The notes under the pieces are model-generated. The model did not search any database. It had not been told where the DNA came from and saw only the letters and a program-made list of their open reading frames with translations. Positions 1-64,000 of a stretch of DNA of 64,000 nucleotides are shown here, piece by piece; positions within the stretch are counted from its first letter, which is position 1, and every line of letters starts with the position of its first letter. Source of the DNA: Gemmatimonadaceae bacterium. GTDB taxonomy: Bacteria > Gemmatimonadota > Gemmatimonadetes > Gemmatimonadales > Gemmatimonadaceae. The stretch covers positions 1-64,000 of the forward strand of contig JACCWE010000156.1 in the NCBI GenBank assembly GCA_013697785.1. The letters are read 5' to 3'. A program made the position numbers and the translations under genes.

Positions 1-1215
1 TTCTACTCGTCGAGCGACGACCCGTTTTCGATTCTCGAGCCTTACAACGAGTGGTATAACCAGGCCGTTCCGGAGGGTTATTATCTCTTCGCGCAGGCCA
101 TGTCGACGCCGCCCAGCGGAACCGTCGACCTGACCGAAGGGCTGCACCATGAGCACGTCAAGCTCATAAATCTATCCTCTTACAACTATCTCGGCCTCTC
201 GTACCGCCGCGAAGTCATCGAGGCTGGAAAGGCGGCAATCGAGAAGTACGGACTCGGCGCGGCGGGCTCTCCGATTCTGAGCGGCACGATGGACATCCAC
301 TGCCAGCTCGAGGAAGCGCTCGCGAAGTTCAAGAAGAAGGAAGCCGTGATGGTCTTCCCCACCGGCTACAGCACGAACGTCGGTATGATCTCGGCGCTCA
401 TGCGTCCGGGCGACTGGGTCATCGCCGATCAGAACGCGCACGCGAGCATCGTCGACGGCGCGATTCTCTCGAAGGCGAACGTGCGCTTCTTCCGCCACAA
501 CAACCCCGCGGATCTCGAGAAGAAGCTCAAGCAGACGACGGGGAAGAAGCTCGTCGCGATCGAGGGCGTGTACTCGATGGACGGCGACGTCTGCCCGCTT
601 CCCGATCTCGTTGCCGTCGCCAAGAAGTACGGCGCGCGCATCCTGCTCGACGAAGCACACTCGGCGTTCGTCTACGGCGCCAACGGCCGCGGCGTCGCCG
701 AGCAGTTCGGGCTCGAGGATGAAGTCGACATTCACATCGGCACCTTCTCCAAGGCGCTGGGGGGACAGGGCGGCTACGTCGGTGGCTCGCAGAATCTGTA
801 CAACTATCTCAAGGGATTCGCGCGGTCGCGCGTCTTCTCCTGTGCGCTCTCACCAGTGATCGCGGCAGGCGTGCTTGCGGCGCTGGATCTCGCGACGGCC
901 GAGCCGGAGCTGCGCACCAGGCTGTGGTCGAACGTCGCGCACATGCGCGCGCGCCTCGAGGAGGAGGGCGTCGATGTCGGGGACTCCTCGTCGCAGATCA
1001 TTCCGATCATGGTCCGCAACGATCGCCGCGTCTTCGAGCTCGGACACAAGCTGCTCAAGGCGGGAATCTATCTGCAGCCGATCATCTTTCCTGCGGTCGC
1101 CAAGCACCGGTCGCGCTTCCGGGTTTCTGTATCATCATCGCACACAATCGAACAGCTCGACGCTGGCGTATCGATCATCGCCCGCGTACTTCGTGAAGAG
1201 GGAATACTCGTATGA
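1..1215 (+). CDS. Alpha-oxoamine synthase family PLP enzyme (KBL / AONS / serine palmitoyltransferase-like), 5' truncated by window
   Basis: The reading frame continues upstream of the listed M to base 1 (FYSSSDDPFSILEPYNEWYNQ...). Class II aminotransferase motifs: SYNYLGLS, GSPILSGTMDIHCQLEEALAKF, DEAHSAFVYG, GTFSKALGGQGG. Confidence 0.85.
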   Translation, partial: FYSSSDDPFSILEPYNEWYNQAVPEGYYLFAQAMSTPPSGTVDLTEGLHHEHVKLINLSSYNYLGLSYRREVIEAGKAAIEKYGLGAAGSPILSGTMDIHCQLEEALAKFKKKEAVMVFPTGYSTNVGMISALMRPGDWVIADQNAHASIVDGAILSKANVRFFRHNNPADLEKKLKQTTGKKLVAIEGVYSMDGDVCPLPDLVAVAKKYGARILLDEAHSAFVYGANGRGVAEQFGLEDEVDIHIGTFSKALGGQGGYVGGSQNLYNYLKGFARSRVFSCALSPVIAAGVLAALDLATAEPELRTRLWSNVAHMRARLEEEGVDVGDSSSQIIPIMVRNDRRVFELGHKLLKAGIYLQPIIFPAVAKHRSRFRVSVSSSHTIEQLDAGVSIIARVLREEGILV

Positions 1216-1904
1216 GCAAAACAGACGGCATGGTGCAGTACCACTTTCGTGATGCGATCGGCGGCTTCTTCGAGTTCCCGACGGAGAACGCGCGCGCGAT
1301 CCTGCCGCCGGAGCTGCAGCCGATCGAGCCGCATCACGGCTCGAGTGTGCTCTCGGTCATGGCGTTCGACTTTCACGACAGCCCGGTCGGCGACTACGGC
1401 GAGCTGATTCTCTCGATTCTCGTGTCGCCACGCGTCGAGCCGGGCGTGCCGATGCCGCGCTCCGCCTTCTATCCGTTCCGTCTTGCGACGACGACGCGCG
1501 AGTCGCGTGAGCACGCGATCGAGCGCTGGCACCTGCCGCACTACATGCAGGACATCTCGCTCACGTGGGAACGTGGCGACGGGCACATCACGATCCACGC
1601 GACGGATCGCGGCGAGCCGATCGTCGACATGCGCGTGACGGAGCACGAGTGGTCGAACGTCGATCACCGCTACCAGGCGTTCATGAACGATGAGGAGGGC
1701 GCCTACACCTCCACGATCATGATGGCCGGCCAGTTCTCCGAGAACGAAGAGGAGCGCGGCGGCATCACGATCCACTCGCAGGCGATGACGGGGCTGCTCG
1801 AGGACTGGGACGTGGATTTCACTCCCTTCCGCGAGCTGTGGATGAAGAACGGACTTCAGACCTTCCATCCGCTGCAGACACTGGCCTCCTACGCGCGTCG
1901 ATGA
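1212..1904 (+). CDS. Acetoacetate decarboxylase-like (ADC-fold) family protein
   Basis: 230 aa; overall ADC-like sequence character. ATGA overlap with the upstream gene. Confidence 0.5.
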   Translation: MSKTDGMVQYHFRDAIGGFFEFPTENARAILPPELQPIEPHHGSSVLSVMAFDFHDSPVGDYGELILSILVSPRVEPGVPMPRSAFYPFRLATTTRESREHAIERWHLPHYMQDISLTWERGDGHITIHATDRGEPIVDMRVTEHEWSNVDHRYQAFMNDEEGAYTSTIMMAGQFSENEEERGGITIHSQAMTGLLEDWDVDFTPFRELWMKNGLQTFHPLQTLASYARR

Positions 1905-2815
1905 CCGACCGCGTCACGGTGATCGTGAACCCCGCCTCCGGAAGAGGGCGGGGTTCGCGTTTACTCCCCGACATACGTAGCACTTTCGCCGCCGTCGGCA
2001 TCACCGATGTGCGACTCACCGAGCGCCCGGGCGACGAAAGACGTCTCGCGGCGCTTGCGTTGCACGACGGAGCGACGACGATCGTCGCGTGCGGCGGCGA
2101 CGGCACGTGGAGCAACGCAGCGAACGCGATTCTTTCATCCGGCGCCGACTGCAAGCTCGTGCTCCTCGCCGCCGGCACCGGCAACGACTTCGCGAAGACC
2201 GTCGGCGCCCCCGCGCGCGACCTCGCCGCGACGGCGAAGCTCGCGGTCGAGGGACCCGAGATGCTCGTCGACGTCGGCCGCATCGAGGATCGCTACTTCC
2301 TCAACGTGACGGGCTTCGGCTTCGATATAGCCGTCCTCGACGATCTCGAGAACATTCCGCTGTTGACGGGCGATCTTCTCTACCTGGGCGCCGCGCTTCG
2401 ACAGCTCTTCAAGTTCGACGGGATGTCGATCGACATCACCACTGCCGCCGTCGCGCGCGGCGCGCGTGCGCACCTCATGCTGATAATTGCGAACGGGCGC
2501 AACTTCGGCGGCATGTTCCAGATCGCGCCCGACGCGCGCATCAACGACGGCCTGCTCGACGCGATCTCGATTCTCGATGCGCCGCCGTGGACGCGCATTT
2601 CGATGCTGGCCTCGGCGCCGAGCGGGAAGCACGTGCGCAATCCGCTCGTGCTGGCAGAGCAGGCGAGCGTGTTCACCCTGAAGTTCGCAGCGCCCCCCGC
2701 GTACGAAACCGACGGGGAGTACAACCAGGCGACATCGGCGACGATCGAGATCGCGTGCATTCCCGGCGCCCTTCGCGTAGCGACGCCGGTGACGGTGATC
2801 AGCTCGAGGGCGTGA
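1901..2815 (+). CDS. Diacylglycerol/sphingosine kinase-family lipid kinase (DAGKc)
   Basis: Start trimmed to MTDRVTVIVNPASGRGRG at 1901 (ATGA overlap with the upstream stop). Motifs VNPASGRG, ACGGDGTWSNAANAI, LLAAGTGNDFAKT. Confidence 0.85.
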   Translation: MTDRVTVIVNPASGRGRGSRLLPDIRSTFAAVGITDVRLTERPGDERRLAALALHDGATTIVACGGDGTWSNAANAILSSGADCKLVLLAAGTGNDFAKTVGAPARDLAATAKLAVEGPEMLVDVGRIEDRYFLNVTGFGFDIAVLDDLENIPLLTGDLLYLGAALRQLFKFDGMSIDITTAAVARGARAHLMLIIANGRNFGGMFQIAPDARINDGLLDAISILDAPPWTRISMLASAPSGKHVRNPLVLAEQASVFTLKFAAPPAYETDGEYNQATSATIEIACIPGALRVATPVTVISSRA

Positions 2816-2845
2816 CGGCAAACCGTCGCGCGACGGGCAGCTGAG

Positions 2846-3838
2846 CTACGGCAGCGTGATCGTGTTGTTCGTTCCGAGCTCGACCGAGCCGTTTCGAGCG
2901 AGTGCGCGACCGATCAGGTTCGCATTGTCCACCATCGTGATGCTGGTGAGAGCAATGACGTTGCCCTTCCACTGCGAGCCCGTACCGAGCGTCGCTGATG
3001 ATCCGACGACCCAGTATACGTTCCTCGCTTTTGCACCGTTGATCAGCACGACGTTCCCGGCGGTGGTCAACGTGCTCGGCGCCTGGAACACGAACGTCGC
3101 CAACGAATCGTTTCCAGCGTCGAGCGTCAGCGTTCCCGTGACTCCGATGCTGGAGGTCGAGCAGTAAACGCCCGGGGCCTTGGTCGTCGCGCCAATGTCC
3201 GCGGTGATGAGATTGGCACCCGGACAGGGGAGGCCCATCAGCGAGTCGTAGGCTGCCGTGAGATCGTTCTGCGCGCGCAGCGCAATCGCGTCGGCGAGGT
3301 GCTTCACCCCCGTGATCACGCACGGCGGAAATCCGGTCACCGTGCTTCCCGGGCTGATCGCGATGTTAGCGTTGATCGTTCCTTCCGTGACGCAAGTGAA
3401 CGACTGCCCCGCCATGATTCCGTTCGCCGCCGCGCTTCTCAACAGCCCCGGCCTCAGAAGCGAGGTGTCAGAAGTGACGATGACCGTCGCTTCGCCGAAG
3501 ACCGAGCCGTTCGCCGCCTTGACGGTGTTGGTGAAGACACCGGTGTCCGTTCCGGCGGTGAACATCCCGGTGGACGCGTTTATCGTCCCGCCGCCGTTAT
3601 TGACGGACCAGACGGCCGTGAAGTCCACTGGAGCGCCGAGGTCGTTACTTCCCGTCGCGGTGAAGGTTCCCGTTTCACCGACGCTCAGGAGTTGGGGGTT
3701 CGGCGTGACGACGATCGACGTGAGAGCGATGGGCCCGTTCGCATCTCGCGACCCGCAGGCGCCCGCGGCGCCCACAGCAATGATCATCGCAGCGGACGTC
3801 CACAGGTTGCGAGGCCGTACAGTGAATACGCGCACCAT
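2846..3838 (-). CDS. Secreted ice-binding protein: Ig-like (BIG2-type) domain plus DUF3494 ice-binding domain, lipoprotein-type signal
   Basis: C-terminal IALRAQNDLTAAYDSLMGLPC...LTLDAGNDSLATFVFQAPSTLTTAGNVVLINGAKARNVYWVVGSSATLGTGSQWKGNVIAL is the DUF3494 signature. N-terminal SIVVTPNPQLLSVGETGTFTATGS is Ig-like. Lipobox region GAAGACGS. Confidence 0.87.
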   Translation of the reverse strand: MVRVFTVRPRNLWTSAAMIIAVGAAGACGSRDANGPIALTSIVVTPNPQLLSVGETGTFTATGSNDLGAPVDFTAVWSVNNGGGTINASTGMFTAGTDTGVFTNTVKAANGSVFGEATVIVTSDTSLLRPGLLRSAAANGIMAGQSFTCVTEGTINANIAISPGSTVTGFPPCVITGVKHLADAIALRAQNDLTAAYDSLMGLPCPGANLITADIGATTKAPGVYCSTSSIGVTGTLTLDAGNDSLATFVFQAPSTLTTAGNVVLINGAKARNVYWVVGSSATLGTGSQWKGNVIALTSITMVDNANLIGRALARNGSVELGTNNTITLP

Positions 3839-4103
3839 CTCGATCACATTGTATGAGAATGGGCGCCGTGATTTCCGCGTCGCGCTGGTGCCCCTCTCAT
3901 GATACACCGCTACTAGCCAATTTCACACTACATTCGCGCAGTAATGCTCCAACTCATCCCGCTGGCGCCGCCTCACCGAGCATCGACACCCCGTGCGCAT
4001 CGAAGCTTTATTACAAAAAACTAATGTTGGTCGATGGTGAGCGCTCGTATGTGGGGCGAACTCCCCTTGGCAAGCACCCAATCGCCGACCGCCGCTCGAC
4101 CTC

Positions 4104-6407
4104 TCAGCGCATTCGCGGCGGCGCCGGCGACATCCCCAGCGTGTCTCCGATCACGGTAAAGCTCGCCTCGCGCGTGGCATCCGAGCTCGTGCCCGCGAAC
4201 AGCGTGAACGTGCCTGGCTCGACTATCCGTCTCATTCCGAGATCATAGAACGCAAGATCGCCCGCGCCGAGGGTGAACGACACGGTTTCGCTCGCCCCGG
4301 CCGCGAGATGCACGCGCCTGAAGCGCACCAGCTGCCTGACGGGCCTCGCGACGCTCGCGACATCGTCGCGCAGGTACAGCTGCACCACCTCATCACCATC
4401 GCGCTTCCCCGTGTTCGTCACCGCGACCGACACGGCAACCGAATCGCTCGCGCGCATCGTGCTCTTCGCTACGCGAACATCGCCATAGGCGAAGGTCGTG
4501 TAGCTCAGCCCATGGCCGAACGGGAAAAGCGGTGTGAGCGCGAGGTCGTTGTACCGCGTCGTGTACTTGTCCTTCGGATCGAACGGGCGCCCTGTGTTCC
4601 GATGCGCGTAGTAGATCGGCATCTGTCCCGTTGCGCGCGGGAAGGTGATCGGCAGCTTTCCGCTCGGCGCATACGCCCCGAAGAGCACATCGGCGATCGC
4701 GTCGCCGTGCGTCGTGCCGAGGTACCACGTCTCGAGGATCGCGGGCACGCTGTCGGCGAGCCACGGAATCGCGAGCGCGCGTCCATTCATGAGAAGCGCG
4801 ACGAGCGGCTTCCCGCTCGCCGCACGTGCCACGCGCTTCGCGAGCTCGAGCTGCGCCGGCGGAAGCTCGAGCGCCGCCCTGCTCTCCGCCTCGCCGGTGC
4901 GATTGCCGCTCTCGCCAAGCACGAGGACCACTGCATCTGCGTCGCGCGCGAGCGCCACGGCCGCCGCGACGCCGCTCGTGTCCTGGCCCGCCGGGAGTGC
5001 GCCCGCGGCGAAGCGAACCTTCATCGATAGATTTGCGCGCGCGAGCCCGGCGAGCACCGTCGCCGACTCGCCGGGATGACCGCTCACCGACCACGGGCCC
5101 ATCGCGCTCGTGTCGTCGGCGGCGAGCGCGCCGATCACCGCGAGCGTGCCGATGCTTCGCGACAGCGGCAGCGTCGCTCCGTCGTTCTTGAGCAGCACCA
5201 TCGACTCGCGCGCGGCCACACGCGCGCTCGCCAGATGCTCGGCCGAAAGGGTGACGCGAGCGGCGGTGGCTTCGTTGGCGCCGTGGTAGGGATTCGTGAA
5301 CAGGCCAAGCTTGTACTTGGCGAGCAGTACGTGCCGCACCGCCTCGTCGACCTCCGCGCGCGCGGCCGCATCGGTGCGCGCCAATCGCGCGAGGCTCGCG
5401 GGATAGACGCCGTCAGCCATGTCGACCTCGACGCCGGCGCGCAGCGCGATCGTGCCCGCGTCCGCGGTGTCGCGCGCAACGCCGTGCGGCACGAGCTCGA
5501 CGATTCCGGCCCAGTCGCTCACGACGAGACCGTCGAAGTGCATCTGCTTTCTGAGCACGTTGCGAAGGAGCCAGGCGCTCGCGTGTGGCGGCGAGCCGTT
5601 GATCGAGCTGAACGACGCCATCACCGAGCCGGCGCCCGCATCGATCGCGCTCTGAAACGGCGGCAGATAGATCTCGTAGAAGGAGCGCTCGCTCAGCTCT
5701 GCGTTCGCGTAGTCTCGTCCGCTCTCCACCGCGCCGTACGCGGCGAAGTGCTTTGCCGTCGCGAGCAGCGATGAGGCGTCGGAGAGGCGCGTGCCCTGGA
5801 AGCCGCGCACGCGCGCTGCTGCCATGATACTGCCGAGGTAGGGATCCTCGCCCGAGCTCTCGACGATCCGGCCCCAGCGCGAATCGCGCGCGATGTCGAC
5901 CATCGGCGCGTAGTTCCAGGTGATCCCGTTCGCGGTGGCCTCCATCGCCGCGATGCGCGCGTTGGCTTGCGCGAGCTCGGGATCGAAGCTCGCGGCCTCC
6001 GCCAGCGGCACCGGGAACACCGTGCGAAAGCCGTGGATCACGTCGAGCGAGAAGAGGAGCGGAATCTTATGCGGCGATTCTTCGACCGCGATACGCTGCA
6101 TGGTGCGCGTGCGCTCCGCGCCCTGCACGCCGATAACGGATCCGAGAAGTCCGGCGCGCACCTGCGCCGAGCTCCCTCGAGGAACGGTTGGCCCTGTCTG
6201 GAGCCCCTCTGCCGGCGACATCGTCAGCTGTCCGACCTTCTCCTCGATGCTGAGTGTCGCGAGCACCGAGTCGACGAAGCGATTGGCGACCGCATCGCCC
6301 GTGCTCTGGCTCGCGAGTGGCGCGCTCGCACTCGTTCGTGCGGAGCCGCAGGCGGCAAGGAAGATCAGCGGAATCGTCGCTGAAAGCATGCGATATCTCA
6401 CGTACAT
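4104..6407 (-). CDS. bglX: Glycoside hydrolase family 3 beta-glucosidase, lipoprotein
   Basis: FLAACGS lipobox. GH3 motifs GRDYANAELSERSFYEIYLPPFQSAIDAGAGSVMASFSSINGSPPHAS and LVVSDWAGI; C-terminal fibronectin-like domain. Confidence 0.9.
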   Translation of the reverse strand: MYVRYRMLSATIPLIFLAACGSARTSASAPLASQSTGDAVANRFVDSVLATLSIEEKVGQLTMSPAEGLQTGPTVPRGSSAQVRAGLLGSVIGVQGAERTRTMQRIAVEESPHKIPLLFSLDVIHGFRTVFPVPLAEAASFDPELAQANARIAAMEATANGITWNYAPMVDIARDSRWGRIVESSGEDPYLGSIMAAARVRGFQGTRLSDASSLLATAKHFAAYGAVESGRDYANAELSERSFYEIYLPPFQSAIDAGAGSVMASFSSINGSPPHASAWLLRNVLRKQMHFDGLVVSDWAGIVELVPHGVARDTADAGTIALRAGVEVDMADGVYPASLARLARTDAAARAEVDEAVRHVLLAKYKLGLFTNPYHGANEATAARVTLSAEHLASARVAARESMVLLKNDGATLPLSRSIGTLAVIGALAADDTSAMGPWSVSGHPGESATVLAGLARANLSMKVRFAAGALPAGQDTSGVAAAVALARDADAVVLVLGESGNRTGEAESRAALELPPAQLELAKRVARAASGKPLVALLMNGRALAIPWLADSVPAILETWYLGTTHGDAIADVLFGAYAPSGKLPITFPRATGQMPIYYAHRNTGRPFDPKDKYTTRYNDLALTPLFPFGHGLSYTTFAYGDVRVAKSTMRASDSVAVSVAVTNTGKRDGDEVVQLYLRDDVASVARPVRQLVRFRRVHLAAGASETVSFTLGAGDLAFYDLGMRRIVEPGTFTLFAGTSSDATREASFTVIGDTLGMSPAPPRMR

Positions 6408-6516
6408 AGCCTCACGGAATGGGCGCCGCGAATCAACCCGCTGCCTGCCCGAAAGTACTGTTGCGCACCCCCCTGCGTAGTTTCATCTTGCGAGGTACCC
6501 GCCTCGGAGCCCGACA

Positions 6517-7110
6517 ATGTTTTCGTTCATCAGTATGCGGCGCATCCTCGCTGCCGCCGCTGCGTTGGCAGTGATTCCAGCGGCCTCGCGCGCGCAGGAT
6601 CCGAATCCGGCCAACATCCCCAACGTCGGCCAGCAGGCGCCCGATTTCACGGCGCCGGCCTCGACGCGCTACGGGCTCCTCAAGAACCCGTTGCACCTCA
6701 CCGACCTTCGCGGCAAGACGGTGGTGCTCGCCTTCTTCCCGAGATCGCGCACGAAGGGATGCACGGTGCAGATGGAGTCGTACCGTGATCGCTACGCGAC
6801 GCTCTTCGCGGGCGGCAAGGGGATCGTCGTTGTGTCGATCAGCACCGACGCGGACACCATGCAGCAGTCGTGGGCACGCGACGCAAACTTCCCGATGGTC
6901 TTCGTCAGCGACTCGGCCGGCATCATCGGCAAGGCGTATGGCGTGATCGATGAGAAGAATCACTACGACACACGCGTCGCGTTCGTGCTCGCCCCGGATG
7001 GACGAATCTCGTATCGCGCGCTGCCGTTCAAGGAGCTCACCGAGACCGCGTACTCCGAGCTCGGCTCGGCCGTCGCGAGCACATCGCACGCGGGCGCAGG
7101 AAGCCGTTGA
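6517..7110 (+). CDS. Peroxiredoxin (AhpC/TSA, Bcp-like; apparently 1-Cys)
   Basis: Signal-peptide-like N-terminus. VVLAFFPRSRTKGCTVQMESYRD matches the TxxC peroxidatic site; no second Cys in the mature region. Confidence 0.85.
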   Translation: MFSFISMRRILAAAAALAVIPAASRAQDPNPANIPNVGQQAPDFTAPASTRYGLLKNPLHLTDLRGKTVVLAFFPRSRTKGCTVQMESYRDRYATLFAGGKGIVVVSISTDADTMQQSWARDANFPMVFVSDSAGIIGKAYGVIDEKNHYDTRVAFVLAPDGRISYRALPFKELTETAYSELGSAVASTSHAGAGSR

Positions 7111-7838
7111 GGGGTCGCGCCGCCAGGCTTTTTTCGCGCTCGACATCGAAGCGCGAGTCCGGCCATGACAAATCGGACCGGACTGCGGCGCATGGGCTGT
7201 TGCAGGCGGCAGAGCGGGATTTGCAGCAGGTGGTGCTCGACATTCACGATGGGCCGGTGCAGGACATCTTCAGCGCGCTGTCGCAGGTGCATCTCCTGCG
7301 CATGCGTCCTGAGCTGCAGGCAGGCGAAGCATCGATCGGCTTGCGGCGTGTGGCGGCCGCGCTCGAGCGCGCGCTCGGTGAGATTCGAAGCTTCATCGGC
7401 GCGTTCAGGCCGCCGGAATTCGAGCGGCGTGCGGTGGGGGCGATCATCGAGGGACTGGTCGTGCAGCACGAGTCGATCACGGGAAACACCGTCGACCTCG
7501 AGCTCGGCGATGACATCCCCGAAGTATCGGTGTCGCTGAAGATCGCGATCTACCGGATTCTGCAGGAAGCGCTCGCGAACGCGACGCGGCACGCGCAGGC
7601 ATCGGAACATTCGGTGCGGCTGGTGGTCGAAGGTAAGGAGCTCGTGCTCGAAGTGCGCGATGATGGGCACGGCTTCGATGTTGCCGGAATTCTCGAGAGC
7701 GAGAACGACGTCGGCGTGACGGGCGGACATTTCGGTTTGCGCGGGATGCGCGACCGGGTTGAGATCATGAACGGTACTCTAGAAATCGACTCGGGTGCAG
7801 ACGGTACGAGCGTCGAAGTCCGGTTCCCCATCCAATGA
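7107..7838 (+). CDS. Soluble NarL-type sensor histidine kinase (HisKA_3 + HATPase_c)
   Basis: VVLDIHDGPVQDIFSAL (H-box), EALANATRHAQA, VRDDGHGFD, GGHFGLRGMRDRVE. TTG start overlapping the peroxiredoxin stop. Confidence 0.85.
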   Translation: MRGRAARLFSRSTSKRESGHDKSDRTAAHGLLQAAERDLQQVVLDIHDGPVQDIFSALSQVHLLRMRPELQAGEASIGLRRVAAALERALGEIRSFIGAFRPPEFERRAVGAIIEGLVVQHESITGNTVDLELGDDIPEVSVSLKIAIYRILQEALANATRHAQASEHSVRLVVEGKELVLEVRDDGHGFDVAGILESENDVGVTGGHFGLRGMRDRVEIMNGTLEIDSGADGTSVEVRFPIQ

Positions 7839-7841
7839 CCA

Positions 7842-8510
7842 ATGCCCGGTGATGGCGCCATGATTCGTGTGATGCTCGTCGACGACCATCCGCTCGTTCT
7901 CGAAGGACTGCGGGCGATGATGGACGCGGAGCGCGACATACAGGTCGTCGCGACGACCACAGAGGGTGAGCGCGTGCCGGAACTCGTGCGTCTGCACCGC
8001 CCCGACGTGGTCGTGCTCGATCTCGAGCTCGGCACGACGAACGGCTATGAAGTGCTCAAGAAGCTGCGCGCCGAGCAGATCACGATTCGCGTGCTGGTGC
8101 TCACCGCGTATGGCGACGGTGAATCGATGCGCGCGGCGCTCGAGCATCAGGCGGACGGCATCGCGCTCAAGACCGATGCGCCCGCACGCACGGTGGATGC
8201 GCTGCGCGCGGTGCACTCTGGCGTTCTCGTCTTCCCGCAGGCTGCGCGGCGATGGATGCGGAAGTCGAACGAGCGCGCGATCGTGGGGCCGGGGTCGCTG
8301 AGCGACCGCGAGCGCGAGGTGTGGGCGCTACTCGCGGCGGGACTCTCCAACGGCGTGATCGCGACGCAGCTCGGCGTGAGCGCGAGCACGGTGAAGTTCC
8401 ACACGCAGAATCTTTTTCAGAAGCTGGGCGTGAACAACCGCACGGCGGCGGCGGTGGAATACGAGAAGCAGATCCCGGCGGCGGCGCGGGTGAGGGAGAA
8501 GCTGGTTTAG
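7842..8510 (+). CDS. LuxR/NarL-family response regulator
   Basis: MLVDDHPLVLEGL receiver, VVVLDLEL phospho-acceptor, LSDREREVWALLAAGLSNGVIATQLGVSASTVKFHTQNLFQKLGVNNRT HTH. Confidence 0.93.
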   Translation: MPGDGAMIRVMLVDDHPLVLEGLRAMMDAERDIQVVATTTEGERVPELVRLHRPDVVVLDLELGTTNGYEVLKKLRAEQITIRVLVLTAYGDGESMRAALEHQADGIALKTDAPARTVDALRAVHSGVLVFPQAARRWMRKSNERAIVGPGSLSDREREVWALLAAGLSNGVIATQLGVSASTVKFHTQNLFQKLGVNNRTAAAVEYEKQIPAAARVREKLV

Positions 8511-9967
8511 CTCTTCGCCGGCGCGATGTCCACGTGGATGCCGCGCCACTTGCCCTGATTGAAGCGCCACACGCTGAGCAGGCATCGAGTCGCGTGGCCG
8601 ATCAGGATCGCGATCCAGATGTGAATCGGCTGTAGCGTCCCCGTGTGGCGAATCGTGAAGCAGATGCCGAGCGGGATGATCACCTGCGAGACGATCGAGA
8701 TGTAGAGCGGGCTCTTGGTGTCGCCGGTTCCCTGCAGCGCTCCGGTGTAGGTGAGCGCGACCGAGATGAACAACCCCGAGAAGCTGAGCACCCGTAGCAG
8801 CTGCGTGCCGAGCTCGATCACTGCAGGCTCGTGCATCCCGAACACGGCCAGGAGCTGGCGCGGGAAGAAGAAAAAGAAGAAGCCGATGAAGGCGGCGCTC
8901 ATGACGGCGACGCGCGCCGCGATGTGTACGGACTGAATCGCGCGCTCGGGCTTGCCGGCGCCGAGGTTCTGTCCGGCCATGGCGGACGATGCGCCCATGA
9001 GTCCCATCGACGTCCACGTGATGAGCGAGAAGAGCTCCGAGTACGAGACGGTGAACACCGCCTGCGCGACGGCGCTCTGCGCGAGTGAGCCGATGAACGA
9101 AAGCATCAGCACACCGCCGACGTTCATCGCGATCCCCTGGATGCCAGTGGGGAGACCGAATTTGAACAGCGATTTGATGACAGCCCAGTCAGGACCCCAG
9201 CCGAGTCCGCGCGGGAACTGCACGACCCATCCGCCCTTCCACAGCTTGTAGAGCGAGTAGATCCCGATGATGCCGGTTGCCGAGACGGTGCCCATCGCTG
9301 CGCCGGTGGTGCCGTAGGCGGGAATCGGGCCAAGCCCGCGGATGAGCACCACGTTGAAGACGATGTTGAGCGCGGTCATCGTCAGCCCGAGGATCATCGG
9401 CGTGCGCGCGTCGCCGGCGGAACGGAGAGCGCCGCTCAGCATGAAGAAGAGGAGCAGCCCGGTGCTGAAAGTGAACATGATGCGAAGGAACGGGAGCGCC
9501 TGCACCTTCACCTCGGGCGCGGCGTTCACCATGTCGAGCAGCGGCGATGCCAGGAAGAGACCGACGGGCGCCATCACGAAGAGCGAGAGGCCGATCGCCG
9601 TGAGGAAGGCCTGGTACACCGTGCGATTTACCTTCGCCTCCTCTCCCGCGCCCGCGAAGCGCGAGACGAGCACGCTCATCCCCGTGAACAGCGAGGAGAT
9701 GAACACGATGACCATGATGAAGATCTGATAGGAGACGCCGATCGCTGCGTTGCCTACGAAGCCGACGAGATGGCCGACCAGGATGTGGTCGATGATGCCC
9801 TGAAGCCCGCCGATGATGTTGGTGAGCATCGTCGGCCACGCGAGCTTCCAGACCGCGGGGCCAAGTGGACCGTCGACGATCGAGCGGTCGTATTTGCGCG
9901 CGGGGCGCGCGGCGAGCGCTTTGTCGTCCGATGCGGCCTGCGGCGCCGGGGCGGCGATGTCAGTCAA
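8507..9967 (-). CDS. MATE-family efflux transporter
   Basis: 486 aa, 12-TM pattern; WKLAWPTMLTNIIGGLQGIIDHILVG, MGASSAMAGQNLGAGKPERAIQS. Confidence 0.9.
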   Translation of the reverse strand: MTDIAAPAPQAASDDKALAARPARKYDRSIVDGPLGPAVWKLAWPTMLTNIIGGLQGIIDHILVGHLVGFVGNAAIGVSYQIFIMVIVFISSLFTGMSVLVSRFAGAGEEAKVNRTVYQAFLTAIGLSLFVMAPVGLFLASPLLDMVNAAPEVKVQALPFLRIMFTFSTGLLLFFMLSGALRSAGDARTPMILGLTMTALNIVFNVVLIRGLGPIPAYGTTGAAMGTVSATGIIGIYSLYKLWKGGWVVQFPRGLGWGPDWAVIKSLFKFGLPTGIQGIAMNVGGVLMLSFIGSLAQSAVAQAVFTVSYSELFSLITWTSMGLMGASSAMAGQNLGAGKPERAIQSVHIAARVAVMSAAFIGFFFFFFPRQLLAVFGMHEPAVIELGTQLLRVLSFSGLFISVALTYTGALQGTGDTKSPLYISIVSQVIIPLGICFTIRHTGTLQPIHIWIAILIGHATRCLLSVWRFNQGKWRGIHVDIAPAKS

Positions 9968-10057
9968 GAGGCGGAGCGGAGATGGACGTACACGGGACGA
10001 AAGATAGGTGGACGTGCAAACGGCGCCATGTATACGTGCTCTCGAATCACGTGCGGA

Positions 10058-11269
10058 TCAGTCGTCGACTGCCTGATACACCGTGGTCGCGAAGTCTGCG
10101 GAGACCCGAGTTCCGGCCGGTGAGGTCCACATCGCCTGGGTCATCAGAATTCTGACCATCCCCTCGCGCGGATCGCAATACCAGCTGGTGCCCAATCCGC
10201 CATCCCATCCGAAGGTTCCGACGGTGCCGAAATAGTCGCTCGTTTGCGTGACGACGGACATTCCGAAGCCCCACCCGTGCGTCGCGAAGTAGCTGCCCTG
10301 ACTGCCCCACGGTGGCTTCTGCTCAGCGGTGAGATGATCGTTCGTCATCAGCTCGACCGTGGGGCGCGAGAGAATCCGCATGGCGCCGCGTGCGCCGTGG
10401 CCGAGCATCATCTCGCCGAGTGCGAGGAGATCATCGACGGTGGAGACGAGCCCCGCGGCGCCGGCGGGGAATGACGGCGGCGAGCTCCACTGCCCATCCG
10501 TGGGGCCATCGAACAGCGAGAGCGTTCCGGTGGCCGGGTCCGGAATGTAGGCAGTGGTAAAACGGTGCTGCTTGTTTTTCGGAACGAAGAACGCCGTGTC
10601 GAACATGCCCAGCGGCTCGAACACGCGCTCGGACAGAAAATCCGGGAGCGACATCCCGGACGCGCGCGCGATGAGGACGCCCAGCACATCGAGGCTGGTG
10701 TTGTACATCCACTGCTCGCCCGGTTGATGCATCAGCGGGAGTGTTCCGAAGCGGCGCATCCATTCATCGGGTGGCGGGCAGACCATCGGATTCGGGGCCC
10801 CCTGCCCGAGCGCGAGCGCATCGGTGGCGCGCTGAATCGGCGTCGAGCCAGGCGCGCGCATGACGATACCGAAGCCCATGCGGGAAGTGAGGAGATCGCG
10901 CAGGGTGATCGCGCGCTTCGCGGGTACCGTGTCGTCGAGCTCCGACTCGAGGCGCACGAGCACGCGTCGATTCACGAGCTCGGGGAGAAGGTCATCGGCT
11001 GGCTCGTCGAGGCGGAGCTTGCACTCCTCGACGAGAATCATCGCGGCGACTGCGGTGACCGGCTTGGTCATGGAGGAGATGCGGAAGATCGAATCGCGCG
11101 CCATCGGCGCGGCGCCGCCGAGCGCCAGGGAGCCGACGGCGTCGACGTGGACATCGCCGCGGCGGGCGACGAGCGTGACCGCGCCGGGGATCTCACCGCG
11201 CTCGACGTAGCCGGCCATGATGGTGTGCATGCGAGCGAGTCGTGATTCGGAGATGCCGCTTGTGCTCAA
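10058..11269 (-). CDS. Serine hydrolase / class C beta-lactamase-like
   Basis: SxxK motif in RISSMTKPVTAVA; overall beta-lactamase/esterase EstB-like layout. Confidence 0.87.
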   Translation of the reverse strand: MSTSGISESRLARMHTIMAGYVERGEIPGAVTLVARRGDVHVDAVGSLALGGAAPMARDSIFRISSMTKPVTAVAAMILVEECKLRLDEPADDLLPELVNRRVLVRLESELDDTVPAKRAITLRDLLTSRMGFGIVMRAPGSTPIQRATDALALGQGAPNPMVCPPPDEWMRRFGTLPLMHQPGEQWMYNTSLDVLGVLIARASGMSLPDFLSERVFEPLGMFDTAFFVPKNKQHRFTTAYIPDPATGTLSLFDGPTDGQWSSPPSFPAGAAGLVSTVDDLLALGEMMLGHGARGAMRILSRPTVELMTNDHLTAEQKPPWGSQGSYFATHGWGFGMSVVTQTSDYFGTVGTFGWDGGLGTSWYCDPREGMVRILMTQAMWTSPAGTRVSADFATTVYQAVDD

Positions 11270-11272
11270 TCG

Positions 11273-11785
11273 CTACTCGGCTTCGTCGAGCGTGGCGACG
11301 TAGTCGTCGAGCTTGTCGAAAGCGCTGTTCCAGCCGCCATCGTGGCCATCGCGCTCGCTCTCCGAGGTGAAGCCGCTCTGCGTGAAGGTCAACCTTGTCT
11401 TCTCACCGAGATCGGCGAAGTCGAGCGTGACGAGTGTCTCCTTGCCGGGCATTCCATCGCTGCCTTCCTCCCACGCGAAGGTGTAGGAGACGCGTTCGGG
11501 CGGGGTGACCTCCCTGAACACACCACCCTGCCAGAGATCCTTCTGCGTGTGCGGATTGTCTTTGTCGGGGTGGAGCATGCCGCGCCAGCTGCCGCCGACG
11601 CGTGCATCCTGCGTGAAATTCATCGGCGTGAAGCCACGCGGCCCCATCCAGTTCATCAGATGCTCGGGCTCGGTAAAGAGCTTCCAGACGAGATCGCGCG
11701 GCGCGTTGAAGGTACGCGTGATGGTGAGCTCGAAGTTCTTGGAGTCGGGGTTAGCGCTTGCGGCGCTTTTTGTGTTTGCTGGCAT
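11273..11785 (-). CDS. SRPBCC / AHSA1-domain protein
   Basis: LTITRTFNAPRDLVWKLFTEPEHLMNWMGPRGFT...RVGGSWRGML; GWNSAFDKLDDYV. Confidence 0.9.
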   Translation of the reverse strand: MPANTKSAASANPDSKNFELTITRTFNAPRDLVWKLFTEPEHLMNWMGPRGFTPMNFTQDARVGGSWRGMLHPDKDNPHTQKDLWQGGVFREVTPPERVSYTFAWEEGSDGMPGKETLVTLDFADLGEKTRLTFTQSGFTSESERDGHDGGWNSAFDKLDDYVATLDEAE

Positions 11786-12119
11786 GCGTCTTCTCCTGGC
11801 GCTGGAGTTCTACGATGTATTCGTCGAGTCGATCGAAGGAGTCGTCCCAGAACCGCCGGTATTTCTCGATCCATCCGGAAGCTTTCTCGAGCGGCGCGGC
11901 CTCGAGCTTGGCGGGACGCCATTGCGCGTCGCGTCCGCGAGAGATGAGGCCCGCATGCTCCAACACCTTGAGATGCCGGGAGACGGCAGGCAAGCTGATA
12001 TCGAAGGGCTTGGCGAGCTCGTTGACGGTGGTCTCACCGGACGCGAGCCGCGAAAGGATGGCGCGGCGCGTGGGATCGGCGAGGGCGGCGAAGGTGGTGC
12101 TGAGGTGGTCGATGGGCAT
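11751..12119 (-). CDS. ArsR-family winged-helix transcriptional regulator
   Basis: LADPTRRAILSRLASGETTVNELAKPFDISLPAVSRHLKVLEHAGLISRGRDAQWRPAKL. Overlaps the downstream SRPBCC gene. Confidence 0.92.
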   Translation of the reverse strand: MPIDHLSTTFAALADPTRRAILSRLASGETTVNELAKPFDISLPAVSRHLKVLEHAGLISRGRDAQWRPAKLEAAPLEKASGWIEKYRRFWDDSFDRLDEYIVELQRQEKTHASKHKKRRKR

Positions 12120-12143
12120 CGACTAGTTAACTTTTTGCTTAAA

Positions 12144-12157
12144 TAACATATATGTTA
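12144..12157. promoter_or_regulatory. 14-bp perfect palindrome TAACATATATGTTA upstream of the arsR-like gene (candidate operator)
   Basis: Read directly from sequence; AT-rich, about 25 bp upstream of the ArsR start on the minus strand. Confidence 0.55.
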
Positions 12158-12213
12158 AATACAATGCCAACCGCGTGAACGCAAGAGGCTGTTGCTCCGG
12201 TCGGCATGCAGAG

Positions 12214-14946
12214 CTACCCCGTCGTCCCGAATCCCGCCGCGATGCAGTTGATCGACAGCAGCAGCGCCGCCAGATCATCCTCCCGTTCCGCCTTCCCCTC
12301 CGCCGGCCCGCGCACGCGACGCAGCAGCTCGATCTGCTGATAGTGCGCGCGCTCGAGCATCCCGAGCCGCCTCGTCATGCGCCTGCGGAACTGCGGGAAG
12401 CGCTCGGCCAGCGCCTTCTCGCCCGTGAGATGCAGCACCGCCGTCATCGTGCGCTCGTACTCCGCCTCGATCAGCGCCAGCACTCCCGCGCGCGCGAGCT
12501 CGTTCGGCACCAGCCCCGCATAGGCGCGCACGAGCGAGAGGTCGACCTGTGCCAGCGTCTTCTCCACCTCGTCGATGATCAAGCGGAAGATCGGCGTCTC
12601 GGCGAACATCCGCCGCAGCATCGCCTCACCCCTCTCGCCGCGCACCGCGAGAAACGACGAGAGCGCGCTCCCCACTCCGTACCATCCCGGCACGAGATGC
12701 CTGTTCTGCGTCCACGCGAACACCCACGGGATCGCGCGCAAATCGCTCAGCGATCGCGTCCCGCCACGACGCGCCGGGCGCGATCCAATGTTCAGCAGCT
12801 GCAGCTCCTCGAGCGGTGTCGCCGCAGTGTAGTACTCGATCAAGCCCGAATGCTGAATGAGTCCGCGATACGCCGCGTACGCCGCGCCGCTCAACGCCTC
12901 CATCGCCTCCTCGAGCCCGGGTACTGGCACGGCCTCATCGCTCGGCAGCGAATACTCCAGCACGCTCGACGCGAGGAGCTCGAGCTGGTACAGCGCCGCG
13001 TTCTGGTATCCGAACTTGAACGAGACGACCTCGCCCTGCTCCGTCGTGCGCATTCGCCCACGAATCGTCCCTGGTGGCTGCGCAGCGATCGCCCGATGTG
13101 TCGGCGCGCCACCTCGGCTCACCGAGCCGCCGCGGCCATGGAAGAACGAGAGCTCGACGCCACTCTCCTGCGCCGTGCGAGCGAGCTTCTTCTGCGCCTG
13201 GTACAGCTCCCAGTTCGAGGTGAGAAAGCCGCCGTCCTTGTTCGAGTCCGAATAGCCGATCATCACTTCCTGCACGCCGCCCTGCGCTCGCACGCTCCGC
13301 TTCACCACGGGCACCGAAAACAGCTCGCGCATGATCGCCGGCGCGCGCCGCAGATCCTCGATCGTCTCGAACAGCGGCACGATCGGCAGCGTACAGCTCT
13401 CGACGCCCGCTGCATCGTGAAACAGCCCCGCCTCTTTCGCGAGCAGATACACGTTGAGCACGTCCGCCGCGCTCTGTGTGTTGCTGATGATCAGGCTCCC
13501 GAACGCTCGCCGGTCGATGCTCCCACGCATCTCCTTCACGAGCGCGAACATTCCGAACGTCTCCTCGCCCGCGGGCGTCGTCACTCCGCCCTCGCCCTGC
13601 TGGAGCGGACGTGCGAGCGCATCGCGCACCCACGACACTCCGTCAACCGCACCGCGCGCCGCCCGAATCTCCTCCACCGCCGCATTGAACGACCCCGAAC
13701 CCTGACGCAGATCGAGCCGCACGGTCGAGAAGCGGAATGCCTCCACCTCTCTCCGCACCGGCACTACCGTCGCCCGGGCGATCGCCCCGCACTCCGCATC
13801 GATGAGCGCCTTCTCGAGTGTCTTGAGATCCGCGATCAGATCATCGGCCGATGCATACGCCGGCGCCGTCAGCCCCTCGCCGCCGCGCTTTCGATGGCTC
13901 TCGTCCACCGTCGCCGCGAGGCGGCGCTGCACGACGCTCAGCCACTGGCGGCAGAGCTCTCCGGGGTTTCTCGACGCAAGCTTCTCGCCGTCGTTGCTCG
14001 CCTCGAGTGCCGAAGCCAGCGCCTTCCGGAACTCCGGCGAAAAATTCGCCGATCGCTCCGATATGCTCAGTGCACGCGACAGCTCGGCAACTCTCCGCTG
14101 ATACCGATGCAGACACTTCGCGCGATACTCGCGCAGCGCGTGTCGCGTGACCTCGTTCGTGACGTTCGGATTTCCATCGCGGTCGCCGCCCACCCACGAG
14201 CCGAACTGCACGAAGTTCGGCAAGTCGAAGTGCTCGCCCGGATATGCATCCGCGAGCGCCAGCGTCAGCGAATCGTGGAGCAGCCACACGAGCGAGAACA
14301 ACGTCGTGTCGAAGAAGTGGAGCGCCCATGCGACTTCCTGCGCGACGGTCGGCTTCTCGAGCTTGAGCTCTCCCGTCATCCACAGCAGATCGAGCTCCGT
14401 CCGCAGCTCCTCGCCGAGCATCGCGCGGTCGCGTGGCGTGAGCTGCGCGCCATCGAGCTTCACGAGTATCGCGTAGATGCCGCGCAGCTTCTCGAGCACG
14501 GTCACGCGCTTCGCTTCCGTCGGATGCGCCGTGATCGTGGGGATCACACGGAAGGTGCGGAGGATCTCGCGCACGGTGTCCGCCGGAACGCCGAGCTGCT
14601 TCCAGTCGGCAATCACCTTGGCGAACGTCCCCGTCAGCGAATCGAAGCCTCGCTCGCGCTCCACGCGCTGCCGCGCATCCATCGCGTCGTGCAGCTCGGC
14701 GATGGGGAGAATCTGCGACAGGAGCCCCACCGTCTGCAGCGAGCGCGCGATCGACTCACCCGAGCTGTCGTCGCCGAGCCTCCCACCCGCGAGCGCCGCA
14801 ACCGACTCTGGTGCGCGCAGCATCACCACCTGCCGCAGCATCTCCACGAGCAGCCGCTCGGCGCCGGACTCCGGCGTCGGTAGCTCCATCGCCGTCGCCC
14901 CAACCGGAACCGCCGGCGGTGCGCGGAAGTGCGCGCGAGTTGCCAC
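12214..14946 (-). CDS. ppc: Phosphoenolpyruvate carboxylase
   Basis: 910 aa. PTITAHPTEAKRVTVLEKL, FHGRGGSVSRGGAPTHRAIAAQPPGTIRGRMRTTEQGE, IGYSDSNKDGGFLTSNWELY. Confidence 0.97.
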   Translation of the reverse strand: MATRAHFRAPPAVPVGATAMELPTPESGAERLLVEMLRQVVMLRAPESVAALAGGRLGDDSSGESIARSLQTVGLLSQILPIAELHDAMDARQRVERERGFDSLTGTFAKVIADWKQLGVPADTVREILRTFRVIPTITAHPTEAKRVTVLEKLRGIYAILVKLDGAQLTPRDRAMLGEELRTELDLLWMTGELKLEKPTVAQEVAWALHFFDTTLFSLVWLLHDSLTLALADAYPGEHFDLPNFVQFGSWVGGDRDGNPNVTNEVTRHALREYRAKCLHRYQRRVAELSRALSISERSANFSPEFRKALASALEASNDGEKLASRNPGELCRQWLSVVQRRLAATVDESHRKRGGEGLTAPAYASADDLIADLKTLEKALIDAECGAIARATVVPVRREVEAFRFSTVRLDLRQGSGSFNAAVEEIRAARGAVDGVSWVRDALARPLQQGEGGVTTPAGEETFGMFALVKEMRGSIDRRAFGSLIISNTQSAADVLNVYLLAKEAGLFHDAAGVESCTLPIVPLFETIEDLRRAPAIMRELFSVPVVKRSVRAQGGVQEVMIGYSDSNKDGGFLTSNWELYQAQKKLARTAQESGVELSFFHGRGGSVSRGGAPTHRAIAAQPPGTIRGRMRTTEQGEVVSFKFGYQNAALYQLELLASSVLEYSLPSDEAVPVPGLEEAMEALSGAAYAAYRGLIQHSGLIEYYTAATPLEELQLLNIGSRPARRGGTRSLSDLRAIPWVFAWTQNRHLVPGWYGVGSALSSFLAVRGERGEAMLRRMFAETPIFRLIIDEVEKTLAQVDLSLVRAYAGLVPNELARAGVLALIEAEYERTMTAVLHLTGEKALAERFPQFRRRMTRRLGMLERAHYQQIELLRRVRGPAEGKAEREDDLAALLLSINCIAAGFGTTG

Positions 14947-14951
14947 TTCGG

Positions 14952-15923
14952 TCAGGCGACGCGGTCGCGCGGCGCCGTGCCTCCGAAGAAGGCCTCGAGA
15001 TTGTCGATCGCGCGCATTCCCATCGCCACGCGCGTCTCGGTCGTCGCGCTCCCGAGGTGCGGAAGCAGCACGACGTTCTCCATCGCGATCAGCTTCGCCG
15101 GCACTGTGGGCTCCTTCTCGAACACGTCGAGCCCTGCGCCGCCGATGGCCCCCGACTCGAGCGCAGATATCAGATCGAGCTCGTTCACCACATCCCCGCG
15201 CGCGGTGTTGATGAGAATCGATCCCTGCTTCATCTGCGCGAAGCGTGCGGCATTCATCAAGTGCCTGGTCTCTGGCGTCGCCGGGCAGTGGAGCGACACG
15301 AAGTCGCTCTCACGCAGCACGGCCTCGATGCTCTCCCTTCGCTCGGCGCCGAGTGCGTTCGCGCCGGCATCGCTGAGCGGATACGGATCGTGGTAGATGA
15401 TCTTCATCCCGAAGCCGAGATGCGCGCGCCGGGCCACTGCGCGTCCGATGCGGCCGATGCCGATGAGGCCGAGCGTCTTGCCGTTCACCTGCGTCGCGAG
15501 CATGTGCGTGGGACGCCACCCGGTCCACTTGCCGCCGCGCAGCTCGCGCTCTCCTTCACCCGCGCGTCGCGCAGTCATCAACATCAAGGTGAGAGCGAGA
15601 TCGGCGGTGTCTTCCGTGAGCACGTCAGGGGTGTTCGTCACGACGATGCCATTCGCCTTGGCGGCGACGACATCGATGTTGTTGTAACCGACTCCATAGT
15701 TCGCGACGATCTTCGCCTTGCGTCCCGGCGTCGCGAGCAGCTCCGCCGTGATCTTGTCGGCGACGCACGGGAGCAGTCCGTCGACCTCGCGCATCGCGCG
15801 TGCGAGGGCCGCCGCATCGAGCGGCACGTCGTTCGCATTCAGCTCGACGTCGAACAGTTTCCTCGCGCGCTCCTCCGCCGCTGCCGGGAGCTTGCGCGTG
15901 ATTACGACCTTTGGCTTGGCCAT
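14952..15923 (-). CDS. D-2-hydroxyacid dehydrogenase (glyoxylate/hydroxypyruvate reductase)
   Basis: Start set at MAKPKVVITRKLPAAAEERA. KIVANYGVGYNNIDVVAAKANGIVVTNTPDVLTEDTADLALTL, GLIGIGRIGRAVARRA, ISALESGAIGGAGLDVFEKEP. Confidence 0.9.
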   Translation of the reverse strand: MAKPKVVITRKLPAAAEERARKLFDVELNANDVPLDAAALARAMREVDGLLPCVADKITAELLATPGRKAKIVANYGVGYNNIDVVAAKANGIVVTNTPDVLTEDTADLALTLMLMTARRAGEGERELRGGKWTGWRPTHMLATQVNGKTLGLIGIGRIGRAVARRAHLGFGMKIIYHDPYPLSDAGANALGAERRESIEAVLRESDFVSLHCPATPETRHLMNAARFAQMKQGSILINTARGDVVNELDLISALESGAIGGAGLDVFEKEPTVPAKLIAMENVVLLPHLGSATTETRVAMGMRAIDNLEAFFGGTAPRDRVA

Positions 15924-15924
15924 C

Positions 15925-16833
15925 TCAGGCGAGCACGGGCCGGCGCGCCGGCTTCGAGAGTGCCTGCTGCATTGCAGTGCCCAGCTCCGCAGGGCTCCCC
16001 GCCACCGTGAGCCCCGAGTTGCGCATGATCTCCGCCTTCTCGAGCGCGCTGTCTCCGAATGCGGAGATGATCGCGCCTGCGTGTCCCATGCGCCTGCCGC
16101 GCGGCGCCGAGAGTCCGGCGACGTACCCGACGATCGGCTTGGACATGTTGTCGCGCGCCCACAACGAGGCTTCGGCTTCCTGCGGGCCTCCGATCTCGCC
16201 AATCATCATCACGGCGTCCGTCTCGTCGTCGCTCTCGAAGCGCTTGAGCATATCGACGAACGAGCTGCCGTTGATCGGATCGCCGCCGATGCCGACGCTC
16301 GTGCTCACGCCGATACCGAGCGCCTGCATCTGCGACGCCGCCTCGTAGCCGAGCGTTCCCGAGCGCGACACGATGCCCACGCGGCCCTTCGTGTAGATAC
16401 TGCCGGGCATGATGCCGATCATGGCCTTGCCCGGCGAGATGACGCCAGCGCAGTTCGGACCGATGAGCGTCGGTCGAGTGTCGAGTGGATAGCGGAGCAT
16501 GTAGCGCTTCACGCGCATCATGTCCTGCGCGGGAATGCCGTCGGTGATGCAGACGATGAGCTCCATTCCTGCATCGGCAGCTTCCATAATGGCGTCGGCA
16601 CAGAACGGTGCCGGCACGAAGATACCACTCGCCGTCGCGCCCGTCGCCTTCACCGCCTCCTTCACGGTGTCGAACACCGGGAGATTCAGATGTCTGGCGC
16701 CGCCTTTCCCCGGCGTTACACCGGCGACGATGTTCGTGCCGTATTCGATCGCTTCCTTCGCGTGGAAGCTCGCCTTGTCGCCCGTGAATCCCTGAAAGAG
16801 AATCCGGGTTTTTTCATTGACGAGAATGCTCAC
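15925..16833 (-). CDS. mtkB: Malate-CoA ligase (malate thiokinase) subunit beta / succinyl-CoA ligase alpha-like
   Basis: GTG start [79 protein letters not shown]. Resembles remembered methylotroph MtkB; adjacent to mcl, sga, hpr and ppc. Confidence 0.83.
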
Positions 16834-18029
16834 GAAACCTTCTCCCTGGCGGGACGGCCAACGGGTGTATTGGTGAGGGCCGCGACCGCCTTCTCCGCGG
16901 CATCGGCCAACGTGTCCGCCGTGATGATCTGCAATCCGCTGTCGCGCAGAATCGCGCGTCCCTGCTCGACGTTCGTTCCCGCGAGTCGCGCGACGATCGG
17001 CACCGGTACGTTCACATCCTTCGCCGCTTGAATGATTCCCTCGGCCACCCAATCGCAGCGATTGATGCCAGCGAAAATGTTCACGAGCACGCAGCGCACG
17101 CGCGGATCGGAGAGCACCAGACGAAAGGCGGCGGCAACACGCTCCGGAGAGGCTCCACCGCCGATATCGAGAAAGTTCGCCGGCTCGCCGCCCGCGTGCG
17201 TGATCATGTCCATCGTCGCCATGGCCAGTCCGGCGCCATTCACGATGCAGCCGATGGAGCCTTCGAGGGCGATGTAATTGAGCCCGTGCTTCGCGGCCTC
17301 CGCATCGCGCGGATCTTCTTCCGCGTAATCGCGCAGCTCGGCGACCGCGGCGCGGCGGAAGAGGGCGTTGTCGTCGAACTGCATCTTCGCATCGAGCGCG
17401 AGCACCTGGCCGCTCTCCGTGATCGCGAGCGGGTTGATCTCGACCATCGTCGCATCGAGGTCGCGGAACGCGCGATACGCGCCCAGGATCGCCTTCACCG
17501 CCTGATTCATCTCGGACGAGCTGAGCCCGAGTCCGAATGACAGCTCGCGCGCCTGAAACGGCTGCATGCCGACGGCTGGCTCGATCACCTCGCGCAGGAT
17601 CGTCTCCGGCGAGCGCGCCGCGATTTCCTCGATCTCCATTCCACCTTCAGGCGCAGCGACCACGCACACACGCTCGGATCTGCGATCGAGCACGAGCCCG
17701 ATGTACAGCTCGCGTCTGATCGGCACCGCGGCCTCGACGTAGAGGCGGTGCACGATCTTTCCGGCGGGCCCGGTCTGATGCGTGACGAGCTTCTTACCGA
17801 GCAACTCGATCGCCGCCGCGCGAACCTCTTCGGGTGTCGTGCACAGCTTGATGCCGCCGGCCTTGCCGCGCGCGCCCGAGTGGATTTGCGCCTTCACGAC
17901 CCAGCGTCCACCGCCGATCTCTTCGGCCCTATAAACCGCCTGATCGGGAGTGTAGACGACGCCCCCCTTCGGCACAGCGACGCCAAAGCCGGCCAGCAAC
18001 TCTTTCGCCTGATATTCGTGAATGTCCAT
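16830..18029 (-). CDS. mtkA: Malate-CoA ligase subunit alpha / succinyl-CoA ligase beta-like (ATP-grasp)
   Basis: [113 protein letters not shown]. Confidence 0.85.
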
Positions 18030-18113
18030 TGACGGCTCGGTGTGGGTGTCAGCCCGACGAAGTGGAAATACGGAGCCGGTCCGCGATCATCGCGCGAAGA
18101 ACGGCTGGCGTGC

Positions 18114-19061
18114 TCATGACCCTTTCTTCTTCGTGATCTCGCCGGCCATCACGACGATGTTCTGCGCCATTCGCGCCGATGCCGCATCGATGAGCCGGCC
18201 ATCGAGCGATGCCGCGCCGCGCCCCTGCGCCTCCGCTTCCGCGAGCGCTTCCAGAATCCGCTTTGCCTTCGTCACTTCGTCCGGCGACGGCGTGAACAGC
18301 TCGTTCGCCAGATCGATCTGCGTCGGATGAATCGCCCACTTCCCCTCGCAGCCAAGCGCTGCGGCGCGACGCGCCGCGAGCTTGAAGCCGTCCGGATCCT
18401 TGAAGTCGCCGAACGGACCATCGATCGCGCGAAGACCATACGCCCGGCACGCGACGACCATCCGCGAGATGCCGAAGTGCCACTGGTCTCCGGGATAATC
18501 CGGATTGAGCCCGCCAATGCTCGTCGTTCGTGCGCGTACGCTGGCGGCGTAGTCCGCGACGCCGAAGTGCATCGCCTCGAGACGCTTGCTCGACTGGGCG
18601 ATCGCCTCGACGTTCGCCATCCCGAGCGCGGTCTCGATCAGCACCTCGATCCCGATCTTGTACGGCAGCTTCTTCGAATCCTCGATCTGCGTGAGCATCG
18701 CATCGACCATGTACACATCGCTCGGCACGCCGACCTTCGGAATGAGCACCGTGTCGACGAACTCCCCCGCCTGCTCGATGACGTCGACGATATCGCGATA
18801 CATGTAGTGCGTATCGATGCCGTTAATGCGAACGGAGATGGTTTTTCCGCGCGCGCGCCAGTCGATGCTCGTGAGCGCCTCGATCGTGTTGAGGCGCGCC
18901 TGCTCCTTGTCGTTCGGTGCGACCGCATCCTCGAGATCGAGGAAGACGTAGTCCGCCGGGCCTTCGGCTGCCTTGGAGAACATCTCCGCGCGCGAGCCGG
19001 GAACCGCCAGCTCGCTCCGCTGAAGACGGAAGCGAGCCGGCTCGTACCTGGTAAAGCTCAT
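18114..19061 (-). CDS. mcl: Malyl-CoA lyase (HpcH/HpaI CitE-like)
   Basis: Start at MSFTRYEPARFRLQRSELAVPGSRAEMFSKAAEGPADYVFLDLEDAVAPNDKEQAR; IGIEVLIETALGMANVEAIA; ATGA overlap with sgaA. Confidence 0.87.
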   Translation of the reverse strand: MSFTRYEPARFRLQRSELAVPGSRAEMFSKAAEGPADYVFLDLEDAVAPNDKEQARLNTIEALTSIDWRARGKTISVRINGIDTHYMYRDIVDVIEQAGEFVDTVLIPKVGVPSDVYMVDAMLTQIEDSKKLPYKIGIEVLIETALGMANVEAIAQSSKRLEAMHFGVADYAASVRARTTSIGGLNPDYPGDQWHFGISRMVVACRAYGLRAIDGPFGDFKDPDGFKLAARRAAALGCEGKWAIHPTQIDLANELFTPSPDEVTKAKRILEALAEAEAQGRGAASLDGRLIDAASARMAQNIVVMAGEITKKKGS

Positions 19062-20293
19062 CGAGCGGCTACGGCCGGCTCGCCACGCTTCTCGGCACTC
19101 CTGGGCGCTGGCGCCGAGGGAGTGGTCCCACCGGTGCGCCAATACTCGGATGCCGCTCCAACGCCGCTTCCCGGAACGATCTGCGTCATGCCGACATCGC
19201 GCATCGCCATCTCGGCGCCGCCGATTGCGCCGAGCATCATCAGCTCGTTGAGATCGCCGAGGTGGCCGATGCGAAAGAGCTTGCCGGCCATCTGCGCGAG
19301 TCCCGCGCCGAGCGCGAGGTTGTACTTCTTGAAGGCCGTCGCGATGATCTGCGCGCCGTCGACGCCGGCCGGCGTCATGATCGCGGAGACCGTGTCGGAG
19401 TTCCACTTCGGATCCTTTGCGCAGAGCTGGAGCCCCCACGCTTTCACCGCGGCGCGCGTGCCTTCCGCGAGGCGGTGGTGGCGCGCGTACACGTTGTCGA
19501 GCCCTTCCTCGAGGAGCATGTCGAGCGACTCGCGCAATCCGTAGAGGAGCGTGAGCGGGGGCGTGTACGGGAAGTAGCCCGTGGCGTTCGCCTTGATCTG
19601 ATCACCGAAGTCGAAGAAGACGCGCGGCAGCTTCGCGCTCTCACGGCGTGCGAGCGCCTTCTGGCTGACGCCAATGAGTCCGAGGCCGGCCGGGAGCATG
19701 AAACCCTTCTGGGATCCGGTGATCGCGAGATCGACGCCCCAGTCATCCATGCGGAATTCGAGGCTGCCGATCGAGCTCACACCATCGACGTAGAGGAGCG
19801 CGGGATGCTTCGCGTTGTCGATCGCCTTGCGAACCGCGGCGATGTCGCTGGTGACGCCAGTCGACGTTTCGTTGTGCACGACGAGCACGCCCTTGTACTC
19901 GTGCTTCGTGTCGGCGCGGAGCTTCTCCTCGATCTTGTCCGCAGGTGCGCCTTCTCCCCACGGCACCTCGATGATATCTACCTGCAGGCCGAGGCGCTGC
20001 GCGCAATCGATGAAGAGGTGGCTGAACTGTCCGTAGCGCGTCGCGAGTAACTTGTCGCCCGGGCTACACGTGTTGGCGAGAGCCGCCTCCCACATGCCGG
20101 TGCCGGTCGCGGCGAAGATGAACGGCGTGCCCTCCGTGGTGCGGAAGACCTTCTTGAGGTCGGGGAATATGCTGAGAGGAAGTTTCGGGAAAACCGGGGA
20201 ACGATGGTCTTCCATTGCCCGATGCATCGCATTGAGAACACGGTCGGGAACGTTGGTGGGACCTGGGACAAACAGAAAATTTCGACCGGGCAT
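19058..20293 (-). CDS. sgaA: Serine-glyoxylate aminotransferase
   Basis: MPGRNFLFVPGPTNVPDRVLNAMHRAMEDHRSPVFPKL; VDGVSSIGSLEFRMDDWGVDLAITGSQKGFMLPAGLGLIGVS. Confidence 0.9.
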   Translation of the reverse strand: MPGRNFLFVPGPTNVPDRVLNAMHRAMEDHRSPVFPKLPLSIFPDLKKVFRTTEGTPFIFAATGTGMWEAALANTCSPGDKLLATRYGQFSHLFIDCAQRLGLQVDIIEVPWGEGAPADKIEEKLRADTKHEYKGVLVVHNETSTGVTSDIAAVRKAIDNAKHPALLYVDGVSSIGSLEFRMDDWGVDLAITGSQKGFMLPAGLGLIGVSQKALARRESAKLPRVFFDFGDQIKANATGYFPYTPPLTLLYGLRESLDMLLEEGLDNVYARHHRLAEGTRAAVKAWGLQLCAKDPKWNSDTVSAIMTPAGVDGAQIIATAFKKYNLALGAGLAQMAGKLFRIGHLGDLNELMMLGAIGGAEMAMRDVGMTQIVPGSGVGAASEYWRTGGTTPSAPAPRSAEKRGEPAVAAR

Positions 20294-20386
20294 GTGCGAC
20301 GCTCCAAGAAAAAGTTCAGTCAGTTCGAATTTCGGAACAGATTGTCGCACTCGCGCGAGGCGCGCGAACACGCAATCTTACGATCG

Positions 20387-21844
20387 ATGAAAACACCGAG
20401 CCAACCCCAATGGGCCGTGATGCCTGCGGGACGACCCATCGATTCGCGGATGGCGCTCGTCCAGCTGTATTGGGCGGCGGTGCGCGCCGTCGCGCCCGGG
20501 CCCGCGCTCACTGCTGCGCTCGAGCGAATCTCGAAGGAGACCGGCCACAAGCGCGTCTGGATCATCGCGATTGGAAAAGCTGCGAATCCGATGGCCATCG
20601 CGGCGGTGGACTTTCTCGCCGCGCACAAGCTCGAGCCGGCGGGCGGAGTGATCGTCGCGCCGCGTATGCTGCCGACTCCCCATGCGCGCATCGAGTTCGT
20701 CGCAGGCGACCACCCGCTGCCTGGCGCGAACTCCTTCGCTGCTGCGGATGCGGTGGGGAGATGGGCCAGGCAGGTGAAGGCGGATGATGAAGTATGGGTG
20801 CTGCTCTCCGGCGGCGCGTCGAGTCTGATCGCGGCGCCCGATGGAGCGATCAAACCCGAAGAGATGGTGCAGCTCTTCGATCTTTTGCTCGGCTCCGGGC
20901 TCGACATCGCGACCATGAACACCATCCGCAAACGGTTTACCCGCTGGAGCGCTGGCAGGCTCTCAGCGGCACTGAGCTCTGCTCGCACGCGAAACTTCAT
21001 CGTGTCCGACGTCATTGGCGACGATCTCGCCGCAATTGGATCGGGACCCTGCTCGCCGGACCCCACCACCGCGGGCGAGGTCCAGTCGCTACTCGAATCA
21101 TCCAAGCTGTGGGATCGGATTGCCGGATCGTTGCGGCACCACGTCGCGTGGATGGCGCATGATCCTTCGCGCGAGACGCCGAAGCCGGGCGATAACATTT
21201 TCGCGAACGTCGAGCGCAAGATCATAGCCAGCAATCGTGTCGCTCTCGAAGCAGCGGCAGCTCGCGCAAAAGAGCTCGGCTACGAGCCCAGGATACTGAG
21301 CACCGCACTCGCTGGTGAGGCCGCCTCCGTGGGCAAGCGGCTCGCCACAACGCTAATAAGCTATTGTGGCTCTGGGACATCGCCACTAACCAATCGACCA
21401 GTGCAAAGCTGCCTTCTTTGGGGGGGTGAGACGACCGTCACGATGGGGAGCGCGACAGGAGCCGGCGGACGGTGCCAGGAGCTTGCTCTGTCGGCGGCGC
21501 GCGAGCTCGCGAGCGCGAAGAGCGCGCGGGGCTCGACGCTCCTTGCGTGCGGCACGGACGGCCGTGACGGCCCCACCGATGCGGCCGGTGGGATCGTCGA
21601 CAAGGAAACGTGGGGCGCGATCGAAAAGGCGGGAAGAAAGCCCGATGTCGATCTCGCGGCGCACGATTCGCATCCATCGCTCGACGCGGCTGATGCGCTG
21701 CTGCGCACCGACCTCACCTCGACGAACGTGATGGACATCGTGATCGGCATCTGCGCGCCGCCCGGCAGCAGTACATCGCACCTCAGGACTCCCGCCGGAT
21801 CGATCGCGCGACTCTCGGGCTCCTTTCGCAAGATCATCGAATAG
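20387..21844 (+). CDS. gckA: Glycerate 2-kinase (MOFRL/DUF4147 family)
   Basis: IAIGKAANPMAIAA, SGGASSLIAAPDG, SDVIGDDLAAIGSGPCSPDPTT, LLACGTDGRDGPTDAAGGIVD. Divergent from sgaA. Confidence 0.88.
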   Translation: MKTPSQPQWAVMPAGRPIDSRMALVQLYWAAVRAVAPGPALTAALERISKETGHKRVWIIAIGKAANPMAIAAVDFLAAHKLEPAGGVIVAPRMLPTPHARIEFVAGDHPLPGANSFAAADAVGRWARQVKADDEVWVLLSGGASSLIAAPDGAIKPEEMVQLFDLLLGSGLDIATMNTIRKRFTRWSAGRLSAALSSARTRNFIVSDVIGDDLAAIGSGPCSPDPTTAGEVQSLLESSKLWDRIAGSLRHHVAWMAHDPSRETPKPGDNIFANVERKIIASNRVALEAAAARAKELGYEPRILSTALAGEAASVGKRLATTLISYCGSGTSPLTNRPVQSCLLWGGETTVTMGSATGAGGRCQELALSAARELASAKSARGSTLLACGTDGRDGPTDAAGGIVDKETWGAIEKAGRKPDVDLAAHDSHPSLDAADALLRTDLTSTNVMDIVIGICAPPGSSTSHLRTPAGSIARLSGSFRKIIE

Positions 21845-21856
21845 TACACAGGAACC

Positions 21857-22768
21857 GTGGCTGACTCTCCATTTACGATCGGGCTCGTTCAGCAGGCTGT
21901 GCCGCCGAACGCGGCCGAGGCTGTCGACGCGGGTGAGCGCGGGATTCGCGAGGCGGCAAAGAAGGGCGCGCAGATCATTTGTCTGCAGGAGCTCTTCGAT
22001 GCTCCGTACTTCTGCAAGGTGACCGACGCGGAACGCTTCGATCTCGCGGAGGCGATTCCGGGGCCGATCACGCAGCGGATGCAGGCTCTCGCGAAGGAGC
22101 TCGGCGTCGTGATCATCGTGCCGATCTTCGAAAAGCGCGGGCCGGGAGTCTATCACAACTCCGCCGCCGTCATCGACACGGATGGTGCGCTGCTTGGGGT
22201 GTACCGGAAGATGCACATCCCCGATGATCCGCTCTACCACGAGAAGTACTATTTCACGCCGGGCGAGATCTACCAGCACGACGAATCGATTCCGCCGAGC
22301 GGCTTTCGGGTGTTCAAAACGAAGATCGCGACGATCGGTGTGCTGATCTGCTGGGACCAGTGGTATCCCGAGGCGGCGCGCATCACGGCGCTCATGGGCG
22401 CGCAGATCCTGTTTTATCCGACGGCGATCGGCTGGCATCCGAAGGAGAAAGAGGAATGGGGAGCGGCGCAGGCTGATGCGTGGCGCACGGCGCAGCGCGC
22501 GCATGCGATTGCGAACGGCGTATACGTGGCCGCGGTGAATCGCGTTGGCTTCGAGCCGGAGCCAGGCACGGACGGCCTCGAGTTCTTCGGACATTCATTC
22601 GTCTGCGATCCGTACGGTCGCATCATCACTGAGGCGGGAACCGAGCCGGCGATCCTCACGGCGGTGATCGATCCCGGCGCGATCGAGTACACGCGCCGCA
22701 ACTGGCCGTTCCTGCGCGACCGGCGCATCGACGCGTACGGCCCGATCCTCGAACGCTACATCGGGTGA
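21857..22768 (+). CDS. aguB: N-carbamoylputrescine amidase (carbon-nitrogen hydrolase)
   Basis: AKKGAQIICLQELFDAPYFC, YRKMHIPDDPLYHEKYYFTPG, GVLICWDQWYPEAARITALMGAQILFYPTAIG. Confidence 0.92.
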   Translation: MADSPFTIGLVQQAVPPNAAEAVDAGERGIREAAKKGAQIICLQELFDAPYFCKVTDAERFDLAEAIPGPITQRMQALAKELGVVIIVPIFEKRGPGVYHNSAAVIDTDGALLGVYRKMHIPDDPLYHEKYYFTPGEIYQHDESIPPSGFRVFKTKIATIGVLICWDQWYPEAARITALMGAQILFYPTAIGWHPKEKEEWGAAQADAWRTAQRAHAIANGVYVAAVNRVGFEPEPGTDGLEFFGHSFVCDPYGRIITEAGTEPAILTAVIDPGAIEYTRRNWPFLRDRRIDAYGPILERYIG

Positions 22769-23862
22769 GCGATCCCGATAATTCGGTGTACGTGCGCCGC
22801 GACGACGGCGTGCACTTTCCCGCGCAGCGGATGCCGGCCGAGTGGGAGGCGCACGCGGCGACGTGGATCGGGTGGCCGCATCATCAGCCCGACTGGCCGG
22901 GGAAGTTCGAGCCGATTCCATGGGTGTACGCGGAGATCGTGCGCTCGCTGAGCAGGCACGAACACGTCGAGGTGCTGTGCGACGATGAGTCGGTGCTGGA
23001 CGAGGCACGCGATGCGCTCGTTGCGCACGGAGTGAATCTTTCGCGCGTCGGACTGCACGTGGTGGGCACCGATCGCGTGTGGCTGCGCGACTCGGCGCCG
23101 ACGGCGGTGATGGCGCCGAACGGCACCGTTCACTGGGTGAGCTGGAAGTTCAACGGGTGGGCGAAGTACGACAACTTCGCGCGTGACGAGTTGATCGGGA
23201 TGGAGGTGTCCGAGCTGTCGGAGCTCGCGCGCGAGGAGGCCGTGCGTCCCGATGGCGAGGGACGGCTGGTGCTCGAGGGCGGCGGGATCGAGACGAACGG
23301 TGCGGGCGCGCTGCTCGTGACGGAGGAGTGGCTGCTCTCCGACACCCAGATTCGCAACCCGGGGCTCGGCCGCGCCGACTACGAGCGCGCCTTCGCTCAC
23401 TATCTGGGCGCCACGCGCACGATCTGGCTCGGCGAGGGATGCGTGGGTGATGACACGCACGGGCACGTCGACGACATCGCGCGATTCACGGACGAGCGCA
23501 CGATCGTTCTCGCGGTGGAGGACGATCCGGCGGATGAGAACCATGAGCGATCGATCGACAACGTGCAGCGGCTCGAGCTCGCCGCAAAGACGTTTCCCGG
23601 CGGGCTTCGCATCGTGCGCCTTCCCTTCCCGCGCCCGGTGACGATGCACGGCGAGCGACTGCCGGCGAGCTACGCGAACTTCTACATCGCGAATGGCGTG
23701 GTGCTGGTGCCGACGTTCAATGATCGGAACGACCGCACGGCGCTGAACACGATCTCCGAGCTATTCCCGGCACGCGAAGTGGTGGGGATTCACGCGGTGG
23801 ATCTCGTGTGGGGGCTGGGGACGCTGCACTGTCTTACGCAGCAGCAGCCGGCGGGGCGGTAG
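22765..23862 (+). CDS. aguA: Agmatine deiminase
   Basis: GTG start overlapping the aguB stop (GTGA). MPAEWEAHAATWIGWPHHQPDWPGK, VWLRDSAPTAV, LEGGGIETNGAGALL, GCVGDDTHGHVDDIARF. Confidence 0.92.
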   Translation: MSDPDNSVYVRRDDGVHFPAQRMPAEWEAHAATWIGWPHHQPDWPGKFEPIPWVYAEIVRSLSRHEHVEVLCDDESVLDEARDALVAHGVNLSRVGLHVVGTDRVWLRDSAPTAVMAPNGTVHWVSWKFNGWAKYDNFARDELIGMEVSELSELAREEAVRPDGEGRLVLEGGGIETNGAGALLVTEEWLLSDTQIRNPGLGRADYERAFAHYLGATRTIWLGEGCVGDDTHGHVDDIARFTDERTIVLAVEDDPADENHERSIDNVQRLELAAKTFPGGLRIVRLPFPRPVTMHGERLPASYANFYIANGVVLVPTFNDRNDRTALNTISELFPAREVVGIHAVDLVWGLGTLHCLTQQQPAGR

Positions 23863-23942
23863 GGATTCGCGGACGCGAACGGCTGCGCTGGAACACAAGC
23901 TCTAACAGCTGTAGATACGGACAACAAGTTGCCGCTTCTGAC

Positions 23943-24503
23943 TTACCGCTTCGTTACGCCTTCCAAGTCCTCGATCCAGAGCCCCGGGTAGTCGACGACG
24001 AAGCCTTCACGGTTCACCGTGAGCTCGCGACGAAATTTGCCGCTATCGCTCTCGTACTGATAGGTGAAGTCGGCCAGTCGGGTGTACGTTTGCTCGAGCA
24101 CCTCTATCGTCATTTCCGGAAAGCGCATCCAGGCCGCGCGCACCGGGGCGCTCGCGCCGATCTCGAGCGCGAGACGGCGAATGGGGAGCAGATTCGTGGC
24201 GGGGGTGAAGCCGAGGTCTATGTCGATGCAGCCGGTGAGCGAGGCGAACGGCGCGTCATCGGCGTCGCGCCACACGCCATCGAGACCCCGCGTGAGCTCG
24301 TGCGATACCAGAACATCCGACGCAAGCCCGCTCACACTCACGAAATGCGTGCGCCACCGCTCGTCGCAATAGATGTCGTAGTCGAGCTTCGACGAGCGAC
24401 CCTCGTGCGTGAAGATCGCGTGCCCCGCGAGCCGCCACCCTTCGCCGCGCCGCGCGACGGTCGCCATGTCGTGGCCGGGCGTGTCGAGACGGTTCCAGAT
24501 CAT
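23943..24503 (-). CDS. Putative glycolipid-binding domain protein (DUF1089-like)
   Basis: 186 aa, overall family resemblance (MIWNRLDTPGHDMATV...GCIDIDLGFTPATNLLPIRRLAL). Confidence 0.7.
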   Translation of the reverse strand: MIWNRLDTPGHDMATVARRGEGWRLAGHAIFTHEGRSSKLDYDIYCDERWRTHFVSVSGLASDVLVSHELTRGLDGVWRDADDAPFASLTGCIDIDLGFTPATNLLPIRRLALEIGASAPVRAAWMRFPEMTIEVLEQTYTRLADFTYQYESDSGKFRRELTVNREGFVVDYPGLWIEDLEGVTKR

Positions 24504-25150
24504 TGCGCGCCAGACTCCACGAGCATCGCGAGCACCTCATCGTCCGTCAGCTGGTCGAACGACTCGTACCACTCGCCCACGCCGCGAAAGTGTTTCGGTA
24601 CGGCCGAGAACACGGTCGCGACTCCCATCGCCGCGATAGACTCTGCGCCATCCATGCTCGCGACCGGCGCCGCGAAAACGAGGCGCATCGGACGCTCGGC
24701 CTTGAGCACCGTCAACGCCGCACGCGCGGTGCCGCCCGTCGCGAGCCCATCGTCGACGAGGATCACGCTGCGCCCGCTCACCGGTGGCGGCGCGCGAGTG
24801 CCGCGGAAGAGCGCGACACGCCTCTTCGCCTCCGCGATCTCGCGCTTCGTGATCTTCTCGATCTGCGCATCCGTCACGCGGAGCATGCGCACGAGGTCAT
24901 CGTCGAGCACGCGGGTTCCATCCGCGGCGACGGCACCGATTCCGAGCTCCTCCTGCCCCGGCGCGCCGAGCTTGCGCGCGACGAAGACATGGAGCGGCAC
25001 TCCGAGCAGCTCGGCGATCGGTGCGGCAACGGCGACGCCGCCGCGCGGGATCGCGAGCACCGTGATCGGCTCCTCGCGCAGCTGAGGTAGCGCGTCGAGC
25101 AGCTCCCGAGCGAGAAAGCGTCCCGCCTCGGCCCGATTGCGAAAGAGCAC
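24500..25150 (-). CDS. Phosphoribosyltransferase-domain protein
   Basis: VILVDDGLATGGTARAAL PRPP-binding motif; VLAIPRGGVAVAAPIAELLGVP. Confidence 0.9.
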   Translation of the reverse strand: MLFRNRAEAGRFLARELLDALPQLREEPITVLAIPRGGVAVAAPIAELLGVPLHVFVARKLGAPGQEELGIGAVAADGTRVLDDDLVRMLRVTDAQIEKITKREIAEAKRRVALFRGTRAPPPVSGRSVILVDDGLATGGTARAALTVLKAERPMRLVFAAPVASMDGAESIAAMGVATVFSAVPKHFRGVGEWYESFDQLTDDEVLAMLVESGAQ

Positions 25151-25153
25151 GGG

Positions 25154-25819
25154 CTACACGTGCGTCTTTGGGAGATGGCGCGTGAGCCAGTCGATCGTGA
25201 GCTGTCCGACGATCTCGAGCGTCCCGGGCTCCTCGAACAAATGCGTCGCGTTCTCGACGATCGCCAGATCCTTCTCGCCGGCGAGGCACCCGAGCGCCTC
25301 CTCATTGAGCGGGATTATGGGCACGTCGGCGCCGCCCACGATCAAGAGTGTCGCCGCCCGAACCTCCGGGAGGCAGCTGAGTGCCAGGTCTGGGCGCCCG
25401 CCGCGCGATACCACCGCGTACACGTCTCGGCGCTTACACGACGCCGTGAGCGCGGCCGCCGCGCCCGTGCTCGCGCCATAGTAGGCGAGCGGCACCAGCT
25501 GAGCCTCCGGTACCGTCCCCACGAACGTCGACGCCGCGAGCACGCGCTCGGAAAGTAACGCGACATCGAAGCGAAATTGACCCGTGCGCTCGTTCAGCGC
25601 TGCCTCTTCCGTGGTGAGCAGATCAGCGCGGAGCGATGCGAAGCCCGCGTCGTAGAGCTGCTGCGCCGTCGTTGCGTTGCGCGAGCTACGGTGATCGCTC
25701 CCGCTTCCGTGCGCGAACACCACCATCGCCTTCGCGTTGTTCGGGATCGCGAGAATGCCGGCGATCCGCGCATCGCCGCAGAGGAACGAGATTTCCTGCT
25801 CTCGCATCGGCGTGTTCAC
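25154..25819 (-). CDS. Dienelactone hydrolase-like alpha/beta hydrolase
   Basis: GxSxG in LAYYGASTGAAAAL; MVVFAHGSGSDHRSSRN. Confidence 0.85.
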   Translation of the reverse strand: MNTPMREQEISFLCGDARIAGILAIPNNAKAMVVFAHGSGSDHRSSRNATTAQQLYDAGFASLRADLLTTEEAALNERTGQFRFDVALLSERVLAASTFVGTVPEAQLVPLAYYGASTGAAAALTASCKRRDVYAVVSRGGRPDLALSCLPEVRAATLLIVGGADVPIIPLNEEALGCLAGEKDLAIVENATHLFEEPGTLEIVGQLTIDWLTRHLPKTHV

Positions 25820-25821
25820 GG

Positions 25822-26424
25822 CTACCTGAACCTGATGATGATTCCCACGCGCGCGAGCGTGCGCTCGACGTGCGCTGCTTCCACCCGGCGCGCCTCAGCA
25901 TACAGCGAGTAGCGCCTCGACTGCGAGAGCGCGAACGTCGTCCCGCCGAAGAAGTCGCCGCCGATGATCGCGCCCTTGTAGAGTCGTGCGGTGTCGTCGA
26001 CGTCATTATTAATGTTGCTGCCGCGCCAGTGCACGCCAACACCCGCGCCAACGTACGGCCCCAGGCGACCGATGCGCACGATCTCGTAGCTCGCCTCGGC
26101 GTGCGCGCTGAAGTCGTGGAAGGTCCCGTCGATCGGATCACCGAGGTGGTCGCGGCGGTCGATATCGGCCTTGAAGTAGTTGAGCCCTATCGACAAGCGG
26201 AAGCGAGGTGAAAAGATCGAGCCGACGTCCAGATCGGCGCCAAACTCATGGCCGTGGCGACCGTGGTCGGTCCAGGCCCAGCTGAGAAAGCTGCCGAAGC
26301 GGTCGATGCCCAGGTGCGCATGCTCCTCCGCCTCCTGCGCGCGCACGCGAGGTGCGAGCGCGAGCAACACCGTCACGCATGCGATGGTGAGGCGCATCAC
26401 TGTCGATTTCACTTTCGATGTCAT
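25822..26424 (-). CDS. Outer-membrane beta-barrel-like secreted protein
   Basis: Start trimmed to MTSKVKSTVMRLTIACVTVLLALAPRVRAQ (signal peptide); amphipathic beta pattern. Confidence 0.65.
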   Translation of the reverse strand: MTSKVKSTVMRLTIACVTVLLALAPRVRAQEAEEHAHLGIDRFGSFLSWAWTDHGRHGHEFGADLDVGSIFSPRFRLSIGLNYFKADIDRRDHLGDPIDGTFHDFSAHAEASYEIVRIGRLGPYVGAGVGVHWRGSNINNDVDDTARLYKGAIIGGDFFGGTTFALSQSRRYSLYAEARRVEAAHVERTLARVGIIIRFR

Positions 26425-26455
26425 GCGCTGCTCGCGTGCAAGGAGTACGCCTCGA

Positions 26456-27500
26456 TCACTTGATCGGCTCATCCGGGCGCGCCTGAACGACGGGCGCCTG
26501 ATGCGCAATCTCGATCTCGTCGGCGGCCAGCTGCTTGTAGATCTCGAGATTGATTCGCTGCTGCGTATCCATGTACACACCATAACTCACGCGGTACACG
26601 GAGTACACCGTTTCCGTGAGGATCGCGAAGGTCCCGAAGGTCGTGATGTTCGAGCGGTCGAACTTTGCCGCCTTCTCGCGCTCCACTGCCGCGCGGATGA
26701 TCTGCGGCACGCGTGCGAGCTTCTCCGGCGGCGTGTCGTACGCTATTCCGAACTTCAGGATGACGAGCCGCTTCTCCTGTCCGCGATAGTTCCGGATGCG
26801 GCTCTTGAGCAGGTCGCCGTTCGAGATGATGATCATCTCGCCCGAGTCGCTGCGCAGTCGTGTCGACTTGAGTCCGATGTGCTCCACCGTCCCCGCCGCA
26901 TCGCCGACGCTGATGGCGTCGCCGACGACGAAGGGCTTGTCGAGCACGATCGAGAGTGCGGCGAAGAGATCACCGAGGATGTTCTGAACCGCGAGCGCGA
27001 TCGCTATCCCGCCTATGCCGAGCCCCGTCACGAGCGCGCTGATGTTGATCCCGAGATTGTCGAGGATCACGAGGAGCACGATGAGCCAGAGCAGCAGGCG
27101 CGCCGCAATGGCGACGACGTTGATCGTCATCCGCGTGCCCGCATCGGCGGCGCGATGCTCGGCGAAGCGGTTCGCCCAGAAGAGCACGAGCCCGCCCGCC
27201 CAGACGCCAGCCTGCAACAGCGTTCCAACGAGCACGATGAGACGCCAGACGTGCTCGTGGTGCGCGCTCAGCGTGAGCGCGAGCGACCCTGCCCACAACG
27301 CCACGATGAGGATGAAGTACGGACGCGTGCGCTTGACGAGGTCTCTGAACAGCTCCCGCAGGTGCGACGGTGGTACCGTATCGCGCTTCGCGCGGCGTGC
27401 AACCAGGATTTTGAGGAGGATGAAAGCCGCTAGCACCGCTCCCAGAGTGGACACGGCGGTAATCCATGCGGTGACGCTGTTCGCGAGCAGCTCTTGCACG
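26456..27500 (-). CDS. MscS-family mechanosensitive ion channel
   Basis: LGIGGIAIALAVQNILGDLFAALSIVLDKPFVVGDAI. GTG start taken just before QELLANSVTAWIT. Confidence 0.88.
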
Positions 27501-27526
27501 GTAACTTGAATGGAGAAAGGAGCGAG

Positions 27527-27994
27527 ATGCCTAACACGAAGCGAACGGCGGATGTGCGGCGCGCGGGACCCGAATCGGGTGGCCGTCCGTGGACGCTCGT
27601 GTACGATGGATCGTGCAACGTATGCAGCCGCCTCGTGCGCCGCGTGCAGAAGTGGGACTCGCGCCACGTGATTCAGGCGATCGCGTCCCAGAACGATACC
27701 GTGTCGACGCGCTTTCCGTGGCTTTCGCGCGAGGCGCTGAACGAGTCGATGCACGTGTTCGCGGCCGACGGTCGCACGTGGAGCGGCGCTGCTGCCGCAC
27801 GACAGCTCCTCTCGATTCTGCCGTTCGGCTGGCTGCTCGGCTGGCTCTGGGGGCTGCCGGGCTTTGGTGCGCTGGCGGACAAGGGCTATCGAACCTTCGC
27901 GCGCAATCGCTATCGCTTCGGATGCAGCGACCACTGCGCCGTGGCGCTGAAGTCCCCGCCGCCAGCCGCATCGCCAGCTACGCCTCTCGAGTAG
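27527..27994 (+). CDS. DCC-family thiol-disulfide oxidoreductase-like (DUF393)
   Basis: WTLVYDGSCNVCSRLVRRVQKWD (DGxCxxC). Start placement is approximate. Confidence 0.85.
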   Translation: MPNTKRTADVRRAGPESGGRPWTLVYDGSCNVCSRLVRRVQKWDSRHVIQAIASQNDTVSTRFPWLSREALNESMHVFAADGRTWSGAAAARQLLSILPFGWLLGWLWGLPGFGALADKGYRTFARNRYRFGCSDHCAVALKSPPPAASPATPLE

Positions 27995-29492
27995 CGAGCC
28001 GCTGCCGCGCGCGCGACGGCGCGGCGTCGCTCCATGCGTCGATCGCGTCGCAGGCGTCGCAGTTGTGGCAGCGCCACTCCGCGTCGACCTCCTCGCCGAA
28101 ATATTCGAGGATGTAGCGCGTGCGGCAGCGCGCGGTCTGCGCATACTCCACCATCCGCTCGAGCGACTGGCGGTCGCGCTCGCGGCGCTCCTCGTACGAA
28201 TGCAGATCGGCGCTCAAGTCCACGGCCGTGAGATGATCTGCGAGACGCTCCCAACTTCCGCCGCGATGCTCGCGCACGAGGCCGTGGCGCTTGAGCAGGA
28301 TGAGCGAGATGCGAGCCTTGCGTGCCGGAACATCCGCTCGATTCGCCAGCTCGACGAGCGACACAGGCGTGAGCATCGGATAGGTCTCGAGCACGAGCGC
28401 GACGCGCGCGGCCTCCTGCACCTCGGGATATTTACCGCCGAGGAAGTACGACTGGATGCGACGGTCCTCGACGCGATAGAGGAGCGTGCACGTCGCGGGC
28501 TCTCCGTCGCGGCCGGCGCGGCCGGCTTCCTGATAGTACGCCTCGATCGAACCGGGAAAATGGTAGTGCACGATGAAGCGCAGATCGTGCTTGTCGATGC
28601 CGAGGCCGAAGGCGTTCGTCGCGATCATCGCTACGATCTCGTCGGCCATGAACGCATCCTGCATCTGCTTCCGATCGGCCGCCGGCATCTTCCCGTGATA
28701 CATGCCGATCGGATGCGTCTCGCCAAACGCTTCGTACAGCCGCTCGGCTTCCTTGATCGTCGCGACGTAGATGATGCAGCTCCCCGGCGTATTCTCGAGG
28801 ATGCGCGCGAGCTCGGCGTCCTTCACCTGCTGATTCACCGTGCGGCAGACTTCGAAACGAAGGTTGGGGCGCGCGAAGCCCGTGATCGTGATGTGCGGAT
28901 CGCGCATGCCGAGCTGTCGCGCGATATCCTTGCGCACGGTGTCTGTGGCAGTCGCCGTGAGGGCGAGGATCGGCGGGCTGCCGAGTCGTTTCGCGATCGA
29001 GCCGAGAACGAGATAGTCGGGGCGGAAGTCGTGTCCCCACTGGCTGACGCAGTGCGCTTCGTCGACGACGAAGAGGCTGACCTTTCGCGTGAGCAACTTC
29101 TCGAAGAACTCGCGGTCCTTGAAACGCTCGGGGGTGAGATAAAGAATCTCGCCCGTGCCGTCCTGCATCTTCTGCTGCGTGTCGCGCGACTCGGAGGTCG
29201 AGAGATGCGAATGCATCGCGAGCGCGTCGACACCATGCGAGGCCAGCTTGTCCTGCTGGTCCTTCATGAGTGCGATGAGCGGGCTGACGATGACCGTCAG
29301 CCCCGGGAGCATCAGGGCGGGAAGCTGGTAGATGAGCGACTTTCCGCTGCCGGTGGGCATGACGACGAGTGCGTCGCGGCCTGCGAGGAGCGCCTCGATC
29401 GACTCCCACTGTCCTTCCTGAAATTGCTCATGCCCGAACCGCTCGACCAACACGCGTCGAGCGGCGTCGCGTGAGCGCTGCGCCGGTACCAT
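27978..29492 (-). CDS. recQ: RecQ-family ATP-dependent DNA helicase
   Basis: VVMPTGSGKSLIYQLPALML, DEAHCVSQWGHDFRPDY, ATNAFGLGIDKHDLRFIVHYHFPGSIEAYYQEAGRAGRDG; RQC Cys ligands CHNCDACD. Confidence 0.96.
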   Translation of the reverse strand: MVPAQRSRDAARRVLVERFGHEQFQEGQWESIEALLAGRDALVVMPTGSGKSLIYQLPALMLPGLTVIVSPLIALMKDQQDKLASHGVDALAMHSHLSTSESRDTQQKMQDGTGEILYLTPERFKDREFFEKLLTRKVSLFVVDEAHCVSQWGHDFRPDYLVLGSIAKRLGSPPILALTATATDTVRKDIARQLGMRDPHITITGFARPNLRFEVCRTVNQQVKDAELARILENTPGSCIIYVATIKEAERLYEAFGETHPIGMYHGKMPAADRKQMQDAFMADEIVAMIATNAFGLGIDKHDLRFIVHYHFPGSIEAYYQEAGRAGRDGEPATCTLLYRVEDRRIQSYFLGGKYPEVQEAARVALVLETYPMLTPVSLVELANRADVPARKARISLILLKRHGLVREHRGGSWERLADHLTAVDLSADLHSYEERRERDRQSLERMVEYAQTARCRTRYILEYFGEEVDAEWRCHNCDACDAIDAWSDAAPSRARQRLATREA

Positions 29493-29525
29493 GCGCGCAG
29501 CTTTCGCATGATTCGTTCCCGCCAG

Positions 29526-30410
29526 TCAGGGCTTCGGCATCTGGATCATGGGCATGGCCCCGCCCGTCACCTGCGGCATCTTGCCGTCCCAGCGCTTGGC
29601 CATCTCGTACGAGACGAGCGTTGCCGTTATGCTCTGCGCGAGGAGGATGTTCGCCTTGGCCTGCGCCTCCGCCTCGGCCAGAATCGCCTTCGCGCGGCCG
29701 GCGCCCTTGATCGAATCTCCCTGCGCCTGGAATTTGTTCTTCTGCAGCTCGTTCTCGGCCGTGAGCGATTGTTGCTGCATGACGTTCTTTTGATTGATGG
29801 CCTCGATGACGGCCGGCGGCGCGCGAAGCTCGTTGATCGTGAACTGCTTCACGATGATGCCGTATTGAATCAGACGCTGCGCGATGAGCGTCTGCACGCG
29901 CACCGTGACCTCGGCCTTCTTCGGGCCGATGATGACGGCGATCGCTTCGTTGCCTACGATCTCCTGCAGCGCCTGGCGGATCGACTGCTTCACGTAGGTG
30001 TGCTCGATCGACTGCACATCCATACGAAAGGTCGTGTAGAGCAGCGGCACCTTCTGCGGGTCGAGCTCGAAGGACATCGATACGTCGAGCGACAGCGGCT
30101 GACCTTCGACGCTGTTGACGTTGATCTCGTCGTTGCGCTCGGAGCCCTCGCCGGCGGACTTGGTGAGGATGAGCGTCTGCATGTACGTCGGATATTCCTG
30201 GATCCCCGTGGTGAGCGGATTTCGCAGGTGGATGCCAGGCCCGTACGGAGTAGCATCGACTCCGCCGCCCGTGCGATGGATGATGATGCCGACATGTCCC
30301 GGATTGACGTACGTCGTGCTGCTGAGCGCGAAGATGACGACGGCCAGAAGCGCGGCGCCGACGCCGACGAGCTTGAGAAACGGAGGGACGTGCGGCCGAT
30401 CTGTGTCCAT
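29526..30410 (-). CDS. SPFH/prohibitin-family protein
   Basis: Single N-terminal TM, YVNPGHVGIIIHRTGG; coiled coil AKAILAEAEAQAKANILLAQS. Confidence 0.88.
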   Translation of the reverse strand: MDTDRPHVPPFLKLVGVGAALLAVVIFALSSTTYVNPGHVGIIIHRTGGGVDATPYGPGIHLRNPLTTGIQEYPTYMQTLILTKSAGEGSERNDEINVNSVEGQPLSLDVSMSFELDPQKVPLLYTTFRMDVQSIEHTYVKQSIRQALQEIVGNEAIAVIIGPKKAEVTVRVQTLIAQRLIQYGIIVKQFTINELRAPPAVIEAINQKNVMQQQSLTAENELQKNKFQAQGDSIKGAGRAKAILAEAEAQAKANILLAQSITATLVSYEMAKRWDGKMPQVTGGAMPMIQMPKP

Positions 30411-30435
30411 GTAATGAGCTCCTTCGGGAGATACG

Positions 30436-30696
30436 CTAGACGATTCCCTTCATGGCGTCGCGAAAGCATTCGGGGCAGATACGCTCGCCGCTCTCGAGTC
30501 TGACGAGCTCGGCTTCTGTATGCGCGCCATGGATCGGGCACACGAGCTCCGCCTCGCGCTCGATGGCCTCGCGATTCTTGTTTTGCTGCGCGCGGAGGCC
30601 GAGCGAGGTGCTGCCGCGGGTGATGTAAAAAACGAGGGCTGCGATCGCGGCGATGGAGCCGACGAACAGGGAGCCCTCGAGGAGTATCGCGATCAT
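30436..30696 (-). CDS. Small membrane protein with C-terminal zinc-ribbon-like CPxC-type motifs
   Basis: One TM helix; CPIHG...CPECF. Confidence 0.6.
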   Translation of the reverse strand: MIAILLEGSLFVGSIAAIAALVFYITRGSTSLGLRAQQNKNREAIEREAELVCPIHGAHTEAELVRLESGERICPECFRDAMKGIV

Positions 30697-30802
30697 TATG
30701 CTCTAGAGTATGGCTGTACGGACGCACTCGCAAGCTCCCGCGCGACTGCGCGAGGCACGACTCTTCCCCTGGGAACGGCGACTCTTCTCTCTCGACAGGA
30801 TC

Positions 30803-31669
30803 ATGGTGACCACGCAAAATCGCTCTCCCCGCCGCGGCGCGGCGGCCGGCGCCGCCTCGAATGCGCCTGTCGGGCCGGAGGTCGGGACGCGGCTGTCGGC
30901 GCAGGAGATCCACGACAACGTCCTGCAGGCGGCGGAGGAGGAGATGAGTCGCCCGGCGTGGGATCTCCTGTGGTCGGCGGTGACCGCGGGGCTGACGATC
31001 GGCTGGAGCTTCGTGGGCGGCGCCTATGCCGCGACTCTGGTGGCACCGGAGTACCGGCACGCGATAGCGGCTGCGGTCTACCCTCTGGGGTTCATTCTCG
31101 TGATCATCGGCCGCAGCCAGCTGTTCACCGAGAACACGCTCGAGCCGGTCATCCCTGTTCTTGCGAAGCCTTCGCGCGTAACTGTGGGGAAGATGCTCCG
31201 CCTATGGGCGATCGTGCTCGGGGGGAACCTGACCGGTGCGGTGGCATTCGGAGCGCTCTTCGCCCGAACGTCGGTGGTGAGCCAAGCCGTCCGGGAGAGC
31301 ATGCTCAATCTGGGCGGTGTGTTATTGAATGGTGGGTTCGGCGAGCAGTTCTACCACGCGATCTTCGCGGGGTGGCTGATCGCTTTGACGGCGTGGCTAG
31401 TCGCGGCGACGACACAGACCGGCGCGCAGATTTTCCTCATCTGGCTGACGACGGCGCCGATAGCCGCGCTCGACTTCCGGCATTCCATTGCCGGGAGCGT
31501 CGAGGTGTTGTTCGTCGCGGCGAGCGGCCATGCGACGTGGGCGGCGGCGGGGATGTTCATCCTGCCCGCGGTGCTGGGGAATATCGTCGGCGGGGTCACC
31601 TTCGTGGCGATGCTGAACCACGGTCAGGTGTCGACGAGCGTGGTTGCCCGGGCGAGGCGGAAGCGTTAG
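30803..31669 (+). CDS. Formate/nitrite transporter (FNT) family protein
   Basis: Start MVTTQNRSPRR with upstream AGGA. GRSQLFTENTLEPVIPVL, LGGNLTGAVAFGALFA, FYHAIFAGWLIALTAWLVAAT. Confidence 0.88.
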   Translation: MVTTQNRSPRRGAAAGAASNAPVGPEVGTRLSAQEIHDNVLQAAEEEMSRPAWDLLWSAVTAGLTIGWSFVGGAYAATLVAPEYRHAIAAAVYPLGFILVIIGRSQLFTENTLEPVIPVLAKPSRVTVGKMLRLWAIVLGGNLTGAVAFGALFARTSVVSQAVRESMLNLGGVLLNGGFGEQFYHAIFAGWLIALTAWLVAATTQTGAQIFLIWLTTAPIAALDFRHSIAGSVEVLFVAASGHATWAAAGMFILPAVLGNIVGGVTFVAMLNHGQVSTSVVARARRKR

Positions 31670-31749
31670 CCTTTTCTCAGCTCGAACGTACCGTTCTACC
31701 ACCTGATCCAAAGCGTTGCTACGGATCAGTGCGGCTCGTCATTTCTCGT

Positions 31750-32376
31750 ATGAATTTAAGCGTGCTCTTCCATTACCGTCGCAACGTTTCGATGTCTCGC
31801 ACGCTCGGGCTTTTGGCCGTGAGCGGGGCGTTGTTCGTCGTTCCGGTGGCTGCACGGGCCCAGGAAGGGGTTCGCGAGGCGCCAGCCTATGACGCAACGG
31901 CGCTCGACGCGCCCAAGCCGTTCGCTGCCTTCAGCGCGAGCGCAATGACGCTTCGCGACAGCTTGGTCGCGCTCGCCCGAGCGCAGGTGGGTACCAGGTA
32001 TGTGCACGGCGGCGAGACACCGAAGCGCGGCTTCGACTGCAGCGGCCTCGTTCGCTATATCGTTGCGGCGCTTCACATTGCCGTGCCACGCACGGCGGCC
32101 CGCCAAGCCTTTGCCGGCGTGGGGATTCCCGCGGATACGGCTCAGCTCCTTCCCGGCGACCTGATCACCTTCGGCCGCGGAACGAAGGGCGCGGTCTCGC
32201 ACATCGGGATCTACGTCGGCAATGGACGGATCGTCCACGCGAGCACGAAGGCGCACGAGGTCATCGAGACGGACCTGATGAATCCGAAGGTCGCCGGCGT
32301 GAAGCGGTGGCGCGGTGCACGGCGAGTGCTCACCGACGACGGCATGGTGGCGGCGGCGACGGATAGCGTTTCGTAG
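31750..32376 (+). CDS. NlpC/P60 (C40) cell-wall peptidase, secreted
   Basis: FDCSGLVRYI catalytic Cys, SHIGIYVGNGRIVHAST catalytic His. Confidence 0.92.
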   Translation: MNLSVLFHYRRNVSMSRTLGLLAVSGALFVVPVAARAQEGVREAPAYDATALDAPKPFAAFSASAMTLRDSLVALARAQVGTRYVHGGETPKRGFDCSGLVRYIVAALHIAVPRTAARQAFAGVGIPADTAQLLPGDLITFGRGTKGAVSHIGIYVGNGRIVHASTKAHEVIETDLMNPKVAGVKRWRGARRVLTDDGMVAAATDSVS

Positions 32377-32405
32377 TCGCGGGGCAAACTTCGGAACGGT
32401 CATGG

Positions 32406-32432
32406 GGATTCTCGGTGGAGAATCCTTTTTTT
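32406..32432 (+). terminator. Intrinsic (rho-independent) terminator
   Basis: GGATTCTC-GGTG-GAGAATCC, perfect 8-bp stem and 4-nt loop, then TTTTTTT; 30 nt after the NlpC/P60 stop. Confidence 0.88.
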
Positions 32433-32531
32433 GTTTTCGCGCGATTTGGCCGCTTTGTCCCCATCAGCTTCACCCCGCGATTGATCGATGTTGCTGAGTG
32501 CGACACGCCATAATATTATTGGAACAAGGTG

Positions 32532-32549
32532 CTAGCCAGACTAGCCAGA
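32532..32549. repeat. Tandem 9-bp direct repeat CTAGCCAGA x2 upstream of the antitoxin gene
   Basis: CTAGCCAGACTAGCCAGA read directly, 20 bp before the antitoxin ATG. Confidence 0.75.
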
Positions 32550-32568
32550 CGCCGACTGGGAGTGTTGA

Positions 32569-32835
32569 ATGAGCTCGTGGAGCCTCGAACGTGCCAAGAA
32601 TCAGCTTTCCGAGGTCGTGCGCCGAGCGCTGGAGCATGAACCGCAGTTTGTCACGCGCGGTGGGCGGGATGCCGTGGTGGTGCTAGCCACCGCGGACTAC
32701 GAGCGCTTGGTCGCACCAGTGAACATCGTCGATTTTCTCCGGAATTCACCGCTCGCTCGCGCGGTAGCGAATGGGGATATACCCGAGGACGCGTTCGACC
32801 GGCGTCCGGAGACAATGCGACAGATCGACATGTAG
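32569..32835 (+). CDS. Phd/YefM-family antitoxin
   Basis: MSSWSLERAKNQLSEVVRRALEHEPQFVTRGGRDAVVVLATADYERL. Confidence 0.9.
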   Translation: MSSWSLERAKNQLSEVVRRALEHEPQFVTRGGRDAVVVLATADYERLVAPVNIVDFLRNSPLARAVANGDIPEDAFDRRPETMRQIDM

Positions 32836-32846
32836 TCGACGATCAC

Positions 32847-33281
32847 GTGCAGTTCCTACTCGACACGAACGTCGTCTCGGAGCAGATCAAGAAAACGCCC
32901 GACGCTGTGGTGGAGCAGTGGCTTCGCGCGCAGTCCACGTTGGATCTGTGGATCAGCGTACTCACCATGGGAGAAATCACAGCAGGCGTCGAGCTCGCAC
33001 CGGCTCCGCGACAGGACGAGCTGCGCCGGTGGATGACACAGGAGCTTCGTCGAGCCTTCGTCGGCCGTGTCTTGCCAGTCGACGATGCGATCGCGAGAGC
33101 ATGGGGACAGCTGTCTGCGGAGGCTCGGCGTCGGGGAAGGCCGCTGTCGCCCATCGATGGACTGCTGCTAGGCACAGCGAAAGTGCACGATCTTGTCTTC
33201 GTGACGAGGAACGAGCGCGACTGCGTGGATCGCGGAGTCGACATTCTGAACCCGTGGAGCCGACCTACTACGCGACCTTGA
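32847..33281 (+). CDS. vapC: PIN-domain toxin, VapC/FitB-like
   Basis: MQFLLDTNVVSEQIKK, LTMGEITAGVE, LSPIDGLLLGTAKVHDLVFVTRNERD: conserved acidic PIN residues. Confidence 0.92.
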   Translation: MQFLLDTNVVSEQIKKTPDAVVEQWLRAQSTLDLWISVLTMGEITAGVELAPAPRQDELRRWMTQELRRAFVGRVLPVDDAIARAWGQLSAEARRRGRPLSPIDGLLLGTAKVHDLVFVTRNERDCVDRGVDILNPWSRPTTRP

Positions 33282-33605
33282 GCGCGGCCTGATAGCGACC
33301 ATCGGCATCCCGAATTACTTCGCCCATCAACGCAAGCGTGTCGAGATGTCGAGGACGGGATCGCAGCGGGCGAGGGCGGCGTGAGCGCGGCGACGGGGCG
33401 AGGGTCGAGCGATGCGGCCGCGGCGGCATCTCCGAAGCGCGGAATCTGATATTCGGGGCGTAAGCGAAGAGCATATATACTGTTCCCAGCCGCCACTACC
33501 GGCCGCCCTCCTCGCTCCCGTGAAACCCGGTTGCCCGAAGAGCCTCGCGAGGTTATCATCCGAAGCTGTACGCGTTTGCCCTTTTCACTACTCAGTCGCT
33601 CCTCA

Positions 33606-34226
33606 ATGCCGATTCGTGGTCCCCGTCTCAGGGTCATTCGACGCCTGGGCGTTCAGCTCCCCGGTCTTACCCGCAAGGATGGCGAGCGCCGTCCGTATCC
33701 GCCCGGCCAGCACGGCCCCACGGGTTCCAAGCGCCGGAAGACCAGCATGTTCCGCCGCCTCCTCGAGGAGAAGCAGAAGGTTCGCTTCAACTACGGAGTC
33801 ACCGAGACGCAGCTGCGCCGCTACTTCGCGGAAGCACAGCGTCTTCCTGGCAAGACGGGCGACAACCTCCTCGCGCTCCTCGAGCGCCGGCTGGACAACG
33901 TCGTCTTCCGCCTCGGCTTTGCGCCAACGATTCCAGCCGCGCGTCAGCTGGTGTCGCACGGGCACATTCGCGTGAACGGCAAGAAGGTCGATCGTGCGAG
34001 CTTCCTGGCCGAGGTGGGTGAGACGGTGTCGCTTCCAGAGGGGAAGATTCGCGAGCGTGTCGGCGTGCTCGAGTCGGTGACGCGTGGTCCGCAGGTTCGG
34101 ATCCCGGGTTATCTCGCGCTCGATCCGGACGACAAGTTCACGGGTCGCGTGATCGGCTCGCCGGCGCGCGCGGACATTCCGTTCATCGTCAACGAGGCAG
34201 CGATCGTCGAGTTCTACGCGCGATAG
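33606..34226 (+). CDS. rpsD: 30S ribosomal protein S4
   Basis: MPIRGPRLRVIRRLG...GLTRKDGERRPYPPGQHG; LRRYFAEAQRLPGKTGDNLLALLERRLDNVVFRLGFAPTIPAARQLVSHGHIRVNGKKVD. Cys-free N-terminus. Confidence 0.96.
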   Translation: MPIRGPRLRVIRRLGVQLPGLTRKDGERRPYPPGQHGPTGSKRRKTSMFRRLLEEKQKVRFNYGVTETQLRRYFAEAQRLPGKTGDNLLALLERRLDNVVFRLGFAPTIPAARQLVSHGHIRVNGKKVDRASFLAEVGETVSLPEGKIRERVGVLESVTRGPQVRIPGYLALDPDDKFTGRVIGSPARADIPFIVNEAAIVEFYAR

Positions 34227-34292
34227 TTTCGCGCGATGAGCGAACGCAAAGAGGCCGGGCCGTCTCTTTTGCATCGTGGGATTGCCCTCTTC

Positions 34293-35315
34293 CTACTGCA
34301 CGCAGGAACCGGCGGGAAGCGCCGTGTAATGCAATCCGCGCATCGATGCATCGACGCGCAGGAGGAGCGTCGCGGGTGCGGCAGCGTCGTGTGTCCTGAT
34401 GTTTGGTCCGATCGCCGTCGCGAGCTCGCGTTGCGTCGCGTCATCGAAATTCGTGGGTCCGGCCTTGACGCCGCTGAACGCCCCAGTCGCACCGTACTGC
34501 ACCGTCATCAGCTCGTAGCCGTTCGGAATCTCCGGCTTCCCGACGAGCTGCGTTGCGACGACCGCGCTGTCGATCACAGTCGTAACGACTGGCGATCCGG
34601 CGGGCTGTTCGGCGATGGCGCAACTCTGCGTAGACACGGGGGTCGCCGCGACGGCACCGCCAATCGGGTGCATGTCGGACGCGTTCGAGACCGTGGCGCC
34701 CGATGAGGCGGTAGTCGCGGTTGAAGCAGCCGCCGGCGCGGTCGCAGCGGAGGCTGTCGTGGCTGCGGCTTGCCCGTCGAACGACACCGCAAAAAAGAGC
34801 GGCTTGAAGTACTTCAGGTCCGACGCGGAGTTCGAGATCAACGCCACGTACACCTCGCGCTGCGAGCCGTTTGGGTAGTAGCGCGCGACCGCCGCGAAGT
34901 GCCCGCCGGCGTTGCCCGACGCGGAGTAATTCGCATCCTCAATGACATAGTTGTAGATGATGATCGAGACGCGGCGACCGGAAATCGTCGTCTCGCACTC
35001 CCCCTTCTCCGACACGTTGTCGTAGTGCATCAGCGACTGGAGACCGGGGCCGAAACCGACCACGATCAGCCGATGCTCGCCGTTGGAATAGTAGTGCGCA
35101 CCCGATTCCTCGATCCCGCCGCCGATGCCGCTGGCACCGAAGCCAGGCGGCACCAACAGGATCATCCCGCCGTTCTCGGAGCGCGATTTCCACTTTTCGG
35201 TTTTCATCTGCGGGGCGGTGCACATGTCGCTCGACTTCTGCGCCATAGCATTACCGGTAAAGCCGAGCACGCAGGCGATAGCTACAATGGGCCGGGCAAT
35301 GGCGAAACGATGCAT
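34293..35315 (-). CDS. Secreted hypothetical protein
   Basis: Signal peptide MHRFAIARPIVAIACVLGFTGNAMAQ; no confident family. Confidence 0.65.
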   Translation of the reverse strand: MHRFAIARPIVAIACVLGFTGNAMAQKSSDMCTAPQMKTEKWKSRSENGGMILLVPPGFGASGIGGGIEESGAHYYSNGEHRLIVVGFGPGLQSLMHYDNVSEKGECETTISGRRVSIIIYNYVIEDANYSASGNAGGHFAAVARYYPNGSQREVYVALISNSASDLKYFKPLFFAVSFDGQAAATTASAATAPAAASTATTASSGATVSNASDMHPIGGAVAATPVSTQSCAIAEQPAGSPVVTTVIDSAVVATQLVGKPEIPNGYELMTVQYGATGAFSGVKAGPTNFDDATQRELATAIGPNIRTHDAAAPATLLLRVDASMRGLHYTALPAGSCVQ

Positions 35316-35467
35316 CTACACCTCTCGTGGGGGATGAGGCCGCTACACGCGCCTATGCTAGATGCGAGAAGGCCAAACGCAAGGTTCTTCTTTGTACCAT
35401 GGCGTGACTGGCTCTTCCCCCTCCCGATTGCGTACCTTCCCACCCGTCCTTCCCCACCGGAGCTCCA

Positions 35468-36034
35468 ATGCGCGTGCACCGCTCGCCCCTCCTGTCTTCC
35501 GCCATCGCCGTCGCCGCGCTCTTCTCCGCGGGGTGCTCGAAGGGCGAGCCAGCCGTACCCGCCGACACTGACTCGTCGCGACCCGCCGTCGCACCCGCCC
35601 CAGCGCCCGCGCCGCGCGCGCAGATGGGGATGATGATGGGAGACAGCGCCATGATCATGCTCGCCGGATTCTGCGGCGCGGAGGCGGGCGACTCGGCGCA
35701 GGGCGCGCACGTGGATCTGATCGTGAATGGCGACGCCGCGCTGCACGCGTCGCAGGTCATGATCAACGTGACCCCGGGGCCGGCGGGTGATCTCAAGGCG
35801 GAGCTCGTCGCGGGGAAGGATGCGCACACGATGTGCGGCGGCCACGCGCGACGGATCTACATCGGGGGCACCACGATGTTCATCGGAAATCCTACGCTCA
35901 CACTCTCGAGCGCGGGGCCGGTCACCATCGCGGCGCGCAGCACCGTCGGCGCAATGCTCGGCGCGCCGATCGATGTGAAGCCGGGCCAGAAAGGAGCGGT
36001 CCTCAAGTGGGACGCCGCTCCGGCGAGCAGGTAG
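35468..36034 (+). CDS. Hypothetical lipoprotein
   Basis: LFSAGCSKG lipobox; Pro/Ala linker; no recognised domain. Confidence 0.65.
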   Translation: MRVHRSPLLSSAIAVAALFSAGCSKGEPAVPADTDSSRPAVAPAPAPAPRAQMGMMMGDSAMIMLAGFCGAEAGDSAQGAHVDLIVNGDAALHASQVMINVTPGPAGDLKAELVAGKDAHTMCGGHARRIYIGGTTMFIGNPTLTLSSAGPVTIAARSTVGAMLGAPIDVKPGQKGAVLKWDAAPASR

Positions 36035-36040
36035 TAGAGG

Positions 36041-36409
36041 CTACTTGCGACCGTTCAGGTCGGCGCGCGCCCACGGAATGATCTCCATACGCTCCAGCGC
36101 GATCGGCTTGTTCGTATTCTCATCGATCCCGAACTTCTCAGGCGTGTGATACAGGCGTTCGAGCGCCGCCTCGATCTCGACGAGCTCCGCAGACTCACGC
36201 GTCGCATTCGACGCATCGATCTCCTGATTGATCGTGTCGGTGCCGAGGTCCGCGGGGTGGAAGGGCACCTTGCTCAGGTCGCCCGATTGCTCCTGCTCGT
36301 CATCGGCCGCCTCGGCGCCCGTGTAGCGCAGCAGCTCCTGTTGCAATGCTGCGCGTTCTTCCAGGAGTCGCTCTTCGAAATGCTTGAGCTGCGCGGCCGA
36401 GAGTGCCAT
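36041..36409 (-). CDS. TraR/DksA-family-like protein lacking the zinc-finger cysteines
   Basis: Start MALSAAQLKHFEERLLEERAALQQELLRY; IEAALERLYHTPEKFGIDENTNKPIALERMEIIPWA. No Cys. Confidence 0.75.
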   Translation of the reverse strand: MALSAAQLKHFEERLLEERAALQQELLRYTGAEAADDEQEQSGDLSKVPFHPADLGTDTINQEIDASNATRESAELVEIEAALERLYHTPEKFGIDENTNKPIALERMEIIPWARADLNGRK

Positions 36410-36480
36410 TGGTTCGTATCCGTTGGAGAGTGTTGGTGAGCGTACGTTCGTGAATGTAAGGCAAGGCGCGTTCCTGCCGA

Positions 36481-37239
36481 TCAGAAGGAAAGCTGCACGC
36501 CCGTCGTCAAAAAGCGATCGGTCTTGCGTCGGCCGGGCTCCGGATCGTTGTCGAAGTTCACGACATAGCTCGCTTTGAGCGCCACGCTCTTGAAGAGCGG
36601 AGCAACGACGGTCGTCGCCGAGTTGATGCGAAGCTCGCGCCCTACGCTGAGATCGGGAAGGATCTCGAGCTGCTCCTCGCCATACGCCTTGGGCGCAAAG
36701 CTGCGGCGGTAGCTTCCGGCGATCCGCGCTATCGGCTGCGTCACGCTCGAATTGCTGGTCGAGCGCTGCTCGACGAGACCGACGCCGAGCTCCGCGCTCA
36801 GCGTGTCGGTTTTGGTGCGGATCGGATGATAGAGCGCGCCGATCCCTTCCTGAAAGCGGCGGTCGATGCTCGCGAAGGTGTTGCGATCGAACTCGAGGAG
36901 CGCGTACGCACCCCACCGATTGCCGAGGTCGCGATCGCCGCGAAGGTTGCCCTGCCAGAGACTCGCGGACTCGACACCATCGGTTCTGCCGTAGACGATC
37001 GCGAGGCCCTGCGCGAAGTGCAGCTGCTTGTTTGGCGCGTACTGGAGCTGCTCGCCGACGTTGAGTGTCGTCACTTCGGTATTCCCCGCGGCGTTGACGA
37101 AGCCGAAATCGCCGCTGCCGGAAAACTTGTGCGTGGTGTCGGGAGCCTGCGCGTGCGCGACTGCGAACGGAGAGAGCGAAAGCGAGAGCGAAAGCGAGAG
37201 GGCGGCAAATGCGATGGCGCGAGCGGTGATGCCCTGCAT
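36481..37239 (-). CDS. DUF481-family outer-membrane protein
   Basis: Start MQGITARAIAFAALSLSLSLSLSPFAVAHAQ; KFSGSGDFGFVNAAGNTEVTTLNVGEQL. Confidence 0.82.
   Translation of the reverse strand: MQGITARAIAFAALSLSLSLSLSPFAVAHAQAPDTTHKFSGSGDFGFVNAAGNTEVTTLNVGEQLQYAPNKQLHFAQGLAIVYGRTDGVESASLWQGNLRGDRDLGNRWGAYALLEFDRNTFASIDRRFQEGIGALYHPIRTKTDTLSAELGVGLVEQRSTSNSSVTQPIARIAGSYRRSFAPKAYGEEQLEILPDLSVGRELRINSATTVVAPLFKSVALKASYVVNFDNDPEPGRRKTDRFLTTGVQLSF
37172..37201. repeat. 12-bp tandem repeat (GAGAGCGAAAGC) x about 2.5 inside a signal-peptide coding region
   Basis: GAGAGC GAAAGC GAGAGC GAAAGC GAGAGG read directly; encodes (SL)n on the minus strand. Confidence 0.75.
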
Positions 37240-37441
37240 GCGTCTCCTAAGGAAGTATGCAATCGATTGAATCGATTCTCGAAAAGTAGCGCTGCCGAGG
37301 CGCGAGAGGCGTTCGGTCGTGCCCGGTGATGAAGCTGTCACCGGACGGACAGTTTGCAACGCTAGCTTCGACCTCGAATATTCTGCGCCATGCAGCTGCG
37401 AGTCGGTGTCGCACCTCCGCACAACTCTCGAGCCAATTCAC

Positions 37442-38482
37442 ATGCCGACTGTCGCGACACGCTTCCTTCGCTCCTGCGCGCTTCTTGCCTCCGCCGCGCT
37501 GCCACTCGCGGCGCAGAGCGCAGCTGCCCCTTACCACGTGATCGCGGCCCACGTTCTCGGCGGGGACGGCGGCTGGGACTACCTCGCGCTCGACACCACC
37601 TTTCATCGGGTTTTCGTAGCGCGAAGTGATCGCGTGATGGTCATCGACGAGCAGTCCGGGAAGCTGCTCGGCGAGATTACCGGACTCCATCGCACGCACG
37701 GCGTTGCCTTCGATTACCACACGTCGCATGGCTTCGTGACCGGCAGCGGCGACAGCTCCGTCACGATGTTCGATCTCGCGACCCTCAAGGTGCTCGGCAC
37801 TGCGAGGGCGGGCGCCGGAGCTGATGGCTTGATCTTCGACGAGGCCTCGGGGCACGCCTTCTCGTTCAACGGCGGTGGCAACAGCGCCACGATCATCGAC
37901 GGCGTCACGGGCGCGAGCCTCGCCACAATCGCGCTCGGGGGACGCCCGGAGTTCGCGGTGTCCGATGGCGCGGGGAAGGTGTACGCGAACCTCGAGGACT
38001 CGAGCGCGATCGTCGAGATCGACACGAAGACGAATCGCGTCACTCGCCACTGGTCGATCGCGCCATGCGAGTCGCCGTCGGGGCTCGCGATCGATGTCGC
38101 GCATCACCGGCTCTTCAGCGGATGCGAGAACAAGATGATGGCCGTGACCGACTATCGGTCGGGAAAGGTCATCACGACCATCCCGATTGGCGGTGGTGTC
38201 GATGCCAATCGCTACGATCCCGACACTGGGCTGGCCTTCTCGTCGAACGGCGAGGGGTCGATCACGGTGGCAAAAGAAACCACTCCGGGAAAGTTCACCG
38301 TGGTGCAGACGATACCAACCGCGCCGGGCGCGCGCACAATGGAGCTCGACCTCGCATCGCACCGACTGTTCACGGTCACTGCTCGCTTCGGACCCGCGCC
38401 TCTGCAGGCGACGCCCGAGAACCCGCGCAAACGTCCGCCGATCCTGCCGAACAGCTTCGAGCTGCTCGTCCTCGGCCAATAA
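37442..38482 (+). CDS. YncE/YVTN-family beta-propeller protein, secreted
   Basis: Signal peptide; repeated propeller blades (DYLALDTTFHRVFVARSDRVMVIDEQSGKLLGEI...). Confidence 0.82.
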   Translation: MPTVATRFLRSCALLASAALPLAAQSAAAPYHVIAAHVLGGDGGWDYLALDTTFHRVFVARSDRVMVIDEQSGKLLGEITGLHRTHGVAFDYHTSHGFVTGSGDSSVTMFDLATLKVLGTARAGAGADGLIFDEASGHAFSFNGGGNSATIIDGVTGASLATIALGGRPEFAVSDGAGKVYANLEDSSAIVEIDTKTNRVTRHWSIAPCESPSGLAIDVAHHRLFSGCENKMMAVTDYRSGKVITTIPIGGGVDANRYDPDTGLAFSSNGEGSITVAKETTPGKFTVVQTIPTAPGARTMELDLASHRLFTVTARFGPAPLQATPENPRKRPPILPNSFELLVLGQ

Positions 38483-38514
38483 CCGTTCTTCGGCCGCGCG
38501 CGTAGCTTTTGAAC

Positions 38515-39183
38515 ATGCGCGTGCTTCTGGTCGAGGACGATCGATCGCTGGCAGAGATCATCGTCGCGGGAATGCGGGAGCAGCAGCTCTCGGTGCTCGT
38601 CGCGTCCAGCGTCCGGGAGGGGCGCGAGCGCGCCGAGCTCGGCCACTACGATGTCATCGTGCTCGACGTCATGCTCCCCGACGGATTGGGGTTCGAGCTG
38701 TGCGCGTGGATTCGCGCACGCAAGATCACGACTCCGATTCTCATGCTGACGGCTCGCGATGCCGTGGACGATCGTGTGAAGGGGCTCGAGTCGGGCGCAG
38801 ATGATTATCTCATCAAGCCGTTTGCCTTTCGTGAGCTCGTCGCGCGCATCCGGGCGCTCGCGCGACGACGGCCGGCGATCACGGACAGAGAGCATCAGGT
38901 AGCGGATCTGTGCGTGGATCTGGCGTCGCACTCCGTGTCACGAAAGGGAACGACGATTCGGCTGACCGCAAAGGAATTCGCCCTCCTCGAGTTCTTCGTG
39001 CTGCATGCGGGAGTCGTGGTCGATCGCGCGGCGATCAGCGCGCACGTGTGGGACGAGAATCACGATCCGTTCACCAACGTGCTCGAGGTGCTCGTGCGGC
39101 GCCTGCGACGCAAAATCGACGATGACTTCGAGCCGCGTCTGATCCACACGATTCGCGGCGCCGGCTATCGCTTCGGGCCATGA
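38515..39183 (+). CDS. OmpR-family response regulator
   Basis: MRVLLVEDDRSLAEII, VIVLDVMLPDGLGFEL, YLIKPFAFRELVARI, winged helix ...IHTIRGAGYRFGP. Confidence 0.95.
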   Translation: MRVLLVEDDRSLAEIIVAGMREQQLSVLVASSVREGRERAELGHYDVIVLDVMLPDGLGFELCAWIRARKITTPILMLTARDAVDDRVKGLESGADDYLIKPFAFRELVARIRALARRRPAITDREHQVADLCVDLASHSVSRKGTTIRLTAKEFALLEFFVLHAGVVVDRAAISAHVWDENHDPFTNVLEVLVRRLRRKIDDDFEPRLIHTIRGAGYRFGP

Positions 39184-40514
39184 CGGAGACGCAGACGTCG
39201 AAGGCGAGAGCGACGCGACCGTCCGCGTCGGCTGCGCGGGCGCTCGGGCGCCTGCGACTGCGCGTCACCGCGTGGTACGTCGCGACTTTTGCGCTCGTCC
39301 TCGCCACACTCGGCGCGCTCCTGTTCGCGGCGCTTGCGCATGACGTCTCAGTTCAGCTCGATGGATCGCTTCGGTCGGCGACGACGGCGATCGCGCGGGC
39401 GAGCGAGCTCCGCGAGCAGAAGCGTGCGGGTGGCGGGACGGCCGCGATCGATACCGTGGATGAGCTCCGTATCCCCGGTTTCGATCTGTATCTCTTCGAC
39501 CTCGAGGGGCGACCGCTCACGCCGACCGCGGCCGACTCCGACGTGCGAACTCTCGCGAGAGCGGCGGCCGATCGGGGATCGGCAAGCAGGCGATGGGAGG
39601 CACCGGAGGATTTGACGCTTCAGGCCCACGCGGAGAAGTTCGCGACCGGGAGCGGAGCGCAGTACGTCGCCGCCGCCGTCGTGAATCGCGACGCCATCGA
39701 CGATCGCTACTCGACGCTCCTCGCGCTCGTCGGCGGGCTCGGCGCGCTGGGCCTCGCCCTCGTCGCCACTGGCGGATGGTTCCTCGCACGCAAGTCCGTG
39801 GAGCCCGTGGAGCGGTCGATGGGGCAGACGCGGCAGTTCATGGCCGATGCGGCTCACGAGCTGCGCACTCCCGTCGCGGTGATGCGAAGCCGCGTCGACG
39901 TCACGCTCGCGCAGCAGCGCGACGCGGCGGCGTATGAGATCACACTCACCGAGCTTCGCGGCGAAGTCGAGCGCCTCGCGACGCTCGTCGACGATCTCTT
40001 CACGCTCGCGCGCGCAGACGCGGACGACCGGCCGTTCGTACCCGAAGAGGTGCAGCTCGATGAGATCGTGCTCGGCGCCGTAACGACGGCTGGGTGGATC
40101 GCCGAGAGGCGCGGGGTCAAGCTCACCGTCGAAGATGCCGAGGAGTCGGTGATTCGGGGCGACGCGTCGCTGCTGCGGCAACTGGTCATGATTCTGCTCG
40201 ACAACGCAGTCAAGTTCAGCACGGAGGGCGGAACGGTCACGATCACGGTTCGCGCGAGCGATGATGGCGCGTCGCTCATCGTTCGCGATCACGGCAGCGG
40301 CATCGCGGATGCAGACACTCCGCACGTCTTCGACCGATTCTACCGCGCGGAGACCGTGCGCGGATCGACCGCGGGAGCCGGTCTTGGGCTCGCGATCGCG
40401 CGATGGATCGCCGAGCTGCACGGTGCGCGGATTCTGCTGGAGGGGCCGACGGATGGCGGAACGCGCGTAACCGTGCACTTCCCACCCTCAGCGCGGCCTG
40501 GCGAACGGGTGTAA
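39180..40514 (+). CDS. HAMP/HisKA-type membrane sensor histidine kinase
   Basis: FMADAAHELRTPVAVMRSRVD, LLRQLVMILLDNAVKFST, VRDHGSGIADADTPHVFDRFYRA; two TM helices. Confidence 0.95.
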   Translation: MTETQTSKARATRPSASAARALGRLRLRVTAWYVATFALVLATLGALLFAALAHDVSVQLDGSLRSATTAIARASELREQKRAGGGTAAIDTVDELRIPGFDLYLFDLEGRPLTPTAADSDVRTLARAAADRGSASRRWEAPEDLTLQAHAEKFATGSGAQYVAAAVVNRDAIDDRYSTLLALVGGLGALGLALVATGGWFLARKSVEPVERSMGQTRQFMADAAHELRTPVAVMRSRVDVTLAQQRDAAAYEITLTELRGEVERLATLVDDLFTLARADADDRPFVPEEVQLDEIVLGAVTTAGWIAERRGVKLTVEDAEESVIRGDASLLRQLVMILLDNAVKFSTEGGTVTITVRASDDGASLIVRDHGSGIADADTPHVFDRFYRAETVRGSTAGAGLGLAIARWIAELHGARILLEGPTDGGTRVTVHFPPSARPGERV

Positions 40515-41794
40515 TGAGCACGACAGCTTCGCGGCCCATCCTTGGCTCGATGCCATCGAGTCGTCCCACATCGCGCCTGAGCGCTCTCCTCTGCGGTGCG
40601 GTGCTCGCGACGATTGCGGCGCCACGCGTCTCCGCTCAAGGCGCCGACGCGGTCTTCCCCATCACGCGCGACAGCGCCTTCTCCATGGCGCTCGCCAACG
40701 GATCGCGCGCGGCGCTCGCCGGTGCGGCCGCACGTTCGGCGTCGGCGCGTGCGCGCGCCGCTGGTGCGTTCGCCAATCCGATATTGGCGGCGGCGTACAG
40801 CAAGTCCGTTCCTCAGTACCATGCGATCCTCGACATCCCGCTCGACTTCATCACGCTCCGGGGCCTCCGCATCGCATCGGCGCGCTCGGCAAGCGAGGCC
40901 GCGCAGCTCAGGCTCGCGTTCGAGCGGGCCGCGATTCGCCTCGATGTCGATACGGCATACACGATCGCAGCCGCGCGGCGCGCCCGCGCCTCGTTGTCGC
41001 TCCGAAACGCGGCCGACGCGGAGAGCCTGCTCGTGGTCGCATCAGTGCGGAGAAGCGCGGGCGACGCGAGCGATCTCGACGTCGACGTCGCGAGCATCAA
41101 TGCAGGGCGCGCACGCAACGTCGCGGCCTCGGACTCCGCCGACGCGATCTCATCCGTGCTGGAGCTGCAGCAGTTGCTCGGCTACCGTGCGAGCGACGCC
41201 GCGATCGCGATCGCGGACAGCCTCGACGTGCCGCCGGCGAATTCGAGTGCGACTGCGGCCGACACCGTTCCTCTGCAGGTCGCGGCGGCGCGGCGCGACT
41301 TGCTGTCGGCCGAGCAGTTGGTCGCGCTCGAGCGGCGCAGCATCTGGAGCGGGCTCGCGCTCCAGGCCGGCGTCGAAAGCCACGATCCCACGGGCACGGA
41401 GCGGGGACTCCTTCCAACAGTCGGAGTTTCGGTGCCGCTACCGCTCTTCAATCAGGGACGGGGGTCGGTCGCGGTGGCGGAGGCAGAGCGTGATCGCGCG
41501 CGAGTGGAGCTCGCAGCGGCCGAGCGCGCGAGCGCCACACTGCTCGCGAAGGCGCGTCGCGATCTCGCAACGTCATCGGCGCGCGTCGCGCGCGATCGGT
41601 CGCTCGTCGAGACCGCGAACCGCGTCGCGCGGCGATCGCTGCAGGCCTACGCGGAGGGCGCCTATCCGCTGACGACGGTGCTCGAGGCGCAGCGCAATGC
41701 GCGCGACTCGCTGGCGGCGCTCATCGATGACCTCGTGGCGGCGAACGCCGCCATGGCCGCGCTCCGACTGTACAACGGTGCCTTCACTCCATGA
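40514..41794 (+). CDS. TolC-like outer-membrane efflux protein
   Basis: Alpha-helical repeat layout, LPTVGVSVPLPLFNQGRGSVAVAEAERD; TAATG coupling with the kinase. Confidence 0.85.
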   Translation: MSTTASRPILGSMPSSRPTSRLSALLCGAVLATIAAPRVSAQGADAVFPITRDSAFSMALANGSRAALAGAAARSASARARAAGAFANPILAAAYSKSVPQYHAILDIPLDFITLRGLRIASARSASEAAQLRLAFERAAIRLDVDTAYTIAAARRARASLSLRNAADAESLLVVASVRRSAGDASDLDVDVASINAGRARNVAASDSADAISSVLELQQLLGYRASDAAIAIADSLDVPPANSSATAADTVPLQVAAARRDLLSAEQLVALERRSIWSGLALQAGVESHDPTGTERGLLPTVGVSVPLPLFNQGRGSVAVAEAERDRARVELAAAERASATLLAKARRDLATSSARVARDRSLVETANRVARRSLQAYAEGAYPLTTVLEAQRNARDSLAALIDDLVAANAAMAALRLYNGAFTP

Positions 41795-42906
41795 GCGCGC
41801 ACATGTCTGCCAATCGATTTCACCGAACGCTGGCCCTCGTGGCGATCACGCTCGCGTCTGCGTCGTGCGGAAAGAAGGATGCGGCCGGAGGCGATGCGGG
41901 AACGCCGGCAGTCGTTGGGGCTCGCACGGCAATCGCGACGCGGAAGTCCGTGCGCGAGTCCGTTGATGGGATCGGCACGATCGCCGCTCGCCCCGATCAC
42001 ATCGCGCAGATGAGCGCGCCCGCCGTGACCCGTGTGACGAAGGTGTTCGTCACCGTGGGAGAGCGAGTGGGCGCCGGGGCGCCGCTGATCGCCTTCGACC
42101 GCGCGCCGCTCGACGCGCAGAATGCGGCCGCCGCCACCGCTCTCGCCGCGGCGCAGCGAGGCGTCGAGCGTGCGAAGCGGCTCGTCGACGCCGGAATCTC
42201 GCCGCGCAAGGATCTCGACCAGGCCGCGAGCGATCTCGCGCGCGCGAACGCCGACGCGATCGCGGCCGAGCATCTTCAATCGCGCGCAACCCTGCGCGCG
42301 CCGCTGGCCGGTGTCGTGACGCGCATGCAAGCCGTGCTGGGCTCGACCGTAGATCCCGCGCAAACGCTCGTCGAGGTGACGGATCCGTCGGCGCTCGATC
42401 TCCTCATCCCCGTCCCACCCGCGTCGGCCGCGCGCGTTCACCGCGGCGTGCTCGTCGACATGACGGCGCAGCCCGCCCCGGATGCCGAGGCGCTCGGAAC
42501 CGCGACAGTCGCCGACATCGGCGCGACGATCGACAGCGCTGCGCGCGCGGTGATCATACGCGCGCCGATCACGAAGCCGGCGCGCCAGCTCCGCATCGGA
42601 GAGACCATCTTTGCGCGAATCGGGCTCGCCGCGCACGCGAATGCCGTAACGGTGCCGGCCGAGGCACTCGTTCCCGATGGCGAGGGTTTCAAGATCTTCG
42701 TGCTGGACGCGTCGCGCGCTGCGCACGCGACAGCCGTCACGGTGGGCGTGCGCGATGGAGCGAGCGTGGAGATCACCTCCGGGCTGTCCGGAGGTGAGAC
42801 CGTCGTGACGTATGGCGCGTACGGCGTGACGGACAGTGCGAAGGTGCTGTCCCCGGCCGAGGGTCCCGCCGCCACGAGCATTCCCGTCGACGCGCAGAAG
42901 CCGTGA
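41791..42906 (+). CDS. RND efflux periplasmic adaptor (MFP) subunit
   Basis: Lipoprotein-like SASCGKK; barrel-sandwich motif RATLRAPLAGVVTRMQAVLGSTVDP. Confidence 0.9.
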   Translation: MSAHMSANRFHRTLALVAITLASASCGKKDAAGGDAGTPAVVGARTAIATRKSVRESVDGIGTIAARPDHIAQMSAPAVTRVTKVFVTVGERVGAGAPLIAFDRAPLDAQNAAAATALAAAQRGVERAKRLVDAGISPRKDLDQAASDLARANADAIAAEHLQSRATLRAPLAGVVTRMQAVLGSTVDPAQTLVEVTDPSALDLLIPVPPASAARVHRGVLVDMTAQPAPDAEALGTATVADIGATIDSAARAVIIRAPITKPARQLRIGETIFARIGLAAHANAVTVPAEALVPDGEGFKIFVLDASRAAHATAVTVGVRDGASVEITSGLSGGETVVTYGAYGVTDSAKVLSPAEGPAATSIPVDAQKP

Positions 42907-45900
42907 AGCTCTTCGATCTGCTGTCTGCGCAGCGGCGCTTCGTCTACCTCGCCGTCGCGCTCGCAAGCGGCGTCGGAATCTGGACCGCGCTCACACTGCC
43001 CTCGGCGATCTATCCCGAGCTTCTCTTCCCGCGCGTCACGGTCGTGGCAGAGGGCTCGTCGCTCGGTGCGCGAGAGGTCGTGTTCACGATCGCGCGACCC
43101 ATCGAGGAGGCAGTGACCAGCGTACAGGGCGTGCGCCGCGTCACCTCGCGATCGATTCGAGGGAGCACCGAGCTCCAGCTCTACTTCGATGAGCACGCGG
43201 ACATGCAGGTGGCGCTGCAGCAAACGCAGCAGCGCATCGCGCAAGCTCGAGATCTGCTTCCGGCGAACGTGCGCGTCCAGGTCGAGCGTCTCACGCCCTC
43301 CGTTTTCCCGATTCTCTCGTACAATCTCGAGGGCGGCGATCCCGCAACGCTGTACGACATCGCGCAATTCCAGCTCCGCCCCGAGCTCTCGCGCGTGCCC
43401 GGCGTGGGCCGTGTCGACGTGCAGGGCTCGGCGGTGCCCGAAGTCGAGGTCGTCGCCGAGCCGGCGAGGCTCGCTGCGGTTGGAATGAGCTACTCCGATG
43501 TCGCGCTGGAGATCGAGCACTCCCTGGCCGTCGACGCCGTGGGCCGGGTGACGCAGAGCTATTCGCAGTATCTCGTCGTCGCCGACCAGCAGATCCGTAC
43601 CCCCGATCGCGTCGCCGACATCGTCATCGGTACCGGGCTCCGCGTTCGCGACGTCGCCACCGTCTCGCTCGGCACAGCCGATCGTGTAAGCGTGATCGCA
43701 GGCGACGGGCGCCCGGCGGTGCTGCTCAACATCACGCGGCAGATCGGTGGCAACACCGTGGCGGTCGCCGACAGCATCGCGCACATCGCGGCGACCTTCG
43801 CAAAGACGCTTCCGCCGGGCGTGCGGCTGGTGCCCGTGTACGACCAGGCGTCGCTCGTGCGCGATGCGATCATCTCAGTGCGCGACGCAATGCTGATCGG
43901 CGCCGTGCTCGCCGTTCTCGTATTGCTGCTCTTCCTGCGGAATCTTCGCGTGACGGCGATCGCCGCGTCGTCGATTCCCATAACGCTGGCGATCACGGTT
44001 GGCGTGATGGCGCGATTGGGGCAGACGTTCAACCTCATGACACTCGGCGCGATGGCAATCGCCATCGGCCTCGTGATCGATGATGCGATCGTCATCACCG
44101 AGAACATCGTGCGCCACATGCGACTCACGCCGGACCGGCAGCTGGCAGTGCGGAGCGCGATGCAGGAGCTGCTCTGGCCGGTGACGACATCGACGCTCAC
44201 CACGGTCGTCGTCTTTGCCCCGCTTTCGCTGCTCACTGGTGTCGTCGGACAATTCTTTTCGGCGCTGTCGATCACGCTCAGCATTGCGGTGCTCGTCTCT
44301 CTCGTGCTCGCGCTCACGCTGATTCCGCTCATGGCCGAGTCGCTTCTGGCGGATGAGGACGACACGCGCGCAGGGAGCACGAGCCGCAGAATCGCGCACG
44401 CGCTCGACTCGTTCGCTGATCGCTACGAGCGCTCGCTCGCCGCCGCACTCGGCCACCCACGGACTCTGGTTGCCGCGGCGCTCGCGCTGCTGATCGTGGG
44501 CTTCCTCATGCAACGCGTCGTCGGCAGCGGCTTTCTTCCGGAGATGGACGAGGGTGCCTTTGTCGTCGACTTCTTCACACCGGGCGGAACTCCGCTCGCC
44601 GAGTCGGACAGACAGGTGAACATCGTAGAGCGCATCCTCGCGAATGAGCGCGAGGTTGCAGGAACGTCGCGCAGACTCGGCGCCGAGCTCGGACTCTTTG
44701 CGACGGAACAGAACAGGGGCGACATCGCCGTGCGACTCAAGCCCGCGCGCGACCGTGACCGGTCGAGCCAGGAGGTCATCGACGATGCGCGCGGCAAGAT
44801 CGCTCGCGCGGTGCCCAGGCTGCGCGTCGAGTTCGTCCAGATTCTCTCCGACGTCATCAACGACCTCGCCGGCGCAGCGAAGCCGGTCGAGATCAAGTTG
44901 TTCGGCTCACAGCTCGATACGCTGGAGCAGTACGCCGGAACGCTCGCGCCGAAACTGCAGGCGATCGACGGCGTCGAAGATCTGTACGACGGCGTGAGTG
45001 AGCCGGCGGCCGAGATGCGACTGACGGTGAATGGTGCCGAGGCGAGCAAGATCGGACTCGATCCGCAGGCGGTGGGCGCAGAGGTGAGCGGTGCGTTGCT
45101 CGGAGTGCACGCAGGCGAGCTGCGCCTCGAAGACCATGCGATCGACGTTCGGGTTCGGGCGCCGGATTCCTTTCGGGGCGACGCTGCGCGCCTCGATGTG
45201 ATCCCGATTCACGTGGCCGGCATGCACGCGACCGCTGCGCTCGCGTCCATCGCCTCGGTGACGCCGGCTGTGGGCCGCGCCGCGTTCCGGCGCGAGAATC
45301 AGCAGCAGATGATCGCCATCACTTCGGACGTCGGCACTCGCTCGCTCGGCGCAGTAATGGGCGACGTAAAAGCCGTGCTCGCGAAGAGCCCGCCGCCCGC
45401 CGGTGTGCGGGTGGAGATCGCCGGTCAGTACGCGAATCAGCAGTCGGCGTTCCGTGCGCTGATGATCGTGCTGCTGCTCGCCGCGGTGAGCGTCGTCGCA
45501 CTGATGCTCGTGCAGTTCCGCTCGTTCGTCGAGCCGCTCCTGATCGTGCTCGCGGCGCCAGTCTCGTTCGTCGGCGCGGTCGGATTGCTGTGGATTACCG
45601 GAACACAGCTCAACGTGTCCAGCCTGATGGGGCTGATCTTGCTCATAGGTCTCATCGTGAAAAACGGAATCATTCTGCTCGACTTCACGGAGCTCCGCAT
45701 GCGTGAGCAGGGCGAACCGCTGGAAGTTGCTATTCGCCACGCGGCGAAAGTACGGCTGCGACCGATTCTCATGACGACGCTGTGCACGCTCGCCGGACTC
45801 GTCCCACTCGCACTCGGACTCGGCGCCGGCAGTGAGCTTCAGAAGCCGCTCGCGATCGCGGTGATTGGCGGCCTGGCTCTTTCCACTCCAATCACTCTCT

Positions 45901-45977
45901 ATCTCGTGCCCACGCTTCTCGTTGCAATTCGCGGCCGCGACTTTCGCCGCACGATGACCACTCAGGCGGCAACGTGA
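42903..45977 (+). CDS. RND efflux transporter permease
   Basis: 1024 aa; AIAIGLVIDDAIVITENIVRH, GSGFLPEMDEGAFVVDFFTPGGT, LMGLILLIGLIVKNGIILLDF. Confidence 0.95.
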   Translation: MKLFDLLSAQRRFVYLAVALASGVGIWTALTLPSAIYPELLFPRVTVVAEGSSLGAREVVFTIARPIEEAVTSVQGVRRVTSRSIRGSTELQLYFDEHADMQVALQQTQQRIAQARDLLPANVRVQVERLTPSVFPILSYNLEGGDPATLYDIAQFQLRPELSRVPGVGRVDVQGSAVPEVEVVAEPARLAAVGMSYSDVALEIEHSLAVDAVGRVTQSYSQYLVVADQQIRTPDRVADIVIGTGLRVRDVATVSLGTADRVSVIAGDGRPAVLLNITRQIGGNTVAVADSIAHIAATFAKTLPPGVRLVPVYDQASLVRDAIISVRDAMLIGAVLAVLVLLLFLRNLRVTAIAASSIPITLAITVGVMARLGQTFNLMTLGAMAIAIGLVIDDAIVITENIVRHMRLTPDRQLAVRSAMQELLWPVTTSTLTTVVVFAPLSLLTGVVGQFFSALSITLSIAVLVSLVLALTLIPLMAESLLADEDDTRAGSTSRRIAHALDSFADRYERSLAAALGHPRTLVAAALALLIVGFLMQRVVGSGFLPEMDEGAFVVDFFTPGGTPLAESDRQVNIVERILANEREVAGTSRRLGAELGLFATEQNRGDIAVRLKPARDRDRSSQEVIDDARGKIARAVPRLRVEFVQILSDVINDLAGAAKPVEIKLFGSQLDTLEQYAGTLAPKLQAIDGVEDLYDGVSEPAAEMRLTVNGAEASKIGLDPQAVGAEVSGALLGVHAGELRLEDHAIDVRVRAPDSFRGDAARLDVIPIHVAGMHATAALASIASVTPAVGRAAFRRENQQQMIAITSDVGTRSLGAVMGDVKAVLAKSPPPAGVRVEIAGQYANQQSAFRALMIVLLLAAVSVVALMLVQFRSFVEPLLIVLAAPVSFVGAVGLLWITGTQLNVSSLMGLILLIGLIVKNGIILLDFTELRMREQGEPLEVAIRHAAKVRLRPILMTTLCTLAGLVPLALGLGAGSELQKPLAIAVIGGLALSTPITLYLVPTLLVAIRGRDFRRTMTTQAAT

Positions 45978-46840
45978 AAGCGGGGCTGCGATATCGCGCC
46001 GTCATCGCTATGGCCGGCGCACTCCTGGCTCTCGCGCCCTGCGCCCTTCGAGCGCAGGTGGCTTCCACGCGACCAGTCAACGCCGATTCCCTTCACCGCC
46101 CACGACTCTTCACTCGCGCCGATCCGTACATCCTCGGCGCCTTCCTCGTTGGCGCCGCTGCGCTCCGCCCCTTCGACTCGCAGATCGCAAACGAGATCCG
46201 CGAGCCCGAGGCCCAGCTCAATCGCACTGCGTCGCACGCAGCGAAGACCTTCAACTTTCTCGGCAGCCCGGGGACGCTCGTCGCGGGAGTGACGATGTAC
46301 GGCGTCGGCAGAATCGGCCACTTCGATCGCGTCGCGGATCTCGGGCTGCACAGCACCGAGGCGATCGTCGTGAGCTCGGGGATCACCTACGTCATCAAGG
46401 GGCTCGCCGGGCGCGAGCGGCCGAGCCACGCGGGCGTGAACGATCCCGACGACTTCCGCTTCGGCGGCGGCTTCGCGAAGGGCAGCAGTTCCTCCTTTCC
46501 GTCGGGTCATGCGACGGCCGCCTTCGCGATGGCGACCGTAGTCACGCTCGAGACGCATCGCTGGTGGCCGAAGTCCACCTGGTTCATAGCGCCGGTCATG
46601 TTCGGTGGAGCGTCGATGGTCGGCCTCGCACGCCTGTATACGAATGCGCACTGGGCCAGCGACGTGATCATGGGCGCCGGCATCGGCACGCTCACCGGGC
46701 TCAAGGTATTCCGCTACAACCATGTCACCAGCGCGAACAATCGCGCGAACCGCTGGCTGTTGAGGGCGGTGCCGAGCGTGTCGCCGAGCATCGAGGGGCG
46801 CGGCGCGACGCTGAGCTGGAGCTTCGCCGCGCCGCGCTGA
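45974..46840 (+). CDS. PAP2-superfamily phosphatase, membrane/secreted
   Basis: KGLAGRERPSH ... SSSFPSGHATAAF ... ARLYTNAHWASDV, the three PAP2 signature motifs; GTGA coupling with the RND gene. Confidence 0.92.
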   Translation: MKAGLRYRAVIAMAGALLALAPCALRAQVASTRPVNADSLHRPRLFTRADPYILGAFLVGAAALRPFDSQIANEIREPEAQLNRTASHAAKTFNFLGSPGTLVAGVTMYGVGRIGHFDRVADLGLHSTEAIVVSSGITYVIKGLAGRERPSHAGVNDPDDFRFGGGFAKGSSSSFPSGHATAAFAMATVVTLETHRWWPKSTWFIAPVMFGGASMVGLARLYTNAHWASDVIMGAGIGTLTGLKVFRYNHVTSANNRANRWLLRAVPSVSPSIEGRGATLSWSFAAPR

Positions 46841-46843
46841 CCG

Positions 46844-47854
46844 CTAGCGAGCGGGGCTCGTGCCTCGCTCGCTGTCGAGGTGCTTCATGAGGGGCACTGG
46901 ATATCGAGCGCCCCTTGCGGCGCTCGCAGGCACCGCGCGCTCGATGCGCGCGAGCTCCTCGCTCGTGAGTGAGATGTCGAGTGCGCCGAGCGCCTCCGCG
47001 AGTTGCACGCGGGTGCGCGAGCCCAGCAGCGGGAGAATGTCATCGCCCTGTGCGGCCACCCAGGCGATCGCGAGCTGCGCGACGGTCGCTCCCTTCTCGT
47101 TCGCGATCGTGCGGAGCGCCTCGACGAGCGCGAGGTTGTGCGCGACGTTCTCGGCAGAAAAGCGCGGATAGTTCACGCGCAGGTCTCCCGCGGCCGGACG
47201 CTCCCCCGTCCACCGCCCGCTGAGCAGTCCGCGCGACAGTATTCCGTAGGCGGTGATGCTGATCCCGAGCTCGCGCGTGGCCGGAAGTATCGTGCTCTCG
47301 ATGGCGCGCGAGATGAGCGAGTACTCGATCTGCATGTCGGCAATTGCGTGCACGGCATGCGCGCGACGCACCGTATCGGCGCTCGCCTCCGAGAGGCCGA
47401 TGTGACGCACGTATCCCTTCGCGATCATGTCGGCGATGGCTCCCACCGTCTCCTCGATGGGGACATTCGGATCGACCCGCGACAATCGGTAGACGTCGAT
47501 GTACTCGGTGCCGAGGCGGCGAAGCGAGTACGCGAGGAAATTCTTCACCGCATTCGGCCGTCCATCGTAGCCGACGAAGGCGCCGGCGGGATCCCGGAGG
47601 GCGCCGAACTTCACGCTGAGCACTACCTTGCTCCGGTCGCGCCCCGCAAGGGCATCGCGGATGAGCAGTTCGTTCGCTCCCATCGCGTAGAAGTCGCCCG
47701 TATCGAAGAGCGTGATCCCCGCATCGAGCGCGGCGTGGATGGTCGCGATCCCCTCGTCGCGATCGGAGGGGCCGTAAACGTCGGACAGCGCCATACAGCC
47801 GAGACCAAGCGCCGAGACTACGGGACCTGTGGAACCAAGCTGACGTGTGCGCAT
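46844..47854 (-). CDS. Aldo/keto reductase
   Basis: MRTRQLGSTGPVVSALGLGCMALSDVYG, GITLFDTGDFYAMGANELLI, GYVRHIGLSEASADTVRRA. Confidence 0.93.
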   Translation of the reverse strand: MRTRQLGSTGPVVSALGLGCMALSDVYGPSDRDEGIATIHAALDAGITLFDTGDFYAMGANELLIRDALAGRDRSKVVLSVKFGALRDPAGAFVGYDGRPNAVKNFLAYSLRRLGTEYIDVYRLSRVDPNVPIEETVGAIADMIAKGYVRHIGLSEASADTVRRAHAVHAIADMQIEYSLISRAIESTILPATRELGISITAYGILSRGLLSGRWTGERPAAGDLRVNYPRFSAENVAHNLALVEALRTIANEKGATVAQLAIAWVAAQGDDILPLLGSRTRVQLAEALGALDISLTSEELARIERAVPASAARGARYPVPLMKHLDSERGTSPAR

Positions 47855-47917
47855 GTTGTATCTGGGTGCGGATGTATGATGCACGGAAGGGCTGGGTCCA
47901 TCTTCGAGGGAGCACGA

Positions 47918-48712
47918 ATGCAAGAGAATAGCTCACGGCCACTCGCGCTCGTCACGGGAGCATCGAGCGGGATCGGCTCCGATCTCGCACGCGAGCTCGC
48001 GCGCCACGGTCACGATGTCATCATAACCGCACGTCGCGCGCCGGAGCTCGATGCGCTGGCCACCGAGCTCCGCACGCTCGGTGCGAGGGCCACGGTCATC
48101 ACGAAGGATCTGAGCGTGCCGGGCGCCGCGCGCGAGCTCGCTGCGCAGCTGGAGGCTGCCGGCACGCAGCTCGACGTCCTCGTCAACAACGCCGGCTTCG
48201 GCGATGTGGGCGCCTTCGTAGCCGAGGATTCCGATCGCATCGATGCGATGCTCCAGCTCAACATCGCCGCGCTCACGGCGCTCACCCGCGCGATCGCGCC
48301 AGGGATGGTGGCACGGAAACGGGGGCGAATCATGTTCGTGGCATCGATCGCGGCGTATCAGCCCGGCCCCAACATGGCGACGTACTGCGCCACGAAGGCG
48401 TACGTGCTGAGCCTCGGCGAAGCGATCGCGCAGGAGCTGCGTGGCACGGGGGTGACGCTCACTGTGCTCTGTCCTGGCGCGACGCACACCGGATTCGCCG
48501 CCGAGTCCGGAGCAGAAAAGCTGCCGCTGTTCAGCAGCAGTCTGATCCCGAAGATGACGTCGGCGGCGGTCGCAAGCGCCGGCTATCAGGCGATGATTAA
48601 GGGGAAACCGGTGGTGATCACCGGACTCATGAACAAGGTCGTAGCTTTCTCGGGGCAGGTATTCCCGCGCTCGATCATTTTCCCGGCGGCAAAGCTGATG
48701 CTTGGTGAATAG
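47918..48712 (+). CDS. Short-chain dehydrogenase/reductase
   Basis: ALVTGASSGIGSDLAREL, LVNNAGFG, YCATKAYVLSLGEAI. Confidence 0.93.
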   Translation: MQENSSRPLALVTGASSGIGSDLARELARHGHDVIITARRAPELDALATELRTLGARATVITKDLSVPGAARELAAQLEAAGTQLDVLVNNAGFGDVGAFVAEDSDRIDAMLQLNIAALTALTRAIAPGMVARKRGRIMFVASIAAYQPGPNMATYCATKAYVLSLGEAIAQELRGTGVTLTVLCPGATHTGFAAESGAEKLPLFSSSLIPKMTSAAVASAGYQAMIKGKPVVITGLMNKVVAFSGQVFPRSIIFPAAKLMLGE

Positions 48713-48853
48713 GGAGAGTGACGCGATCGGGCGGCCGCCCGTGATTCCGTCGACCGCGCGTACGAGCGCGATGATACGCCGGCTTCGTATCATGGGCGCC
48801 CGGAGGAGAGCGAGGCGCTCACCGCCGAGCTACGGCGCGCTCTGCAAGAGTAG

Positions 48854-50419
48854 CTACTCGACGGTGAGCTCCTTCATCGCCTTCGCATCGTCGATCTCGA
48901 GCGCACGCTCCGCCTCGAGACATGCCAGATCGCGCCCGATCGAGGCGAAGGCAACAGTTTTTCCTTTCTCCGTGTAAGCGACGATCGCATCGTTCTTCGC
49001 GATGTCTCCACCCACCGCGATGCTTTCGATCTTCGACGCGTGGCCGACGTAGCGTATCTCCTTGTCGAAGTGCACGCTCCAGAAGAACGGGATGTCGTCG
49101 TACGCTTCTCGCGCGCCGAGCATATTGCGAGCGGCGTACTGACCCTGTCGCTCGGCGACGACGAAGTGCTCCACGCGGATGCGGTCGCCGGCTCGATAGG
49201 GGAAGCTCGCGATGTCCCCCGCTGCGAAGATGCCGGGCACGCTCGACTCGAGCATCTCATCGACCACCACGCCGTTGTCGACCGCGAGTCCCATCTGCTT
49301 CGCGAGGTCGAGTGCCGGCCGCACGCCGATGCCGACGACGACGATGTCGGCCGGGAGCTTCGTGCCATCGTCCAGGGTCACGTCGCTCGCTCCGATCGCC
49401 GCCACGGATTTCTCGAGCGAGAACTTCACGCCCTTGCTCTCGTGCAGCGACTTGATGTGCGCGCCGAGCTCGGCGCCGAAGACCTTGACGAACGGCACTG
49501 CGTCAGGGGCGACGACGTTCACGTCGAGGCCGCGCGTGCGCAGCGAGGCCGCCGCCTCGAGTCCGATGAAGCTCGCGCCAATCACCACCACGCGCTTCGC
49601 CGCGCCCGCAGCGGCGATGATCGCCTGGCTGTCGGCGAGCGTGCGCAAATAGAAGACATGTTTCTGATCCGCGCCCGGCACGCTGAGCCGAATCGGATCG
49701 GCGCCGGTCGCGAGCAGGAGGCGATCGTAATCGTGCGCGTCGCCGCTTTCGAGCGTCGCGCGCCGCGCCTCGACGTCGATTTCCCTCACGCGCGAAGACG
49801 TGAGCAGCTCGATGTCGTGGCGCTTGTAGAAGTTTGCCGAGTGGAACGGCAGCCATGATTCTTCGGCGGTGCCGGCGAGATAGTCCTTCGAGAGATTGGG
49901 CCGATCGTACGGACCGGATGGATCGGCGCCGAGCATGACGATCGATCCGGGGAAGCCTTTTCGCCGGAGCATCTCCGCGGCTGCATTCCCCGCGACGGCT
50001 GCGCCGACGATGACGACGCGTTTTACGTTCTCGGGAATTGTCGACAATGGTTTCATGGATGTCGAACCATCCGCGATCTTTATTTCCTTCGTGACGAAGA
50101 CCATGTCGCCGCGGTGCTCGACCTCCCATCGCGACACGGGGCTCAGGGCGGGCGCCTTGAGCGCCTCGCCGGTGCGAAGGCTGAAGCACGCGTGATGCCA
50201 CGGACAGCGCACGGTATCGCCGACGATCAGCCCTTCGCCGAGTGGTCCGCTGTAATGCGTGCAGGTGGCGCCGATCGCGAAGATCTCGCTGCCGCTGCGC
50301 GAGAGCAGCACTGCCTGTCCTAGTGCATGTCCCACGAGCATCCCGCCATCGGGGATGCTCGAGATCGACACGCCGGATGCGAGATCGGGACCCTTCAGCT
50401 CCTGTTCGCCACTCATCAT
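48854..50419 (-). CDS. Rieske-domain plus FAD/NAD(P)-dependent pyridine nucleotide-disulfide oxidoreductase (AIF3-like ferredoxin reductase)
   Basis: N-terminal Rieske CTHYSG...CPWHHACF; RVVIVGAAVAGNAAAEMLRR and KRVVVIGASFIGLEAAASL; IFAAGDIASFP. Confidence 0.92.
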   Translation of the reverse strand: MMSGEQELKGPDLASGVSISSIPDGGMLVGHALGQAVLLSRSGSEIFAIGATCTHYSGPLGEGLIVGDTVRCPWHHACFSLRTGEALKAPALSPVSRWEVEHRGDMVFVTKEIKIADGSTSMKPLSTIPENVKRVVIVGAAVAGNAAAEMLRRKGFPGSIVMLGADPSGPYDRPNLSKDYLAGTAEESWLPFHSANFYKRHDIELLTSSRVREIDVEARRATLESGDAHDYDRLLLATGADPIRLSVPGADQKHVFYLRTLADSQAIIAAAGAAKRVVVIGASFIGLEAAASLRTRGLDVNVVAPDAVPFVKVFGAELGAHIKSLHESKGVKFSLEKSVAAIGASDVTLDDGTKLPADIVVVGIGVRPALDLAKQMGLAVDNGVVVDEMLESSVPGIFAAGDIASFPYRAGDRIRVEHFVVAERQGQYAARNMLGAREAYDDIPFFWSVHFDKEIRYVGHASKIESIAVGGDIAKNDAIVAYTEKGKTVAFASIGRDLACLEAERALEIDDAKAMKELTVE

Positions 50420-50520
50420 CTACTCTCGTGTTACGGTTAGGTACGGCTCGGCAACGCGATTCGGCGGGCTCTTTCTTGCTTAGAAAGCAACGTCACTAAC
50501 CCTAATTCCGACAGGTGCGC

Positions 50521-50706
50521 ATGTCCAAGCAGCGTCACGACCCGCATAGCGGTCACGATCATATCGAAGGACAGCAGGGTCAGAAGAGTAATTCGGAAAT
50601 CGACAAGCTCCGAATCAAGGAAGAGGAGAAGAATCCGAAGGTGCCCGGCGAAGACAAGGGCGAAGATGGGCGCCCGCACAAGCCGCAGAAAAACGACCAC
50701 GGCTGA
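50521..50706 (+). CDS. Small highly charged, probably disordered protein
   Basis: MSKQRHDPHSGHDHIEGQQGQKSNSEIDKLRIKEEEKNPKVPGEDKGEDGRPHKPQKNDHG; coding assignment is tentative. Confidence 0.5.
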   Translation: MSKQRHDPHSGHDHIEGQQGQKSNSEIDKLRIKEEEKNPKVPGEDKGEDGRPHKPQKNDHG

Positions 50707-50717
50707 CCGGCGACGCG

Positions 50718-51803
50718 CTACCGCCGTGCGAGCCAGCGCATTTCCTGTGCGACGGCCCGCGCTGCGGTGCGGCCGATCAGTATCAACGGCGAGCCGCCGC
50801 CGAACGCCGCGGTGATCGCCCAGAGCGCGCGCATCGAGAATGGAAAATGATCGTCGATGGCGATGATCTCTTCCCACTGCTCGGGCGCGAATTTCGATTT
50901 GAAGCGATCGAGTCCGTCGAAGTCGTAGAAGCGTCGACCATGCGCGCGCACCCAGCGCAGCACGAGCCGCAGCCAGCTCGGCACTCCCGGATCGGTGATG
51001 CTCGAGTGGCGTGAAAGCGGTGCGAGTCCGAGCGTCACGTATTCTGCGCCATCGTTCGCGAGCTCGTGCATCGCCGCGTCGACGAGGAGCTCCGACGTCC
51101 CGTTCGGTGAGCCGGCGCCGCGCACGATTTGTTCGATGAGCCACCCGCGCCGCGCGGGAACGGGCGATGCCACGAGATACGCCACCGGCGCGCCCGCGCG
51201 CGCGGCGACATAAATGCGGCGGTCGATCGTGAGCGCAATGGTGTCCGTCTCGATGAGAAAGTGAAGTGGAGGGAGTCCGAGCGTCTGCAGCCATTGGCGC
51301 AGGAGCCTCTCGAGCTCGGGATTGTTCTGCGCGCGGGACGCACTCCATTGCGAGACAGTCACCCCCTTGTTCCGCGCGCGATTGAGCTGCGCACGCAGCG
51401 ATGCGCGCCGCGCGACGACGCCACTCCACCGGCGCGGATCCCAGCTGGGCTGCGCGCCGAGGCCGACCATGCCCGAGCGGGCCGAGTTGCCCGTTGCGCG
51501 CGCAATGATCGTCGCTTCGAGTCGCGCGCCCGCACCGAAGTAGCAGACGCGGTCGTGCGCGGCGCGCGCATCCGCCGCGAACTCGGCAAGCACATCGGCG
51601 AGGCGGTCGGGGGCGCACACCGGCGCGCCGGCGACGACCCGAATGCCGTTGCGGCGTACGTAGCGGATCACGGCGTCGCCGCGAGTGGAGAACCAGAGCG
51701 CGATCCCGCGATTGAGGATTTGGTACGCGGTGGCGTTCCAGCCGTGGCGGAGCACGAGCTCGCGCGCGCGCGCGGCGGTCTCATCGATCGGCGGCTCTCC
51801 CAT
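50718..51803 (-). CDS. DUF2156 / MprF C-terminal-like aminoacyl-lipid synthase-type protein
   Basis: GNATAYQILNRGIALWFS-like start; SELLVDAAMHELANDGAEYVTLGLAPLS; RFYDFDGLDRFKSKFAPEQWEEI. Confidence 0.75.
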   Translation of the reverse strand: MGEPPIDETAARARELVLRHGWNATAYQILNRGIALWFSTRGDAVIRYVRRNGIRVVAGAPVCAPDRLADVLAEFAADARAAHDRVCYFGAGARLEATIIARATGNSARSGMVGLGAQPSWDPRRWSGVVARRASLRAQLNRARNKGVTVSQWSASRAQNNPELERLLRQWLQTLGLPPLHFLIETDTIALTIDRRIYVAARAGAPVAYLVASPVPARRGWLIEQIVRGAGSPNGTSELLVDAAMHELANDGAEYVTLGLAPLSRHSSITDPGVPSWLRLVLRWVRAHGRRFYDFDGLDRFKSKFAPEQWEEIIAIDDHFPFSMRALWAITAAFGGGSPLILIGRTAARAVAQEMRWLARR

Positions 51804-51942
51804 GCGCGAAAAGCTAAGGCCCGAGCCGCGTGACTCGGCGCATTGACGCAGCAAGGATGGGCACGGCCCAGCTCATTCGGCAGCGGTCTCACTAAGATTC
51901 GATTGTGTAGTCTTGGACAGAAACCGGGAGCGGGGAGCGGAG

Positions 51943-52965
51943 ATGGCGAAGATGCGCGCGATGCAGGTGCCGAAGGCCGGCGGAAAGCTGGAGCTCGTCG
52001 AGAAGGATGTTCCGACTCCGGGGCCCGGACAGGTGCTCGTGAAGGTGAACGCCTGCGGCATCTGTCACAGCGACTCGCTCACCGTCGAGGGACACTGGCC
52101 AGGGCTCACATTCCCGCGCGTGCCGGGGCACGAGGCGGCGGGCGTCGTCGAGACGCTGGGTGCGGGGGTGCTCGGGTGGAAGGTCGGCGATCGAGTCGGC
52201 ATCGGCTGGTACGGCGGAAGCTGCGGCTACTGCGACTCGTGCCGACGCGGAAAATTCGTTTTCTGTCTCAACACTCCCCTCATTTCGGGGATCTCCTTTG
52301 ATGGCGGATACGCCGACTACATCGTGGTGCCGAAGGAGGCGCTGGCGCATATCCCCGATGAGGTGTCGGACATCGATGCCGGGCCGCTCATGTGTGCCGG
52401 CGTCACGACGTTCAACTCGCTCCGGAACAGCGGCGCGATTGCGGGCGACACGGTTGTGGTGCACGGCATTGGCGGACTCGGACATCTCGCCGTGCAGTTC
52501 GCGGTGAAGATGGGCTTTCGCACGGTCGCGGTCGCGCGCGGCGCGGACAAGGAAGCGCTCGCGAAGAAGCTCGGCGCTCACATCTACATCGACAGCGCGG
52601 ACGGCAAGGCCGGCGAGGCGCTCGCGAAGCTCGGTGGCGCAAGGGTCATCCTCACGACGGTCACGAGCGGCGCGGCGATGGCGGAGATGATTCCCGGACT
52701 CGGTTTGGGCGGCAAGCTGTTGATCGTCGGGGCCGCGTTCGACCCGATGCCGGTGTCATCGCTGGCGCTCATCGGCGGGAGCAAGTCGGTGGCCGGCTGG
52801 GCGTCGGGCTCCTCGATCGACTCCGAGGACACGATGAAGTTCAGCGCGCTCGCCGGCGTCAAGCCGATGACGCAAGTGATGCCGCTCGAGCGCGCGCAGG
52901 AGGGCTACGATCTCATGATGAGCAACAAGGCGCGCTTTCGCGTCGTGCTGACCATGGGGAAGTAG
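51943..52965 (+). CDS. Zinc-dependent alcohol dehydrogenase (MDR)
   Basis: NACGICHSDSLTVEG, VPGHEAAGVVETLGAGV, structural-Zn region GSCGYCDSCRRGKFVFC, GIGGLGHLAVQFA. Confidence 0.93.
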   Translation: MAKMRAMQVPKAGGKLELVEKDVPTPGPGQVLVKVNACGICHSDSLTVEGHWPGLTFPRVPGHEAAGVVETLGAGVLGWKVGDRVGIGWYGGSCGYCDSCRRGKFVFCLNTPLISGISFDGGYADYIVVPKEALAHIPDEVSDIDAGPLMCAGVTTFNSLRNSGAIAGDTVVVHGIGGLGHLAVQFAVKMGFRTVAVARGADKEALAKKLGAHIYIDSADGKAGEALAKLGGARVILTTVTSGAAMAEMIPGLGLGGKLLIVGAAFDPMPVSSLALIGGSKSVAGWASGSSIDSEDTMKFSALAGVKPMTQVMPLERAQEGYDLMMSNKARFRVVLTMGK

Positions 52966-54837
52966 CTACGGCATGACCGGCAGCACGATGTGCGACGGCA
53001 GCGCGCGAGATGAGTACACGCGTTGCGTCGCCTTCGTGAAGTCCGCTTCGGTCGCCTTGTAGATGCTCGGCACGAACTTCTGCGGGTTGCGATCGATCAG
53101 CGGGAACCACGTGGACTGCACCTGCACCATGAGCCGGTGCCCCTTCAGAAAGACGTAGTCGCGATCGCGCAACGGGATCTTCCATTCGATGGGTGCGTTG
53201 GCGACGAGCGCGCGCGGATGCTCGTAGCTGGTGTTGTAGCGTCCGCGCCGAACCTCCATCGCTACCGGAAGCTCGTAGCCGTTCACCGAGTGCGCGAACT
53301 GCCCGGGCTTCGGCCCAGCATCAGCGTCCCACGCATTCGGCGTCGCGTTGTCCGGATAGACATCGATCAGCTTGACGATGAAGTCCGCGTCGGTACCCGA
53401 GGTCGACGCGAAGAGATCAGCGGCGACCTCGCCGGTGACGACGAGATCGTGGTCGAGCGGCGCACTCGTGTAGCTCAATACGTCGGGACGATGATCGACG
53501 AAGCGCTGATCCGCGATCTCCCAGGTACGCCAGTCGCCGGCGGGATATGTCGGCGAAATGGGGCGCTGGCGGTACGGAACCGGATTCGCGGGATCGGAGA
53601 CGTACTTGCGGTACGACTCGCGCGGGGCGGCGGGCGGCTTTGCGAAGGACAGAGTACCGTCCGCATGGAGATAGAGATTCGTCGCCTTCGCCTCCTTCGG
53701 CGGCCATGCATCGTACGTCTGCCACTTGTTGGAGCCCGACTGGAATGTCGATGCGCGCCACGTGGGCTTCGCACCCTCGCCGTGCAGGTAGTAGCGGAAG
53801 AAAGGCGCCTCGATCGTCTCGCGAAATTCCCGCGACGTCTCGTGGCCGCCGTTCGACATCAAGCCGAGGCTGTCGCCTCTGGGCTGGCGCCACTGGCCAT
53901 GGAACCATGGGCCCGCCACCATGAAGTTCGTGTGATCGGGATCGCTCTGTGCCGCGTGACGAAAGACCTGCCACGGACCCCACGGATCCTCCTGGTCCCA
54001 GAAGCCCGCGACGTTGAGATTCGGCACCGTCGACGCATGCAGCTGATTGACCCAGGCCTCCTTCTTCCAGAATTCATCGTAGTCGGGGTGGGCGACGACA
54101 TCGTTCCAGAAAGGCAGCGAGCCGTGCATGTACTTCGTGTTGATGTTGGAGACCGGGCCTAGCGCGAGATACCACGAGTAGTCGTCGTACACGTCGAACG
54201 CGAAGTCCGTGTTCTTGTTCTTGTCGGCCTGCTCGAGCACGGAATATTCGAAGCCGTAGCTCTCGCGCAGCGCGCCGTAGCGATGCATGTCGTCGTTCAT
54301 CCACTGGTCGACGGGAGTCGCCTGCTCGCTCATCGCCTTGAGTGCGGGGTGGGGATGGAGGAGCGCCATCGCGGTGGTGAGCCCGTCGTACGACACTCCG
54401 TACATCCCAACTTTGCCGTTGTTGCCCGCGACGTTCTTCACGAGCCAGTCGATGCTGTCGTAGGCATCGGTGGTTTCGTTGACAGATGTGGAGTCCGCGA
54501 GGTTGGCTGCCTGCGAAAGCAGAAAGACGCCATCGGACTTGAAGCGGCCGCGAAGATTCTGGATGACGAAGATGTAACCGTCGGCGGCGAGCTCCTTGAT
54601 GTTCGGCGCGATCTCGGTGGGCGCGTGATCGGGAACGCCGTAGGGGGTGCGGCGAAAGAGAATCGGGAGCGGGCCCTTTGCGCCGACGGGAGTCAGAATC
54701 ACTGTCTGGAGCTTCACGCCGTCGCGCACCGGGACCATCACCTCCTGGAAGGTGAAGACCGGACTGGGCGCCTGGGCCTGCGCGCGAGCAGCGAAGGCGG
54801 AGACGAGCGCTGCGACGAATATTCGGCGACTGGACAT
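52966..54837 (-). CDS. CocE/NonD-family hydrolase (X-Pro dipeptidyl-peptidase-like)
   Basis: MVPVRDGVKLQTVILTP, GMYGVSYDGLTTAMAL (GxSxxG), HGQWRQPRGDSLG. Confidence 0.9.
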   Translation of the reverse strand: MSSRRIFVAALVSAFAARAQAQAPSPVFTFQEVMVPVRDGVKLQTVILTPVGAKGPLPILFRRTPYGVPDHAPTEIAPNIKELAADGYIFVIQNLRGRFKSDGVFLLSQAANLADSTSVNETTDAYDSIDWLVKNVAGNNGKVGMYGVSYDGLTTAMALLHPHPALKAMSEQATPVDQWMNDDMHRYGALRESYGFEYSVLEQADKNKNTDFAFDVYDDYSWYLALGPVSNINTKYMHGSLPFWNDVVAHPDYDEFWKKEAWVNQLHASTVPNLNVAGFWDQEDPWGPWQVFRHAAQSDPDHTNFMVAGPWFHGQWRQPRGDSLGLMSNGGHETSREFRETIEAPFFRYYLHGEGAKPTWRASTFQSGSNKWQTYDAWPPKEAKATNLYLHADGTLSFAKPPAAPRESYRKYVSDPANPVPYRQRPISPTYPAGDWRTWEIADQRFVDHRPDVLSYTSAPLDHDLVVTGEVAADLFASTSGTDADFIVKLIDVYPDNATPNAWDADAGPKPGQFAHSVNGYELPVAMEVRRGRYNTSYEHPRALVANAPIEWKIPLRDRDYVFLKGHRLMVQVQSTWFPLIDRNPQKFVPSIYKATEADFTKATQRVYSSRALPSHIVLPVMP

Positions 54838-54885
54838 GGAGCTCCCGTGGAGTGACGAGTCTCCGGGGAAGATATCGCGCCGGCT

Positions 54886-55500
54886 CTAGATCGTGAGAGG
54901 CGGGCCCTTACGCTGCGAGCTGCGCGCCGAGATGCGCGCATAGCAGACTGCCAGCAGCGAGACGCAGAGTGCGAACGCCGTCGCGCGCATGCCCATCGCG
55001 GGGAGCTCGAGCGCGCGGAGCGAGAGCGCTGCGAACGTGAGCGCTCCGGCGGTAGCGCCGATCGCGACCAGCGGCGCACGTGCCGCAACGATCATCCCCG
55101 AGGCGCCGCGTGCGCACACGAGCAGAAAGCCAAGCACGCAGGCGCCCAAAAGCGCGAGTACCGGGCGCCCGCCGAGCACGTCAGCCGCGTCGGGGAATGC
55201 GCCGAGGGCATCGCCCGCGGACTCGACGCTCGTCTCGTAGAGAACCGTGGCGCGGTCCCGAATTCCGGCGCTGCTCGGGACGTCGGCAATGTGGAAGATC
55301 GAAGCAGTGCCCGGGAATTCCATCGCCGTCTCGCATCGGATGCTGGGCGTCGAGCATGGCATCACGCTGTCTACGAGACTGAAGAGCGCGGTGGTTGCGC
55401 CGACGCCGAGGGAGAGCATCAAGACCGCGACCAAGGTGAATCCGGCTCGGTTCCGGAGCCGTGGAGCGCGCGCTGTTGCAGTGGAGAGAGCATTCTTCAT
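54886..55500 (-). pseudogene. Apparent relic of an ADOP/MacB-like ABC permease
   Basis: N-terminal RLRNRAGFTLVAVLMLSLGVGATTALFSLVDSV matches the ADOP permease start; the expected ~800-aa remainder collapses to ~200 aa. Confidence 0.55.
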
Positions 55501-55716
55501 GGCGTCCTGCGCGGTGCTGTTGGAAGGTCGACCAGTCGCTGGTCTTCACCTGTTCAACAATTGGATGCACGAACGGCGCGGATGGTTTACATGATGAGAG
55601 ATTTTTGCGCCGTGTGAGATCGCGCGGAGGGGCTAGCTGCTCGGGCAGGGCGCCTTGACGCTCCCGGCGCGAGGGCCCAGACTCACTTGCTTCGCTCACC
55701 CTTCGCTCCCCACCGA

Positions 55717-57762
55717 ATGCGTATTCGCCTTCTCGCCACCGCGCTGTTCTCGTGCGCCGTGCCGCTCGCCGCTGCCGCTCAGCGCGTCTCCACCGTGCCT
55801 CTCATTCCCGAGCCCACCGTCGCAGCACTCGCCGGCGAGCTCTCGGGCGCATCCGCAAAGCGGAACCTCGAGTTCATCACGCGTCAGCATCGGATGCGCG
55901 CGTCGAGGGGCTTTCGGAGCGCCGCGGACTTCGTGGCGGCGCAGGCGAAGAGCTACGGGCTCGAGGAGGTCGTCGTGCACGAATTTCCAGCGGACGGACA
56001 CACGATGTACGGCACGCAGAGAGCGCGACTGGGTTGGGATCCCGAATTCGCCGAGCTCTGGGAGGTGCGCGCGGATGGCAGCCGCATCGCGCCGGTGGTG
56101 CGCGTCGCGAGCTTCGAGGATGAGCCGGTGATCCTGGCCGAGGACAGCGACAGCGCGGATGTGACGGCGGAGCTCGTCGATGTCGGCGCGGGGACGTCGG
56201 ACAAGGATTACGCGGGGAAGAACGTGCGCGGGAAGATCGTGCTCACGTCGGAGGCACCGGGCGATGTGGTTCCGCTGGCGTACGACAAGTACGGCGCGAA
56301 GGGAGTCGTGAGCGCAGCGCAGAACCAGCCGAATGCGTGGTCGCGCGAGGATGTGAACGCGATTCGCTGGGGCCACCTCGATTCCTTCGAGGCCAGGCAT
56401 GCGTTCGCGTTCATGGTGTCGCTCAAGCAGTACCGCGGCTATGTCCAGCGTCTGGCGGCCGGGGAGCACGTGATGCTGCACGCGATCGTGAAGGCATCGC
56501 GCCACGCGGCGACGTACAACCCGGTGACTGCGCTCATCCCAGGGAGTGATCGAAAGAACGAGGAGATCGTGTTGAGCTGCCATCTCGATCATCAACGTCC
56601 CGGCGCGAACGACAACGCGAGCGGCTGCGCGACGATCCTCGAGGTCGCGCGCACGATTTCGAAGCTCGTCGCCGACGGGAAGATCGGCCGGCCATCGCGA
56701 GGCATCCGCTTCGTGTGGCCCTGCGAGGTCGAGTGCACGCTCGCACTTTTCCACTCCGAGCCCGGGATGCTCGCGCGCTTCAAGGCCGTGATTCACATGG
56801 ACATGGTCGGCGGCGGACCGGTGACGAAGTCGATCTTCCATGTCGGACGCGGACCGCTGAGCCTTCCATCGTTCGTGAGCGATGTGGGACAGCGCTTCGG
56901 CGCCTTCATGAACACCGAGTCGCAGATGTACGCGCAGGGCACGGGCGGGAAATATCCGATGATCTCCGGCGAAGGGGGGAAGGAGCCGCAGCTCGGCGAT
57001 CTCGACGAGTTCACGATGGGGAGCGACCACGAGCTGTATCAGGAGGCATCGTGGAGGATTCCCGCCATCTACATGAACGACTGGCCCGACCGCTACATCC
57101 ACACGAATTTCGATCTTCCCGCGAACATCGATCCGACGAAGCTGCAGCGCGCCGCGTTCATCGGCGCCGCGAGCGCGCTCTACCTCGCGAACTTCAAGTC
57201 GACCGATACGCCGGCGCTTTGGTCGGTGATGGAATCGGCGTCGCTGCGCAGGCTCGCGCAGATGCTCGATCGCCGCTCCACACTCTCGGCCGCTGACGGC
57301 GCGGCGCTCACGCGCACGTTCCTGGCCGAGGAGCGCGGGGCGTTCGAGTCGATCGCATCGTTCGCGGCGATCCCCGACAGCACGAAGCAAAGTGCGAACG
57401 CGTACTTCGCGCGCCTCGAGACGATCACCGGCACTCCCGCCGCACCGCCTCCCGCGAGCGGCGACGGCGCGCTCGTCTTCGCGCGCAATACTGCCGTGAG
57501 CGGGCCAATGGTGGTGTTCGGCTACGACTATCTCGCCGACCACACCAGGGGAAAGATCGTCCCGAAGCTGCTCGACTTCGAGGGGCTGCGCGGCGGTGGT
57601 GGTGAGTATGGTTACGAGGTACTCAACTTCGTCGACGGAAAGCGCAACGTGCGCGACATCCGCGATGCGGTGAGCGCGGAGTACGGGCCCGTCGACATCG
57701 CACTCGTGACGGAATATCTGCGCGCGCTGGAAAGCGCGGGCGTGATCAAGGCTGCGAAGTAA
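55717..57762 (+). CDS. M28-family metallopeptidase with PA-like insert, secreted (paralog 1)
   Basis: Signal peptide; VLSCHLDHQRPGANDNASGCA zinc/catalytic motif. Confidence 0.88.
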   Translation: MRIRLLATALFSCAVPLAAAAQRVSTVPLIPEPTVAALAGELSGASAKRNLEFITRQHRMRASRGFRSAADFVAAQAKSYGLEEVVVHEFPADGHTMYGTQRARLGWDPEFAELWEVRADGSRIAPVVRVASFEDEPVILAEDSDSADVTAELVDVGAGTSDKDYAGKNVRGKIVLTSEAPGDVVPLAYDKYGAKGVVSAAQNQPNAWSREDVNAIRWGHLDSFEARHAFAFMVSLKQYRGYVQRLAAGEHVMLHAIVKASRHAATYNPVTALIPGSDRKNEEIVLSCHLDHQRPGANDNASGCATILEVARTISKLVADGKIGRPSRGIRFVWPCEVECTLALFHSEPGMLARFKAVIHMDMVGGGPVTKSIFHVGRGPLSLPSFVSDVGQRFGAFMNTESQMYAQGTGGKYPMISGEGGKEPQLGDLDEFTMGSDHELYQEASWRIPAIYMNDWPDRYIHTNFDLPANIDPTKLQRAAFIGAASALYLANFKSTDTPALWSVMESASLRRLAQMLDRRSTLSAADGAALTRTFLAEERGAFESIASFAAIPDSTKQSANAYFARLETITGTPAAPPPASGDGALVFARNTAVSGPMVVFGYDYLADHTRGKIVPKLLDFEGLRGGGGEYGYEVLNFVDGKRNVRDIRDAVSAEYGPVDIALVTEYLRALESAGVIKAAK

Positions 57763-57803
57763 CGCCTCCGCATTCGTCGTAATTCTCCTCCGACTTCCAC
57801 TCC

Positions 57804-59882
57804 ATGCGCGTCCGCATTCAGCTGCTTGCAACGATCACGCTCGCACTACTCCCCCTCACCGCACCTGCGCAAGTCGTGGCGCCCCTGTCGTTCGGGGTGA
57901 AGAGCACTGCGACTCCGCCTCTCATTCCCGAAGCGACCGGCGAGGCGCTCGCGAACGAGCTGTCGGGATCGCTCGCCAAGCGCAACATCGAGTACATCAC
58001 GCGACTTCATCGGATGCGCGCGTCGAAGGCTTTTCGCACCGCCGCGGAGTTCGTCGCGGAGCGCGCGCGCGCGTACGGTCTCGAGGAGGTGAAGATCCAC
58101 GAGATCCCCGCCGATGGCCACACGATGTACGGCACACAGAAGTCGCGCCCGGGATGGGATGCCGACTTCGCCGAGCTCTGGGAGGTGAAGTCGGACGGCG
58201 GGAAGGTGACGCCGGTGTCCCGCATCGCGAGCTTCGATGACGAGCCCGTGATTCTGGCCGAGGACAGCGACAGCGCCGATGTCACGGCACAGCTGGTGGA
58301 CGTTGCCGTCGGTGGGGCGGACGCCGACTACGCCGGCAAGGAAGTGAAGGGGAAGATCGTGCTCATCTCCGGTCCGCTCACCGACGCCGCGCCTCTCGCC
58401 ATCGACAAGTACGGCGCGAAGGGAATGCTCAGCGACATGCCGAATCAGGTGACGGCGTGGTGGAAGGAGGATCAGAGCCTCATCCGCTGGGGCCATCTCG
58501 ATGCGTTCGAGAAGCGACGCACGTTCGCCTTCATGCTCAATCAAACACAGGCGCACGGGCTCTCCGAGCGACTCGCCCAGGGTGAGCACATCTTGCTGCA
58601 CGCGGTCGTGCGCGCCGCGCGACACGCGGCGGCGTACAACCCCGTCACCGCTCTCATTCGCGGCACGGACCGGAAGAGCGAAGAGATCGTCTTCAGCTGC
58701 CATCTCGATCACCAACGGCCCGGCGCGAACGACAATGCGAGCGGCTGCGCGATGAATCTCGAGATCGGTCGCACGATCGCAAAGCTGATCGCCGACGGAC
58801 GAATCCCTCGTCCATCGCGCAGCATCCGCTTCGTGTGGCCGTGCGAGGTCGAGTGCACGATGGCGCTGTTCAACTACGAGTCCGAGCTGCGCTCGCACTT
58901 CAAGGCCGTGATTCATCCGGACATGGTCGGCGGCAACCAGAATACGAAGGCCGTTTTCCACGTCGCCGACAGCCCGCTCAGTCTCCCGACGTTCATCAAC
59001 GATGTCGGGCGCGCGATGGGATCGTTCGTGAGCGTCGAGTCCGAGGAGTTCGCGGCGGGACGCGGTGGGAAGTATCCGCTCAACTCCGTGGAGGGAGGTA
59101 AGGAGCCTCTCCTCGCGCAGTTCACCGAATTCCAAATGGGGAGCGACAACGAGCTCTATACCGAGGGGTCGTATCGCATCCCGGCGATTTACTTGCAGGA
59201 CTGGCCCGATCGCTACATCCACACGAATCTCGACGTCGCCGCGAACATGGACGCCACCAAGCTGCAGCGCGCCGCATTCATCGGAGCGGCGAGCGCGCTC
59301 TTTCTCGCGAACATGAGATCGTCCGATGTGCCCGCGCTCTGGACCGTGATGCAGAGCGGCGCTCTCCGCCGCGCCGCGCTCGTGCTCGAGCGCCGCCCGA
59401 AGCTCTCGCCCGCCGACGCCGCATCGTACACGCGCGAATATCTCGCGCAGGAGCACGCGGTGTTCGAGTCCATCTCGGGCTTCGCCGCGATCCCGGACAG
59501 CGTTCGCCGCAGCGCCGACACGTTCTTCGCTCGCCTCACCGAGATGCTGAGCCCTGCCTCGACGCGCGAAAAGCCGGCCGCCGATGCGACGCCTGTCTAC
59601 TCGCGCAATCCCGCGATCTCCGGACCGACGATCGTCATGGGCTACGACTATCTGATCGAGAATCTCCACGGCGCCCCTGCACCCAGGCTGCTTGCCTTCC
59701 AGGGCGCGCGCGGCACAGGCGCCGACTACGCGTACGAGGTGCTCAACTTCGTCGATGGCAAACGCACCACGAAAAAAATCCGCGACATGGTGAGTGCCGA
59801 ATTCGGGCCGGTCGACATGAGCGTCGTCGCCGAGTACTTCAAAGCCCTCGAGACGGCGGGCATGGTGAAGGCCGCGAAGTGA
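57804..59882 (+). CDS. M28-family metallopeptidase with PA-like insert, secreted (paralog 2)
   Basis: VFSCHLDHQRPGANDNASGCA; colinear similarity with the preceding gene over its whole length. Confidence 0.88.
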   Translation: MRVRIQLLATITLALLPLTAPAQVVAPLSFGVKSTATPPLIPEATGEALANELSGSLAKRNIEYITRLHRMRASKAFRTAAEFVAERARAYGLEEVKIHEIPADGHTMYGTQKSRPGWDADFAELWEVKSDGGKVTPVSRIASFDDEPVILAEDSDSADVTAQLVDVAVGGADADYAGKEVKGKIVLISGPLTDAAPLAIDKYGAKGMLSDMPNQVTAWWKEDQSLIRWGHLDAFEKRRTFAFMLNQTQAHGLSERLAQGEHILLHAVVRAARHAAAYNPVTALIRGTDRKSEEIVFSCHLDHQRPGANDNASGCAMNLEIGRTIAKLIADGRIPRPSRSIRFVWPCEVECTMALFNYESELRSHFKAVIHPDMVGGNQNTKAVFHVADSPLSLPTFINDVGRAMGSFVSVESEEFAAGRGGKYPLNSVEGGKEPLLAQFTEFQMGSDNELYTEGSYRIPAIYLQDWPDRYIHTNLDVAANMDATKLQRAAFIGAASALFLANMRSSDVPALWTVMQSGALRRAALVLERRPKLSPADAASYTREYLAQEHAVFESISGFAAIPDSVRRSADTFFARLTEMLSPASTREKPAADATPVYSRNPAISGPTIVMGYDYLIENLHGAPAPRLLAFQGARGTGADYAYEVLNFVDGKRTTKKIRDMVSAEFGPVDMSVVAEYFKALETAGMVKAAK

Positions 59883-61216
59883 GGCTCCCACATCCGCTGA
59901 CGCTGCTCGTCGGATGTGTGATCGTCGCGGCGGCGCTGTCGCACGTGCTCCCGGCGGGGCAGTTCGAACGGCGCGATGACCCGGCCACGCAGCGCAAGGT
60001 CGTCGTCGCCGGCAGCTACCATCGAGTCGACCCCCACCCGCTCGGCCCCTTCGACACCATCGTCGCGATTCCCGACGGCATCATCGACGCCGTCGCCGTC
60101 ATCACCTTCATCTTCCTGGTCGGCGGTGCGTTCGCCGTCGTCGAGAAGACCGGCGCGCTTCACGATGGCATCGACTGGCTCGTGCGCCGGCTCGGCACGC
60201 AGGGCATCCTCGCCATCCCGATCGTGGCGCTCGCCTTCGCCGCGGGAGGCGCGTTCGAGAATATGCAGGAAGAGATCATCGCGCTCATCCCCGCCCTGCT
60301 CGTGCTCACGCAACGACTCGGCTTCGATGCGATAACCGCGGCCGAGATGAGCGTCGGCGCGGCGGCGGTTGGATCGGCCTTCAGCCCCGTGAATCCATTT
60401 CAGGTGCTGATCGCGCAGAAGGTCGCATCGGTTCCGCAGCTCTCGGGCGCCACGTACCGAATCGCCTTTCTCGCCATCGCTTTGATGCTCTGGATACTCG
60501 GCACCATGCGGCGTGCGCGCCACACGCGAGTCGCCGTCGTCGAAGCGACAACGAATACAGCAGCGCGTGAGTTCGGTACGCGTGGCAAGGTAGTGATTGC
60601 GGTGGTGCTCCTGACGTTCACCATCTTCGTGTACGGAGTCGCGCAGCTGCATTGGGATTTCAATCAGGAGGCGGCGCTCTTCTTCGCGATGGGATGCTGC
60701 GTTGGAATAATCGGCGGCCTCGGTGTCACCGGTACGGCCGAGGCGTTCGCGGAGGGCTTCGGATCCATGGCGTATGCGGCACTGCTCGTCGGCTTCGCGC
60801 GCGCGATCTCCGTCGCGATGGAACAGGGGCTGGTGATCGATACCGTGGTAAACGGCCTCGCGGCATCGCTCGCCGGCCTTCCGGTAGCCGTGGCGGCAGT
60901 CGGGATGATGTTGGCGCAGGCTGCTATCCATGTGCCGGTGCCAAGCGTGAGTGGGCAGGCAGTGCTCACCATGCCGGTTTTCGCGCCCGTGGCCGACCTG
61001 CTTCACATGTCTCGGCAGGTTGCCGTCCTGGCGTACCAATACGGCGCCGGAATGTGCGAGCTGCTGACGCCTACCAATGGCGGGCTGCTCGCGGTGCTCG
61101 CGGCGGCCGGCCTTCGGTACGACGAATGGATCCGCGCTGCCTGGCGCATGATCTTGCTGGTCGGCTTTACCGGCGCGGTGGCGGTGATCGTAGCCGTCGT
61201 GATTGGGCTGAGTTAG
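59879..61216 (+). CDS. YfcC-like / C4-dicarboxylate or amino-acid anaerobic-type membrane transporter
   Basis: TLLVGCVIVAAALSHVLPAGQFERRDDP; FLVGGAFAVVEKTGAL; NPFQVLIAQKVA; LTPTNGGLLAVLAAAGLRYDEW. GTGA coupling with the upstream peptidase. Confidence 0.8.
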   Translation: MRLPHPLTLLVGCVIVAAALSHVLPAGQFERRDDPATQRKVVVAGSYHRVDPHPLGPFDTIVAIPDGIIDAVAVITFIFLVGGAFAVVEKTGALHDGIDWLVRRLGTQGILAIPIVALAFAAGGAFENMQEEIIALIPALLVLTQRLGFDAITAAEMSVGAAAVGSAFSPVNPFQVLIAQKVASVPQLSGATYRIAFLAIALMLWILGTMRRARHTRVAVVEATTNTAAREFGTRGKVVIAVVLLTFTIFVYGVAQLHWDFNQEAALFFAMGCCVGIIGGLGVTGTAEAFAEGFGSMAYAALLVGFARAISVAMEQGLVIDTVVNGLAASLAGLPVAVAAVGMMLAQAAIHVPVPSVSGQAVLTMPVFAPVADLLHMSRQVAVLAYQYGAGMCELLTPTNGGLLAVLAAAGLRYDEWIRAAWRMILLVGFTGAVAVIVAVVIGLS

Positions 61217-61377
61217 GATCCGTCTGTCGCTCGGCGAGCTGAGCAATTCCGCGCGGGGCTTGCATTTTGGGCTCACGCTATGGCATTATCCTCGCTGCAG
61301 TGCTGTCGACGGGCGCCAAAGTGGCCCCGATTTCCACCGGGCAAGCGGCCCGGAAAAACCTTCGACATGGAGGAACG

Positions 61378-61551
61378 GTGTACCACAAGCCGAAGGTGGA
61401 ACGGTTCGGGACGTTCCGCGAGTTGACGCAGGTCGGTTTCAACGGGACCACGGATGGCTTCACCATCTGCGGCGCCAACGGTGGAACTGGCAACGAGCTT
61501 TGCGATGGTCCGCCGGAGACTTGCCGGGACGGTTCGCCGGTTCAGGGCTAA
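61378..61551 (+). CDS. Putative lasso-type RiPP precursor peptide (57 aa)
   Basis: GGAGG Shine-Dalgarno at 61369-61373, GTG start. MYHKPKVERFGTFRELTQV leader matches YxxPx(L/V)xxxGxxxxxT with exact spacing; Gly-rich, 3-Cys C-terminal region GFNGTTDGFTICGANGGTGNELCDGPPETCRDGSPVQG. Confidence 0.75.
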   Translation: MYHKPKVERFGTFRELTQVGFNGTTDGFTICGANGGTGNELCDGPPETCRDGSPVQG

Positions 61552-61570
61552 GCGACCGATCGCAGGTGAA

Positions 61571-61610
61571 AACATGGGGGCAGTCGGCTTCGGCCGATTG
61601 CCCCCATGTT
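61571..61610. terminator. 40-nt near-perfect hairpin (18-bp stem, C(UUCG)G loop on + strand); possible bidirectional terminator / mRNA stabiliser
   Basis: AACATGGGGGCAGTCGGC-TTCG-GCCGATTGCCCCCATGTT, one G-T wobble. Minus side followed by TTTTC. Confidence 0.75.
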
Positions 61611-61615
61611 CGTTC

Positions 61616-62548
61616 TCAGGGAAGAGCGTGCGGGACGATCACGCGTAGGCTCTTCGGCCGCGTTCGATAGTGAAGCGGCGTCTTCATCCGCTGCACCTCG
61701 CCGTCGGTCGCTACCAATAGCTGCTGGTGTCGTGTGTCGATGATGAAGTCGGTGGCTGTGAGCGCCTCGAAATCGCGCGCCTGTTTGAGGCGGCCGATGA
61801 GCGCCTCCAGTGACAGCCGCAGCAGCGCAGCGCGTCCCTCCTTCTTCACGATGTAAATGCTGAGCCGCCCCGCGTCGATGCACGCACGTGCACCGATGTC
61901 GAACCCTTCCATCGTATACTCGTTGTTGCCGATGAAAACGAGCGGAGTGACGAGCACGCGCTTGGTCCCCTCGACCTCGAGCCGCACGGTGAGAAAGGGA
62001 TAGCGGCGGAAGGCCGCGATCGACGCCCAGACGAGTGAGCGCCACTTCCCGCGGCCAAGCCGCGTCTGCTGGCGCTCGCGATCCCGGACCATGTCCGGGT
62101 AGAGGCCGAGGCTCGAGTTGTTGATGAAGACCTTCCCGTTTACCTCGCCGACGTCGACCGAGATCGACTGCCCGTCGATGATGTTGCCGACTGCCTCCTC
62201 GAGCTCGAGCGGAATTCCGAGATCCTTGGCGAAGTGATTGAGGGTGCCGAAGGGAAGAACGCCGAGCACAGTGTCGGAATCGACGAAGGCAGCAGCAGCG
62301 GTGCTGATGGTGCCGTCGCCGCCCGCCGCTACGAGCAGCCGCGGGCGTTCCGCCACGGCAGCGCGCATGAGCGAGTCGAGCTCTTCCCCGCTCGAAGCAA
62401 GTCGCACGTCGACGCGAAGGCCGCCCGCGATGAAGAGATCGGTGAGCGTCTCGACTCGCTTGTCGACGTGCGGATTCCCCGCTCCGGCGTTGATGATGAC
62501 CGGAACGATGCCGCTCAGATGGGCGCTGCGTGCTGCGGATGTGCTCAT
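61616..62548 (-). CDS. Diacylglycerol kinase-family lipid kinase (second paralog)
   Basis: VIINAGAGNPHVDKRVE, LLVAAGGDGTISTAAAAF, GVLPFGTLNHFAKDLGIP. Confidence 0.9.
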   Translation of the reverse strand: MSTSAARSAHLSGIVPVIINAGAGNPHVDKRVETLTDLFIAGGLRVDVRLASSGEELDSLMRAAVAERPRLLVAAGGDGTISTAAAAFVDSDTVLGVLPFGTLNHFAKDLGIPLELEEAVGNIIDGQSISVDVGEVNGKVFINNSSLGLYPDMVRDRERQQTRLGRGKWRSLVWASIAAFRRYPFLTVRLEVEGTKRVLVTPLVFIGNNEYTMEGFDIGARACIDAGRLSIYIVKKEGRAALLRLSLEALIGRLKQARDFEALTATDFIIDTRHQQLLVATDGEVQRMKTPLHYRTRPKSLRVIVPHALP

Positions 62549-62578
62549 CGCGGGCAGCTCACGCGAAATACGCTGGCG

Positions 62579-62953
62579 TTATAACGCGGCTCCGCTCTCG
62601 CGTGGGGAGTCGGCATAGTATTCGTCGACGCACGTCGAGATTACGTAGTTGAGACGCTCGTCGCCGTGCACCGACGGCACGCGCGCGATGCTCGCGGGAA
62701 GCGAAGACCACACCTCCTTGATGAGCACCAGGAGCTGCTCGGCGCGAAGACCCGCGCGTCGCGCATCGGCGCAGACTTCGCGGAGCACGCCGCGAAGGGC
62801 CGAGCGATCATCCGAGTCGACATCCGCGCGCAGGATGCTCGCCTGTTGAAAGGCAGTCTGCAGACTCGCACGAAGGTGACGGTTCGCGCTTCCGAACGAG
62901 GTATCTCCCGCCAATGAATCGAGTGACGGTTGCTCGGCGGACCTGGATTCCAT
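62579..62953 (-). CDS. Hypothetical protein
   Basis: MESRSAEQPSLDSLAGDTSFGS...LRGVLREVCADARRAGLRAEQLLVLIKEVWSSLP; 124 aa, internal start of a longer open frame. Confidence 0.6.
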   Translation of the reverse strand: MESRSAEQPSLDSLAGDTSFGSANRHLRASLQTAFQQASILRADVDSDDRSALRGVLREVCADARRAGLRAEQLLVLIKEVWSSLPASIARVPSVHGDERLNYVISTCVDEYYADSPRESGAAL

Positions 62954-63037
62954 GGTGGCCTCTGAGACGTGTAATCGGCGCCCTGTATTCGTACGCTCCG
63001 AAGGTCGCATCCGCAATAGAGAAAAAGCCATATATCC

Positions 63038-63047
63038 ATGTATACAT
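63038..63047. promoter_or_regulatory. Palindrome ATGTATACAT in AT-rich divergent intergenic region (candidate operator)
   Basis: Read directly; between divergent 62579..62953(-) and 63110..64000(+). Confidence 0.35.
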
Positions 63048-63109
63048 TTGGTTACAGATGGAAGTGTATCAATCCGTGCCTCAATGCCCCCTACGGAGGA
63101 GGAACCCAC

Positions 63110-64000
63110 TTGACCGTCTTCGCGGCACGACTCGCTGGCTTTCTGCTCCTCGCCGCCGCAGCGGCCTGCGGCTCCGATGGCGTCACGCCGATCGCGCGGA
63201 GCAAGGTGCTGTCTATCAGCACATCGCCACGCCAGATCCCGCCGCCCACGCAGAACGACTTCGTGGCGGCCTTCGATCTGGTGTACAACGCGGGCGCGCG
63301 CGGCCAGCTCATCGCGGCAACGTGGAAGGAGCTCGAGCCCACTGCTGGCGCGCTCGACGTCTCGCCGCTGGTGGGAGAGCTCGACTACGGCGGCGATCGC
63401 GAGCCGACCATTTACCTCGGCATTCAGGTGATCAATACCGTCGCGAAGGAGGTGCCCGCGGATCTCGCCGACAGCGCGTTCGATGCAGCGGCCACGCGCC
63501 AGCGCTTTCACGCGCTCATCGATGCGGTTGCAGCGGCGTTGCCGGGACGCATCACCTATCTCTCGATCGGCAACGAGGTCGACGGCTATCTGCAGTCGAC
63601 TCATCAGTGGTCACAGTACCGCACCTTCTACGAAGATGCGCTCGACTACGCGCATGCGAAGATGCCCGGAGTAACGGTTGGCGTCACCGGCGGTTACGAT
63701 GGCGTCGTGGGCTCGTTACACGCGCAGATGGCGGCGCTCAACACGCGCAGCGACGCGGTCATGATCACGTATTATCCGATCGGCACGGACTTTCAGGTCG
63801 ACGCGCCGACGATTGCTCGCACGGCCTTCCCCGCGATGCTGGCGGCCGCGGGGAGCAAGCCGGTCGTCATCCAGGAGCTCGGCTATCCCGCAGCGCCGCT
63901 GCTCGGCTCGAGCGACGCTCAACAGGCCGCATTTTTCACGGACGCGATCGACCAGTGGTCGATGATCGACGGCTCGCGCATGCCGTACATCAATCTCTTT
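63110..64000 (+). CDS. Lipoprotein with GH-like TIM-barrel character, 3' truncated by window (not in supplied ORF track)
   Basis: GGAGGAGG Shine-Dalgarno then TTG start; LLLAAAAACGSD lipobox; open frame to base 64000; SIGNEVDGYL and VIQELGYPAAP resemble clan GH-A acid/base and nucleophile strands. Confidence 0.7.
   Translation, partial: MTVFAARLAGFLLLAAAAACGSDGVTPIARSKVLSISTSPRQIPPPTQNDFVAAFDLVYNAGARGQLIAATWKELEPTAGALDVSPLVGELDYGGDREPTIYLGIQVINTVAKEVPADLADSAFDAAATRQRFHALIDAVAAALPGRITYLSIGNEVDGYLQSTHQWSQYRTFYEDALDYAHAKMPGVTVGVTGGYDGVVGSLHAQMAALNTRSDAVMITYYPIGTDFQVDAPTIARTAFPAMLAAAGSKPVVIQELGYPAAPLLGSSDAQQAAFFTDAIDQWSMIDGSRMPYINLF

Follow-up and report, generated by a model that had tools for sequence, protein, structure and literature searches.

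A conserved lasso peptide precursor gene unlinked from its probable kinase-type cluster in a genus of Gemmatimonadaceae

The 57-codon gene A2 (61378..61551, forward strand) is probably a functional second precursor gene of the single lasso peptide system detected in the genome of a Gemmatimonadaceae bacterium, and its product would be matured in trans by enzymes encoded on another contig. The window, that is, the whole stretch of 64,000 nucleotides analysed, belongs to contig C80 of this 3.8-Mb genome, which comprises 169 contigs, and the enzymes are found on contig C45. The best reading of the product is a lasso peptide of the kinase type whose core is unusually long and contains three Cys. 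The chemistry is expected to be that of ordinary lasso biosynthesis, the new parts being the gene architecture and a structured 5′ element.

The initiation signals of A2 can be read directly in the DNA, in which a GGAGG Shine-Dalgarno motif (61369..61373, forward strand) precedes a GTG start codon at 61378, and the frame runs for 57 codons to a TAA stop at 61549-61551, as an earlier, sequence-only reading of this stretch had proposed. The same reading had maintained that a longer frame, opening at 61267, hides the real start; the GTG codon is kept across the genus and in the sister genus g22, so the longer frame is not the gene. The leader peptide (residues 1-18, 61378..61431, forward strand), recognised by the NCBIfam model NF033521 (lasso_leader_L3), carries Y2, P5, V7, G11 and T17 at the positions claimed, in the lasso spacing YxxPx(L/V)xxxGxxxxxT with T at -2. 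The search with a lasso-leader model that had been proposed as a check gave A2 24.7 bits, above the cut-off of 19 bits (25.1 bits in the genome-wide search), and no Pfam model matched the precursor. This cut-off was passed at only two places in the whole genome, A2 and C45:17944 (26.8 bits), the next-best match staying below it at 11.9 bits. The leader motif is short, which would favour a chance resemblance, but that reading is already refuted and deserves practically no credence, given that A2 is conserved in five species and 84% identical to the precursor that lies within the lasso cluster on C45.

This cluster is encoded on one strand in the order B1, B2, C, precursor, HprK-like protein, ABC-2 ATPase, permease and NTP_transf_5 protein. 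B2 exceeded the NCBIfam cut-off (lasso_biosyn_B2, 51.2 bits, cut-off 33), and B1 (PqqD, 52.7 bits) and C (Asn_synthase, 124.2 bits, with the SGGWDS motif present) were above the Pfam cut-offs and below the strict lasso-specific NCBIfam ones. B1 also matched its homologue TbiB1 (PDB 5v1u/5v1v; E 7.6e-7). The HprK-like protein (L042:13150-14151) contains H..GKS..DD, in which the His-Lys-Asp-Asp of the kinase, as expected of a paeninodin-type cluster, could be read, and its match to the HMM for HprK-related kinase A was weak (29.3 bits, cut-off 200); the NTP_transf_5 protein scored 143.8 bits. B1, B2 and C, whose presence is required of a lasso producer, therefore occur together on C45, and the absence of such homologues from the genome, which the sequence-only reading had named as grounds for abandoning its proposal, does not apply. 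Its remark that no lasso enzymes accompany A2 holds for the window, in which none was found, and is incomplete for the genome. Around A2 (L044, a stretch reaching the contig end) no cluster gene was matched, B2 being on other contigs, so that A2 does not lie beside its enzymes, an arrangement that is customary and has no chemical necessity. The leaders of A2 and of the clustered precursor differ at residues 3 and 6 only, and their first 20 core residues are identical. On contig C48, a protein with a stand-alone, B2-like Transglut_core3 domain (L043 9505-9891) was considered as a second lasso locus and rejected, neither a cyclase nor a B1 having been matched next to it; Transglut_core3 matches outside the lasso cluster also occur in G001, G002 and G004.

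The C45 cluster resembles the known kinase-type lasso clusters, namely those of paeninodin (PadeK), pseudomycoidin (PsmK/PsmN) and Bradymonas bsf (BsfA, B1, B2, C, D, K, N), in having discrete B1, B2 and C, an HprK-like kinase, an ABC exporter and a nucleotidyltransferase (PMC9266682, PMC10368454). A2 itself is like Bradymonas BsfA in the spacing of leader Y(-17) and P(-14), and the BsfA ring is closed to Asp8 (PMC9266682, PMC10368454). Unlike in those clusters, a second precursor is found here outside the cluster, and the core of about 39 aa contains three Cys.

RiPP precursors acting in trans, with genes away from the modifying enzyme, are found among the prochlorosins, which belong to the lanthipeptide class and form large diversified sets, in contrast to the one near-identical extra copy seen here. 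The precursor genes of caulosegnins, caulonodins and astexins-2/-3 sit inside the cluster, unlike A2, which is unlinked and has a 5′ element and a 3′ hairpin of its own. In these latter systems several precursors are served by one enzyme set (PMC7549694), and the present genome would be similar in having more than one precursor per enzyme set, if processing is shared.

Placing Y at -17 and T at -2 makes V19 core residue 1 and puts D26 on core position 8. Accordingly, the core of A2 (residues 19-57, 61432..61548, forward strand) would begin with a VGFNGTTD ring, predicted to close from the V1 amine to D8, followed by GFTICGANGGTGNELC and a variable, Cys-containing tail. One of the two core starts offered in the sequence-only reading was this one, with Val as the first residue and Asp at position 8, and the homologue alignment proposed at the time agreed, both the leader and the Asp being conserved: D8 does not vary within the genus or in g22. 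The Val in first position, like the length of the core, counts against the lasso reading. An alternative core start at G20, which would place the Asp at position 7, fits the leader spacing more poorly than V19. Lasso precursors are expected to bear Asp or Glu at core 7-9, as A2 does with D8, and an acid was found there in 27 of the 33 Gemmatimonadota precursors of this leader family, counted from the same leader spacing. Those without it are L027, L031, L080, L081, L089 and the precursor of G007, a side listing naming L059 with the other five; some of these acid-less precursors adjoin B1/B2/C genes and possibly give a non-macrolactam or differently cut product.

Since precursors of the same leader family may have no acid at core 7-9, the leader alone is no proof of a macrolactam. 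A2 might thus be matured by the same enzymes into a non-threaded, leader-sharing RiPP, such as a branched-cyclic or disulfide-linked peptide, with a long tail containing Cys. This alternative, to which the 39-aa core, longer than typical lasso cores, its three Cys and the six acid-less relatives lend some force, is considered unlikely, although the likeliest of the rivals, because D8 is invariant in the subfamily of A2 and the cyclase retains the ATP-binding SGGWDS motif. Three Cys are likewise seen in g22 and in the remaining copies of this genus.

The C-terminus departs from the paeninodin type, in which the C-terminal Ser is the phosphorylated residue. The A2 peptide ends in GSPVQG, so that Ser is not its last residue, and within the genus this near-C-terminal Ser is usually followed by Pro and a short stretch beyond it, in contrast to other genera, whose precursors, including most of the clustered homologues, mostly end in Ser. 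The orphan copy of G003 has lost the GSP motif, which, like the strong divergence of the orphan tails, counts against the favoured reading of A2. As Ser is not terminal in this genus, the target of the kinase is uncertain.

A functional A2 is supported by its conservation. Both copies were present in five of five genomes of the genus, each with exactly two leader matches. One copy per genome lies directly downstream of C in the lasso cluster, the contig ending just after it in two genomes, and the other, unlinked copy is always flanked by M28 peptidase/YfcC genes on one side and the gene of a YegS-type lipid kinase on the other (in G002, YfcC is absent there). A point against the reading is that the five genomes all seem to be MAGs; the occurrence of the orphan in the same neighbourhood in all five indicates that the unlinked copy is no binning accident and that it predates the radiation of the genus. 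Among the five orphans, pooled NG86 estimates of dN/dS were 0.065 for the leader, 0.092 for core residues 19-42 and 0.37 for the strongly divergent tail, with an overall pS of about 0.42.

The sequence-only reading had left two options for a lasso precursor without local enzymes, maturation in trans or a relic. The complete cluster with its closely similar precursor supports this framing, and maturation in trans is the better supported of the two. The view that A2 is a decaying duplicate of the clustered precursor, without a role, could draw on the shortness of the homologous segment (about 205 bp, with unrelated flanks) and on tails that diverge faster in the orphans than in the clustered copies (pN 0.40 vs 0.10). 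It is nevertheless improbable, since the gene is intact in the five species, with the same start, leader and ring Asp despite the synonymous divergence, the 5′ element is retained, and the low dN/dS of leader and core indicates purifying selection, which argues against a relic. Even less probable is a function other than that of a mature product, such as a leader decoy titrating B1; the leader is indeed the most constrained part and the tails are free, but core residues 19-42 are nearly as constrained, and the core variant A33-N34, needless for a decoy, is common to both loci in one clade. A functional precursor matured in trans is thus the reading retained for A2.

The two copies seem to have a mosaic history. 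The segment homologous between A2 and the clustered gene is 81% identical and extends from the P2 hairpin of the 5′ element to near the stop codon. Leader DNA sorts by locus, with four diagnostic sites that split all orphans from all clustered copies. Core DNA, in turn, sorts by species clade: GCC AAC occurs in both copies of G000 and G004, and both copies of G001-G003 have ATC, then GGC or a gap, at that place. Gene conversion of the core would be the simplest reading of this pattern and rests on only two strictly diagnostic sites; parallel selection is the alternative reading. In the comparison intended to find an empty site, a search of other genera of the family gave no close lipid kinase orthologue at the threshold applied, and in g22 nothing matched the transporter.

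The neighbours of A2 serve mainly as markers of context. Upstream lies a YfcC/DcuC-family transporter gene (59879..61216, forward strand; PF03606, 267.7 bits), taken from synteny as a context marker only, and downstream a YegS/DAGK-type lipid kinase gene (61616..62548, reverse strand; PF00781, 84.8 bits), which marks the conserved synteny in each of the five genomes. Beside A2 (window 55687-59882), two M28 peptidases are encoded in tandem; their N termini resemble signal peptides, and their conserved C-terminal segment is weakly PqqD-like (one of the two scored 17.4 bits, below the cut-off of 23.4, and hhalign gave 40% for B1). This tail is probably a generic winged helix, and these peptidases are only weakly linked to RREs. 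An RRE-like tail on a peptidase adjoining a RiPP precursor deserves attention all the same.

Upstream of A2, a 5′ element composed of two GC-rich hairpins was recognised (61310..61355, forward strand; P1 ~61310-61329, P2 61337-61353) by the covariance model R1, by covariation and by its fold z-score of -2.5. The hairpins are separated by a linker of 5-10 nt. The element precedes both copies and also clustered A genes in several other genera, with about 22-28 nt between its end and the start codon (22 nt for A2). R1 was built from 21 sequences, and its match at A2 (48.9 bits, E 2.4e-8) concerns a site that is itself in the training set. In the realigned set, covariation was 0.186 vs 0.090 after shuffling (0/500) and two-sided changes occurred in 17 cells vs 7.5 expected by shuffling, counts that lean on a model-fitted alignment of related sequences; sliding the partner columns abolished the signal. 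In this genome the two strong R1 matches are those of the two A genes, the third-best having an E-value of 0.34, and among 60 genomes the strong matches lie upstream of lasso A genes, including that of G082, which is outside the model, with the exception of one in an apparent permease gene of G076. The matches at G076:C107 and G081:C41, away from lasso genes and apparently in other coding sequence, were set aside as chance. No credible Rfam family was found for the element, which is apparently undescribed, and its role can be guessed at as precursor-specific control of translation or mRNA stability.

After A2, a long terminator-like hairpin was found (61571..61610, forward strand; -38.2 kcal/mol, z -8.2). 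Its U-run is weak at A2 and clearer in the four orthologues, and it was not among the terminators called by a strict scan. A sigma-70 scan upstream of A2 found no promoter. A block upstream of the 5′ element, TGGCATTATCCTCGC (window 61245-61300), is common to four of the five orphans and is a promoter candidate off the sigma-70 consensus.

A comparable arrangement was seen in the genus g30, in which G033 has an unlinked precursor (L080) on a contig of 493 kb, where no lasso gene was recognised up to about 10 kb away from it. The L080 core is closely similar to the core of the clustered copy of G033 (L081) and differs from the A2 core, and neither has an acid at core 7-9. The gene positions thus indicate that g30 has the same two-copy architecture with a different core. 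Further apparent orphans, which came from comparing leader and B2 matches (G025:C11, G030:C76, G032:C37, G017:C11), adjoin C, kinase or exporter genes and were reclassified as clustered. In G044, two short canonical-looking lasso precursors, L085 (start 10189) and L091 (start 1590), with cores GGGPAGGGDAASVYHRS and GGGSTLQGDATNLYHRS, had no recognised core lasso genes in the surrounding stretches examined and are possibly further unlinked precursors.

Maturation in trans, ring closure, export and separate regulation are what we infer for A2, in the following way. The A2 mRNA would carry the same two-hairpin element as the clustered gene, and the cluster-encoded B1, a PqqD-like RRE, would bind the A2 leader. 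B2 would then cut after residue 18, leaving T17 at -2, C would link the amine of V1 with the side chain of D8, and secretion of the product would be the task of the ABC exporter. Modification by the HprK-like kinase and the NTP_transf_5 protein may take place as well, though the Ser that they usually target at the C terminus is not terminal in A2. Being unlinked, A2 could be supplied independently of the enzyme operon. Put forward more tentatively, as a possibility held with less than even confidence, the genus-wide unlinked precursor and the clustered one might form a two-gene regulon by means of a structured 5′ RNA of a new class, their cores kept alike by gene conversion while their tails diverge, and the same architecture might have arisen independently in g30.

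In the literature searched (titles and abstracts, few subscription journals), neither unlinked lasso precursors nor a 5′ element of this kind were found to be described. Genome mining for lasso peptides usually seeks precursors beside their enzymes, and a conserved unlinked precursor would be missed in this way. The two genes would offer one enzyme set two natural precursors, almost identical in leader and ring and different in their tails, in which the tail tolerance of B1, B2, C and the kinase is directly testable. Moreover, the 5′ element is a candidate regulatory RNA marking lasso precursor genes across Gemmatimonadota, and could help to find more of them.
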